Source: Flavobacteriales bacterium
GTDB taxonomy: Bacteria > Bacteroidota > Bacteroidia > Flavobacteriales_D > Parvicellaceae
Length of the DNA stretch: 49,483 nt
Reading direction: 5' to 3'
NCBI GenBank assembly: GCA_029251405.1
Contig: JAQXDK010000018.1
Span: 1 to 49,483, forward strand
Part shown: one piece after another, positions 1 through 49,483 of the stretch
Layout: each line of letters begins with the position of its first letter
Position numbering within the stretch: position 1 is the stretch's first letter
The notes under the pieces: generated by a model
What the model was told of the DNA's origin: nothing
The model's input: only the letters and a program-made list of their open reading frames with translations
The model's database searches: none
Translations under genes and position numbers: made by a program

Positions 1-48
1 ATTAAAACTGTTGACGGTAGAATTACTAAAACAGTGACTGTTCAATAA
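1..48 (+). CDS. 3' end of a CDS, probable T9SS-secreted protein (partial)
   Basis: The first 15 codons read in frame to a TAA at 46-48 and give a C-terminus ending in TKTVTVQ. Short basic/hydrophobic endings of this kind close the T9SS type A sorting domains of Bacteroidota proteins. The strong terminator just downstream and the T9SS cargo gene that follows fit this reading. The gene starts outside the window, so the product itself cannot be named. The call rests on 15 residues and on context. Confidence 0.5.
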   Translation: MKTVDGRITKTVTVQ

Positions 49-70
49 CAGTTAACAAATTTAAAATTAC

Positions 71-99
71 AAAGGGAGCTTTTTTAGCTCCCTTTTTTT
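71..99 (+). terminator. Intrinsic terminator
   Basis: AAAGGGAGCT pairs with AGCTCCCTTT around a five-T loop (10-bp stem including the A/T pairs, 7 bp GC-containing core) and runs straight into a T-tract. It ends the partial CDS at 1-48 and insulates the gene starting at 125. Confidence 0.9.
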
Positions 100-124
100 A
101 TATTTATAAAAAAAAATTAACAGA

Positions 125-2365
125 ATGAAAAAAATTACTTTACTATTTATCTCAACTGTTTTAAGTTGTGCATTTTATGCTACTAATCACAATGTGACCA
201 CAGTAGGAAACACTTTTAGTCCAGCAAATATTACAATAAATCAAGGCGATACTGTTACGTGGACTAATGGTGGAGGAAGTCATAATGTAAATGCTACTTT
301 AGCCACTTACCCAAATAACCCAGAAGGTTTTGGAAATAGCGTTAGTTCGTCTTCTTGGACTTTACAACATGTTTTTTCAATACCGGGAACCTACGATTAC
401 CAATGCGATCCTCATACTGGGATGGGTATGGTAGGGACAGTTGTTGTTAATACTGTCTCAACACCAAGTGATTTAACCTTCACTGCTATAATGGACCTTA
501 CTACACCTTCAGCGGGAAATACGGGTAAAGCACTTTTATTAACTGCTAACCAAAGTATTTCTGATTTAAGTATTTATGGAGTTGGTTCTGCTACTAATGG
601 AACTGGGTCAGATGGAGAAGAATATACTTTTCCAGCTATTTCAATAAATGCTGGGCAACATGTTATAATTTGTAGAGATAGTACTGCTTTGTCAAATTAT
701 TTTAATGGTTGTCTAGAACAATTTGCAGGTGCACAATATCCAAATCTAATTATTCAAAGTTCTACTGAGCCTAGTGGAAACGGTAATGATGCTTATGAAT
801 TATTTGAAAACGGATTGGTCGTTGAAACTTTTGGTGATATTACACATACTTACGGTACTAATTATCCATCTATTCCTTGGGGGTATAGAGATTCTTGGGC
901 ATGGAAAGATACGGCTGCGTCAAATGTTGGTAATTGGGTGTTTGGAGGCGATAATTGTACAGACGGATCTACAACCATACAAACATCAAATTGTCCATTT
1001 CCTCTTTGTCCGTCAGTGGTTACATATAACGTAACGTTAGAAGTTAATACAGCTTCCATCTATCAAAATGGAGGAACTGTGGGTCCTAATGGGATGTATG
1101 CAGGTGGAGGATTTGTAGGTAATGCTATGGGTTTACAATTAACACAGAGCACAACTGATACTCTAAAATGGTTTGGTAATGCTACTGTTATTGCTGGGTC
1201 TGGACCAAATCATTATACTTTTTTAAACAGCCCAACTAATGGTGGAGACTGGAATGCTAAAGAAAATTTAGCAGGTCTTCCTTGTGGAGATCCAACAAAC
1301 TATAATGATAGATTGTTGCCAAATATCTTTTCAGATACTACGATTCAACATTGTTTTGGAAGTTGTGAAACAGACGGTTCTTGTCCGCCACCGCCATCAA
1401 GTTTTGTAAATATCACCTTTACTTTAAACGTTTCCTCCATAATTAGTTCAGGTGGTGTTATTGATCCTACTGGAATGTTTATAGCTGGTGGTGGAAATTT
1501 TGGAATTCCTGGTGATAATCCTATGACAGATTTAGGAAATGGAACGTGGAGTTTTACTATTAATAAACCCATTGGTTTTACATCTGATTACACATTTACA
1601 AATGGAGATTCTGGATGGGGAGCTAAGGAAAACATATCTGGATTACCTTGTGCAGTACCTCCTTACGACGATAGAAATTTAGCACCTGTTTATTCTGACA
1701 CCACGATACAGCATTGTTTTGGTACTTGTGATTATGATGGAACTTGTAATTCTGTTGTAAATCCTCCTGCTTCTGTAAATGTTACTTTTCAAGTAGATAT
1801 GTCTGAAGTAACTGATCCTTACAGTGTTCCTGAAATCAATGCAACATTTAATAGTTGGTGTGGAAATTGTAATGCCATGAGTGATACGGATAACGATAGT
1901 GTATGGGATGTTACAATTGCTTTAATTCCTGGAGATACAATTGAATATAAATATTCAGCAGATTCTTGGACTATTCAAGAAACAAATGACCCAGGTGCTT
2001 CTTGTACAAATGGAGATTCAACTTATACAAATAGAGTGCTAGTAATTCCTAATTCTGATATGATTTTGGATGTAGTTTGCTGGGCAAGTTGTGATCCGTG
2101 TGTCTCAGTTCCACCTATTGGAATTGAAGATAACTTGAATAGCGTTTCAATTTTCCCTAATCCAGCCAGTGTAGTAATTAATATATCTTCTTCTCAAATT
2201 ATTGAAAGAATTGAGGTTTTGGATTTAATTGGTAGGATAGTTAAAATTGATAATCCTAACAGTTCTTTCACTACTTTAGATATTTCAGATTTAAACGGAA
2301 ATATATATTTTATTAAATACACAATAAATGGTGAGGTGAAATCTGAAAAGATTTTAATAAGGTAG
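125..2365 (+). CDS. Modular T9SS-secreted protein: cupredoxin + LTD-like + three beta-sandwich modules
   Basis: Secreted multidomain protein of 746 aa. Residues 1-19 are a signal peptide. Residues 20-110 are a plastocyanin-like cupredoxin with a complete type 1 copper set: His53, Cys94, His97 and Met102 (C-x2-H-x4-M). Residues 115-295 form a lamin-tail-like (LTD) domain homologous to the gene at 2448. Residues 298-420 and 427-541 are two copies of a module with a (A/G)GGxF core, a KEN(I/L)xGLPC motif and a SDTTIQHCFG-type end. Residues 550-658 are a divergent Cys-rich third module. Residues 670-746 are a T9SS type A sorting domain with FPNP at 677-680. Family knowledge says T9SS cargo is released or anchored at the cell surface after tail cleavage. 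A copper-binding, electron-transfer or adhesive surface role is inferred. No catalytic domain is seen. A terminator lies on each side, so it is probably monocistronic. Confidence 0.85.
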   Translation: MKKITLLFISTVLSCAFYATNHNVTTVGNTFSPANITINQGDTVTWTNGGGSHNVNATLATYPNNPEGFGNSVSSSSWTLQHVFSIPGTYDYQCDPHTGMGMVGTVVVNTVSTPSDLTFTAIMDLTTPSAGNTGKALLLTANQSISDLSIYGVGSATNGTGSDGEEYTFPAISINAGQHVIICRDSTALSNYFNGCLEQFAGAQYPNLIIQSSTEPSGNGNDAYELFENGLVVETFGDITHTYGTNYPSIPWGYRDSWAWKDTAASNVGNWVFGGDNCTDGSTTIQTSNCPFPLCPSVVTYNVTLEVNTASIYQNGGTVGPNGMYAGGGFVGNAMGLQLTQSTTDTLKWFGNATVIAGSGPNHYTFLNSPTNGGDWNAKENLAGLPCGDPTNYNDRLLPNIFSDTTIQHCFGSCETDGSCPPPPSSFVNITFTLNVSSIISSGGVIDPTGMFIAGGGNFGIPGDNPMTDLGNGTWSFTINKPIGFTSDYTFTNGDSGWGAKENISGLPCAVPPYDDRNLAPVYSDTTIQHCFGTCDYDGTCNSVVNPPASVNVTFQVDMSEVTDPYSVPEINATFNSWCGNCNAMSDTDNDSVWDVTIALIPGDTIEYKYSADSWTIQETNDPGASCTNGDSTYTNRVLVIPNSDMILDVVCWASCDPCVSVPPIGIEDNLNSVSIFPNPASVVINISSSQIIERIEVLDLIGRIVKIDNPNSSFTTLDISDLNGNIYFIKYTINGEVKSEKILIR

Positions 2366-2390
2366 ATAAGAATTACATATTGGTAATATT

Positions 2391-2425
2391 AAGAGCAAAG
2401 CGACTGACTTTGCTCTTTTTTTTTT
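2391..2425 (+). terminator. Intrinsic terminator
   Basis: AAGAGCAAAG pairs perfectly with CTTTGCTCTT (10 bp, 7-nt loop), followed by a run of T. It ends transcription of the large modular gene and separates it from the operon starting at 2448. Confidence 0.93.
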
Positions 2426-2447
2426 AATTTTAGTTTAAAAGTATATT

Positions 2448-3287
2448 ATGAAAATAACCAGTTCAATTTTAATATTCATTGCTTTTGTTCTAAATATAAC
2501 AAGTCAAGCAAGTTTAGAACTTGTGGGAATATTAGATTTAGATTTGCCTGAAGGTGGTTCTTCTGGAAAGGCTATACATTTAAAAGCCAATCAATATATA
2601 ACAAACTTAAGTGATTACGGAATCGGCATTGCTAATAACGGAGGTGGAACTGATGGTCAGGAATATGATTTTCCAAATATAGTTTTAAATTCAGGCGATC
2701 ATATTATTGTTTGTCGAGATACGTTAGCAATTAAATATTATTTTTCAGGATGTAATTCTTTTAATTTTATAATTCAAGACGATTCTTCTGTAATTACCCA
2801 AAATGGTGATGACGCCGTAGAGTTATATGAAAATGGTATTGTTATAGAAACATTTGGTGATGTAAATATTGACGGATCAGGGGAGCTATGGGAATACAAA
2901 GACTCTTGGGCTTATAAAATAGATACTGGTTCTATAATTTTTAGTGGTTTCAGTTGGATTACTGGAGGTGTTGATTGTACAGACTTTTCTGTCACGTCTC
3001 TTTCTTCAAATTGTCCGTATCCGTTTTGTTCTCAAATTAACACAGATATATCTATTCTAAATCCTCTTTCAGTAGCTATTTATCCTAATCCTTGCTTAGA
3101 TAAATTGTTTGTCAATTCTAAAAATAAAATTAAACTTTTAGAAATATTAAATATTAGAGGTCAGATAGTTTCTAGTTTCTGCACTAACCAATCTTATATT
3201 GATGTGTCTGATTTAGAATTAGGAATTTATTTCATTAAAGTTTCCAATAATGAAAATATTTCGCTTTTAAAATTCTTTAAAAATTAA
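2448..3287 (+). CDS. T9SS-secreted LTD-domain protein
   Basis: Protein of 279 aa with a signal peptide (about 1-21), one LTD-like domain (about 22-195) and a C-terminal T9SS type A sorting domain that starts at a YPNP motif. The LTD part aligns along its length with residues 115-295 of the upstream protein (shared GKAxxLxANQ, EYxFPxI, ELxENGxVxETFGD and CPxPxC), so the two are paralogous. LTD domains are known from surface and secreted bacterial proteins, often beside nucleases or phosphoesterases. No such domain is present here and the ligand is unknown. The next ORF starts 2 nt after the stop and no terminator intervenes, so this is probably the first gene of the operon that runs to 7639. 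Confidence 0.8.
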   Translation: MKITSSILIFIAFVLNITSQASLELVGILDLDLPEGGSSGKAIHLKANQYITNLSDYGIGIANNGGGTDGQEYDFPNIVLNSGDHIIVCRDTLAIKYYFSGCNSFNFIIQDDSSVITQNGDDAVELYENGIVIETFGDVNIDGSGELWEYKDSWAYKIDTGSIIFSGFSWITGGVDCTDFSVTSLSSNCPYPFCSQINTDISILNPLSVAIYPNPCLDKLFVNSKNKIKLLEILNIRGQIVSSFCTNQSYIDVSDLELGIYFIKVSNNENISLLKFFKN

Positions 3288-3289
3288 CT

Positions 3290-3460
3290 ATGAAAAAGTT
3301 TTATTTGGCACGAATCTGTTTTACTTATATCACTAGTTTAAATTCGCAAATTATCTATAATTGGCAAAACTCTACTGAAGGATGGGTTAGTGGAGGTAAT
3401 TGTAATTTAACTGCTCAAACAGATGCAATGGCCTTTAAAAAGTTCATTGTAAATAATTAA
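3290..3460 (+). CDS. Small exported 56-aa protein or gene remnant
   Basis: An ATG 2 nt after the preceding stop opens a 56-codon frame ending TAA, 2 nt before the next ATG. Its N-terminus (MKKFYLARIC...) looks signal-peptide-like. The mature part is short and contains a GWVSGGNC motif that loosely recalls the WVFGG-x-NC and WITGG-x-DC ends of the two LTD domains upstream. The exact fit between two genes of a close-packed operon argues that it is translated or was recently a longer gene. It could be a remnant of a third LTD copy. I do not recognise a family. Confidence 0.45.
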   Translation: MKKFYLARICFTYITSLNSQIIYNWQNSTEGWVSGGNCNLTAQTDAMAFKKFIVNN

Positions 3461-3462
3461 TC

Positions 3463-4839
3463 ATGGTCAGATGTTTTATTTGGCTGATTATTTTCCTTTC
3501 ATTTTCTAATTCATTTAGTTCACAAAGTTTAATTTTAGGTGATTATATTCCAGGTAATGGTATTGTTCTTGCTAGTACAGATAACAATTATAAAGTAGTA
3601 TTAAGAGGGTATTCTCAGTCTTTATTCGAATCTAGAACCATTTCATATGATGATTCTTTAATTTCAGATAATAATAGATACAACAGATTTCGAGCAAGAA
3701 GAATTAGATTAAGATTATCAGGAATTCAATCTTACCCAGGTTTTAGTTACAGACTTCAACTTAATCTCGCAGAGTCTGAAGCAGATGACGGTTTATTATC
3801 TAATGTTTTATGGGACGCTTGGTTGGGTTACAATATCAATAAAACAAATAAAATAGTAATTGGTCAAAAGGGTACTCCTACCGATAATATGGAGGTTCAA
3901 ATGGCTTCTAATACTTTACAACTTCCAGAAAGAAGTAGACTTACTGGTGCTTTTTCAAGTATACGAGAAATTGGCTTGTTTTATGATAACAGAATTAAAA
4001 TTGGTAATAAAGCTGTCTTAAAATCTATGTTTAATATTACCACTGGAGATGGATATAGTTATAATGTTAATTCCAGAGATTATGGGGGTTTAAAATATGG
4101 TGCTAGAGTCAATATTCTTCCATTTGGACTATTTAGAAACTTTGGGCAGTTCAGGCAAGTAGATATGGTTAGAGAATTAACTCCAAAATTATTAATTGGA
4201 TTTAGTGGAAGTTTTAATAATGGAATGAGCAGTAGAAGAGGAAGAAGAAATGGTGATTTTTTATTTTACAATATTACAGGTTCAGACACCAGTTTAAGAT
4301 TACCTAATTATATAAAAATAGGTGCAGATTTACTTTTTAAATACAGGGGGTTTTCATTATTAGCAGAGTATGTCAATACTAATGCTTTTATTGCTGATGA
4401 TATTACTCATAGAAACGATAGATATGGGAGCGATCCAACACAAATAATAAGTTCTTTCGGTGCTTTTAAAGAAAATACTTTTTCATCTGTAAATCCAGAT
4501 GAATATGTTAAAAGACAACTCATATTGGGAAGTGGGTTTAATATTCAAGCAGGTTATTTATTTAAATCACTTTTATCTTTAGATGGGAGATTTACCAGGC
4601 TATCTCCAGACAAATTTTCATTTATGAATAATGCTACTTTTTATAATAGACAAAACTGTTACGAGATTGGTTGTAGTAAATATTTTAATAAAAATTATTC
4701 TTTTAAAATCCAAGCATCCTACAGGTTTGTTGATGATGCAAAATTAAGATTACAAAACTATGAAGGTACTGACTATGAAAGGTCAGAGTTTGATGCTTCT
4801 GAGAATATTTTCTATTTAATGGTTCAAATCGCTTTTTAA
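3463..4839 (+). CDS. Outer-membrane porin, Porin_O_P (OprP/OprO-like) family
   Basis: Protein of 458 aa with a signal peptide (about 1-21). The rest is a beta-barrel pattern of alternating residues with the family's landmarks: an early arginine-rich strand (FRARRIRLRLSG), a WDAWLGYNIN segment, an IGQKGTPTDNME segment, an SS-x-REIG block and a YGARVNILPFG block, finishing on an aromatic C-terminal strand (VQIAF). Pseudomonas members are phosphate or polyphosphate selective; the specificity of bacteroidetal members is not established. The stop overlaps the next start (TAATG), so the gene is translationally coupled to the carboxypeptidase. A second porin of the same family follows that gene. Confidence 0.83.
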   Translation: MVRCFIWLIIFLSFSNSFSSQSLILGDYIPGNGIVLASTDNNYKVVLRGYSQSLFESRTISYDDSLISDNNRYNRFRARRIRLRLSGIQSYPGFSYRLQLNLAESEADDGLLSNVLWDAWLGYNINKTNKIVIGQKGTPTDNMEVQMASNTLQLPERSRLTGAFSSIREIGLFYDNRIKIGNKAVLKSMFNITTGDGYSYNVNSRDYGGLKYGARVNILPFGLFRNFGQFRQVDMVRELTPKLLIGFSGSFNNGMSSRRGRRNGDFLFYNITGSDTSLRLPNYIKIGADLLFKYRGFSLLAEYVNTNAFIADDITHRNDRYGSDPTQIISSFGAFKENTFSSVNPDEYVKRQLILGSGFNIQAGYLFKSLLSLDGRFTRLSPDKFSFMNNATFYNRQNCYEIGCSKYFNKNYSFKIQASYRFVDDAKLRLQNYEGTDYERSEFDASENIFYLMVQIAF

Positions 4840-6362
4840 TGAGGTTTTTCACTTTTATAATTTCCACTTTTATCTTCTGCATAATTGTACATGCACAGGA
4901 TTCAAAAAAAATTTCTGAAAAATATTTTCCTGATTTTAATATTGATATTCCCACTCCAGCTTTCGATAAAAAAAAAGGATTTACAAACTATTCAGAAATG
5001 ATGTTGTTCTTAAATAAATGGTGTGAAAAATATCCTACTAAAATATCTTACCAATTTATAGGTAAGTCTCAAAAAGAGAAAAAAATTCCTATGGTTTTTA
5101 TAGGAGATGACAATCTTGATAATTTGAAAGTTTGTTTTATGGGTGGATTACATGGAAACGAACCTGCCAGTACAGAATCAATGTTATTTCTTATTCGCAA
5201 TTTATTGGAAGTCGATACCTTGAAGAGCATCTCCAACAGCTTAAATATTGCAATTATTCCAATGGCAAATATTGATGGATATGAAAAACAAAGTAGGTAT
5301 GCATCTAATGGTGAAGATCTAAATAGGGATCATACTAAGCTGTCAAATCAAGAAACAATAGCAATAAAGGAATCCATTAATAAGTTTTCACCAGATGTAA
5401 TGGTTGATTTCCATGAATACAAGCCTTACAGAGCTGATTTTGTAAATTTTGGAGAGTATGGAACTACTTCCATGTATGATTGTATGTTTTTATATTCTGG
5501 CAATTTAAATGTTTGTCCTACTATTAAAACAGTAATTGAAAAGACTTTTTTGCCACCTGCAAAATTAAAATTAGACGAAAACGGTTTGAAATATCACAAC
5601 TATTTATCTTCTAAACATAAGAATAACAAAATATACTTCAATTTAGGTTCCGTAAGTCCAAGATCAAGTGCTACCTCTTTTGCATTAGGAAATACAATCT
5701 CTATGTTAATGGAAATTAGAGGTGTAGGTTTAAATAGAAACTCTTTTAAAAGACGTGTTTATACCACCTATTTACTTGCTCATTCTTTTCTTAAGACTTC
5801 AATTGATAATTCTGAATATATTCAATCAATATTAAAAAACTGTAATAATTTTCCTGAAAAAATCACTATTAAATATAAAAGAGAAAAGTCTAATTATAAG
5901 CTCAATATGATAGATGTTTATAATAATGATATTATCGATGTGGATATTGTTTTGAATAACGGACTCAAATGTGAAAATCAAACTACCAGAAAACGTCCTT
6001 TTTATTACTTTATTGATAAAGATTTGAGTGTTGTAACAGATAAACTTAAAATTTTGGGATTAAACATTGATACTTTAAAATTTGATGAATTATTTGAGTT
6101 AGAATCTTATAAAATAATTTCACAAAAAAAATCATCTGTAAAGTTTCAAGGGTTTTATGAAAATATAGTTAGTACAACTATTGTGAAAGAACAAAAAGTT
6201 TTAAAAAAAGGAACCTTTGTTGTTCCAATGGATCAAAGAAAATCAAACTTAGCTGTTGAAACACTAGAGCCTGAAATGTTATCTGGTTTTTTAAGATTTA
6301 ATGTTATTGAACCCAACGATATTCAAAAAATTTATCGGTATACTTTAAATAAAAAATTATGA
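4839..6362 (+). CDS. Secreted M14-family zinc carboxypeptidase
   Basis: Protein of 507 aa with a signal peptide ending near HAQ (about 20). The M14 domain spans about 45-310. Its zinc ligands are visible as His105-x2-Glu108 (GGLHGNE) and His192 (VDFHEY). Asn162-Arg163 (EDLNRDH) binds the substrate carboxylate, and the general base is Glu292 (LMEIRG). All catalytic positions are kept, so an active metallocarboxypeptidase is expected in the periplasm or outside. The C-terminal 200 residues are a non-catalytic, probably beta-rich region. The gene overlaps both neighbours (TAATG upstream, ATGA downstream), sitting between two Porin_O_P genes, which suggests that cleavage and outer-membrane passage are linked. 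The substrate is unknown. Confidence 0.85.
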   Translation: MRFFTFIISTFIFCIIVHAQDSKKISEKYFPDFNIDIPTPAFDKKKGFTNYSEMMLFLNKWCEKYPTKISYQFIGKSQKEKKIPMVFIGDDNLDNLKVCFMGGLHGNEPASTESMLFLIRNLLEVDTLKSISNSLNIAIIPMANIDGYEKQSRYASNGEDLNRDHTKLSNQETIAIKESINKFSPDVMVDFHEYKPYRADFVNFGEYGTTSMYDCMFLYSGNLNVCPTIKTVIEKTFLPPAKLKLDENGLKYHNYLSSKHKNNKIYFNLGSVSPRSSATSFALGNTISMLMEIRGVGLNRNSFKRRVYTTYLLAHSFLKTSIDNSEYIQSILKNCNNFPEKITIKYKREKSNYKLNMIDVYNNDIIDVDIVLNNGLKCENQTTRKRPFYYFIDKDLSVVTDKLKILGLNIDTLKFDELFELESYKIISQKKSSVKFQGFYENIVSTTIVKEQKVLKKGTFVVPMDQRKSNLAVETLEPEMLSGFLRFNVIEPNDIQKIYRYTLNKKL

Positions 6363-7639
6363 CAAGAATAATAGTATCCTTCTTTTTAACCTGTTTACTT
6401 TCATTGAATTTATCGTCTCAAGAGGTTCAATTAATAAATGAATCCAGTTATGATAAGAATAATAGTTACAAATACCAATTAGGATCTGGGTTAGTGTTTA
6501 ATTTTGATGACAGCACCCATGTATTTAAAATTGGTGGAATGGTGCAATCCAGATTTTTGAATGAAAATTTTAAGGATTCACTTACAGAAGCATTTAATTA
6601 TTTTGGTATAAAAAGATCTTATTTTAATTTAAGTGGTTCATTAAATAATGGAAGATTTTCATTTTTAGTTCAAACTAATTTTAGTGAATCTTTTCCTTTA
6701 TTAGATGCTTGGATAGGTTGTCATCCAAATGAAAATATAAGTTTGTTTTTTGGTCAAAAAATGTCGCCGTTTAATAACCTTTCTATGCAGATAATGGAAT
6801 ATGATTTACAGTTTGCTTCCAGAAATTATTTATCTCAAACATTTACAAATTTAGGTAGAGAATTTGGTGTTTTCTTAGAAAGTAAATTTAATCTTGGTAA
6901 GATAGGAGTTAAATCTTCTTTAGCAGTAACGAGTGGAGATGGAATTAATTCCTTTGGACAAAATTCTTTAGATAGTGACCAAGGTGGCTTTAAATACGGT
7001 GGAAGAATTAATCTATACCCATTTGGATTCTTTAAATCTAATAATGAATTGGTTGGACATGATTTTGCTAAAGAGAATAATTTAAAATTATTAATTGGTG
7101 GCGCTTCTAGTCTTAATATTGGATCTAGTCATAAGTTAGGTGAGGGGCATTATAATGAAAATCATCTTAGCGATGCTACATTTATGTTCTTCGATTCTTC
7201 AGGAAATAAAATATTACCAAATTACTTGAAAAATTATGTTGATGTTTTATTAAAATATAAAGGATGGAATGTTTTGTTTGAGTATGTAAATACAGCTGGC
7301 TATAAATTACAAGGTAGTTCATTGAATTCATCAGGCTCTAATTTACTTGAACCCACCGAAATAAGTCAATATTTAATTTTGGGAAATGCCTACAACCTAC
7401 AAGTTGGTTATTTATTTAATAGTAGCTGGTCTTTAGATGCAAAGTGGGGTCAATCTTTTTACGAGTTTAAAGAAACTTATTCATTGTTACAGAATTACGA
7501 TTCAATGGGGGGAGGAATAACTAAATATTTTTCAAATAGAGCTATTAAAGCACAATTAATGGCTAATTATATAAATTTCCCAAACAATACTAAAATAAAC
7601 AGGTTAAATATTGAATGTCTTTTACAAGTTGTTTTTTAG
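6359..7639 (+). CDS. Second Porin_O_P outer-membrane porin
   Basis: Protein of 426 aa with a signal peptide (about 1-20) and the same barrel landmarks as the porin at 3463: IKRSYFNLSG strand, LDAWIG, FFGQKMSPFNN, LGREFG, KYGGRINLYPFG and a C-terminal strand ending LLQVVF. The two porins are clearly related but diverged, so this is an old duplication or a hetero-pair rather than a recent copy. The start overlaps the carboxypeptidase stop as ATGA. The stop codon interlocks with that of the convergent gene on the other strand, with no terminator between them. Confidence 0.82.
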   Translation: MTRIIVSFFLTCLLSLNLSSQEVQLINESSYDKNNSYKYQLGSGLVFNFDDSTHVFKIGGMVQSRFLNENFKDSLTEAFNYFGIKRSYFNLSGSLNNGRFSFLVQTNFSESFPLLDAWIGCHPNENISLFFGQKMSPFNNLSMQIMEYDLQFASRNYLSQTFTNLGREFGVFLESKFNLGKIGVKSSLAVTSGDGINSFGQNSLDSDQGGFKYGGRINLYPFGFFKSNNELVGHDFAKENNLKLLIGGASSLNIGSSHKLGEGHYNENHLSDATFMFFDSSGNKILPNYLKNYVDVLLKYKGWNVLFEYVNTAGYKLQGSSLNSSGSNLLEPTEISQYLILGNAYNLQVGYLFNSSWSLDAKWGQSFYEFKETYSLLQNYDSMGGGITKYFSNRAIKAQLMANYINFPNNTKINRLNIECLLQVVF

Positions 7640-8427
7640 TTTTTTTTTAAACCTTTAATGATTTTAAAGGCAACTTTTTGAAATAACGGAGCGGTATTCC
7701 TTTCTGTTATTATGTAGTAAATCTTTTTACCGTCAATATTTTCTCCTTCAAATCTTCTAGGAAGTCCAATAGGACTCTCATTAGTGATTATAGAATAGAA
7801 AACACATGCCGAAAGGTATGTAGCATTTGGTGAGGGGTGTTTATTATCATCCATGTATAGCTTTATTTCTGGATTGTTTTTCTCAATGTATGAGAAAGCA
7901 TTACCTACTGGAACATAAACCGCGCTATTGAGCTTAGATAGGGAGTCAAGTAACTCCATAGTATTGTGTTTTCTAGACTTAGATACATTTTGGAGATAAG
8001 GATATTCCCAAGTTCCATATACTAAAGGAATGGCGTTATTTGCTTTAGAATAATTAATAAAAAGGTTAAGATATTTCGCACACGTATCTATATTTAAGAG
8101 GGGATTGGTACTGTGATCATTAAGGACTACATAATTATATTTTTTTATTGGATAATTATTTTCTAAGTGTAAATTCCAGTGTTTTTTCAAGTCGCTTCCA
8201 CCAATTGTAATTTGGTCAACCTCAATATTTTTATTGCTTTTAACAAACATGGATTCTAAAACCTGCGGTAAATTCCAGTAGAAAGTAAAACTATTTCCAA
8301 TCATTAGAATCTTCGTACTCTTTGTCGTGTCACTAGTGAAATCTAAATTTTCAATGGAGTTGCTGTAACTTGATAAGCAAGAAAATGAAATATAAATAAA
8401 AAAGAAAAATTTAAAAATTACTTCCAT
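7636..8427 (-). CDS. Exported SGNH/GDSL-type hydrolase
   Basis: Predicted esterase/lipase-like hydrolase. Block I is the GNSFT motif with the nucleophile Ser, block II is GGS, block III is an LNDHS segment, and the D-x2-H of block V lies in DDNKHPSPNATY. I chose the ATG at 8427 because translation from there begins with a hydrophobic signal peptide (MEVIFKFFFFIYISFSC). A longer in-frame start at 8484 would add 19 residues inside the upstream gene and bury the signal. The gene overlaps the LTD lipoprotein gene upstream by 17 nt, so the two are co-transcribed. It may be a carbohydrate esterase; the substrate cannot be told. Confidence 0.72.
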   Translation of the reverse strand: MEVIFKFFFFIYISFSCLSSYSNSIENLDFTSDTTKSTKILMIGNSFTFYWNLPQVLESMFVKSNKNIEVDQITIGGSDLKKHWNLHLENNYPIKKYNYVVLNDHSTNPLLNIDTCAKYLNLFINYSKANNAIPLVYGTWEYPYLQNVSKSRKHNTMELLDSLSKLNSAVYVPVGNAFSYIEKNNPEIKLYMDDNKHPSPNATYLSACVFYSIITNESPIGLPRRFEGENIDGKKIYYIITERNTAPLFQKVAFKIIKGLKKN

Positions 8428-9112
8428 CTGTTTTAGTTCCTGGAGAAAACAACGTTCCTGGATTAACACTGTTGTGTTGCACAAAATCCCCAGTTATGTC
8501 AGGGCTTCTAGTGTAAGATTCATCTGGACTATTGGATAACGGATCAATGTCAAATTCGATTAAAATATTTCCTAAACTATCAGTAAAAGTCATTAAATCC
8601 CCTGCAGAATTGCTACTACCATTATTAAGATTCATGACGACATTTGAAGAGATAAAAACTAACCCCCCACCAAATTGACCTACTGCAGTTCCACCTCCAA
8701 AAACTATTACTGGTTGGTTGGGGTTTACAAAAGTATTATTGGGAAACTGATGATTTGGGATCCCCGAAGTTAGATTGGATCTATCATATATTTTACAACC
8801 ACTTATATCTATACAAGAGGAGGAGTTGTTTATAAATTCCACAAATTCATCTTGATTTGGATCTCTAGTCCCGTCATTATTTGCATCACCAGCTAACCCA
8901 GATGGTGGATCGTACAATACTTCATTTAATATAAAACCAGATGTGGTTGAATTTATATATACAGTATCATTAGCTATAGTTGTGGAAGTTGTGTCAATAT
9001 TATTTTCTATTGGTTGTACATCATTTGTTTTAGCACAGCTAATATTTGCAGTGTAGATTACAGAAATTAAAAAGAACCAAAAAAATATTTTATGATGTAA
9101 TTTAGATTTCAT
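8411..9112 (-). CDS. LTD (lamin tail) domain lipoprotein
   Basis: Protein of 233 aa with a lipoprotein-type signal ending in ANISC (Cys26), then a Thr/Ser/Asn-rich linker (27-55) and a classic LTD domain. The LTD begins FILNEVLYDP, carries a D-x-N-x-D-G-type acidic loop (GDANNDGTRDPNQDE) and continues as EFVEFINNS and DISGCKIYD. LTD domains are thought to mediate surface or nucleic-acid/cell-wall association; the ligand here is unknown. It overlaps the SGNH hydrolase gene and is read divergently from the alpha/beta hydrolase gene at 9155. No sorting tail is present, so it probably stays membrane-anchored. Confidence 0.72.
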   Translation of the reverse strand: MKSKLHHKIFFWFFLISVIYTANISCAKTNDVQPIENNIDTTSTTIANDTVYINSTTSGFILNEVLYDPPSGLAGDANNDGTRDPNQDEFVEFINNSSSCIDISGCKIYDRSNLTSGIPNHQFPNNTFVNPNQPVIVFGGGTAVGQFGGGLVFISSNVVMNLNNGSSNSAGDLMTFTDSLGNILIEFDIDPLSNSPDESYTRSPDITGDFVQHNSVNPGTLFSPGTKTDGSNF

Positions 9113-9128
9113 TTTAAAACTTTTAAAT

Positions 9129-9136
9129 CAAATATA
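9129..9136 (-). promoter_or_regulatory. Bacteroidota -7 box
   Basis: The minus strand reads TATATTTG, a match to the bacteroidetal TAnnTTTG -7 element, 16 nt upstream of the LTD lipoprotein ATG in the 42-nt divergent spacer. No clear TTG -33 element was found. Confidence 0.5.
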
Positions 9137-9154
9137 ATCATTAATTTCACCTAA

Positions 9155-10051
9155 GTGAATATTCTTAAATACATAATATTTTCTCTTATTGTTGTCGTTT
9201 CTAGCTGTAGAAAAGATACAAATACTCCATCTAATTCCAATCCATTTGAAAATAATAATTATGGAATTTTTGAATTCACGGATTATGAACCACTCTCTAA
9301 TAAACCATTTAACATACATTTTTATATTCCAACTTTAGCTAATAGAGAGAATTCACCTATAGTATTTGTTTTTCCAGGACAAAATAGAAATGCAAATGAC
9401 TACTTACAATCTTGGATTCAATTGGCAGATCAATATCAAATCATGGTTTTCTCTTTTGAATTCACTGATGATTATTATCCAACTAGTACTTCTTATCAAT
9501 TAGGGTTTGTCAGAGATTTCAATAGTAATTTTAACAATGAAGATGTTTGGACATTTTCTGCAATTGAACCTGTCTTTGATAAAATTAAAACCAATTTAAA
9601 CTATAAAGGAAATTCTTACAACATGTTTGGTCATTCTGCAGGAGCACAATTTGTTCATCGTTTCATTCAGTTTAAACCTTTGTCAAGAGTTGAAAAGGCT
9701 GTTTCTGCAAACGCCGGTTGGTATACTTTGCCAGATACAACAATAGATTTTCCGTTTGGATTAAAAGGGACTTTAATAAGTACTAATGATTTGCAAAATT
9801 CTTTTTTAAAAACATTAGAAGTCCATCTTGGACAAAATGATAACGATCCTAACGATCCATATTTAAACACAACCGATGGAGCTAATAGGCAAGGTGCTTT
9901 TAGACTCTCAAGAGGACAATACTTTACTGCATACAGCGATTCAATTGCACAGTCTATGAATTTTAATTCCAATTGGATAAAGAAAGAAGTTCCCAATGTT
10001 GGACATCAACAGTTAGATATGGCCATTTTTGCAGCCAATGAATTGTTTTAA
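9155..10051 (+). CDS. Alpha/beta-hydrolase lipoprotein (poly-ester/feruloyl-esterase-like)
   Basis: Protein of 298 aa. Its GTG start is followed at once by a lipoprotein signal with lipobox VSSC (Cys18), which fixes the start. The hydrolase fold carries the nucleophile elbow GHSAG (Ser161), an oxyanion segment FVFPGQNRN and a late His284 (VGHQQLD) as the catalytic His. The arrangement resembles the secreted PHB-depolymerase/feruloyl-esterase-like group, but assignment to one enzyme is not possible by eye. Its stop abuts the convergent NrtR-like gene with no intergenic base. It lies in a small group of exported hydrolase/LTD genes (7636-10051). Confidence 0.7.
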   Translation: MNILKYIIFSLIVVVSSCRKDTNTPSNSNPFENNNYGIFEFTDYEPLSNKPFNIHFYIPTLANRENSPIVFVFPGQNRNANDYLQSWIQLADQYQIMVFSFEFTDDYYPTSTSYQLGFVRDFNSNFNNEDVWTFSAIEPVFDKIKTNLNYKGNSYNMFGHSAGAQFVHRFIQFKPLSRVEKAVSANAGWYTLPDTTIDFPFGLKGTLISTNDLQNSFLKTLEVHLGQNDNDPNDPYLNTTDGANRQGAFRLSRGQYFTAYSDSIAQSMNFNSNWIKKEVPNVGHQQLDMAIFAANELF

Positions 10052-10756
10052 TTATATTTCGAAATTAAACCCTGTTTTTTTCAGTCTTTCATATTTGTCT
10101 TTGTCAAAACTAAAAAGCTTTGCTGGACGGTGAGAAACACTTTTTTGGTTTTTGCCAGTGTCGATCAATAATTTCATAGAATTAATTTTTTTTCTAAAAT
10201 TCCTTTTGTCAAATTTCTTTTCTAGAATGGATTCATAAAGGTTTTGAAGATCGGATAAGGTAAACTTATCAGGTAATAATTCAAATCCTACAGGTTTTCT
10301 TTTAACGTTTTTAACCAATTCTTCTTTACATGCAGCAAAAATTTTATTATGATCAAAAGCCAACTCACCAATTCTATTTACATTATGCCATTTAGCTTCT
10401 AAAGAGTAAGAGGAGGGACTGTTGTTTTTATTAGTAGGAGATAAATTATATTCTTTTATTTTTAATAAACTGTAATGCGAAATGGTGAATACTCTTCCCA
10501 ATGGGTGTCTCCCCAAATCGCCAAAGGTTTTAACTTGTTCTGTAAATACGTTCTCCAGTCCTGTTAGGTCTGTTAAAACTCTATTTACAGCTTCTTCCGT
10601 ATTTTCTTGAGGATGAACTAAATCCCCGGGTAAAGCCCAAAAGTCGACATAGGGATCGACACCTCTTTTTATTAAAAGAACTTTCAATGTAGTTTCATCA
10701 TATCCAAAAATCACACAATCTACAGAAACCGAATAGCTGAAATTATTTTTAATCAT
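10052..10756 (-). CDS. NrtR-like transcriptional regulator (degenerate Nudix + winged helix)
   Basis: Protein of 234 aa. Residues 1-150 are a Nudix fold (VDCVIFGYDETTLKVLLIKRG, FWALPGDLV). The C-terminal part (about 160-234) is the winged-helix region typical of NrtR-type regulators (TLSDLQNLYE, DKRNFRKK, RPAKLFSFD). The Nudix box is broken: after the conserved Gly it has NR where the family has RE and lacks the EE pair, so pyrophosphatase activity is unlikely and ligand sensing is expected. Bacteroidetal relatives control NAD or pentose metabolism genes. No such gene is adjacent; the closest minus-strand neighbours are a cupin and fmt. Confidence 0.78.
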   Translation of the reverse strand: MIKNNFSYSVSVDCVIFGYDETTLKVLLIKRGVDPYVDFWALPGDLVHPQENTEEAVNRVLTDLTGLENVFTEQVKTFGDLGRHPLGRVFTISHYSLLKIKEYNLSPTNKNNSPSSYSLEAKWHNVNRIGELAFDHNKIFAACKEELVKNVKRKPVGFELLPDKFTLSDLQNLYESILEKKFDKRNFRKKINSMKLLIDTGKNQKSVSHRPAKLFSFDKDKYERLKKTGFNFEI

Positions 10757-10777
10757 AGTCTAAATATAATAAAAACA

Positions 10778-11176
10778 TTAATTTTTATAAACTCTATCTT
10801 CTCCCAAAAATTCAGGTGACTGGATAGAAATAACTTTCATTGGAGTTTCGGAATTTGTTACCACACCATGCCATGTGTTTTTAGGGACAATTATTACATC
10901 TCCAGCACTTACAGTGTATAAAGAGTCTTTTAATTGAAAGATTCCTGAACCTTCATGAATTACAACATTTTCTGTGTGATAAACATGTTTATGTAATTTT
11001 ACTTTTTGTTTTATCCATATGACAAAGGTGGTGGATAAAGAATCTGAAGAAATTTTATGGGCATGTATATTTTGATACTCATTCTTTGGATTTATATTTT
11101 TTAAATTTGATATAGTTCCTTGAGCATTGTAGTTCATGGATATAATTACGAATAAAGTTAAGATAAGAGTTTTCAT
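10778..11176 (-). CDS. Exported cupin-domain protein
   Basis: Protein of 132 aa with a short signal peptide (about 1-19) and one cupin_2 barrel. The first cupin motif supplies His67, His71 and Glu73 (HKHVYHTEN... reading H-x3-H-x-E), and the second supplies the His of PKNTWHG, giving a plausible metal site. Its start overlaps the fmt stop as ATGA, so it rides in the rlmI-fmt transcript. An exported small cupin could be a metal-dependent isomerase/dioxygenase-like enzyme or a binding protein; no substrate can be read from sequence. Confidence 0.68.
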   Translation of the reverse strand: MKTLILTLFVIISMNYNAQGTISNLKNINPKNEYQNIHAHKISSDSLSTTFVIWIKQKVKLHKHVYHTENVVIHEGSGIFQLKDSLYTVSAGDVIIVPKNTWHGVVTNSETPMKVISIQSPEFLGEDRVYKN

Positions 11177-12105
11177 AAAATTGAATAATCTACTATGTTA
11201 GAATAACCTTTCAAAAACTCATTGGTTTTCATTCTTTTCTTTCCTTCCATTTGAATTTCAGTTAGTTCTAATGCATTTCCATTAGTGCCAACAAAAAGTT
11301 TATCATCTGTAATTACCAATTTTTTTATTGGATATTTTTTATTCGATAGTTGCGCATTAAAAACCTTAAAATTTAATAATTTATTGTTGTAAGATAATTT
11401 AGTCCAAGCACCAGGATAGGGGTTAAGCCCTAAAGTTAATTGCCTAATTTCTTCAGCTGATTTATTCCAATTTATCTTTGTATTTTCTCTATTTAATTTA
11501 GGAGCCAATTTTAATTTTAAAGAATCATTTTGCTTTTTGCTTCCAGAATAATCAGAAGAAATTGTTTCAATAGTTTTCAATACTAAATGTGCTCCTTTGG
11601 TCATTAGTGTATCGTGTAGCTCGCCAGCAGTAGTACCATCATCAATAGATACTTTTTCAGTCAAAATAACAGCTCCAGTATCAATTTTCTCATCAATGAA
11701 AAAAGTGGTAATACCAGTATTTTTTTCTCCATTAATAATGGCCCAGTTTATAGGTGCAGCTCCTCTGTAATTAGGAAGGATAGAAGCGTGTAGATTTACG
11801 GTTCCCAACTTAGGGATTTTCCATACAACTTCAGGAAGCATTCTAAAAGCAACAACGACGATAATATCAGGTTCTAATTCTTTTAATTGGCATACAAATT
11901 TTTCATCTTTTAGTTTTTCTGGTTGCAAAAGATTTAATTGGTGTTTTAATGAGAAAATTTTAACTGCAGATTGGTTTATTTTATTGCCTCTGCCAGCAGG
12001 TTTATCAATCGAAGTAGCCACACCAACTAACTGATGATTACTATGATGAATTTTTTCAAGAACTTTAACAGCAAATGGGGGAGTGCCCATAAAAAATATC
12101 TTCAT
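11173..12105 (-). CDS. fmt: Methionyl-tRNA formyltransferase
   Basis: Formylates initiator Met-tRNA with 10-formyl-THF. The start is taken at 12105, giving MKIFFMGTPPFAV, the family's usual N-terminus and a 310-aa protein. An upstream in-frame ATG at 12144 lies inside rlmI and adds a non-homologous 13 residues. The catalytic hydrolase-fold signature LPNYRGAAPINWAI and the following TGITTFFID are intact, and the C-terminal OB-like domain (NPYPGAW) is present. It lies 1 nt after rlmI and overlaps the cupin gene downstream. Confidence 0.95.
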   Translation of the reverse strand: MKIFFMGTPPFAVKVLEKIHHSNHQLVGVATSIDKPAGRGNKINQSAVKIFSLKHQLNLLQPEKLKDEKFVCQLKELEPDIIVVVAFRMLPEVVWKIPKLGTVNLHASILPNYRGAAPINWAIINGEKNTGITTFFIDEKIDTGAVILTEKVSIDDGTTAGELHDTLMTKGAHLVLKTIETISSDYSGSKKQNDSLKLKLAPKLNRENTKINWNKSAEEIRQLTLGLNPYPGAWTKLSYNNKLLNFKVFNAQLSNKKYPIKKLVITDDKLFVGTNGNALELTEIQMEGKKRMKTNEFLKGYSNIVDYSIL

Positions 12106-12106
12106 A

Positions 12107-13291
12107 TTATTCAACTTTAAGAATGAGTCCTTTAAGATATTCACTTTCCGGATGAAAAATATTAATTGGATGGTCTGATGGTTGGTGCAATTGTTTTAAG
12201 ATACTTACATTTCTTCCTGCTATTATTGCAGAAGAAAGAACCATATGTCGAAATAAGTTATTATCAATTACCTGAGAACAAGAAAATGTAAAAAGTATTC
12301 CGTTGGGTCTAATTTGCTCAATTGCTCTTGTGTTGAGTCGTTTATACCCTTGAAGTGCTTTATGTTTAACTTTCATATGTTTAGCAAATGCTGGAGGATC
12401 TAAAACAATGATGTCGTATTCATCTTCCATCTCTTTGATGAAATCCATGGCATCCTCAGCGATGGATAAATGTTTAATATTTTGATTTGCTAATAATTCA
12501 ATATTTTCATCTACAAGATCGATTGCTTTTTGGGAACTATCTAAAGAATGAACTTCTTTGGCTCCTGCATTTAAAGCGTAGATGGAAAAACCTCCAGAAT
12601 AACAAAATGTGTTTAGAATTTTTTTGTCTTTAGCTAATTCACCTAAAAATTTTCTATTTTCTCTTTGATCAATAAAAAAACCTGTTTTTTGTCCGTTTAC
12701 CCAATCAATTTTAAATTTATTTCCATACTCAGAAACAACAGTGGAGGTAATATCTGAATTGTTATACAAGTAGCCATCCTTAACCGAAAACTCTTCAACA
12801 TGTTTTTTAGGGATGGTTTTCACACTTTTATCATAAATTAATTCAATATTGGGTAATAATTCTTTTACTATTTTAGTAAACAATTTTCTTATTTTCCACA
12901 TTCCAATAGAATGAAATTGAAAGACTGCTACTTCGTTGTAGATGTCACAAATGAATCCTGGTAAATAATCCCCTTCAGCATGAATTAGCCTGTAAACATT
13001 ATTGTTTTTATCAATTTTTAAGGTCTCTTTTCTTTGTTGAAGTGCATTTTTAATTTTTTCTTTCCAGAATTCCTCATCGATTTCTTTGTTTTCAAAATCA
13101 AATATTCTTACCGAAATATTACCTTCAGTATAATGTCCAGTAGCAAGGTATTTATCTTTATTGGTGAAAATTTTCACCACATCTCCATCAAGAATGTTCT
13201 CGTCAATTTTTTTGATGGCTCCTGAGAATACCCAAGGATGTTTTCTTAATAATGATTTTTCTTTAGTAGGTTTAAGCGTTACTTTTTTCAT
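12107..13291 (-). CDS. rlmI: RlmI-like 23S rRNA (cytosine) methyltransferase
   Basis: Protein of 394 aa with an N-terminal PUA domain (about 1-75, opening with a KHPWVFSGAI motif) and a class I SAM methyltransferase domain. SAM-binding motif I is NTFCYSGGFSIYAL, followed by the acidic LDSS strand. The catalytic/substrate motif is LDPPAF, with a later FSCS motif carrying the Cys characteristic of m5C enzymes. The length and order match RlmI (m5C1962 of 23S rRNA in E. coli). It is the first gene of the minus-strand run rlmI-fmt-cupin and is divergent from the DUF72 gene. Confidence 0.85.
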   Translation of the reverse strand: MKKVTLKPTKEKSLLRKHPWVFSGAIKKIDENILDGDVVKIFTNKDKYLATGHYTEGNISVRIFDFENKEIDEEFWKEKIKNALQQRKETLKIDKNNNVYRLIHAEGDYLPGFICDIYNEVAVFQFHSIGMWKIRKLFTKIVKELLPNIELIYDKSVKTIPKKHVEEFSVKDGYLYNNSDITSTVVSEYGNKFKIDWVNGQKTGFFIDQRENRKFLGELAKDKKILNTFCYSGGFSIYALNAGAKEVHSLDSSQKAIDLVDENIELLANQNIKHLSIAEDAMDFIKEMEDEYDIIVLDPPAFAKHMKVKHKALQGYKRLNTRAIEQIRPNGILFTFSCSQVIDNNLFRHMVLSSAIIAGRNVSILKQLHQPSDHPINIFHPESEYLKGLILKVE

Positions 13292-13320
13292 ATTTGAATG
13301 ATGTTTTTGATAACCATTAT

Positions 13321-13328
13321 TAAATTTG
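13321..13328 (+). promoter_or_regulatory. Bacteroidota -7 box for the DUF72 gene
   Basis: TAAATTTG matches TAnnTTTG and lies 20 nt before the ATG at 13349. Candidate TTG elements lie at 13294-13296 and 13307-13309, neither at the ideal distance. Confidence 0.5.
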
Positions 13329-13348
13329 AAGCAAATTAAAATATTTTA

Positions 13349-14251
13349 ATGAAATTTGGTCAAGTTGATAATTTGGATTTAGTAGATTTTTCTTTGCCTT
13401 TAGTAAGCGAAGAAACAAAAACAATTTTATCAAACATAAATAGATCCAATAATTTAAACTTTTTCTTTGGAGCTCCAGGTTGGTCAGATCAAAAATTCAA
13501 AGGCATTATTTATCCTCCTAAGACTTCTGCAAAGAACTTTTTATTCGAATATGCTAAACAATTTAACAGTATTGAGGTTAATGCTACTAGATATGGTGTT
13601 CCAAAAAAACATGTTTTACAAAAATGGTACGACAGTGTAAATGAAGATTTTAAATTTTCCTTAAAAGTACCACAAGTTATTACTCACAGAAAAAATATTA
13701 ATGACGATCAAGCGAAGTTTAAGATGGATGAGTTTTTATTAGCAGTCCATCAAATGGGCTCTAAGTCAGGTATAAGTTTTGCAGTTATGGCTAATTATTT
13801 CAAGTCATCTCAGTTAGATGAATTAAGAACCTTTGTCAATTCTTGGCCTGTTGATTTACCATTGGCTATTGAATTCCGAAATCCAAGTTGGTTTAGTAAA
13901 GAAGTTGTAAGTCAATGGCAAAATCTGTTTTTAACTAAAAATATTGTACCTGTTGTCACTGATACACCAGGAAGAAGAGATGTGGTTCATTTTTCTTTAA
14001 CCAATAATCATTTATTTATAAGATATGTTGGTGATTTTAATCATGTTAGCGGCTCATTGAGAGTTCAAAACTGGATAAATAAGATTGAGGAATTGGTGAA
14101 TCTAGGTGTTGAAAACATATGGTTTTATGTCCATCAGCCTGGTGAGAATAGAGAAAGAATTCTATTGTTTTATAATTTACTTATACCAAAAATAAACAAG
14201 GTGTTAAAAACCAAAATACCATTGCTTAGAGATTTTTCAACTGCTACTTAG
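13349..14251 (+). CDS. DUF72 (YecE-like) family protein
   Basis: Protein of 300 aa with the DUF72 TIM-barrel signature: FFGAPGWSDQKFKGIIYP near the N-terminus, FNSIEVNATRYGVP, FKFSLKVPQVITH, LAIEFRNPSW, and a C-terminal YVHQPGE element. No signal peptide is present, so it is cytoplasmic. The family is widespread but its reaction is not firmly known. Its TAG stop interlocks with the stop of the convergent DUF218 gene. Confidence 0.85.
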   Translation: MKFGQVDNLDLVDFSLPLVSEETKTILSNINRSNNLNFFFGAPGWSDQKFKGIIYPPKTSAKNFLFEYAKQFNSIEVNATRYGVPKKHVLQKWYDSVNEDFKFSLKVPQVITHRKNINDDQAKFKMDEFLLAVHQMGSKSGISFAVMANYFKSSQLDELRTFVNSWPVDLPLAIEFRNPSWFSKEVVSQWQNLFLTKNIVPVVTDTPGRRDVVHFSLTNNHLFIRYVGDFNHVSGSLRVQNWINKIEELVNLGVENIWFYVHQPGENRERILLFYNLLIPKINKVLKTKIPLLRDFSTAT

Positions 14252-15000
14252 ATGTAACCCATTGCGATGTAAGTGAGGTGACCAACCATTTCGTGAAATA
14301 ATATTTTCCATCTAAATAAAACATTTGATTGAGGTAACATAATCCACTCTAAATCAAAGTGTTTAATTTCATTTTTTTTAATAAATGGATGACATTTTAA
14401 ATTGGTTTTATTAAAACAAGCTATGGAGCGTCTCATGTGGTAATCAGAAGTAATTAACAAACATGAAATATCATTTCTATGAAGACTATCTGTTAATAGT
14501 TTATCAGAAAAATGAGCGTTTTCATAAGTGTTTTTAGACTTGTTTTCAGTAAAAATACAGGAATCAGGTATTCCAAGCTTAATAAAGTATTTTTTTAAGA
14601 TTTCAGACTCTTTTAATTTAGAAGTGAGACTTCCAGAAGCGCCAGTAATTAATATTTTATCAATTTTTTTTTTAGAAAATAAATCTAAGGTGTTTAATAT
14701 TCTGTCGTTGTTAGATGAAAAGTTTATATTATTTTCAGTAGATGTTAAACTAATCATACCACCTAGTAAAATCCCAAAATCATAATGGTTTTTTGATTTA
14801 TAATGTAAATTACACCATAAGTCATTCACAAAGTTGTAAACTAATGAATTACTAAAGAGTATTAATAGCAGTAATCCTGTTTTAAAATATTTTTTTCTTT
14901 TATATATTTTACGATGAAATACTGCTGTTAAAAACAAAAAAATTATCCAAAAAAATGGATCAATAATAAATGAAATTACTTTAGAAAGAAAAAAAAACAT
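14248..15000 (-). CDS. DUF218 (SanA/ElyC/YdcF) membrane protein
   Basis: Protein of 250 aa. Two hydrophobic N-terminal segments (about 7-28 and 42-58) precede a DUF218 domain. That domain contains the FGILLGGM strand, NDRI, the ILITGASGS loop, ENKSKNTYENA and the LLITSDYHMRRS motif with conserved His/Arg. E. coli relatives ElyC and SanA affect envelope barrier function and peptidoglycan/lipid-carrier metabolism; a similar role is inferred. It is divergent from icmF across 74 nt. Confidence 0.8.
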   Translation of the reverse strand: MFFFLSKVISFIIDPFFWIIFLFLTAVFHRKIYKRKKYFKTGLLLLILFSNSLVYNFVNDLWCNLHYKSKNHYDFGILLGGMISLTSTENNINFSSNNDRILNTLDLFSKKKIDKILITGASGSLTSKLKESEILKKYFIKLGIPDSCIFTENKSKNTYENAHFSDKLLTDSLHRNDISCLLITSDYHMRRSIACFNKTNLKCHPFIKKNEIKHFDLEWIMLPQSNVLFRWKILFHEMVGHLTYIAMGYI

Positions 15001-15074
15001 TTTATTTGCAATAATTAATTTTCCTTAAATTAAGTAAATAATACTGTAATTAACCGAACAAATTATTGAAATAA

Positions 15075-18000
15075 ATGGATCAAGTTCCTTATCAACCTAA
15101 AAATAAAATTAGAATCGTTACTGCTGCTTCTCTTTTTGATGGTCATGATGCTGCTATCAATATTATGAGACGAATTATTCAATCTACAGGCTGTGAAGTC
15201 ATTCATTTAGGTCATGATAGAAGTGTTGAAGAAGTGGTGAATTGCGCCATACAAGAAGATGTACAAGCAATAGCTATGACATCTTATCAAGGAGGACATA
15301 ACGAATATTTTAAGTTTATGTACGACTTGCTATTAGAAAAAGGTGCTAATCAAATTAAGATTTTTGGTGGTGGAGGCGGAACAATATTACCTGAAGAAAT
15401 TAAAGTTTTGGAGGATTATGGAATTGCCAAAATATATCATCCAGATGATGGTCGAAAAATGGGTTTACAGGGAATGATCAATGATTTAGTAAAAAAATGT
15501 GATTTTCCAACAGGAAACAAAAATTTAAAAAATTTAAAAAATCTTACCCACGAAAAGCATTTGCAAATTGGGAATTTCATATCCTCAGCTGAAAACTATG
15601 GTGATCAAAATATTGATATTCTAAATAAAATCAAAATCACTGCTGTAAAAAATAACATTCCTGTCTTAGGTATCACGGGTACAGGTGGTGCGGGTAAATC
15701 GTCATTAGTAGATGAACTTGTGAGAAGGTTTTTAATGGATTTTCAAGACAAGAATTTAGCGATCGTTTCTGTGGATCCTTCTAAAAGAAAAACAGGTGGC
15801 GCATTGTTAGGGGATCGAATTCGGATGAATTCCATAAATAATAACAGAGTATATATGCGTTCATTAGCAACAAGGCAAAGTAATCTAGCGCTTTCTAAAC
15901 ATGTTGCTCAAGCTGTTGACATTTTGAAGTTTTCTAATTTTGATCTAATAATTCTAGAAACCTCTGGAATAGGACAATCCGATACTGAGATATTAGATCA
16001 CAGTGATGTTTCACTCTATGTTATGACTCCTGAGTTTGGTGCGGCTACACAGCTGGAAAAAATTGACATGCTGGACTTTGCGGATGTAGTTGCTTTAAAT
16101 AAATTCGATAAAAGAGGTTCTTTAGATGCGATAAGAGATGTTAAAAAACAATACAGAAGGAATCATAACTTGTGGGAGGCCAAAGATGAAGATATACCTG
16201 TTTATGGTACTATTGCTTCTCAATTTAACGATCCTGGAATGAATGTACTTTACAAACATTTAATGGATTTGGTAAATAATTTTTCGAGTCATAATTTTAA
16301 ATCTTCCTTTCTATCTGAAAAAGAACTTTCTGAAAAGATATTTATAATTCCTCCAAATAGAATTAGGTATTTATCTGAGATTTCTGAGAATAACAGGCTT
16401 TTTGATAAGAATATAAACAATCAGGTTGAAATAGCTGATCGATTGTATGCATTGAATAAAGCATTAGTTGAATTTAAAGATGATGCTAAAGTAAAGAGCG
16501 AACTGGAGAATAAAATTAAAGCAATCGCGTTGGATTTTGAACCAAGAAATCAAAAAACAATTAACGAGTGGGAAGAGTTATGCAACTCTTACTCAAAAGA
16601 TTTTTTCATTTTTAATGTAAGAGGAAAAGAAATAAAGATAGCTACATCTTCTAATTCTCTTTCTCATTCTAAAATTCCAAAAGTAGTATTACCTAAGTTT
16701 ACCTCTTGGGGAGATATGGTAAGGTGGAGTAATCAAGAAAATGTTCCGGGTAAATTTCCATTTACTGCTGGTTTATTCCCGTTCAAAAGGGAAGGAGAGG
16801 ATCCCACTAGAATGTTTGCTGGTGAGGGTGGTCCCGAAAGAACGAATAAGAGGTTTCATTACTTAAGCTATCAAATGCCCGCTAAGAGACTATCTACTGC
16901 ATTTGATTCAGTTACTCTATATGGTAATGATCCGGGTTTAAGACCAGATATATATGGTAAAATTGGAAATGCTGGTGTTTCTATTTGTTGCTTAGATGAT
17001 GCAAAGAAACTTTATTCAGGTTTTGATTTATCTTCTCCAAATACTTCTGTAAGTATGACTATAAACGGACCTGCACCTATGCTATTAGGTTTTTTTATGA
17101 ATGCTGCTATTGATCAGAATTGTGAAAAGTACATCATAGAAAATAAATTAGAAGCTGCCGTTGAGAAAATCATAAAAAAGATTTACGGAGCTAAAACTCC
17201 ACCCAAATATCAAGGAGATTTACCAAGCGGTAATAATGGATTAGGGCTTATGTTGTTGGGGGTTACTGGCGATCAAGTGCTTCCAAAAGAAATATATCAA
17301 TCTATAAAATCTGCAACTTTAGCTCAAGTAAGAGGGACGGTTCAGGCAGATATTTTAAAAGAAGATCAAGCACAAAACACCTGCATTTTTTCCACAGAAT
17401 TTGCACTTAGGTTAATGGGTGATGTTCAAGAATATTTTATTAAAAATAAAGTGAGAAACTTTTATTCTGTTTCTATTTCAGGATATCATATTGCAGAAGC
17501 AGGCGCTAATCCTATTACGCAGTTGGCTTTTACTTTATCAAACGGTTTTACTTACGTAGAGTATTACTTGTCTAGAGGCATGTCAATTGACGATTTTGGT
17601 CCTAATTTATCTTTTTTCTTTTCTAACGGAATCGATCCAGAGTATGCTGTAATTGGAAGAGTTGCAAGAAGAATTTGGGCAAAAGCAATGAAGTTAAAAT
17701 ACGGAGCTGGGGAAAGAGCACAAAAACTTAAATATCATATTCAAACTTCAGGAAGATCTTTACATGCTCAAGAAATTGATTTTAATGATATAAGAACAAC
17801 ACTACAAGCACTATATGCCATTTATGATAATTGTAACTCACTACACACTAATGCTTATGATGAAGCTATTACAACACCTACAGAAGATTCGGTAAGAAGA
17901 GCAATGGCTATTCAGCTAATCATAAATAAAGAATTGGGTCTGGCAAAAAATGAGAATCCTTTACAAGGTTCTTATATTATTGAAGAATTAACTTCTCTAG

Positions 18001-18431
18001 TTGAAGAAGCTGTTTTAATTGAATTTGATAGAATTAATGAAAGAGGGGGTGTTCTAGGTTCTATGGAAACAATGTATCAAAGAAGTAAAATTCAAGAAGA
18101 ATCTCTACATTATGAGACTTTAAAGCACACTGGAGAATATCCAATTATTGGAGTCAATACATTTTTGAATTCAAAAGGATCACCAACCATTATTCCAAGC
18201 GAAGTTATTCGTGCAAACACGGAAGAAAAAGAATATCAAATTTCAATGCTTAAAGATTTTAAAAATTTTAATACAAAATTTTCACAAAGCGCATTAGATG
18301 ATGTGAAAAATGCTGCATTAAACCAAGAAAATATTTTCGATGTTTTAATGGAAGCGACCAAGACTTGTTCTTTAGGACAAATTACCAACGCACTCTTCGA
18401 TGTAGGTGGTCAGTACAGGAGAAATATGTAG
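15075..18431 (+). CDS. icmF: Fused isobutyryl-CoA mutase-type B12 enzyme (IcmF family)
   Basis: Protein of 1118 aa carrying both mutase parts and its G-protein chaperone in one chain. Residues 10-145 are the B12-binding domain with FDGHDAA (Asp22, His24 as lower cobalt ligand), Ser70 and GGGGG near 98-102. Residues 195-410 are a MeaB-type GTPase with Walker [10 protein letters not shown] at 202-210 and a NKFD guanine motif. The rest is the radical mutase TIM barrel. [10 protein letters not shown] puts Phe where methylmalonyl-CoA mutase has Tyr, and ILKEDQAQN puts Gln where it has Arg, the isobutyryl-CoA pattern. Adenosylcobalamin-dependent isobutyryl/n-butyryl-CoA interconversion is therefore expected, with pivalyl- or other acyl-CoA use possible. 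The name should not be confused with the type VI secretion IcmF. Confidence 0.9.
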
Positions 18432-19835
18432 CTATTGGTATTCGTGACTTCCTAAATCATTTGGGATTGTTCTGGGTAAATTCAATATGTCTTCTGTTAC
18501 AATTGAGTTTGTGCCCTTATCAATAGCCTCTGAGTTTTCAGTCAGTTCAAAATTCCAGTTTTCTGCATTCTTGAACTGATTCAAAATGTTGAAATAGCAA
18601 TTATTTAATATGTAATTTGATAAAGTGTCCTCTGATTTTAAAGAACAACTATTAAACAAAACATTGGTATTTAGTCCTGTAATTTCTTTCCCAACAGTAT
18701 CACAAATAAATTCAGTAATTCCATTTCCATCAAAAATACAGTTGGTAAATTGAGCATTGTTAAAAGGTCTAAATACAATCTGTTCATTAATGCTTTTGTA
18801 GTAATCCTTAAATAAGAATGAGGGTGTATTTCTATATCCTTGAGAGTAGTTTGCAAAAGTACAATGCTCAAAATTCACATTACCTCCAATGCTAACTATT
18901 GCCGAGTAATTATCACTATTTCCAAATAAACAATTGGTAGCATTTATATTCGAACCTTGTGTTAAGATATTGCTATACAGGGAGTTGTGAACACTAACTT
19001 TATTTAAGTTCACGGTGTTATTCACGGTGAAAGTATCTATTTGTACTCCAATTACAGCATTTTTAATCTGAGTATGAACCAACTCAGAATTTAATGGGCT
19101 AGAAAGATATATTCCTCGCCATTGTCCAGAAGTTGAATCAGCTGGATAAAGCAAATAATCTTCAGTTCTGTCTTGTTGGAAAATAACGGGATCATTTATA
19201 TTTCCATTTACCATAATACTGCTTTTGTAAACATAGAGAACAGAGTTAGCATGACCGTGTATTTTAGTTCCAGCTTCTATTACAAGGTTTAGATTAGAGT
19301 CTGTGTTTGGATATCCAACTGCTGCAACACCGTAAATAACATGAGGTTTGTCATTTGACCAAGTGCCCTGTACTATTTCATTTACATGAAAATAGGCATC
19401 TTGCCCCCAAGCGTTTAAAACAATTTTTTTTGTATTCCCATTAGTTTCGAAAATGATTTCATCTTCAACCACTAGCGGTAAATTAGTTCCATTAGGATCA
19501 ATGGTCACCTCAATAAATAAGAAAATACTGTCTCTACCTTTTATGGCTATGTCTTCAAATAGAACTCCAGCTTCACCGTCTACATTAATTCTAAATTGTG
19601 AATTTTCTCCTGACAGTAGCCTTATTCGACTGATGTTTATAGTTCCATTGTTGTTGTTGTAACACTTAATTCTTTTAGTGGTAGATCCAATGGTGGTAAA
19701 TAATGTATCGAATAAAACAGTATCAGTAGAAGTATTAATGTCGTAACTGGAGCCGTTAAGAATGTTGTCTTTATTGCAACCGAAAAGGGACAATAATAAG
19801 ATCAATAATGGTATAATAAATTTATTAGACTTCAT
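18432..19835 (-). CDS. Lipoprotein with parallel beta-helix repeats
   Basis: Protein of 467 aa with a lipoprotein signal (LLLSLFGC, Cys20). An N-terminal beta-sandwich-like region (about 30-150) is followed by right-handed beta-helix repeats rich in Asn, Ser and short hydrophobic triplets (AVIGVQIDTF, NATNCLFGN, NFEHCTFAN, FTNCIFDGN). The end resembles a polysaccharide-lyase-fold C-cap (DLGSHEYQ). No catalytic residues of a known lyase family are recognisable. It is common in Bacteroidota as an uncharacterised surface lipoprotein. Its stop directly abuts the icmF stop. Confidence 0.7.
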   Translation of the reverse strand: MKSNKFIIPLLILLLSLFGCNKDNILNGSSYDINTSTDTVLFDTLFTTIGSTTKRIKCYNNNNGTINISRIRLLSGENSQFRINVDGEAGVLFEDIAIKGRDSIFLFIEVTIDPNGTNLPLVVEDEIIFETNGNTKKIVLNAWGQDAYFHVNEIVQGTWSNDKPHVIYGVAAVGYPNTDSNLNLVIEAGTKIHGHANSVLYVYKSSIMVNGNINDPVIFQQDRTEDYLLYPADSTSGQWRGIYLSSPLNSELVHTQIKNAVIGVQIDTFTVNNTVNLNKVSVHNSLYSNILTQGSNINATNCLFGNSDNYSAIVSIGGNVNFEHCTFANYSQGYRNTPSFLFKDYYKSINEQIVFRPFNNAQFTNCIFDGNGITEFICDTVGKEITGLNTNVLFNSCSLKSEDTLSNYILNNCYFNILNQFKNAENWNFELTENSEAIDKGTNSIVTEDILNLPRTIPNDLGSHEYQ

Positions 19836-19894
19836 TTAATTTGCAATATATATACAACTAAGAAAACTTTAATTTATTTTTAACTATATTTTTT

Positions 19895-19924
19895 TTTGTT
19901 AATTTAATTTTAAAGTTAAATTTG
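19895..19924 (+). promoter_or_regulatory. Bacteroidota promoter of rpmE2
   Basis: TTTG at 19895-19898 and TAAATTTG at 19917-19924, separated by 18 nt, match the -33/-7 pair of the bacteroidetal primary sigma factor. The ATG follows 17 nt later. This is the best-formed promoter seen in the window. Confidence 0.75.
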
Positions 19925-19941
19925 CAGCCACAAATAAAACC

Positions 19942-20196
19942 ATGAAAAAAGACGTCCACCCAGAAAATTATAGACTTGTAGTATTTAAAGACATGTCAAA
20001 TGATTACTCATTTATAAGTAAAAGTTGTGCTCCTTCAAGTGAAACTACAGAGTGGGAAGACGGAAACGAGTATCCTTTAATTAAATTAGAGATTTCTCAT
20101 AAGTCTCATCCTTTTTTCACTGGAAAAATGCAGTTAGTAGATACCGCTGGTAGAATTGACAAGTTCAAAAACAGATACTCCAAACAAAAGAAATAA
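19942..20196 (+). CDS. rpmE2: 50S ribosomal protein L31, type B
   Basis: 84-aa protein starting [17 protein letters not shown], with the family's SHPFFTGK motif and the type B extension. It has a single Cys and lacks the zinc-binding CxxC pairs of zinc-type L31, so this is the zinc-independent form, known in other bacteria to replace the zinc form under zinc limitation. No second L31 gene is in the window, so it may be the sole copy, as in many Bacteroidota. A strong canonical promoter lies just upstream. Confidence 0.95.
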
Positions 20197-20233
20197 GCTT
20201 TTACTTATTTAGTTTCTCCTTTATTATTTATAA

Positions 20234-20254
20234 ATTAACCATAGATTGGTTAAT
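20234..20254. promoter_or_regulatory. 8-bp inverted repeat between rpmE2 and the GlmU-like gene
   Basis: ATTAACCA and TGGTTAAT form a perfect dyad with a 5-nt loop (TAGAT), 14 nt before the ATG at 20269. It is not followed by T residues, so it is not a terminator. It could be an operator or a processing/leader hairpin. Confidence 0.4.
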
Positions 20255-20268
20255 CTAGATAAATTCCT

Positions 20269-21453
20269 ATGTCAAAAAAAATAAACTACGTTTTGTTCGA
20301 TGGTGTGTATCATCAAAAATTAAAACCTCTTACATTGACGAGACCTGTAGCAGATTTAAGGGTTGGTATTTTTAAAATTCATGAAAAATGGGAATATCTA
20401 TTAGGTGAGAAGGTTGGTATTCGAACAAAAGACTATTTAGGGAAAAGTTATAATTCTTTTAATGATAATGCAGGTGTTGGAATTTCAGGTGCCTTAATTC
20501 CCAATCTTGAATTATGCGATGCAATAAATACTTTAAAAGAAAAAACAATAATGATGAAGGAAGGTAAAGTTTTAGCAATTAAACCTTTACCAGTGGAGAG
20601 CTTCGATGTAAATAATGAACTTGAAGGATATAAAATTGTCCAATACACGTCAGAAATTTCCATGATTGAAAAACCAATGGATATTTTCAAATTAAATGGT
20701 GATCAAATTGAAGTGGATTTAAAATTCTACATCAAAAATAAAGATCTAAATTCAAATCCCGAATCGGGTAACTTGATTATTGGAGATCGAGTTTATATTG
20801 AACATGGTGCAAAAGTTATGGGAGCAACCCTAAATAGTTCTGATGGCCCTATATTCATTTCCAAAGGTGCTGAAGTTATGGAAGGTTCTAATCTAAGGGG
20901 GCCACTTATTGTCATGGAAAATTCTGTTATTAAAATGGGTTCTAAGATCTACGGTGCAACTACAATTGGGCCATTTTGTAAAATTGGTGGTGAATTGAGT
21001 AATGTTGTATTTCAAGGATATTCCAACAAAGCTCACGATGGATTTATGGGTAACAGCGTTATTGGTTATTGGTGTAATTTTGGTGCTGATACGAATACTT
21101 CAAATCTTAAAAATAATTACGGAATAGTTAAATCTTGGAGTTACGAAACAGAATCTTATGAAAGTACAGAAACTCAATATTGTGGTTTAATTGCAGGTGA
21201 TCACTCAAAATCTAGCATCAACACCATGTTTAATACAGGATCTGTCTTGGGCGCTTTTGTGAATGTTTTTGATGGAGATTTTCCTCCAAAATTTATTCCT
21301 TCCTTTTCATGGGGAAATAAAGAGAAGATGAAAATCTATAAGTTCGAAAAGGCTATGGAAGTAGCTGAGAACGTAATGTCAAGAAGAGGAGTAGCTTTAG
21401 ACGAAGAATCTATAAAAATATATAAAACTATATCTAAACAATCGTCAAACTAA
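20269..21453 (+). CDS. Bacteroidetal GlmU-type sugar nucleotidyltransferase/acetyltransferase
   Basis: Protein of 394 aa matching the alternative bacteroidetal GlmU architecture. The N-terminus (YVLFDGVYHQKLKPLTLTRPVADLRVGI) is characteristic, the middle is a reduced nucleotidyltransferase, and the C-terminal half (about 170-340) is a left-handed beta-helix with hexapeptide repeats (VYIEHGAKV, ISKGAEVMEGS, ENSVIKMGSKIYGA, TIGPFCKIGG). It probably makes UDP-GlcNAc for peptidoglycan and LPS. A related sugar-1-phosphate thymidylyltransferase-like activity is the alternative. It sits between rpmE2 and lon and is likely independently expressed or co-read with rpmE2. Confidence 0.78.
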   Translation: MSKKINYVLFDGVYHQKLKPLTLTRPVADLRVGIFKIHEKWEYLLGEKVGIRTKDYLGKSYNSFNDNAGVGISGALIPNLELCDAINTLKEKTIMMKEGKVLAIKPLPVESFDVNNELEGYKIVQYTSEISMIEKPMDIFKLNGDQIEVDLKFYIKNKDLNSNPESGNLIIGDRVYIEHGAKVMGATLNSSDGPIFISKGAEVMEGSNLRGPLIVMENSVIKMGSKIYGATTIGPFCKIGGELSNVVFQGYSNKAHDGFMGNSVIGYWCNFGADTNTSNLKNNYGIVKSWSYETESYESTETQYCGLIAGDHSKSSINTMFNTGSVLGAFVNVFDGDFPPKFIPSFSWGNKEKMKIYKFEKAMEVAENVMSRRGVALDEESIKIYKTISKQSSN

Positions 21454-21590
21454 TTTAGTTTGGCACACCAATTGAACTACATTATATTGTAGTTTATATT
21501 TCAAATTTTTTGTGGGGTTTTTCCATCATTACGTTTGTTTTACTAAAACTTACCAAGACATTATGTCATTAAAAAATAAAACAACTAGTT

Positions 21591-24008
21591 ATGAGTGACT
21601 TTTTTACAGATAATAAATTTATGGGTCTAAGTGGCTTAGCAGACGGTGAAACTGAATTCATCCCCTTGATATCTTCAGAAGATGAAGATAGGATGAATCT
21701 TGAGGATGTTCCGGAGAAATTACCGATACTTCCTTTGAGAAATAACGTGCTTTTTCCTGGTGTCGTAATACCAATAACATTAGGAAGAGATAAAAGTATT
21801 AAGCTAATTCAGGATGCGAATAAGGGGAATAAAATTATTGGGGTAGTGTCTCAAAAGGATTCTAAAGTAGAGGAGCCAACGTATAAAGATTTATATGAAA
21901 TTGGTACTGTTGCTCAAATTGTGAAAATGCTCAAAATGCCAGATGGTAGTAGTACCATTATTATTCAAGGTAAAAAAAGATTAAAGTTAGAAGAAGAGAT
22001 TTCTAACGATCCTTATTTAATCGCTAAAATAAGCGAGTTCGATGAAAAGAAGTTGAAAAATATTTCAAAGAAATCTGTTGCTTTATTTGATACTTTAAAG
22101 GATATGGCTTTGAATATCATTAAAAATTCACCAAATATTCCTTCTGAAGCTTCATTTGCAGTCAAGAATATTGAGAGCCCTAATTTCTTAGTTAATTTCA
22201 TCAGCTCACATATGAATGCTGAGGTGTCTGAAAAACAAAAAATGTTAGAAGTACCTAACATAAACGATCGTGCACAGTTGCTTTTAAAGCATTTGAACAA
22301 GGAGTTACAAATGTTAGAACTAAAAAATGACATACAGTCTAGAGTAAAAACTGATCTTGATCAACAACAAAAAGAATATTTGCTACATCAGCAAATGAAA
22401 GAAATTCAAAACCAACTTGGTGAAAACCCTGTTCAGCAGGAAATTAATGAGTTAAGAGAAAAATCGTTTGGTAAAAAATGGTCAGACACTGTTAAGAAAA
22501 TTTTCAACAAGGAATTAGATAAGCTTGAAAGAATGAACCCGTCTGGTGCTGAGTACGGGGTACAAATTAACTATTGTCAATTATTAATTGATTTACCTTG
22601 GGATGAGTACACAAATGATAGTTTCAATCTTAAAAAAGTCCAAAAGGTGTTGGATAGAGATCATTTTGGATTAGAAAAAGTTAAAGAAAGAATTGTAGAG
22701 TATTTATCTGTTTTAAAATTAAAAGGAGATATGAAATCTCCAATATTATGTTTGTATGGCCCTCCTGGTGTTGGTAAAACATCTCTAGGGAAGTCAATTG
22801 CAGAAGCAATTGGTAGAAAATATGTGAGAATGTCATTAGGAGGACTACACGACGAATCAGAAATAAGAGGTCATAGGAAAACATATATTGGTGCTATGCC
22901 AGGTAAACTTATTAGTAATTTAAAGAAGGTTGGCACCTCAAACCCTGTTTTTGTGTTAGATGAAATTGATAAGGTCGGTAGGTCAGGACATGGAGATCCT
23001 TCATCTGCGTTGTTAGAGGTTTTAGATCCCGAACAAAACGATACCTTTCAGGATAACTTTGTAGAAATAGAATACGATTTATCAAAGGTATTGTTTATTG
23101 CTACTGCTAATGATTTATCTACCATTCAGCCTGCGTTAAGAGATCGAATGGAAATTATTCCTATTAACGGATATACAATTGAAGAAAAAGTTCAAATTGC
23201 CAAAAAACATTTAATGCCTAAATTGATTAAAGACCATGGAATTGGTAAGGAAAATATAAAAATCAATCAAACTATTATTGAAAAGGTAATAACATCCTAT
23301 ACAAATGAAAGTGGAGTAAGAGGCTTAGATAAAAAGTTGGCTAAATTAATTAGAAACAGAGCAAAGCAAATTGCTTTCGAAGAGCAGTACCATGTGCAAG
23401 TTTCAAAGGAAGATGTATTAAAATCTTTGGGGCCAGGTATGGACCCCAGAAAATATTCAGAACATGTTATTCCTGGGGTTGTTACCGGTTTGGCATGGAC
23501 CAGAACTGGAGGAGATATTTTATTTATTGAAAGTTCAAAAACTAAAGGGAAGGGGAAGTTGACTTTAACAGGTAACCTCGGAGATGTTATGAAAGAATCT
23601 GCTGTGATTGCTTTAGAATATATTAAAGCAAACGGAGATAAGTTTGGAATTAAACAAAATGATATTGAGGAAAGTAATTTTCATATACATGTTCCAGAAG
23701 GAGCAACTCCAAAAGACGGTCCTTCTGCAGGTGTAACTATGATTACTGCTTTAGCTTCATCCATCACCGGGAAAAAAGTGAAAAAATATTTAGCCATGAC
23801 TGGCGAAATCACCTTAAGAGGAGAGGTTTTAGCAATTGGAGGTGTAAAAGAGAAAATTTTAGCTGCTAAAAGAGCTGGAATTAGATTTATATTGTTACCA
23901 GAAGCTAATCAAAAAGATGTAAACGACATCAAAAAAGACTACTTGAAAGGGCTTACTTTTAATTACGTTAAAAAAATGGAAGATGTCATAAATTATGCCC
24001 TTACATAG
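21591..24008 (+). CDS. lon: ATP-dependent Lon protease (endopeptidase La)
   Basis: Protein of 805 aa with the full Lon layout: a LAN substrate-binding domain (about 40-240, LPILPLRNNVLFPGVV), a coiled-coil linker (about 240-340), an AAA+ domain with Walker A GPPGVGKTS near residue 390 and a DEIDK Walker B, and the serine protease domain. The catalytic dyad is visible as Ser712 (DGPSAGVTM) and Lys753 (IGGVKEK). It degrades damaged and regulatory proteins in the cytoplasm. A 137-nt leader upstream holds a 7-bp inverted repeat (AACTACA/TGTAGTT, 21475-21494). Confidence 0.97.
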   Translation: MSDFFTDNKFMGLSGLADGETEFIPLISSEDEDRMNLEDVPEKLPILPLRNNVLFPGVVIPITLGRDKSIKLIQDANKGNKIIGVVSQKDSKVEEPTYKDLYEIGTVAQIVKMLKMPDGSSTIIIQGKKRLKLEEEISNDPYLIAKISEFDEKKLKNISKKSVALFDTLKDMALNIIKNSPNIPSEASFAVKNIESPNFLVNFISSHMNAEVSEKQKMLEVPNINDRAQLLLKHLNKELQMLELKNDIQSRVKTDLDQQQKEYLLHQQMKEIQNQLGENPVQQEINELREKSFGKKWSDTVKKIFNKELDKLERMNPSGAEYGVQINYCQLLIDLPWDEYTNDSFNLKKVQKVLDRDHFGLEKVKERIVEYLSVLKLKGDMKSPILCLYGPPGVGKTSLGKSIAEAIGRKYVRMSLGGLHDESEIRGHRKTYIGAMPGKLISNLKKVGTSNPVFVLDEIDKVGRSGHGDPSSALLEVLDPEQNDTFQDNFVEIEYDLSKVLFIATANDLSTIQPALRDRMEIIPINGYTIEEKVQIAKKHLMPKLIKDHGIGKENIKINQTIIEKVITSYTNESGVRGLDKKLAKLIRNRAKQIAFEEQYHVQVSKEDVLKSLGPGMDPRKYSEHVIPGVVTGLAWTRTGGDILFIESSKTKGKGKLTLTGNLGDVMKESAVIALEYIKANGDKFGIKQNDIEESNFHIHVPEGATPKDGPSAGVTMITALASSITGKKVKKYLAMTGEITLRGEVLAIGGVKEKILAAKRAGIRFILLPEANQKDVNDIKKDYLKGLTFNYVKKMEDVINYALT

Positions 24009-24105
24009 GTTTTTATCGATATTCAGTTTAAAGTGTTGATAAGTAACTCTGTCAAATATGTTTTTTTTTCTATAAAAAAGTATTTTTAAACCTTCTAAAT
24101 CAATT

Positions 24106-25959
24106 ATGGCAGAAGGTAAAGTCGAATACACCGAAGATAATATACGTTCCTTAGATTGGAAGGAGCACATAAGGATGCGTCCCGGAATGTATATTGGTAA
24201 ATTGGGAGACGGTTCTTCTTCTGACGACGGTATTTATGTCCTGGTAAAAGAAGTTGTAGATAACTCAATTGATGAGTTCGTAATGGGCAACGGAAAAAAA
24301 ATCTCTGTAAAGATAAATGGAGATGAAGTTCAGGTAAGAGATTTTGGTCGAGGAATTCCACTTGGTAAAGTGAAAGATGTAGTCTCAAAAATGAATACAG
24401 GTGGTAAATACGATTCTAGGGCTTTTAAAAAATCCGTTGGTTTAAATGGTGTTGGGACTAAGGCGGTAAATGCTTTGTCTACAGATTTTAGTGTTGAGTC
24501 TATTAGAGAAGGAGAACTGAAAAAAGTATCTTTTAATCGTGGTGAAGTGGTTAAAGACTTTCCCTTAGAAAAATCAGATCTAGATAATGGAACCAGAATT
24601 ATCTTTAAGCCAGACAGTGAGATATTTAAAAAATTTAAATTTAGAGATACCTACTTAGAGAAAATGTTCTGGAATTACTGTTATTTAAACAGGAATTTAA
24701 CGATTAATTATAATGGAGCTAAGTTTATTTCTAAAAATGGCTTAAAAGATCTTTTAGAGGCCAATATGGATGGTTCTCCACTATATCCCATTGTTCACTT
24801 GGAAGGAGAAGATATTGAAGTTTCGTTTACTCACTCAAGAGGTTACGGTGAGGATTATTCTTCCTTCGTTAATGGTCAGCATACAACTCAGGGCGGTACC
24901 CATCAAAGTGCTTTCAGAGAGGCAATTGCTAAAGTGATTAAAGATTTCTTTAATAAATACGAACCTGTTGATATCCGCCAAGGTATTGTAGCTGCAGTCA
25001 GTATTAAAGTGATAGAGCCAGTTTTTGAATCTCAAACTAAAACAAAATTAGGTTCTACTGAAATTGAGCCAAATGGTAAGTCTGTTAGGGGATTTGTTAT
25101 GGATTTTTTAAAGGAAAAACTAGACAATTTCCTGCATAAGAACCCTGATGTGGTTCAGCAGATGGAATTTAAAATAAAACAATCTGAAAAAGAGAGGAAA
25201 GAACTTACTGGTATAAGAAAATTAGCAAGAGAAAGAGCTAAAAAAGTTAGTTTACATAACAAGAAATTAAGAGATTGTAAAATACATTTTAACGATTTCA
25301 AGAACGAGCGAAGAGAAGAAACCTCCATTTTCATTACTGAGGGTGACTCCGCAAGTGGTTCTATTACCAAATGCAGAGATGTAAAAACACAGGCTGTCTT
25401 TAGTCTCAGAGGAAAGCCTTTGAATTCGTTTGGATTATCTAAGAAGGTAGTTTACGAAAATGAAGAATTTAATCTCATTCAAGCAGCTCTAAATATTGAA
25501 GAGGATATGGATGCGCTCAGATACAATAAAATTATTGTAGCTACTGATGCAGATGTTGATGGAATGCATATTAGACTTCTTTTATTAACTTTCTTTCTGA
25601 GATTTTTCCCTGATTTAGTTAAGAAAAATCATGTTTTTATTTTACAAACTCCACTTTATCGTGTAAGAAACAAAAAAGAAACTAGGTATTGTTATTCTGA
25701 TGAAGAAAGAAAAGATGCCATCAACTCTCTAGGTAAAAATCCAGAAATTACAAGATTTAAGGGGTTAGGAGAAATTTCTCCTGATGAGTTCATACATTTT
25801 ATAGGTGAAGATATCAGGCTTGAACCTGTTCTAATGTCTAAAAACAAATCAATTGAAGATATTTTAAATTTCTATATGGGTAAAAACACCCCAGAAAGAC
25901 AAGGCTTTATAATAGACAACTTAAAAGTTGAAGAAGATTATTTTGTAGAGGAAAATTAG
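24106..25959 (+). CDS. parE: DNA topoisomerase IV subunit B
   Basis: Protein of 617 aa with the GHKL ATPase ([20 protein letters not shown] with the catalytic Glu region, [20 protein letters not shown]), the transducer domain and a TOPRIM domain ([20 protein letters not shown]). The length and partner fit bacteroidetal ParE rather than GyrB. ParE supplies the ATPase of topoisomerase IV, which decatenates daughter chromosomes. parC begins 4 nt after its stop, so the two form an operon with balanced expression. Confidence 0.9.
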
Positions 25960-25963
25960 CAAA

Positions 25964-28759
25964 ATGGATGAAATAAATTCAAATATTGACGAAGATTCTA
26001 ATGACAAGGATAACATTACTTATTTATCTGGCCTTTATAAAGAGTGGTTTCTTGACTACGCTTCCTATGTTATACTTGAAAGAGCAGTTCCAGCATTAGA
26101 AGATGGTTTAAAGCCTGTACAACGTAGAATTTTACATTCCATGAAGGAGTTAGATGACGGCAGGTACAATAAAGTTGCAAATATTATTGGAAATACAATG
26201 AAGTACCACCCGCATGGTGATGCTTCTATTGGTGATGCGATGGTGCAGATTGGGCAAAAAGATTTATTAATTGATTGTCAAGGTAACTGGGGAAATCTAT
26301 TAACGGGTGACGGTGCAGCTGCACCTAGGTATATTGAAGCTAGAGTTACTAAATTTGCTAATCACATTCTTTACAACCCAAAAACTACTAATTGGTTAAG
26401 TTCTTACGATGGCAGAAACAAAGAGCCACAGTATTTACCTGTAAAATTTCCAATATTGTTAAATCATGGTGCTGAGGGGATAGCCGTTGGTTTAGCTTGT
26501 AAAATTCTTCCACATAATTTTTTAGAACTTATCGATGCATCTATTAATGTTTTAAAAGGTAAAAAAATAGAACTATTTCCAGATTTCCCTAATGGAGGTT
26601 TAGCAGATTTTACTCAATACAATGACGGGTTAAGAGGAGGCAAAGTTAGGGTAAGAGCATCAATACAAAAATTAAATAATAAAACACTAATAATCAATCA
26701 GATACCATTTGGTACTACAACTGATTCTTTAATTGACTCTATTGTAAGAGCAACTGAAAAAAACAAAATTAAAATTAAAAAAATTGAAGATAATACTTCT
26801 GCTGTAGCAGAAATTATTATTCATCTTCCTGCAGGTGTTTCTCCTGACAAAATGATTGATGCATTATATGCTTTTACTAATTGTGAAATGTCAATCTCTC
26901 CTAATTCTTGTGTTATTGAGGGAAATAAGCCTGTTTTCATTGGTGTAACCGAAATCTTAAAAAAATCTGTTGATAGAACTGTAGAGTTATTAAAGTTAGA
27001 GCTTGAAATAAAGTTACAAGAACTTGAAAATCAGTGGCATTGGTTGTCACTTGAAAGAATCTTTATAGAAAATAGGATTTATCGTGATATTGAGGAGGAA
27101 GAAACATGGGAAGGAGTTCTTTTAGCAATTAAAAATGGTTTAGCTCCTTTCATCAAGAGTTTAAAAAAAGAGATCTCAGAAGATGATATTATCAAACTAA
27201 CTGATATTAAAATCAAAAGAATTTCGAAATTTGACAGCTCTAAAGCTGTTGATAATCTTATTAAAATTGAAGATCAAATAAAAGAGGTAAAAGGTAATCT
27301 TTCCAATCTTATTGAATACAGCATAGCATATTATAAAGATGTTAAAGATAAGTATAGCGAGGGTAAAGAAAGAAAAACAGAAATTAGAGTTTTTGATAAC
27401 ATTACTGCACGTAAAGTTATAGTTTCTAATAAAAAATTATACGTCAATAAAGAGGAAGGTTTCATAGGGTGGTCTCTTAGAAAAGATGAATTTATTGAAG
27501 ACTGTTCCGATTTAGATGATATTATTTTATTTTTTAGTAATGGTAAAATGATTGTTACAAAAATTGCAGATAAGAAATTTGTAGGTAAAGGAATAATCCA
27601 CAGTGCTGTTTGGAAAAAAGGAGATGATAGAACCATTTATCACTTAATTTATCAAGCTGGAAAAATGGCTCCTTCCTATATGAAAAGATTTTCTGTAAAC
27701 TCCATAACAAGAGATAGAGAATACGATATTGTTGGAAATGCCAAAGAATGTAAAATTCATTATTTTTCTGTAAACCCAAATGGCAGAAGAGAAACTATAC
27801 AAATAAAGCTTAGACCCAAACCAAAGTTGAAAAAACTAAAAATTGATATAGATTTTGGAGAGTTGATGATAAAAGGACGAGCCAGCAAAGGAAATCTAGT
27901 AACTAAAAACTTCATTTCAAAAGTCGAACAAAGAGAAGTGGGAGGTTCCACACTTGCTGCAAGACAAATTTGGTGGGATGAAGTAGTGTCTAGGCTTAAT
28001 AACGAGCAAAGAGGAAAATCTCTGGGTAGTTTCAAAGGTGATGATAAGATATTGACAATCTATAAATCTGGTAGCTACCTCATAAGTGGTTTTGAACTTT
28101 CTAATAAGTTCGATGATGATTTAATTCATATTGAAAAATGGCATCCTTCTCGAGCAGTTTCTTGTGTTTATTGGAACCCAAAAAAGGAATTGTACTTTGT
28201 AAAAAGATTTTTGATTGAGGTTACAACAAAAAAATACAGATTTATTGAAGAAGAATGTGAGCTTACTGTAGCTTGTGTTGACTATCAACCAAAAGTTAAA
28301 ATTTCTTTTAATAAAAGATTAAAAGAAACTAAAGATTTAAATGACAAAATCGTTGATGTAAATAAAATCGTTGATGTTAAAGGAGATAAAGCTAAAGGTA
28401 ATCAGCTGACACGTCTTAAAGTAAAAGAGATTACTTTAATGGATGTTTTAGATGGGGAGTCCTGGCCTGTTGTGGAGGAAGCTACAATTATAGATTCAGA
28501 AAACGAAAATAATGAACCAGTATCTTTAGATTTTCATGAAAACATGGTATCAACTGAGACTCCTAAATCAAAAGTTGAAAATAAAGAAGTTAAAACTGAA
28601 ATAATTCAAAAAACAGACTTAACTGATGATAATAGTGATTCGAATAGTCCAATAAATGTAAACACAAACTCAGAAGGATCAGTTGAGTTGGAATGGGATG
28701 TGGAGTTGCCAAAAGATGAAGACAATTCAGATGAAGACGGTCAAATGAAAATATTCTAA
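25964..28759 (+). CDS. parC: DNA topoisomerase IV subunit A
   Basis: Protein of 931 aa. The winged-helix/tower region carries ALEDGLKPVQRRILH, the active-site Arg122-Tyr123 (AAPRYIEAR) and the YHPHGDASIGDAM loop, in which Ala87 occupies the GyrA Ser83 position. A coiled coil follows (about 430-470), then a C-terminal DNA-wrapping region of irregular blades (about 500-790). The last 90 residues are acidic, Asn/Ser-rich and probably disordered, ending GQMKIF, which resembles a beta-clamp-binding pentapeptide. The gene follows parE by 4 nt and its stop overlaps the start of the next gene (TAATG). Confidence 0.9.
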   Translation: MDEINSNIDEDSNDKDNITYLSGLYKEWFLDYASYVILERAVPALEDGLKPVQRRILHSMKELDDGRYNKVANIIGNTMKYHPHGDASIGDAMVQIGQKDLLIDCQGNWGNLLTGDGAAAPRYIEARVTKFANHILYNPKTTNWLSSYDGRNKEPQYLPVKFPILLNHGAEGIAVGLACKILPHNFLELIDASINVLKGKKIELFPDFPNGGLADFTQYNDGLRGGKVRVRASIQKLNNKTLIINQIPFGTTTDSLIDSIVRATEKNKIKIKKIEDNTSAVAEIIIHLPAGVSPDKMIDALYAFTNCEMSISPNSCVIEGNKPVFIGVTEILKKSVDRTVELLKLELEIKLQELENQWHWLSLERIFIENRIYRDIEEEETWEGVLLAIKNGLAPFIKSLKKEISEDDIIKLTDIKIKRISKFDSSKAVDNLIKIEDQIKEVKGNLSNLIEYSIAYYKDVKDKYSEGKERKTEIRVFDNITARKVIVSNKKLYVNKEEGFIGWSLRKDEFIEDCSDLDDIILFFSNGKMIVTKIADKKFVGKGIIHSAVWKKGDDRTIYHLIYQAGKMAPSYMKRFSVNSITRDREYDIVGNAKECKIHYFSVNPNGRRETIQIKLRPKPKLKKLKIDIDFGELMIKGRASKGNLVTKNFISKVEQREVGGSTLAARQIWWDEVVSRLNNEQRGKSLGSFKGDDKILTIYKSGSYLISGFELSNKFDDDLIHIEKWHPSRAVSCVYWNPKKELYFVKRFLIEVTTKKYRFIEEECELTVACVDYQPKVKISFNKRLKETKDLNDKIVDVNKIVDVKGDKAKGNQLTRLKVKEITLMDVLDGESWPVVEEATIIDSENENNEPVSLDFHENMVSTETPKSKVENKEVKTEIIQKTDLTDDNSDSNSPINVNTNSEGSVELEWDVELPKDEDNSDEDGQMKIF

Positions 28760-29523
28760 TGAAGAAATTCTTACTTGTATTTCTATGTATCCCACTAATC
28801 TTTTCAGCACAGGATTCTTCTTACGTTTCAGAAAAAACAGATTCCAATTCCTATTTTCACGAATCTGAAAGAAATTATTTAGGTTTAAATCTATCGCCAA
28901 TGGTTGCTGGATTAGTAACCAACCAGGGAGAACATAATATAAAACTAAGTGCTTTATATAAGAGAAATTTTGGAGATCATAATGTGAGAATGAGTTTTAA
29001 TTATTTAAAAAATATTAGCAATTCTAATTTTGATTTTAATATGCCTGTTTTAACTACTGATACTTCCATTTTTTACAGATATTTTAATACCGACTATGAT
29101 TATTTTGATATTCGTTTTGGTTTTGAAGAACTTAGAAATTATTCTTCAACAAGAGTTCATATAGGGATAGATGTTCTATTTGGATATGGTCAACAAAAAT
29201 CAAATTATTTTCATAATGCCTATGAACTTGATTCTTCAGGATATTATTTACCTTCCTCAAACTATTCAAACCATCCCTTAACAAATGCTGAAGGTAAAAG
29301 AACATCTAATTACCTAATTACTGGTCTGGATGTTTCTTTTGGTATGGATGTTTTTTTAAGCGAATCTTTCCTTGTAACGCTCCAACTAACACCGCAATTT
29401 AATTACTATATTTTTTCATCTGATCAAACCTTTGAAGATCCTTTAGGTGAATACATACAGTACGGTGATTTTTCAGACTTTAAGTTAGGTTATTTAGATA
29501 TCCAGTTAATTTATAAATTCTAA
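28759..29523 (+). CDS. Predicted outer-membrane beta-barrel protein of unknown function
   Basis: Protein of 254 aa with a cleavable signal peptide ending near FSAQ (about 18), then alternating-residue strands with many aromatic residues (SALYKRNFGDHNVRMSFNYL, DYFDIRFGFEEL, LTPQFNYYIF) and a terminal strand ending LIYKF. This pattern fits a small outer-membrane barrel. No family is recognised. Its start overlaps the parC stop, so an envelope protein is coupled to topoisomerase IV genes. Its stop interlocks with the convergent pckA stop (CTAA). Confidence 0.65.
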   Translation: MKKFLLVFLCIPLIFSAQDSSYVSEKTDSNSYFHESERNYLGLNLSPMVAGLVTNQGEHNIKLSALYKRNFGDHNVRMSFNYLKNISNSNFDFNMPVLTTDTSIFYRYFNTDYDYFDIRFGFEELRNYSSTRVHIGIDVLFGYGQQKSNYFHNAYELDSSGYYLPSSNYSNHPLTNAEGKRTSNYLITGLDVSFGMDVFLSESFLVTLQLTPQFNYYIFSSDQTFEDPLGEYIQYGDFSDFKLGYLDIQLIYKF

Positions 29524-31139
29524 GATTGCATTTCAGCAATTAATTTTGGCATAGCATTCATAATTTCCTTATTCGCAAATTCCTCATATTTTTTAAAGTT
29601 TTCGTTGAATTTTTTAGCTAAAAATTGTGCTTTTGCATCGTAGTCATCTTTATTCTCCCATGTTAGTTTAGGATTTAGTGTCTTACTGGGTACATTTGGA
29701 CAATATGTAGGCATTTTCAAACCAAATATTGAATGTTGTTCATATTCAACATTTTCTAATTCGTTATTTAAAGCTGCCATTATCATAGCTCTAGTGTGAG
29801 AAAGTTTCATTCTTTCACCAACACCATATGGTCCTTTTGTCCATCCTGTATTCACAAGCCATACATTAACGCTGGATGCATCAATTTTATCCCCTAACAT
29901 TTCTGCATATTTAGTCGGATGTAAGGGGAGAAAAGGAGCTCCAAAACATGCAGAAAAGGTTACTAAAGGTTCGTTAACACCTTCTTCAGTTCCAGCAACT
30001 TTTGCAGTATATCCAGAAATAAAATGGAACATTGCTTGTCCTTTATCTAATTTAGAAATTGGAGGTAAAACTCCAAATGCATCTGCAGTCAAAAGAAAAA
30101 TATTTTTAATATTCTCTCCTTGATATCCTTTTGCAGTGTTTTTAATATAATCTAGCGGGTAACTTACTCTTGTATTCTCTGTTATGGAACCGTTAGTAAA
30201 ATCAACATCCTTGGATCCGTCTTTGAAAGCGATATTTTCTAAAATGGCACCCTTTTTTATAGCCTCCCAGATTTCAGGTTCTTTTTCTTTGGTTAAATCA
30301 ATACATTTAGCATAACAACCACCTTCAAAATTAAAAACAGTGTTATCAGACCATCCATGTTCATCATCACCAATTAAAAATCTATTGGGATCTGCAGATA
30401 AAGTTGTTTTTCCAGTGCCAGAAAGTCCAAAAAATACAGCAGTATCTCCACTTTTACCAATATTTGCTGAACAGTGCATTGATAGTGTGTTGTGATTGTG
30501 GGGTAAAATGAAATTTAATACTGAAAAAATTCCTTTTTTAATTTCTCCAGTGTAACCAGTTCCACCAATTAGGATCATTTTTTTTGTAAAATCTATAATT
30601 GAAAAATTTTCTTTTCTTGTTCCGTCTAATTCAGGATCAGCTTTAAATCCAGGTATGTTAATAATATGCCACTGAGGAATAAATGATTTAATTTCTTCAT
30701 CCTTTAAATCATGAAACATATTACTCACAAAATGATTGGACCAAGGATATTCATTAATAACTCTTATTTTTAGTCGAAATTTCTCAACAGAACAAGCATA
30801 AACATCTCTTACATAAATATCTTTATTTTCTAAATATTTCATAGCTTTTTCATAAAGACTATTGAATTTATCAGTTTTGAAAGGGATATTTATATCTCCC
30901 CACCAAACGATGTCTTTAGTAAGATTATCCTCTACAATAAATCTATCTTTAGGAGATCTTCCGGTGAACTTTCCAGTTTTGATAGCTAGAGCACCAGATG
31001 AGGCTAGAACTCCCATATTTTTAGATAATGTAATTTTAGTTAATTCTTCGGGTGTCAAATTCCAGTGAACACTGGCAACGTTTCTAATACCTAGATCTTG
31101 TAAATTATTAAAATCAGGTAATTTTTCGCTTGTCTTCAT
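29520..31139 (-). CDS. pckA: Phosphoenolpyruvate carboxykinase (ATP)
   Basis: Protein of 539 aa, the normal length. It converts oxaloacetate and ATP to PEP, CO2 and ADP, the first committed step of gluconeogenesis. The kinase-1a P-loop FFGLSGTGKTTLS, the kinase-2 metal site IGDDEHGW and the oxaloacetate-binding TGRSPKDRF are intact, as is FEGGCYAKCIDL. The gene stands alone behind a 120-nt divergent spacer shared with the GSCFA gene, in which I could not define a convincing promoter. Confidence 0.96.
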   Translation of the reverse strand: MKTSEKLPDFNNLQDLGIRNVASVHWNLTPEELTKITLSKNMGVLASSGALAIKTGKFTGRSPKDRFIVEDNLTKDIVWWGDINIPFKTDKFNSLYEKAMKYLENKDIYVRDVYACSVEKFRLKIRVINEYPWSNHFVSNMFHDLKDEEIKSFIPQWHIINIPGFKADPELDGTRKENFSIIDFTKKMILIGGTGYTGEIKKGIFSVLNFILPHNHNTLSMHCSANIGKSGDTAVFFGLSGTGKTTLSADPNRFLIGDDEHGWSDNTVFNFEGGCYAKCIDLTKEKEPEIWEAIKKGAILENIAFKDGSKDVDFTNGSITENTRVSYPLDYIKNTAKGYQGENIKNIFLLTADAFGVLPPISKLDKGQAMFHFISGYTAKVAGTEEGVNEPLVTFSACFGAPFLPLHPTKYAEMLGDKIDASSVNVWLVNTGWTKGPYGVGERMKLSHTRAMIMAALNNELENVEYEQHSIFGLKMPTYCPNVPSKTLNPKLTWENKDDYDAKAQFLAKKFNENFKKYEEFANKEIMNAMPKLIAEMQS

Positions 31140-31259
31140 ATTAGAGTTTAAATAATATTTAAATATATATACACTTTATGTTTTTTTGACAAAAATTACT
31201 TTTAGATATTCACAATCTATAAACATCATATTTTGAAAAAGAATTTATAGATTAGTTAG

Positions 31260-32243
31260 GTGAGGAGTTTGAAAAATATTTTTAGAACAGAAGTAGATAC
31301 ATCAATTGAAATAAATAACAGAAAACATACTGATAAATTTATTTTAATGGGTTCTTGTTTTAGTGATGAAATGTTCAAATACTTCTCTAAATTTTGTTTT
31401 GATATTTTAAAACCTTACGGGACTATTTTCAACCCAATTACATTGTCTAAAAATTTAGAAAAGGCTATATTAAATATAAAGTTTCAAGAAAAAGACTTGT
31501 TAAAAACTGATGATTTTTATCTAAGCTGGAATCATTCAGGAAAATATTATAATAGATATGAGAAGTTGCTCTTAAAAATTCTAAATGAAGAACAGCAAAA
31601 AATAAATAAATTCATTGAAGAAAAAGCAGATTTAATGGTAACATTTGGAACTGCAACTATTTATGAGTTATCCAACAACAATACTATTGTGGCTAATTGT
31701 CATAAAGAATCTCAAAATCTTTTTGTTAAAAGAAGATTAGATGTTGCAGAAATTGTTGAAAGTTGGCGAAGCATATTAAATAAAATTGATAATAATATAA
31801 TTTTCACTGTTAGCCCTGTAAGGCATGTAAGAGATGGTCTAATAAATAATAACTTAAATAAATCCACATTATTAATAGCAATTAATCAGCTAAAGCAGGA
31901 ATTTAGCAATGCTCATTACTTTCCTAGCTATGAATTATTGATGGACGAGCTCAGAGATTATAGGTTTTATGCCTCTGATTGGATTCACCCTTCTTTTGAA
32001 GCAACAAGTTTCATTTGGAATAAACTTTCTCGTCAACTTTTTACTGCTGATACATTGTTAATCATGGAAGAAATTAACAAAATAAGAAACGAACTTAATC
32101 ACCAATCAAAATTTGGAATGACAAAGCAACATATGTTATTTCTAGAAAAAACTTTAAAGAAAATTTTAAAAATTAAAGTACACACTAGGCAATACGATTG
32201 GAGCAAAGAAATTTCTAATCTTAAATCCCAATTGAATAAATAA
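31260..32243 (+). CDS. GSCFA-domain protein
   Basis: Protein of 327 aa with the name-giving motif MGSCFSDE near residue 30, followed by KPYGTIFNP, FGTATIYE, FTVSPVRHVRDG and FPSYELLMDELRDYRFYASDWIHPS. These are SGNH-like blocks with a terminal D-x2-H, so an esterase-like role is possible; the family is uncharacterised. No signal peptide is seen. The start is uncertain: a GTG at 31260 gives this length, and a TTG at 31269 would remove three residues and leave GTGAGGAG just ahead of it. Confidence 0.8.
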   Translation: MRSLKNIFRTEVDTSIEINNRKHTDKFILMGSCFSDEMFKYFSKFCFDILKPYGTIFNPITLSKNLEKAILNIKFQEKDLLKTDDFYLSWNHSGKYYNRYEKLLLKILNEEQQKINKFIEEKADLMVTFGTATIYELSNNNTIVANCHKESQNLFVKRRLDVAEIVESWRSILNKIDNNIIFTVSPVRHVRDGLINNNLNKSTLLIAINQLKQEFSNAHYFPSYELLMDELRDYRFYASDWIHPSFEATSFIWNKLSRQLFTADTLLIMEEINKIRNELNHQSKFGMTKQHMLFLEKTLKKILKIKVHTRQYDWSKEISNLKSQLNK

Positions 32244-32250
32244 TTTTCAC

Positions 32251-32271
32251 TTATTGTTGTTTATACAATAA
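32251..32271. promoter_or_regulatory. 7-bp inverted repeat ahead of the sugar porter
   Basis: TTATTGT and ACAATAA form a perfect dyad with a 7-nt loop in the 67-nt gap between the GSCFA gene and the MFS gene. No T-tract follows, so it is more likely an operator or leader hairpin than a terminator. Short and AT-rich, hence weak. Confidence 0.25.
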
Positions 32272-32310
32272 TTAAAATGTTAAATTCATAACAGATTAAC
32301 CAAATTACAC

Positions 32311-33690
32311 ATGAAAAATAAAAATTATTTACTGTTCATAACAATTATTTCTGCTTTAGGAGGCTTACTCTTTGGATACGATACTGGAGTTATTAATGGC
32401 GCACAGTTTTACTTATCAGAATTTTTTGATTTAAATCCTTTTATGAAAGGTTGGGTAGTGTCAAGTGCGCTAATTGGTTGCTTAATTGGAGCAATTGTTG
32501 CGGGTCCACTAAGTGTTAAATTGGGGAGAAAAAATTCATTAATTATATCAGCTATATTTTTTACACTTTCTGCTTTTGGATCTGGGTTACCAGAATTCTT
32601 TCCTCAAACAGTTTCTTTTTTAGTAGCATTTAGAATTTTAGGTGGTTTGGGAATTGGAGTAGCATCTATGAATGCACCTATGTATATTGCTGAAATAGCT
32701 CCACCTGCCAAAAGGGGTTATTTAGTTACTTACTATCAGTTAGCGATAGTTGTTGGTTTTTTCATTGTTTTTTTAGCTACTTATTTTATTGGAAATAGTC
32801 TAAATCAGCAAGAAAATATTGATTTTGGATGGAGAAGAATGTTTTGGTCTGAGCTTCTGCCAAGTACCTTATTTTTAATCTTACTCTTCTTTGTTCCTAA
32901 AAGTCCAAGATGGCTAATCATGAAAGGTTATAACGAAGAAGCTAAAAACGTATTGTCAAAAATTGTACCTGCAAATCAACTAGAAAAAGAAGTTTCTTCC
33001 ATTGAAGAATCTATAAAATCTGAAAATCTAAACGAAAAAGTCAGTTTTAAATCCAAAGCAGTTCTAATAGTAGTATTAATTGGAGCCATACTTTCAGGTC
33101 TCCAACAATTTACTGGTATAAATGCTGTTTTATACTATGGAGCTGATATTTTTGAAAAAGCCTTGGGTTATGGAGAAGAAGATGTGCTGAAACAACAAAT
33201 ATTACTGGCTTTTGTAAACTTGATATTTACCTTCATTGCCATGTTTACAGTTGATAAGCTGGGAAGAAAACCATTAATATATATTGGTTGTGCTGGTATG
33301 GCTTTTGGATTTCTTCTATTATCTTACACATTAATGCAACAAAACTTAGGGATACTGTCTCTTTTAGGAGTTTTAATTTTTGTGGGTTCATTTGCACTAT
33401 CGATGGGTCCTGTAGTTTGGGTAATTCTTTCAGAAATGTTCCCTAACAAGATAAGAAGTGTAGCAATGTCCGTTGCTGTTGCAGTACAGTGGGGAGCGAA
33501 TTATTTAGTTTCACAATCATTTCCAGTAGTTACTGAAAGCGCTATGAATCAAAATGAATTCTGGAATGGATCTTTGCCTTATTTTATTTTCATTGGTTTT
33601 ATTCTAATAATAGCATTATTTACCTATAAATTTATTCCTGAAACTAAGGGTAAATCTCTAGAGGAAATGGAGGAGCTTTGGGATATTTAG
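32311..33690 (+). CDS. MFS sugar:proton symporter (sugar porter family)
   Basis: Protein of 459 aa with 12 predicted membrane helices and all sugar-porter signatures: GGLLFGYDTGVINGA in helix 1, KLGRKNS between helices 2 and 3, PKSPRWLI after helix 6, GLQQFTGINAVLYYG in helix 7, DKLGRKP between 8 and 9, and PETKGKSLEEMEELW at the end. The QQ-x-GIN helix 7 motif supports hexose or pentose uptake with protons across the inner membrane; which sugar is not clear (XylE/GLUT-like). No sugar-catabolic gene is adjacent. Confidence 0.9.
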   Translation: MKNKNYLLFITIISALGGLLFGYDTGVINGAQFYLSEFFDLNPFMKGWVVSSALIGCLIGAIVAGPLSVKLGRKNSLIISAIFFTLSAFGSGLPEFFPQTVSFLVAFRILGGLGIGVASMNAPMYIAEIAPPAKRGYLVTYYQLAIVVGFFIVFLATYFIGNSLNQQENIDFGWRRMFWSELLPSTLFLILLFFVPKSPRWLIMKGYNEEAKNVLSKIVPANQLEKEVSSIEESIKSENLNEKVSFKSKAVLIVVLIGAILSGLQQFTGINAVLYYGADIFEKALGYGEEDVLKQQILLAFVNLIFTFIAMFTVDKLGRKPLIYIGCAGMAFGFLLLSYTLMQQNLGILSLLGVLIFVGSFALSMGPVVWVILSEMFPNKIRSVAMSVAVAVQWGANYLVSQSFPVVTESAMNQNEFWNGSLPYFIFIGFILIIALFTYKFIPETKGKSLEEMEELWDI

Positions 33691-33694
33691 TATT

Positions 33695-36607
33695 TTAATA
33701 TCCAAAAATTTCTTCTAAAGAAAGCTCTTTTAATTCTCCCATTTTTTCAAGAACATTCATGTCTACTAATTCTTTGTTTCCTATTACTAAATAGGTATAG
33801 TTATTACCTTTTATTTTAGTGTTGAAAAATGACTTAATGTCTTTCAATTCTAGGTTTTTAATTTGAGGATATATTTTTTGATTGATATCATAATCTCTTC
33901 CCATTTCTTTAGATGATAAATATTTCCAAAACAATGAAGATCTCTTAGTTCTAGAAGTTTCTATTTTCTTTAAAGCTGCAATTTTCGCAGAATTAAATTG
34001 ATCTTCTACTTCAGGCATATTGTTCATTAAATCAATCATTGCAATCTTAGCTTCTTCAAGTTTGTCTACTTGTGTTCCAATATATGCTCTTACATAATGA
34101 GACTGGTCTTTTTTTCTTGGAGAAGTAAAAACAGAGTAGGCTGAATAAGCTAATGCTTTTGATTCTCTTATTTCTTGGAAAACAATAGAGGACAGACCAG
34201 ATCCAAAATACTCATTAAATACCTTAGTTGTAGCAGAGAGATTCTGGTCATAAGATCCAACGTTTGAAAGCATCATCAATTCTGACTGAACCATGTCATA
34301 ATTCACAAAATATACCTTATTTGAATTAGTAGGTAATTCTTTGAATTTTTTTGCAGGAATGATAGGTTTTAAGTTTTCTGGTGTTTGGTGATATTTATTT
34401 AATAAAGTTTTAATTTCTTCAATATCTTTTCTTCCATAGTAGTATACATAATGATCATAAGAACTTAGTTTTTTGATTTTCCAAACTAGACTGTCCGGAT
34501 TAAGGTTGATTAGTTCTTCTTTGGAGAATTTATGTTTAATAGGCGAATTCTCTCCATACATTCCATAATTAAGAAGACCTCCATATAGGATTGATCTTTT
34601 ACTTAATTTGGCGTCTTCTCTTTCTTTTAACTTGTCTGAAACAGTATTCTTCAACGCAATTTCGTTAGGTTGTACGTTACTGATAATATGTTCAAATAGT
34701 TGAATGCCATTTTCGATAGATTCGTCAAGTCCAGAAAGTGTGATGTAGACTCTCTCAGATGCAGCGTAAACGTCGTAATTCAGACCCAGCTTAAACAATT
34801 CCAATTGTAATTCATTGGCAGAAAATTGATCGGTTCCTAAATATTCTAAATACTCTACAGCCATGGCCATTTCTTTATCGCTAAAAGAACCCATATCTAA
34901 AATATAGTTCAAACTGAAAGTTTCATTGTTTTTGTTTTCTACGTAATAAAGGTTAATTCCAGAATCTAGAGAATCTAATTTAATATCGTTTTTATAATCG
35001 TCAAATACAGGGTCAAGTCGAGAAGATACATTTGAATAAAAGTCTTTTGCAAATACAGAAGAAGTATCTCGATTTAACTGAACTTGTGTTATTTCAGGTT
35101 TTTCGACTTTAGGGTTGCTTCTTTCTCCATTTTCTTTATATACTACGACATAATTATTCTTGAAATATTTATTGGCAAAATTAATCATGTCGTCCTTAGA
35201 AACTTTATTTAATTTTTCTTTAATATTTACTACATCTGACCATTGTTGACCTAAAATAAATGCATTTGTCATCATACTCGTTCTCATTCTGTTATATAAT
35301 AATCCTTCTTGCTCCCTAAGTTTAAAATTCTTGATTACAGCTTTAAGCATCCAATCTTCAAAATCACCAGATTTGATTTTTTCTATTTCAGCTAATAAAA
35401 GATCTTTTACTTCATCTAAACTTTGACCGTCTCTTGGAACTCCAGACAATTCAAATGTGGAATAATCTTTCATAACATCGCTTGAAGAATAGGCGTCTAA
35501 CACTTTTTGAGCCTTAATTAAATTTAAATCAATTAATCCAGCCTGACCATTATTTAATAAACCGTCAAATAGATCTATCATGTAAATGTCTTCGTTTCGA
35601 ACTCCAGGTAATCGATATCCGATATTTAACCAAGCCGTATTACTGCCTGTTACTGTAACATATTCAGGTTCTAAGATTTCATCTTCTACCGCAGGTTCGA
35701 ATTTTGGTGTGGCTTTAGGTTCAAATGATCCAAAGTATTTTTGAATCAGATCAACAGTTGAGTCGGGGTCAATATCTCCTGAAAGAATTATAGCCATATT
35801 ATTAGGAACATACCAGTCGTTGAAATATTGATGGATTTTCTCCATGGAAGGATTTTTCAAATGTTCACTAGTACCAATAGTAGTTTGGGTTCCGTAGGAG
35901 TGTTTTTTAAATAACCTTTTAGCCATTTCTTCGTAGGCCAACCAATAATCATTATCCCTAGACCTGTTATATTCTTCATAAACAGCTTCTAGTTCTGTGT
36001 GGAAAAGCCTTAAAACTAATTCACTAAACCTCTCTGCTTCAATGGAAAGCCACTTTTCAAATTCATTGGCGGGTATTTCATTGATATAAACTGTTCGTTC
36101 ACTTGATGTGTAGGCATTAGTACCTTTAGCACCAATAGAACTAATCATTTTATCATATTCGTTTGGAACAGCAAACTTTGCTGCCAAGCCAGATAAACTG
36201 TCAATATCTCTGTAAATTGATTTACGTTTATTTTCATCAACCGTATTTCTTCTAAGTTCATATAAGTCAGAAATTTGTTTAAGAACTACTTTTTCTTTAT
36301 CCCAGTTAATTGTGGCCATTTTAGAAGTCCCCTTAAAGACCATATGTTCTAAATAATGTGCTAAACCAGTAGCGTCAGAAGGATCTTGCTTGCTACCTGT
36401 GTTTACAGCAATATTTGTCTGAATTCTTGGTTCATCTTTATTAATAGACATGTAGATTTTTAAACCATTATCAAGAGTGTATATTAAGGTGTTAGTTATG
36501 TCATTTTCTACCGTTTCATATTTGTATTTAGAAGTAGACTCGGTCTTGTTAGAACAAGAATTAAGAAAAAAAACAGTTAATATTAATGTACAAATTTTAA
36601 TTTTCAT
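33695..36607 (-). CDS. M16-family zinc metallopeptidase lipoprotein
   Basis: Protein of 970 aa with a lipoprotein signal (FFLNSC, Cys18). The first M16 half carries the inverted zinc motif His84-x2-Glu87-His88 (GLAHYLEHMVFKGT) and the downstream ligand region LEAVYEEYNRSRD. The second half (about 520-970) is the catalytically inactive M16_C repeat with RESKALAYSAY. Two-domain proteases of this type degrade peptides in the periplasm in a clam-shell chamber. The anchoring Cys suggests attachment to the inner or outer membrane facing the periplasm. It lies 41 nt downstream of the HAD gene. Confidence 0.9.
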   Translation of the reverse strand: MKIKICTLILTVFFLNSCSNKTESTSKYKYETVENDITNTLIYTLDNGLKIYMSINKDEPRIQTNIAVNTGSKQDPSDATGLAHYLEHMVFKGTSKMATINWDKEKVVLKQISDLYELRRNTVDENKRKSIYRDIDSLSGLAAKFAVPNEYDKMISSIGAKGTNAYTSSERTVYINEIPANEFEKWLSIEAERFSELVLRLFHTELEAVYEEYNRSRDNDYWLAYEEMAKRLFKKHSYGTQTTIGTSEHLKNPSMEKIHQYFNDWYVPNNMAIILSGDIDPDSTVDLIQKYFGSFEPKATPKFEPAVEDEILEPEYVTVTGSNTAWLNIGYRLPGVRNEDIYMIDLFDGLLNNGQAGLIDLNLIKAQKVLDAYSSSDVMKDYSTFELSGVPRDGQSLDEVKDLLLAEIEKIKSGDFEDWMLKAVIKNFKLREQEGLLYNRMRTSMMTNAFILGQQWSDVVNIKEKLNKVSKDDMINFANKYFKNNYVVVYKENGERSNPKVEKPEITQVQLNRDTSSVFAKDFYSNVSSRLDPVFDDYKNDIKLDSLDSGINLYYVENKNNETFSLNYILDMGSFSDKEMAMAVEYLEYLGTDQFSANELQLELFKLGLNYDVYAASERVYITLSGLDESIENGIQLFEHIISNVQPNEIALKNTVSDKLKEREDAKLSKRSILYGGLLNYGMYGENSPIKHKFSKEELINLNPDSLVWKIKKLSSYDHYVYYYGRKDIEEIKTLLNKYHQTPENLKPIIPAKKFKELPTNSNKVYFVNYDMVQSELMMLSNVGSYDQNLSATTKVFNEYFGSGLSSIVFQEIRESKALAYSAYSVFTSPRKKDQSHYVRAYIGTQVDKLEEAKIAMIDLMNNMPEVEDQFNSAKIAALKKIETSRTKRSSLFWKYLSSKEMGRDYDINQKIYPQIKNLELKDIKSFFNTKIKGNNYTYLVIGNKELVDMNVLEKMGELKELSLEEIFGY

Positions 36608-36648
36608 ATTATATTTCTTAAACGATGGGGGTGATGCAATAATTTATT

Positions 36649-37302
36649 TCAATTTAACAGATTTAATTTAAAATCTTTTAAGGATTCTAATATTTTAAAT
36701 GATTTTTTTGCCCACTTAGGGTGAGACCCTTTTTCAGGAATTACCACGGTTCTCATTTTGGCAGCAAGACCTGCCATCATTCCAGCTTGTGAGTCTTCTA
36801 AAACCAAACAGTTTTCTGGACTTATTTCCAATTTATTTGCAGTTGTTAAAAAAACTGCAGGATCTGGTTTTCCAGCAACTTCATCTTCTGCAGAATGAAT
36901 AACTTTAAAGTAGTCTTTGATTTTAAGAGTTTCTAATGTCGTGTTAATTAATTTCATCGAGGAAGAAGAAGCAAGTGCAATAGGGATATTTAATGAAGAA
37001 AGTAATTTTAATGAATTTAATACTCCTGGTAACATTTCCCCTTTCGAGATAATTAGCTTTATCATTTTATCTTCAATGGCATACACTACATCTTGCTGAG
37101 AACATTTATCCCATTTTAGTTGTTTCCACCAATAATGAACAACTTGGTCAATTCTCATTCCAGTGGTAAGAGCACACATTTCAACTGTGAAATCAAATCC
37201 TATTTCCTGAAAACTTTCAATTTCGGCAATTTTCCATAGCGGTTCTGAATCAATAATTAAACCGTCCATGTCGTAAATAACTGCTTTAATTTCTGTGTTC
37301 AT
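36649..37302 (-). CDS. HAD-IA sugar-phosphatase-like hydrolase
   Basis: Protein of 217 aa with HAD motif I Asp11-x-Asp13 (YDMDGLIIDSEP), a helical cap (about 20-85), motif II LASSSS, motif III in the GKPDP segment and motif IV LEDSQAGMMA. It resembles HxpB/YniC hexitol/2-deoxyglucose-6-phosphate phosphatases in the EPLWKIAE and TTGMRID-QVV cap residues, but substrate range in this family is broad. Its start overlaps the pruA stop by one base (TAATG on the minus strand), so it is translationally coupled to P5C dehydrogenase. Confidence 0.85.
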   Translation of the reverse strand: MNTEIKAVIYDMDGLIIDSEPLWKIAEIESFQEIGFDFTVEMCALTTGMRIDQVVHYWWKQLKWDKCSQQDVVYAIEDKMIKLIISKGEMLPGVLNSLKLLSSLNIPIALASSSSMKLINTTLETLKIKDYFKVIHSAEDEVAGKPDPAVFLTTANKLEISPENCLVLEDSQAGMMAGLAAKMRTVVIPEKGSHPKWAKKSFKILESLKDFKLNLLN

Positions 37303-38930
37303 TATCCAAGGAATGGATATCTGTAGTCTGTTGCTGGGACTAGGGCCTCTTTAATAGTTCTAGGAGATACCCATCTTAATAAATTTAGATAAGATCCAGC
37401 TTTATCATTGGTTCCAGAACCTCTAGCACCTCCAAAAGGTTGTTGACCTACAACCGCTCCAGTTGGTTTATCGTTTATGTAGAAATTTCCAGCAGAGTTT
37501 TCTAATTTTTTCATAGCCAACTCCAATGCATATCTATCTTGACTGTAAACAGCTCCCGTCAATGCATATTCAGAAGTTTCATTAACAGTTTGTAAGATAG
37601 ACTCAAAATTTTCATCTTCGTAAACAAAAACTGTTACAACTGGTCCAAATATTTCTTCACACATTGTTTTAAACTTTGGGTCGGTAGTTTTAATAACAGT
37701 AGGTTGTATAAAATACCCTTTAGACTTATCACATCTACCTCCAACAATAATTTCAGCATTATTAGCTTTTTTAGCGAAATCAATAAATTCTGAAATTTTA
37801 TCAAATGAAGTCTCTGAAATAACAGCATTAATAAAATTTGATGGATCGTTTGTAGCGCCCATTTTAAATGAATTAACGTCTTCAATAACCTTTCTTAAAA
37901 CACTGTTCTCCATTGATTTAGGAATGTAAACTCTGGACGCTGCTGAACATTTTTGTCCCTGAAATTCAAATGCGCCTCTAGATATCCCAGCTGCCACTGC
38001 CATTGGATTTGCAGATGTATGAGCAACAATAAAATCTTTCCCCCCAGTCTCACCTACAATTCGGGGGTAAGAGCGATACTTATTAATATTGGTACCAATA
38101 GTGGCCCACAAGTGTTTAAAAACAGCAGTTGACCCTGTGAAATGAAGACCAGCAAAATCTTTATGATTGAAAACAACATCCCCAGCAGTTGGTCCATCAG
38201 CAACAACCATATTAATAACTCCATCTGGTAATCCAGCTTCTTTGAATAGTTTCATAATAACATGAGCGGAATACATTTGCGCTTCTGCTGGTTTCCAAAC
38301 AACTACGTTACCCATCATAGCAGGAGCTGCACAGAGATTTGCTGCAATTGCTGTGAAGTTAAAAGGAGTTATTGCAAATACAAATCCTTCTAGTGGTCTG
38401 TATTCAAGTCTATTTAATATCCCATCCGCTGATTCTGGCTGTTCTGCATAAATCTGTTGCATGTAAGCAACATTAAATCTTAAAAAATCTATTAATTCAC
38501 ATGCAGCATCTATTTCTGCTTGAAAAACATTTTTTGATTGGCAAAGCATAGTTGCAGCATTCATTTCATCTCTGTATGGTCCTGCTAAAAGATCTGCTGC
38601 TTTTAAAAATATAGTTGCTCTATTTTCCCAAGACATGTTGCTCCATTTCTCTTTGGCTTCCATTGCACACTCAATAGCTTTTTCTACATGAGAAGCATTC
38701 CCCATGCTAAATTCACCAAGTTTATGTTTATGATCATGAGGAGGGTTAACAGGATATTTAAGATCTGTAGTAATTTTATCTTTTCCAATGTATAAAGGAA
38801 TATGAATCGGTTTTTGATGATACATCTCATCATATTTATTCAACAGACTAACTACTTCTTTAGATTTTGGTTCGTAATTTCTAACTTCTTCATTAACGGG
38901 GTAGGGCATTTGATAAAAACCTTTAGACAT
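37302..38930 (-). CDS. pruA: L-glutamate gamma-semialdehyde (P5C) dehydrogenase
   Basis: Protein of 542 aa of the aldehyde dehydrogenase superfamily, P5CDH type (about 540 aa in Bacteroidota). Landmarks are ITPFNFTAIAANL and VWKPAE for NAD binding, GETGGKDFIVAH with the general base Glu, and GQKCSAASRVYIP with the catalytic Cys, plus the P5CDH-specific ending GGARGSGTNDKAGS. It oxidises glutamate semialdehyde from proline or ornithine to glutamate with NAD+. Standalone, without a fused proline dehydrogenase, and no putA-like gene is nearby. The divergent aminotransferase at 39030 may supply the semialdehyde. Confidence 0.95.
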   Translation of the reverse strand: MSKGFYQMPYPVNEEVRNYEPKSKEVVSLLNKYDEMYHQKPIHIPLYIGKDKITTDLKYPVNPPHDHKHKLGEFSMGNASHVEKAIECAMEAKEKWSNMSWENRATIFLKAADLLAGPYRDEMNAATMLCQSKNVFQAEIDAACELIDFLRFNVAYMQQIYAEQPESADGILNRLEYRPLEGFVFAITPFNFTAIAANLCAAPAMMGNVVVWKPAEAQMYSAHVIMKLFKEAGLPDGVINMVVADGPTAGDVVFNHKDFAGLHFTGSTAVFKHLWATIGTNINKYRSYPRIVGETGGKDFIVAHTSANPMAVAAGISRGAFEFQGQKCSAASRVYIPKSMENSVLRKVIEDVNSFKMGATNDPSNFINAVISETSFDKISEFIDFAKKANNAEIIVGGRCDKSKGYFIQPTVIKTTDPKFKTMCEEIFGPVVTVFVYEDENFESILQTVNETSEYALTGAVYSQDRYALELAMKKLENSAGNFYINDKPTGAVVGQQPFGGARGSGTNDKAGSYLNLLRWVSPRTIKEALVPATDYRYPFLG

Positions 38931-39029
38931 AATTTTTTAAATTTAGTTTACGCGAATTTAAAATTTAAATACGATTAATTTAATAAGGTTGATGAAATTA
39001 AATAATTTTAAACTAAATACAGATTAATT

Positions 39030-40199
39030 ATGTATACATCTTATCTAGCAAATACTACCAAATTTCCTTTCGGAATAGACGTTGATAGAGCTGATGGTAC
39101 TTTTATTTTTGATAAAAATGGTACTAAATATTTTGATCTAATCGCAGGAATTGCAGTTTCCAATCTGGGTCACCAACATCCATACATTATTAAACAAATT
39201 AAGAAGCAGATAGATAAACACTTACATGTAATGGTGTTTGGTGAGTATAGTCAAGATGTTCAAAATAAATTAGCCATTGAATTAGCTGGTTTAATGCCAG
39301 ATAGTTTAGATTGTTTATATGTAGTTAACTCAGGAACAGAAGCTAATGAAGCAGCTTTAAAACTTGCTAAAAGAGCTACTAAAAGAACGAGAATAGTTTC
39401 TTTTAAAGGAGCCTATCATGGATCTACACACGGCTCATTAAGTATATCTGGAAATGAGGAGAAAAAAGGATCTTTTCGACCTTTACTTCCGGATGTATTT
39501 CATCTGCCCTTTAACGATGTTGATGCATTAGATTTTATTGATAAAAATGTTGCAGGTGTAATTTTAGAACCTATACAGGGCGATGCTGGTGTGAGAATTC
39601 CTTCTAGAGAATTTATGACTAAACTTAGAAAAATATGTGACGATAATTGTATTTTATTAATTATGGACGAAATTCAAACTGGTATGGGAAGAACTGGTAA
39701 ATTATTCGCTTTCCAACACTTTGATGTAGTTCCTGATATTCTAACTATTGGTAAAGCGTTCGGTGGTGGTATGCCTATAGGTGGTTTAGTTACCAGTCAA
39801 AAATTAATGTCACTCTTCAATAATAATCCTACACTAGGTCATATAACTACTTTTGGAGGTCATCCAGCATGTTGTGCTGGGGCATTAGCTTACTTGGAAG
39901 TATTGAAACAAGAAAATATTATTGAAAATGTAGAAACAAAAGGGAAATTATTCGAAGAGTTAATTGCCCATCGTTCAATTGTTGAAATAAGGAGAAAAGG
40001 TTTATTTTTTGCAATAGAAATGAAAAGTAAAGAAATTGTTCAGAAAGTTGTTGAAGGTTGTAAGGATAGGGGAGTTTTAAGTTTCTGGTTTCTTTCTTGT
40101 CCGGAAAGCTTTAGAATAGCACCACCTTTGAACATATCCAACTCTGAAATTAAAGAATCTTGTAAAATAATTAACAAGGTAATGGACGAGGTTTGTTAA
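39030..40199 (+). CDS. Class III PLP aminotransferase (ornithine/acetylornithine-type)
   Basis: Protein of 389 aa with fold-type I class III signatures: NSGTEANEAALKLA, FKGAYHGST, VILEPIQGDAGV, MDEIQTGMGRTGKL and the PLP lysine Lys242 in TIGKAFGGGMPIGG. The closest families are acetylornithine, ornithine and 4-aminobutyrate aminotransferases; the length fits ArgD/RocD-like enzymes. It is divergent from pruA over 99 nt, which makes an ornithine delta-aminotransferase role feeding PruA attractive but unproven. Its stop interlocks with the stop of the convergent class V aminotransferase gene. Confidence 0.85.
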   Translation: MYTSYLANTTKFPFGIDVDRADGTFIFDKNGTKYFDLIAGIAVSNLGHQHPYIIKQIKKQIDKHLHVMVFGEYSQDVQNKLAIELAGLMPDSLDCLYVVNSGTEANEAALKLAKRATKRTRIVSFKGAYHGSTHGSLSISGNEEKKGSFRPLLPDVFHLPFNDVDALDFIDKNVAGVILEPIQGDAGVRIPSREFMTKLRKICDDNCILLIMDEIQTGMGRTGKLFAFQHFDVVPDILTIGKAFGGGMPIGGLVTSQKLMSLFNNNPTLGHITTFGGHPACCAGALAYLEVLKQENIIENVETKGKLFEELIAHRSIVEIRRKGLFFAIEMKSKEIVQKVVEGCKDRGVLSFWFLSCPESFRIAPPLNISNSEIKESCKIINKVMDEVC

Positions 40200-41341
40200 A
40201 TATTTAAAGATTTTTTGACAAGTGAAACTAAGCTCCCAATCTCTTTCTCGTTATTAAAAACGTTGATAGAAACTCTAATGTTTTTACCTCTTAGAGAAAC
40301 ATAAATATTATTTGATTCTAATTTTTCTTTAAATTTTAAAAGGTCAACTTTTTCAGAAAGACCAAGTGAAAATAGGTGTGGTTTAAAATAATCTTCATCT
40401 TCAAATAAGATGCCTATTGGTTTTAACTCATTAACTAAGGTTTCAGCGAGCGCACTGCAATAATTTTCAATATTGGAGATTCCCCAATCATTTATTTGTT
40501 GTAAACCGGCTAGCATTATAGGGGAGAGTAGAAAATTGGTAGTTTCTCCAACATTATATCTCCCAGCCATAGTTTTATAATTTGGATCATAGTCCGTTAG
40601 ATTGCTGAAATCTTCTGCATTTGTCCGATTCATCCACGATTCTTCAATGGGTGTTCCATTGTGAAATTTTTCAGAAAAATATCCTAATGCCATTGAGTAA
40701 GGACCAAACAGCCATTTATATCCTGCACAAATCATGGCATCAATATTCAATTCTTTTACATTAATTTTAGAAGCACCAACAGATTGAGTGCCGTCAACAA
40801 TAAAGTAAGCATTAACCTCTTTGCATTTTTGACCAATTTTATGAAGGTCAAATTTTGTTCCATTCATCCAATGAATAGAAGAAAGAAGAACCACTTTAGT
40901 TTCAAGGTTAATGGAGTCTATAATTTTTTGATTCCAGTCTTTTGCTTTTAATTTTTCTCTTTTAATTATATTTAATAGTACTTTATTATTCGCACACCAT
41001 TTTTCTAATGCAAAATGACCACTAGGGAATTCATTTTCAATGGTTACAGCATTGCCGCCATGGGTTATAATATTATTAAAAACATTAGCAAATCCATAAG
41101 AAGTAGAAGGTAGTATGGCTATTTCCTTTTGATGAGAATTTATAATTTTAGAGTATTCTTTTCTAATTTCATTAGAAATTTGAAAGTAGTTGGGTGCTTT
41201 TAGTTTAAATGGATTTCTCTCATTTTCTATTGCTTCAAAAATTTTCTCTTCACTTTTTTTAAGTAAAGGTCCTTTATATGCGCAATTTAAATAAGTAATA
41301 TGTGGCTCTAAACTAAAAAGGTCTTTTTGACATTTTAACAT
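40196..41341 (-). CDS. Class V PLP aminotransferase (cysteine-desulfurase/isopenicillin-epimerase-like)
   Basis: Protein of 381 aa with class V signatures: STSYGFANVFN near the phosphate-binding region, VDGTQSVGA (Asp183, Gln186) and the Schiff-base Lys209 in AGYKWLFGPYS. The catalytic Cys loop of SufS/IscS cysteine desulfurases is not recognisable, so this belongs to the wider group of selenocysteine-lyase/isopenicillin-epimerase-like enzymes of unknown substrate. It is a single gene facing pruA's aminotransferase and divergent from the T9SS paralogue at 41512. Confidence 0.82.
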   Translation of the reverse strand: MLKCQKDLFSLEPHITYLNCAYKGPLLKKSEEKIFEAIENERNPFKLKAPNYFQISNEIRKEYSKIINSHQKEIAILPSTSYGFANVFNNIITHGGNAVTIENEFPSGHFALEKWCANNKVLLNIIKREKLKAKDWNQKIIDSINLETKVVLLSSIHWMNGTKFDLHKIGQKCKEVNAYFIVDGTQSVGASKINVKELNIDAMICAGYKWLFGPYSMALGYFSEKFHNGTPIEESWMNRTNAEDFSNLTDYDPNYKTMAGRYNVGETTNFLLSPIMLAGLQQINDWGISNIENYCSALAETLVNELKPIGILFEDEDYFKPHLFSLGLSEKVDLLKFKEKLESNNIYVSLRGKNIRVSINVFNNEKEIGSLVSLVKKSLNI

Positions 41342-41411
41342 TTTTTAATCTTATTTTATTTAGACAAACTGTTTTTCTCGATCAAAATATTAAATATTTA
41401 TGATATTAATC

Positions 41412-41455
41412 CTGTAAAATTGGATTTTACAGAAAAAAAAACACTAAATTAGTGT
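41412..41455. promoter_or_regulatory. Two adjacent dyads upstream of the T9SS paralogue
   Basis: CTGTAAAAT and ATTTTACAG (41412-41432, 9-bp perfect arms, 3-nt loop) are followed by an A-tract and then ACACTA and TAGTGT (41441-41455, 6-bp arms). They lie 57-100 nt before the ATG at 41512 in a 170-nt divergent spacer. Neither is followed by a T-tract on the coding strand, so operator or RNA-leader roles are more likely than termination. Confidence 0.45.
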
Positions 41456-41511
41456 ACTTAATACAATAACATAACGTTTACTTTACAATTAATAAAATTA
41501 AATTTTAATAT

Positions 41512-42660
41512 ATGAAAAAAATATACACACTTATTTTTACAGCCCTTTCTCTGAGTTTTACAGCTCAAGTTGAAGGTACTTGGAAATTATCCCAAACCCC
41601 AGGTGCATTAGGAGTTGGTCCAACACAAGGAGACATAGGTTGGTGGAGTAATTCTGCCGCAGATTTAACAGCAAGAGCTTGTTTATTTGATGATTCAATA
41701 TCATTTAATGCAAATGGTGATTTTATGCATTATATGGACGGGTCTACTTGGATTGAAACGTGGCAAGGAGTTGCTGCTGAACAATGTGGTACACCTGTTG
41801 CACCTCATGATGGATCAGGATCTTTTACATATGTTTTTGCTAATAATCAACTTACAGTAAATGGTACTGGAGCTCACATTGGTTTAGCTAAAGCTACAAA
41901 TAGTGGAGAGCTAAGTGCTGCTAATCCTCCAGCTGTTCCTACTTCAAATACCTACGAAATTATGATGTCTGCAAACGGAGATACACTTACAGCGGATATT
42001 GATTTCGGTGGTGGATGGTGGAGATTTGTTTATACAAAAACAGGTTTGGCTCCAGCTCCTCCAGCAGCTTCTCATACAGTTACTTTTAACGTACATACAG
42101 ATTTAATTGCTGGAAATGTTTCTGCTGATGGTATCTACATTGGTGGTGGATTTGTTGGAAATAATGATGCTTTATTATTAGATGATTCTGATGGTGATGG
42201 TATTTGGTCTGGAAGTACAACTTTACCTGCAGCAGGTGGTCATTTCACTATTTTAAATGGTAATTGCTCTGATTGGTCTTGTAAAGAAGATATTTCTGGT
42301 CAACCATGTGCAGATGCTGGAAACTATAATGATAGAAATAACCTATTAGGTGGTTTCTCTCAAGATACAACACTAAATTTACAATATGGTTCTTGCGATA
42401 CACCCGGAACAGGTATTAACGAATTAGATAATAAACTATCTATTTTCCCAAATCCTTCTAACGGTGTTCTTAATATAAAAGCATCACAAAACATCAGTTC
42501 TGTGAATATTTATAACATGATTGGGAATTTAGTAATGGTTAAGAGTATTGCTAACAATCAGTCAATATTAAATATAGAAAGTTTAACTAATGGAGTTTAC
42601 TTCATAGAGTTTAACCTAAATAACGGTTCAACATTAAATTCTAAAATTATCAAAAGATAG
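41512..42660 (+). CDS. T9SS-secreted two-domain protein, paralogue 1
   Basis: Protein of 382 aa. A signal peptide (about 1-19) precedes an N-terminal domain (20-178) that begins VEGTWKLSQTPGALGVGP and carries WWSNSA, ACLFDDS and CGTPVAPHDG. This lipocalin-like domain is one I associate with marine Bacteroidota glycan-related secreted proteins. Residues 188-296 are the (I/V)GGGF module with an acidic DDSDGDG loop and CKEDISGQPC, homologous to the two modules at 298-541 of the protein starting at 125. Residues 304-382 are a T9SS type A tail with FPNP at 312-315. No enzyme domain is present; glycan binding is inferred. A terminator follows. Confidence 0.83.
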   Translation: MKKIYTLIFTALSLSFTAQVEGTWKLSQTPGALGVGPTQGDIGWWSNSAADLTARACLFDDSISFNANGDFMHYMDGSTWIETWQGVAAEQCGTPVAPHDGSGSFTYVFANNQLTVNGTGAHIGLAKATNSGELSAANPPAVPTSNTYEIMMSANGDTLTADIDFGGGWWRFVYTKTGLAPAPPAASHTVTFNVHTDLIAGNVSADGIYIGGGFVGNNDALLLDDSDGDGIWSGSTTLPAAGGHFTILNGNCSDWSCKEDISGQPCADAGNYNDRNNLLGGFSQDTTLNLQYGSCDTPGTGINELDNKLSIFPNPSNGVLNIKASQNISSVNIYNMIGNLVMVKSIANNQSILNIESLTNGVYFIEFNLNNGSTLNSKIIKR

Positions 42661-42686
42661 TTTTAAAGTTTAATATTTATTTAATT

Positions 42687-42715
42687 AAACCTGCCCATAG
42701 CGGCAGGTTTTTTTT
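42687..42715 (+). terminator. Intrinsic terminator
   Basis: AAACCTGCC and GGCAGGTTT form a 9-bp perfect stem with a 6-nt loop, followed by eight T residues counting those in the stem. It separates the two T9SS paralogues, which are therefore separate transcription units. Confidence 0.93.
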
Positions 42716-42717
42716 GT

Positions 42718-42759
42718 TTATATTGGTTAACAAATGTTAATTATTACGAACCAATATAA
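42718..42759. repeat. 11-bp inverted repeat upstream of the second paralogue
   Basis: TTATATTGGTT at 42718-42728 and AACCAATATAA at 42749-42759 are perfect inverted copies 20 nt apart, ending 5 nt before the ATG at 42765. The spacer holds a further short dyad (TAACA/TGTTA). It could be a dimeric regulator's operator, or an RNA stem that controls access to the start codon. Confidence 0.55.
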
Positions 42760-42764
42760 TTGAA

Positions 42765-43904
42765 ATGAAGACCTTTTACACCTTATTATTTATTCTCATT
42801 ACTTTCAGTTTTTCAGCTCAGATTGAAGGTACTTGGAGATTGGCTCAAATCCCTGGAGCCTTAGCAGTTGGTCCATCACAAACTGATTATTCATGGTGGT
42901 CTAGTTCAGCAACCGATATTATTTCTAGAAATTGTCTGTTCGACGATTCTATTACTTTTAATGTTAATGGTGATTTCACACACTATATGGATGGAGATAC
43001 TTGGCTAGAGCCTTTTCAAGGAGTATCTTCTGAACAATGCGGTGTTCCAGTTGCACCACATGACGGGGCTGGTTCTAATACCTATTCTTTTTTAAATAAT
43101 CAATTAACTGTTTACGGCACTGGTGCACATATTGGTCTTGCAAAAGTTGTTAATTTAGGAGAGATTAGTACTGGATCTCCAGTTCCAATGGCAATAACTT
43201 ATGAAATTTCTATGTCTTCAGATGGTGATACCATGACAGTGGAAATTGATTACGCTACAGGTTGGTGGAAATTTATTTATCAAAAAACAAGTCTTCCTGT
43301 TGGATCGCTTCCTACAAATTATGATGTTACATTTAATGTTTCAACAGACATAATAAATGGTAATGTTTCAACAGATGGTATTTATGTTGGTGGTGGGTTT
43401 ATCGGAGGACATGATGCTTTACTCTTAGATGACTCGGATGGTGATGGAGTTTGGTCAGGTACTGTAAGCTTACCTGAATCAGGTGGACATTTCACTCTTT
43501 TAAATGGAAACTGTTCGGATTGGTCTTGTAAAGAAGATATTTCAGGACAATCTTGTGCAGATCCAGCTAATTATAACGATAGAAATAACTTATTAGGTGG
43601 GTTTAGTCAAGACACTACATTAAATTTACAATTTGGTTCGTGTGATAATTTTACACATATTGGACAAATAGAAAACAACATTTTCCTTTATCCTAACCCC
43701 ACGAAAAGATTTTTAACTATTCATTGCAATAATAATATTAATACTCTTAAAGTATTTAATATGATTGGGAACTTAGTCATGGATAGAAACATATTTAAAA
43801 ACCAAACTACTTTAGACATTGAATATATTCCAAATGGCATGTATTTTGTCGAGTTAAAATTTGATAATGGTAGTATAATAAATTCTAAGTTTATTAAAAA
43901 ATGA
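42765..43904 (+). CDS. T9SS-secreted two-domain protein, paralogue 2
   Basis: Protein of 379 aa with the same architecture as its upstream neighbour: signal peptide (about 1-19), lipocalin-like domain (20-176, IEGTWRLAQIPGALAVGP, CGVPVAPHDG), (I/V)GGGF module (186-293, LLDDSDGDGVWSG, CKEDISGQSC) and a T9SS tail with YPNP at 309-312. By eye the first two domains are roughly two-thirds identical to paralogue 1, while the sorting tails have diverged more. This is a tandem duplication old enough to have lost clear DNA identity. It has its own leader with an 11-bp inverted repeat. Confidence 0.83.
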   Translation: MKTFYTLLFILITFSFSAQIEGTWRLAQIPGALAVGPSQTDYSWWSSSATDIISRNCLFDDSITFNVNGDFTHYMDGDTWLEPFQGVSSEQCGVPVAPHDGAGSNTYSFLNNQLTVYGTGAHIGLAKVVNLGEISTGSPVPMAITYEISMSSDGDTMTVEIDYATGWWKFIYQKTSLPVGSLPTNYDVTFNVSTDIINGNVSTDGIYVGGGFIGGHDALLLDDSDGDGVWSGTVSLPESGGHFTLLNGNCSDWSCKEDISGQSCADPANYNDRNNLLGGFSQDTTLNLQFGSCDNFTHIGQIENNIFLYPNPTKRFLTIHCNNNINTLKVFNMIGNLVMDRNIFKNQTTLDIEYIPNGMYFVELKFDNGSIINSKFIKK

Positions 43905-43908
43905 GTTG

Positions 43909-43940
43909 CTGAAAAATAAAAAACCCGCACTTAGCGGGTT
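43909..43940 (-). terminator. Intrinsic terminator of ndk, possibly bidirectional
   Basis: On the minus strand AACCCGC and GCGGGTT form a 7-bp stem with a 5-nt loop followed by a T-rich tract, ending ndk transcription. On the plus strand the stem lacks a good T-tract but could still slow polymerase after the T9SS paralogue. It is the only terminator found between a convergent pair here. Confidence 0.85.
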
Positions 43941-43973
43941 CTGGTTGTTAAAAAAGTATATTTTTAATTAAAA

Positions 43974-44393
43974 CTATACGAGTTCATTTTTATTAAAATG
44001 AAAATTTGATTCTATTTGAGCATTTTCATCAGAATCTGAACCATGTACAGCATTTCTACCTTTAGATTCAGCATATTTTTTTCTAATGGTTCCATCCTCA
44101 GCTTCAGCAGGGTCAGTAGATCCAATTAATATTCTGAAATCAGCAACTGCATTATCTTTTTCTAAAACAGCAGCTACAATAGGGCCAGAGGTCATGTATT
44201 CAACTAATTCACCATAAAATGGTCTTTCTTTATGAACTTCATAAAATTCTTTTGCTTGATCTTTTGTTAGTTGAGTTAATTTCATAGCTTTTATTGTAAA
44301 GCCAGCATCTGAAATCATCTGTGTTATATTTCCTATGTTGTTAGATTCAACCGCATCTGGTTTAATTATTGTGAAAGTTCTATTTCCTGACAT
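43974..44393 (-). CDS. ndk: Nucleoside diphosphate kinase
   Basis: 139-aa protein of normal length. It transfers the gamma phosphate between nucleoside triphosphates and diphosphates through a phosphohistidine. The active-site His117 lies in the family motif NAVHGSDS, and the nucleotide-binding [11 protein letters not shown] and GSTDP segments are intact. It is a single gene with its own -7 box upstream and terminator downstream. Confidence 0.97.
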
Positions 44394-44409
44394 TTTATTA
44401 TTTTTGCTG

Positions 44410-44417
44410 CAAATATA
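44410..44417 (-). promoter_or_regulatory. Bacteroidota -7 box of ndk
   Basis: The minus strand reads TATATTTG, matching TAnnTTTG, 16 nt ahead of the ndk ATG. A TTG lies further upstream, only 14 nt away, shorter than usual. Confidence 0.6.
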
Positions 44418-44447
44418 ATTTTTTGTTTTAACAACTGAATATTTTTT

Positions 44448-44912
44448 TTAAGATGTGTGATCGTAAATGATTTTCCAGTCCTTATCTTTTTTAATCCAAA
44501 TTAAAGTATAATAACCGCCAATATTTTTGGAGCTGTCTAATCTGTAAATGCTCCATTTTCCAGTTACTATACTGGTGGTGTCGTTTAGAGATTTACAAAT
44601 TAGATTGTTAAATTCTAATCTCCCCATTTCAATAGTATTTTTATAGGTGTTTTTATAATTGTTATTTATTTTTCCCCATCCATAATTAACACCAGATTTT
44701 CCTAAGAAAATAAGTGAATCATTTTTCCAGTATGGTATCATGAAATCGTCTATATTTCCACTATTCCAACTTTTTTCTTGATCTTCCATTAAATAGTAAA
44801 TTTCATCACAACTGTCAAAATTCTTATTCAATTTTGATCCATCACATTTAATAAATAAGAATAAGAAAAAAAAATATTTAATTCTGTTCACTGAATTCTT
44901 TAATTTTTTCAT
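44448..44912 (-). CDS. NTF2-like (DUF4440/SnoaL-type) lipoprotein
   Basis: Protein of 154 aa. The start at 44912 gives a hydrophobic leader with a lipobox-like FIKC (Cys23), followed by an NTF2-like cone fold (YLMEDQEKSWNSGNIDDF, WKNDSLIFLG, GKWSIYRL, YYTLIWIKKDKDWKIIYDHTS). The closing W-K-I-I-Y-D-H is typical of DUF4440. The first 35 nt overlap the 3' end of clpB in another frame, so the gene is probably translated from the clpB transcript. Function unknown; family members are enzymes or ligand-binding domains. Confidence 0.7.
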   Translation of the reverse strand: MKKLKNSVNRIKYFFFLFLFIKCDGSKLNKNFDSCDEIYYLMEDQEKSWNSGNIDDFMIPYWKNDSLIFLGKSGVNYGWGKINNNYKNTYKNTIEMGRLEFNNLICKSLNDTTSIVTGKWSIYRLDSSKNIGGYYTLIWIKKDKDWKIIYDHTS

Positions 44913-47505
44913 TAGTTGTCAGATTTGAGTTTTTTAAAAAAATAATGGCTTCATCAAAAGAATCTACCAATATATTGTCGCCAGATTTAAAATTATTATT
45001 CAATAGTTCTTTTGATAAAGCATTTAAAATTTCTTTTTTAATAAGTCTTTTTATTGGCCTTGCGCCATATTGAGGTTCAAATCCTTTATTGGTTAAATAT
45101 TCCAAAGCATATGTACTAAGACTCAAATGAATATTTTTGGGAATAAGTAGGTTGTTAACTTCTTCAATTTCAATTTCAACTATTTTAGAAATTACTTTTT
45201 TATTCAGGGGATTAAAAACAATAGTTTCATCGATTCTGTTTAAAAACTCAGGTTTAAAACTGCTTTTAAGTTCATTTATCACTAAAGATTTTATTTTATT
45301 ATGATCCAAATTTTCGGAATTATCATAAGCTCCGGAAATGTGAGATGCACCAACATTTGAGGTCATAATAATAATAGTATTGTTGAAGTTTACAGTTCTC
45401 CCTTTATTATCTGTTAATCTGCCGTCATCCAATACTTGTAATAATATGTTGAAAATATCTGGATGTGCTTTTTCAATTTCATCGAGTAGTATGACAGAGT
45501 AGGGGTTTCTTCTAACAGCTTCAGTGAGTTGTCCACCTTCATCGTAGCCTACATACCCTGGAGGAGCACCAACTAATCTAGAAACTGCATGTTTTTCTTG
45601 ATATTCAGTCATGTCTATTCTTGTCATAGCATTTTCGTCGTTAAAAAGAAATGAAGACAATGTTTTGGCTAATTCAGTTTTACCCACTCCTGTCGAACCC
45701 AAAAAAAGAAAACTTCCAATAGGTTTGTTTTCATTTTGAAGACCCGATCTACTTCTTCTTACTGCATCTGATATAGCTTCAATAGCTTCTTCTTGTCCTA
45801 TCACCCTTTTAGAAAGTACATCCTCTAGTCTTAGAAGTTTATTCTTTTCACCTTCCAGCATTTTACTTACTGGAATTCCGGTCCATTTGGCAACTACATC
45901 TGCGATTTCTTCTGCATCAACATCTTCTTTTATCATTTTTGAGGTAGTTTGTAAACCAGCAAGCTTTTGTTTTTCATTTGAAATCTTCTGATTTAATTCT
46001 TTGAGCCTACCATATCTAATTTCGGCCACAGTACCAAAGTCACCATTTCTTTCTGCTTGTTCAGCTCTAATTTTTAGTTGGTCAATATCTTTTTTGGCTT
46101 CCTGAATTGCATCTACATGATATTTCTCTGCTTCCCATTTAGCTTGTAAGCCAGATTTTTCATCGGTAAACTCTGCAATTTCTTTACTTATTTCTTTTTC
46201 CTTTTTTTTATCATTTTCTCTTTTAATAGCTTCTCTTTCTATTTCGAGTTGCATTATTTTACGGTCAATTTCGTCTAGTTCTTCAGGTTTACTATTAATT
46301 TCCATTCTTAATTTAGATGCTGCTTCATCAATAAGATCGATAGCTTTATCTGGTAAAAAGCGTTCAGTAATATATCTTTTAGAAAGCTCTACAGAAGCGA
46401 TTATTGCTTCATCTTTTATTTGAACTTGATGATGGTTTTCGTATTTATCTTTAATACCTCTTAATATGCTGATAGCATCTTCATTTGATGGTTCAGTAAC
46501 TATAATTTTTTGAAATCTTCTTTCCAAAGCTTTGTCAGTTTCAAAATATTTTTGATACTCGTTTAGTGTCGTCGCTCCAACTGCACGCAATTCTCCTCTT
46601 GCTAATGCGGGTTTTAGAATGTTAGCTGCATCCATTGCTCCCTGTCCACCACCTGCACCAACTAAGGTGTGAATTTCATCTATAAATAAAACAATTCTAC
46701 CATCTTCATTAATAACTTCCTTTACAACAGCTTTAAGCCTTTCTTCAAATTCACCTTTAAACTTAGCTCCTGCTATTAAAGCACCCATGTCTAGCGAGAA
46801 AATTAGCTTGTCCTTTAAATTTTCTGGAACATCTCCTCTTATGATTCGATGGGCAATTCCTTCAGCTATTGCAGTTTTACCTACGCCAGGTTCTCCTATT
46901 AAGATGGGGTTATTTTTCGTTTTTCTGGTAAGAATTTGAAGAACACGTCTTATTTCATCATCCCTCCCAATAACTGGGTCTAATTTCCCATTTTCTGCTC
47001 TCTCATTTAAATTAATCGCATATTTATTTAATGAATTATAAGTTTCTTCCTGAGTAGAAGATGTTACTTTACTACCTTTTCTTAATTCGTTTATTATTGT
47101 GGTTATTTCTTTTACGTTGAATCCGTTATCTTTTAATAATTGACTTGTTGGATCATTAGATTTTAACATACCTAAAATTAAATGCTCAATTGAAATAAAA
47201 TCATCATTCATTTTTTTTGATATTTTAATTGATTCATTTATTGTTGTTTGTGAGTTTTTACTTAAATAAGCACTTGAATTATTAACTTTAGGGTAGTTTT
47301 GTAGAATGCTTTTGTTTGCCTTATCAATTATTGTAGTATTGGCACCTATTTTTTTAGTTATAAAAGGAAATACATTTTTATCAATTTTAATTAGGGCACT
47401 TAGGATGTGAGCATTTTCTATTGCTTGATGTCCATTTTCTGTAGTTAAGTATTGTGCATTTGAGATAATCTCTTGAGATTTATTAGTGAAGTTATTTAAG
47501 TCCAT
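44878..47505 (-). CDS. clpB: ClpB protein disaggregase
   Basis: Protein of 875 aa with the full ClpB order: N-terminal Clp_N repeats (about 1-145), AAA+ 1 with Walker A GEPGVGKT at 204-211 and Walker [10 protein letters not shown], the coiled-coil middle domain (about 400-530, charged heptads), AAA+ 2 with Walker A GSTGVGKT and [11 protein letters not shown], and a C-terminal domain. The middle domain separates ClpB from ClpA/ClpC, and no ClpP-binding loop is evident. It solubilises aggregates with DnaK. The leader has no recognisable CIRCE or other heat-shock operator. Confidence 0.95.
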
Positions 47506-47617
47506 AATTGGTATGTTTCACCTTAAACGCATCAAATCTTGATCCAATAAATTTAAAATGACATTTTTTCATATTCACACTAATTAAAGTGCTGTAAATC
47601 AGTCTTTTTAAGTAAAA

Positions 47618-48382
47618 TCAATAGATTCTCTTAATTGAATGTAGACGATGTGTCAGTTGTCCACTCTTGATGTGTTTAATTCCTTCGTCTGAAAGACCAT
47701 CTACTCTAACTTTTCCTGAAGCATGGATGATTTGCTTATTCTCTAATGCTATTCCTACATGATTAATTTTATTGTGTTCGTTCTTAAAAAAAACCAAATC
47801 AGTTGGTGCTGTATTGTTAATAGCTATTTTTTTGCCTAATTCTACTTGTTGGCTCGCGTCCCTGGGAATATCAATGCCAGTAAGACTGTAAATTACTTGA
47901 GAAAAACCACTACAATCAATCCCAAATTTTGTTTTACCACCCCATAAATAAGGAGAATTGATAAATTGATGGGCGTAATTAATTATGTCCATTGTTTTTC
48001 CAGAAGAAACTTCACCATTAAATCTAAATTTTTCATTTCTTATTTTAATAATTCCATTATTAAAAAAGGGTAGTGTTGATCCAGTTGAAATTGGAATAAT
48101 TTCTTTATTTACTAGTGACTGTACAGTGGCATTTGAATTTAAAACTTTTGGAAACTCGTTTATAGATAGATTTTCGTAATCCTCATAGGTTATTTCTTGA
48201 TATTGCTTTGAGCAAATCCATCCTTTATAATCATCTTTAGCTAATTGTATAAATATCCATTTAGTTTCGATTTTTAAAATTTTAAAGTATTCTCCAAATA
48301 GTACTTGAGAAACCATTTCGCTTTTGTCATTTCCTTCTTTTCGAAGAGGTATTACTGCTAGTTTACAAATACCAAATTCCAT
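47618..48382 (-). CDS. Cytoplasmic NlpC/P60 peptidase with SH3b domains (YkfC-like)
   Basis: Protein of 254 aa with two short SH3b-like regions (about 5-62 and 85-125) and an NlpC/P60 domain (130-254). The catalytic triad is visible as Cys157 (GIDCSGF), His208 (NHVGIA) and His220 (IIHASG). No signal peptide is present, which sets it apart from wall-cutting relatives and fits the cytoplasmic gamma-D-glutamyl-diamino acid peptidase group (YkfC) that trims recycled peptidoglycan peptides. Its start overlaps the M42 peptidase stop by one base, so both are made together. Confidence 0.82.
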   Translation of the reverse strand: MEFGICKLAVIPLRKEGNDKSEMVSQVLFGEYFKILKIETKWIFIQLAKDDYKGWICSKQYQEITYEDYENLSINEFPKVLNSNATVQSLVNKEIIPISTGSTLPFFNNGIIKIRNEKFRFNGEVSSGKTMDIINYAHQFINSPYLWGGKTKFGIDCSGFSQVIYSLTGIDIPRDASQQVELGKKIAINNTAPTDLVFFKNEHNKINHVGIALENKQIIHASGKVRVDGLSDEGIKHIKSGQLTHRLHSIKRIY

Positions 48383-49302
48383 TATAATTTTTGCATTAAA
48401 AGTTGGTACAGTTCAACCATGTGCTTCACATCGTTTTTATGAACTTTTTCATCTGGTGAGTGAACAAAATCTTCAGGAGCTCCAATAAAACACCAGTCAA
48501 AAGGGTAAGGAGATTTTTGAAGTTGATTCCCATCGCTTCCACCTGTTGATTCAACTTCAATCTGATAAGGAATATTGCTTTTATCAGCTATTTCAATTAT
48601 TCTATCTACATAACTTCTTCTAGGAAGTCCAGAATCTCTTCTCGATATAACTACACCCTCTCCATGCTTAACTCCATTAGTAACCCATGTGATGTCTGAA
48701 ATCAGTGCTTGATTTACCCCCCATTTTTCATAAATATATTTACCTAAAAACCCAACACTCCCACCACCTACTTCTTCATATGTTGAAAAACAAATGATTC
48801 CATTTTCTAGTGTTTTTGCTATTTCAAGAGCATTCCAAACGCCTAATCTGTTGTCCATATAACAACATTGGATAAATTGATCATCTTCTCTCCAATTGGG
48901 TTTAAACGTCAGTTCTGTTGCTCGGTCAATTTCTCTATCTAACAGGTATTCAATGTGGTTGTTTCCGTGATCGTCTTCATAATTGTAGATTTCGGTTTCT
49001 ATTTCACCAATTGAATCTTTTCCAACAAGTTTTATACCGTCGTAAGACTTTGGACCTCCAATTTTAACCAATTCTTTATCATATCTTACTGTAAAACCTA
49101 TGGAATCTAAGTGGGCAAAAACAGCTGTTTTAGGTTTTCCAAACTTAAGGACAAGACAATCTTGTATACCATCAGAAATTACTATTGGCTTAACTTTAAA
49201 ATTAGAAATATTTTCATTTAAATACTCAAGGATGAATTTTTTCATTGGTGCTTCATTTCCAGATGGAGCAGCGATTGAGCATAACTTTTGAAGTAATTCC
49301 AT
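48382..49302 (-). CDS. M42-type zinc aminopeptidase
   Basis: Protein of 306 aa with the two-metal site of the M42/MH clan: His64-x-Asp66 (FAHLDSIGF), Asp150 (YMDNRLG), Glu176-Glu177 (TYEEVGG, base and ligand), Asp203 (ISDITW) and His281 (FVHSPDE). It is somewhat shorter than typical M42 enzymes (about 340-360 aa). No signal peptide, so cytoplasmic. It is coupled to the NlpC/P60 gene, so a role in trimming small peptides, possibly recycled murein peptides, is inferred. M28-like enzymes are the alternative assignment. Confidence 0.8.
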   Translation of the reverse strand: MELLQKLCSIAAPSGNEAPMKKFILEYLNENISNFKVKPIVISDGIQDCLVLKFGKPKTAVFAHLDSIGFTVRYDKELVKIGGPKSYDGIKLVGKDSIGEIETEIYNYEDDHGNNHIEYLLDREIDRATELTFKPNWREDDQFIQCCYMDNRLGVWNALEIAKTLENGIICFSTYEEVGGGSVGFLGKYIYEKWGVNQALISDITWVTNGVKHGEGVVISRRDSGLPRRSYVDRIIEIADKSNIPYQIEVESTGGSDGNQLQKSPYPFDWCFIGAPEDFVHSPDEKVHKNDVKHMVELYQLLMQKL

Positions 49303-49387
49303 ATAAAAAATATAATTTCACAATATATTATAAAAAATCGTATTAGATTATTATAGGATAAATAACTTAAAATTATTTTTAATTATA

Positions 49388-49395
49388 TATATTTG
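49388..49395 (+). promoter_or_regulatory. Bacteroidota -7 box of tRNA-His
   Basis: TATATTTG matches TAnnTTTG and lies 11 nt before the G-1 of the tRNA. No TTG -33 element is evident in the AT-rich sequence upstream. Confidence 0.6.
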
Positions 49396-49406
49396 CCCGC
49401 ATAAAT

Positions 49407-49446
49407 GGTGGATGTAGCTCAGTTGGTTAGAGCATCGGTTTGTGGT
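49407..49446 (+). tRNA. tRNA-His (GTG anticodon), 3' half missing
   Basis: The sequence has the extra G-1 of tRNA-His (49407), a 7-nt acceptor strand (49408-49414), T8-A9, a D-arm with GCTC-AGTTGGTTA-GAGC, and the anticodon strand TCGGT followed by the loop TTGTGGT with anticodon GTG at 49442-49444. The expected ACCGA strand and T-arm are absent: from 49447 the sequence becomes an inverted copy of the upstream DNA. As written the gene cannot give a functional tRNA. Confidence 0.88.
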
Positions 49447-49483
49447 AAAAATATATAATTAAAAATAATTTTAAGTTATTTAT

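Follow-up and report, generated by a model that had tools for sequence, protein, structure and literature searches.

The DNA analysed here (the window, 49,483 nucleotides) contains five plus-strand open reading frames (ORFs) at 2448-3287, 3290-3460, 3463-4839, 4839-6362 and 6359-7639, of which the first three are set apart by gaps of 2 nt and 2 nt, while the third junction is a 1-nt overlap (TAATG) and the fourth a 4-nt overlap (ATGA). An earlier note on this DNA had described five same-strand genes with this spacing at 2448-7639, and they are present as stated, including the interlocked convergent stop at the operon end, where the final stop of the unit (7637-7639) interlocks with the one that closes an ORF on the minus strand at 7636. 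The terminator claimed ahead of the operon is likewise seen, as an intrinsic terminator-like hairpin on the plus strand at 2391-2425 (stem 2391-2417) with a 10-pair stem, including 4 G-C pairs, and a T run. This hairpin is the sole plus-strand terminator-like stem within 2200-10200 and sets the unit apart from the T9SS gene upstream. A promoter scan returned 45 candidates compared with a mean of 48 in shuffled sequences, and is thus no better than shuffles.

The first gene (2448-3287, plus strand) encodes a T9SS-sorted secreted protein, regarded as accessory, with the C-terminal sorting domain PF18962 (49.4 bits, cut-off 27, E 6e-13). It had been called a T9SS protein with a Lamin Tail Domain (LTD); the T9SS tail holds, but the LTD label is not supported, since a search of this protein with PF00932 (LTD) found no match at E ≤ 1. 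The protein is LTD-like through loose similarity only and matches the ExeM model weakly over 32-141 (E 0.02); the PF00932 match falls instead on the minus-strand ORF at 8411-9112, outside the earlier finding. The protein is 41% identical to part of the product of the upstream gene at 125-2365, and homologues of one or the other gene lie just upstream of the first porin gene in 9 of 9 relatives of the window's family with that side sequenced. The second ORF (3290-3460, plus strand) is a 56-codon scar of a T9SS-protein gene of about 370 codons, of which it keeps 48 N-terminal and 8 C-terminal codons, while 311-313 codons are deleted in frame according to a split comparison with loci L025, L026 and L027; longer homologues are found in loci L024-L028. 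The tiny exported peptide that had been counted as a functional part is on this comparison a deletion remnant and not an independent gene.

The porins and the M14 carboxypeptidase

The gene at 4839-6362 (plus strand) encodes an M14 zinc carboxypeptidase with an extra C-terminal part (about 335-507). PF00246 matches it with 66.2 bits (cut-off 21.6, E 5e-18), the residues H105, E108, R153, N162, R163, H192 and E292 are invariant in 16 of 16 aligned sequences, and the zinc ligands HxxE and H, the catalytic Glu and the substrate Asn-Arg of the family are all found, which upholds the earlier description of an M14 enzyme with its catalytic residues present. The protein shares fold and catalytic residues with carboxypeptidases A/B (Z 22.8 for the match to carboxypeptidase B), but differs from them in its extra C-terminal part, its identity of 11-19% in fold alignments and its link to porins. 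Judged by eye, the N-terminus looks like a signal peptide. A conserved Arg (R275) near the presumed S1' region might favour acidic C-termini; it was placed by counting back from the catalytic Glu in a region outside the PDB alignments and can serve as a lead only.

The M14 gene is flanked by two porin genes. Porin A (3463-4839, plus strand) is basic and belongs to the outer-membrane beta-barrels of the Porin_O_P (OprP/OprO) type, as judged from its structure model, the PF07396 matches of its relatives and its place beside M14. Porin B (6359-7639, plus strand) is an acidic relative, recognised by an identity of about 30% to porin A, a profile match to OprO over its N-terminal part (E 0.01) and, again, its place beside M14. 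The model of porin A (pLDDT 77) has the OprP/OprO barrel fold and finds its best PDB matches in 2o4v and 4rjx/4rjw (OprP/OprO; E 3e-12 to 2e-11, rmsd about 7 Å), below which it also matches many other 16-strand porins. Neither porin of the window itself matches PF07396 (Porin_O_P) at E ≤ 1, the label that both had been given, but 17 of 23 relatives of porin A and 4 of 23 relatives of porin B match at E ≤ 0.01. Because relatives match PF07396 and the porin A model fits OprP/OprO best, both can reasonably carry the label, for which the support is better in porin A. The net charge is positive in 22 of 23 A-type porins, with L101 as a negative exception, whereas 22 of 23 B-type porins are negative and L054 is neutral; together with the low mutual identity and the fixed places around M14, this favours the earlier proposal that the two diverged porins form distinct channels.

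The predicted barrel, the distant sequence kinship and the basic porin A are thus shared with the OprP/OprO phosphate porins, and one might assume that the pair takes up phosphate or other anions and that the peptidase in the same operon is unrelated. However, porin B is acidic, and here a fixed pair of different charge surrounds a peptidase, with members in the window below Pfam detection. The one gene of this genome over the Porin_O_P cut-off (C44), which is not part of the pair, adjoins a protein that resembles a Na/Pi cotransporter. Since a pair of the window type also stands beside M14 at every assessable porin-type locus among the matches listed, we consider phosphate or anion uptake very improbable.

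Conservation and variation of the locus

Of 62 locus records, 53 were kept, namely 50 of the porin type and three with SusC/SusD; dropped before counting were duplicates (L105, L106, L129), a record without an orthologue (L032), two with a distant M14 (L103, L104) and three with M14 past the contig end (L051, L198, L199). Among the matches listed, and counting porin-type loci with the respective side sequenced, the gene immediately before M14 encodes porin A in 46 of 46 and the gene immediately after it encodes porin B in 42 of 42, the upstream side being cut in 4 of 50 (L030, L031, L064, L065) and the downstream side in 8 of 50 (L025, L059, L066, L120, L121, L124, L125, L130). The 50 loci hold some redundancy: two pairs (L056/L057, L060/L061) look almost the same, L119/L131 both come from Flammeovirga, and L064/L066 are separate contigs of a single genome. 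The scan of named relatives listed 80 of 152, of which 27 (L105-L131) were taken in, while the remaining 53 match over part of their length at 24-37% identity. In a sample of 399 genomes, M14 of this type occurs in 26 and orthologues of porin A (at least 42% identity) in 25, of which 24 have the M14 and the 25th has its porin A at a contig edge. The neighbourhood check is therefore strongly positive as regards the expectation that the porins stand beside M14 elsewhere, and porin A - M14 - porin B can be regarded as the real core, a well-supported conserved unit in Bacteroidota.

It could be argued that the genes keep their order by common descent or because they are transferred horizontally as a block, with no functional link between them, as all orthologous loci examined lie in Bacteroidota and the operon may travel as a whole. 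This is hardly to be expected, since the core order is kept at 34-47% identity between families while the flanking genes vary, genes for the isoaspartyl dipeptidase IadA and the C4-dicarboxylate transporter DcuC occur at the loci in two orientations, and SusC/SusD occupy the place of both porins in three loci (L126-L128). These three group as a single clade (97/97) that is nested among the porin-type loci in the tree. In the window, SusC/SusD profiles found no match within 9 kb of M14 (upstream coverage 4.8 kb), so that for the stretch examined the earlier statement of a unit lacking SusCD is correct. The locus resembles SusC/SusD-type nutrient loci, among which RagAB is a peptide importer, in that outer-membrane uptake, degradative enzymes and an inner-membrane carrier are combined, but a porin pair and an LTD protein are found here instead of SusC/SusD.

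Downstream of the unit, a minus-strand gene at 7636-8484 encodes an SGNH-hydrolase-like DUF4886 protein (PF16227, E 3e-7), whose homologues also stand next to the unit in other members of the family; the TTG start listed for it is probably too early. It is followed at 8411-9112 (minus strand) by the gene for a probable lipoprotein with a Lamin Tail Domain (PF00932, 42.1 bits against 34.3, E 1.3e-10), which is a candidate surface-binding partner of the porins. Among the matches listed, the LTD profile finds an ORF at 10 of the 13 loci in the window's family and, at porin-type loci outside it, in 23 of 38. A strict lipobox pattern fits 17 of 41 ORFs of this kind, and as this pattern misses the window's own protein, the lipid anchor of the latter was judged by eye. 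At 9155-10051 (plus strand) an esterase-like alpha/beta hydrolase is encoded, whose residues S161 (43/43), D229 (42/42) and H284 (42/42) are conserved in homologous ORFs; the window's copy itself has no Pfam match at E ≤ 0.001, and in Xylanibacter (L128) the homologue is fused to M14. A pure peptide substrate leaves this hydrolase unexplained. The LTD protein and the hydrolase recur at the locus, as do DcuC and IadA in other families, and therefore the limit of the unit to five genes is not supported. Overall, the earlier observation is partly confirmed and its interpretation partly supported.

IadA, DcuC and the nature of the substrate

Outside the window's family, and among the matches listed, IadA is found at 26 of 38 loci and DcuC at 27 of 38, besides SLC13 at 13 of 38 and SDF carriers at 3 of 38; of the cluster proteins tested, 2 of 3 are over the TIGR01975 cut-off and 3 of 3 are DcuC. 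Among the 399 genomes, IadA (E ≤ 1e-60) occurs in 12 (10 over the family cut-off), and all 12 have this M14 (p 3e-16, ignoring kinship). In 11 of these, IadA is on the contig of M14, and in the other it lies beside porin A at a contig end. At the 13 loci of the window's family, none of IadA, DcuC, SLC13 and SDF was found. Twelve genomes of this family have the M14 and no match at IadA level, and the window's own genome has no IadA at E ≤ 1e-60, with weak partial amidohydrolase matches only (best E 1.2e-5). The search for DcuC gave 0 of 39 and had no positive control in the same search. As the sister group in the tree has both genes, the window's family seems to have lost IadA and DcuC. An Asparaginase_2 gene lies elsewhere in the window's genome; as a possible replacement of IadA it is uninformative, for although 10 of 12 M14-bearing genomes of the family carry it, genomes without the unit carry it too.

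Since IadA was also not found in the examined stretch at 9 other porin-type loci, none of which is truncated there by the end of its contig, isoaspartyl peptides are not demonstrable as the core substrate. The system might then serve general oligopeptide scavenging, with ordinary peptides being imported and trimmed by M14, and IadA would be one of several dipeptidases that tells little about the substrate. Such a role agrees with the dispensability of IadA and DcuC and with an M14 fold nearest to pancreatic-type carboxypeptidases. It fits poorly with the restriction of IadA to genomes with this M14 in the sample, and with attached carriers of dicarboxylate or acidic-amino-acid families, and we regard it as rather unlikely.

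Cyanophycin scavenging, in which beta-Asp-Arg dipeptides would enter via the porins and be split by M14 or IadA, has to be weighed as well. According to PMC10206079, IadA is part of cyanophycin utilization loci, in which it is combined with a transporter as in the window's relatives, and hydrolysis of beta-Asp-Arg/Lys is reported for some enzymes of the M14 family; moreover, L104 has a distant M14 (25%) close to a T9SS protein of the S51 family. The same paper describes IadA enzymes as promiscuous. Unlike the loci described there, the unit is without cyanophycinase, its core is M14 with two porins, and the window is without IadA. The M14 found here resembles carboxypeptidase A/B, and PF03575 (S51, the cyanophycinase family) has no match in any of 11 genomes from the window's genus, several of which are incomplete. 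It was found in 24 of 51 genomes searched, where, if this M14 is present, it lies on other contigs or about 140 kb off (G685). This reading is thus not supported and appears improbable.

A possible route for peptide uptake

We therefore prefer to see the locus as a module that takes up small peptides across the outer membrane and trims them, with aspartyl or isoaspartyl peptides as the probable substrate, which we infer; the case for and against this reading is about balanced. The LTD protein would hold the substrate at the cell surface, two channels of different charge would admit small peptides without TonB, and M14 would cleave off C-terminal residues in the periplasm. Inner-membrane carriers (of the DcuC, SLC13 or SDF type in relatives) would import the freed aspartate, dicarboxylates or beta-aspartyl dipeptides, and IadA would finish the latter in the cytoplasm. 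In the window's family, which is apparently without DcuC and IadA, M14 and other peptidases would therefore have to complete the digestion. The most likely substrates would be peptides that are rich in aspartate or contain isoaspartyl bonds, such as those from aged protein. The 56-aa ORF (3290-3460) is a leftover.

In our literature searches, no description of such a locus of a porin pair and M14 was found. Going further, it is conceivable, albeit rather doubtful, that TonB-independent peptide acquisition is at work here, where two OprP-type porins of complementary charge, together with an LTD surface protein, would take over the role of SusC/SusD and feed a periplasmic M14 specialised for aspartyl/isoaspartyl (damaged-protein) peptides, the enzyme set being interchangeable between the porin-pair and SusCD versions. 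As named relatives (Salegentibacter sp. R32, Chryseobacterium angstadtii, Polaribacter sp. BAL334) carry the complete locus, the idea is testable. If true, a porin family named for phosphate would be tied to peptide uptake, porins and SusC/SusD would replace each other within one pathway, and there would be a concrete candidate for the recovery of aspartyl or isoaspartyl peptides by Bacteroidota.

Conservation of the porin A-M14-porin B module

The earlier note had described five ORFs at 2448-7639 with their spacing, a terminator ahead and convergent stops at the end, all of which were confirmed in the window sequence (contig C25 of a 2.23-Mb genome in 53 contigs, 97% complete). The core consists of porin A (3463-4839), an M14 carboxypeptidase (4839-6362) and porin B (6359-7639), all on the forward strand, and this module is real and conserved. 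Loci of relatives were picked via M14, independently of the porins, in the genus (11 genomes, 10 with a match, 9 of these orthologous), the family (39 genomes, 22 matches at E ≤ 0.001, 12 orthologous plus one 25-residue contig-edge fragment), the order (399 genomes, 26 at E ≤ 1e-40), the phylum (395 genomes, 6 at E ≤ 1e-30, one of these being the window's genome itself and two distant) and a collection of named genomes (152 relatives, of which 80 were taken and 27 of these examined). Neighbour profiles of the 50 porin-type loci place porin A immediately 5' of M14 in 46/46 assessable loci and porin B immediately 3' in 42/42, and the proposed adjacency of porins and M14 therefore holds in other genomes. 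Conversely, porin A orthologues (at least 42% identity) occur in 25 of the 399 order genomes, 24 of which have the M14, and in the 25th a contig edge falls inside porin A. Weaker hits to porins are frequent in other genomes (134/399 at E ≤ 1e-10); these represent porin B or porins of other kinds. Among the matches listed, the closest named M14 relatives (69-71% identity) come from bins of uncultured Flavobacteriales, Bacteroidetes bacterium MED-G20 being one example. One locus (L055; G198 C42) has an in-frame TGA within the M14 gene and a fragment of isoaspartyl dipeptidase (IadA) truncated by the contig start.

The catalytic residue set of M14 is invariant in 16/16 aligned sequences, and residues 38-325 align to carboxypeptidase B in structure comparison (Z 22.8), followed by an extra C-terminal part. 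Porin A is predicted to form an OprP-type barrel (pLDDT 77). Across 23 homologues, 20 of its arginines are conserved at a level of 80% or more, and 22/23 of these proteins carry a net positive charge (L101 a negative one), whereas porin B is net negative in 22/23 (neutral in L054). Neither window porin matches the Pfam Porin_O_P model at E ≤ 1, whereas their relatives do; porin A is 28% identical (E 4e-19) to the only gene of its genome over the Porin_O_P cut-off (L197 3312-4484), which adjoins what we take to be a Na/Pi cotransporter gene.

The tiny ORF and other genes of the window

The earlier note had counted a tiny exported peptide (3290-3460, forward strand, 56 aa) as part of the unit. 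Six relatives of the genus have a sequenced upstream side of porin A; five (L024-L028) carry at this position a gene of 367-389 codons with 55-69% identity to the N-terminal part of the 56-aa product, and in the sixth (L029) none was found upstream of porin A. Set against L025, L026 and L027, the 56-aa product most probably consists of the first 48 and last 8 residues of the long protein (FKKFIVNN versus RQKFIVKK, RKKFIVKN and YKKFLVNK), and 311-313 codons are missing in frame. The ORF is an in-frame deletion scar, a remnant of a longer gene instead of a peptide of the unit, though the deletion may be an assembly artefact.

Elsewhere in the window, the T9SS-sorted product of 125-2365 contains a copper-binding domain of the plastocyanin/azurin type (PF00127, E 2e-13) and a stretch with 41% identity to the 2448-3287 product; proteins related to it are found around the unit in relatives. 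Two T9SS-type secreted proteins encoded side by side (41512-42660, 42765-43904) resemble each other and appear by eye to be a tandem duplication, and the 1118-aa product of 15075-18431 is presumably an acyl-CoA mutase fused with its B12-binding and GTPase parts.

The wider locus and its SusC/SusD variant

At 38 porin-type loci outside the window's family, including those cut by contig ends, we found the C4-dicarboxylate transporter DcuC at 27, IadA at 26, an alpha/beta hydrolase (9155-10051 in the window) at 26, an LTD-profile protein (8411-9112, reverse strand) at 23, a MocR-type regulator at 14 and symporters of the SLC13 (13) and SDF (3) types. IadA and DcuC labels rest on NCBIfam tests at three loci and profiles built from seven. 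All 12 IadA genomes of the order sample fall among the 26 M14 genomes, with a hypergeometric p of 3e-16, which overstates the association because the genomes share ancestry and are not independent. Among 175 phylum genomes IadA occurs in two, once in the unit's own type of locus and once (G492) near a presumably S51-like ORF on a 5.2-kb contig with no profile match of the unit, a weak null since the gene picker missed IadA itself there. The 39 genomes of the window's family gave no IadA-level match, only weak partial ones in 29, and no DcuC match in a search run without positive control; the IadA scan of the order sample likewise turned up no member of the family. Both genes are present in the group that is sister to it in the M14 tree, and the absence in the window's family is most simply read as loss. 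Nine more porin-type loci (L111, L116-L121, L125, L131) lack IadA in the stretch examined, uncut by contig ends; two of them, the Flammeovirga pair, retain DcuC.

In a Bacteroidia bin (L126), a Bacteroidales bin (L127) and a Xylanibacter ruminicola bin (L128), the DcuC-IadA-M14 set stands with SusC and SusD, tightly spaced on one strand; porin A, porin B and the LTD-profile protein were not found in the stretches examined (downstream reach only 0.9 kb in L128). The three form a single clade (97/97) inside the porin-type M14 tree, with distant M14s as outgroup and long branches there. SusC/SusD-profile genes also lie 3.4-5 kb upstream at two porin-type loci (L056, L057), thus proximity alone is not rare and the tight spacing is the stronger point. 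L128 9071-11389 is a natural fusion of alpha/beta hydrolase (residues 14-292) and M14 (298-771), which ties the hydrolase to the system.

Proposed mechanism and substrate

It can be proposed that the LTD-type surface protein presents a substrate, which the two porin channels would let in and M14 would trim in the periplasm; carriers for dicarboxylates or acidic amino acids would import the products, and IadA, where present, would cleave beta-aspartyl dipeptides. Many LTD-protein relatives have acidic residues following a Cys, which resembles the known surface-export signal of lipoproteins; 17/41 LTD-type ORFs match a strict lipobox pattern, the window's protein not among them. As the carriers and IadA indicate, we infer aspartyl or isoaspartyl peptides as the unproven substrates. 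In the vicinity of a distant M14 and of a presumed ornithine aminotransferase gene, L104 4467-6494 encodes an S51-family protein with a T9SS tail, a possible cyanophycin locus. Two family genomes carry, away from the unit, adjacent S51 peptidase and Asparaginase_2 genes (G022 C41 10057-11720, L191 and L195; G018 C7 39389-41049, L192 and L196), each a candidate cyanophycin-degradation pair. IadA enzymes are reported to accept a broad range of beta-aspartyl dipeptides, and certain members of the M14 family to hydrolyse beta-Asp-Arg/Lys (PMC10206079); it can therefore be conjectured that M14 itself might perform the step lost with IadA in the window's family. No description of such a module was found in the open-access literature searched. 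It belongs to a known general kind, the Bacteroidota nutrient-uptake loci, and its own parts are unusual.
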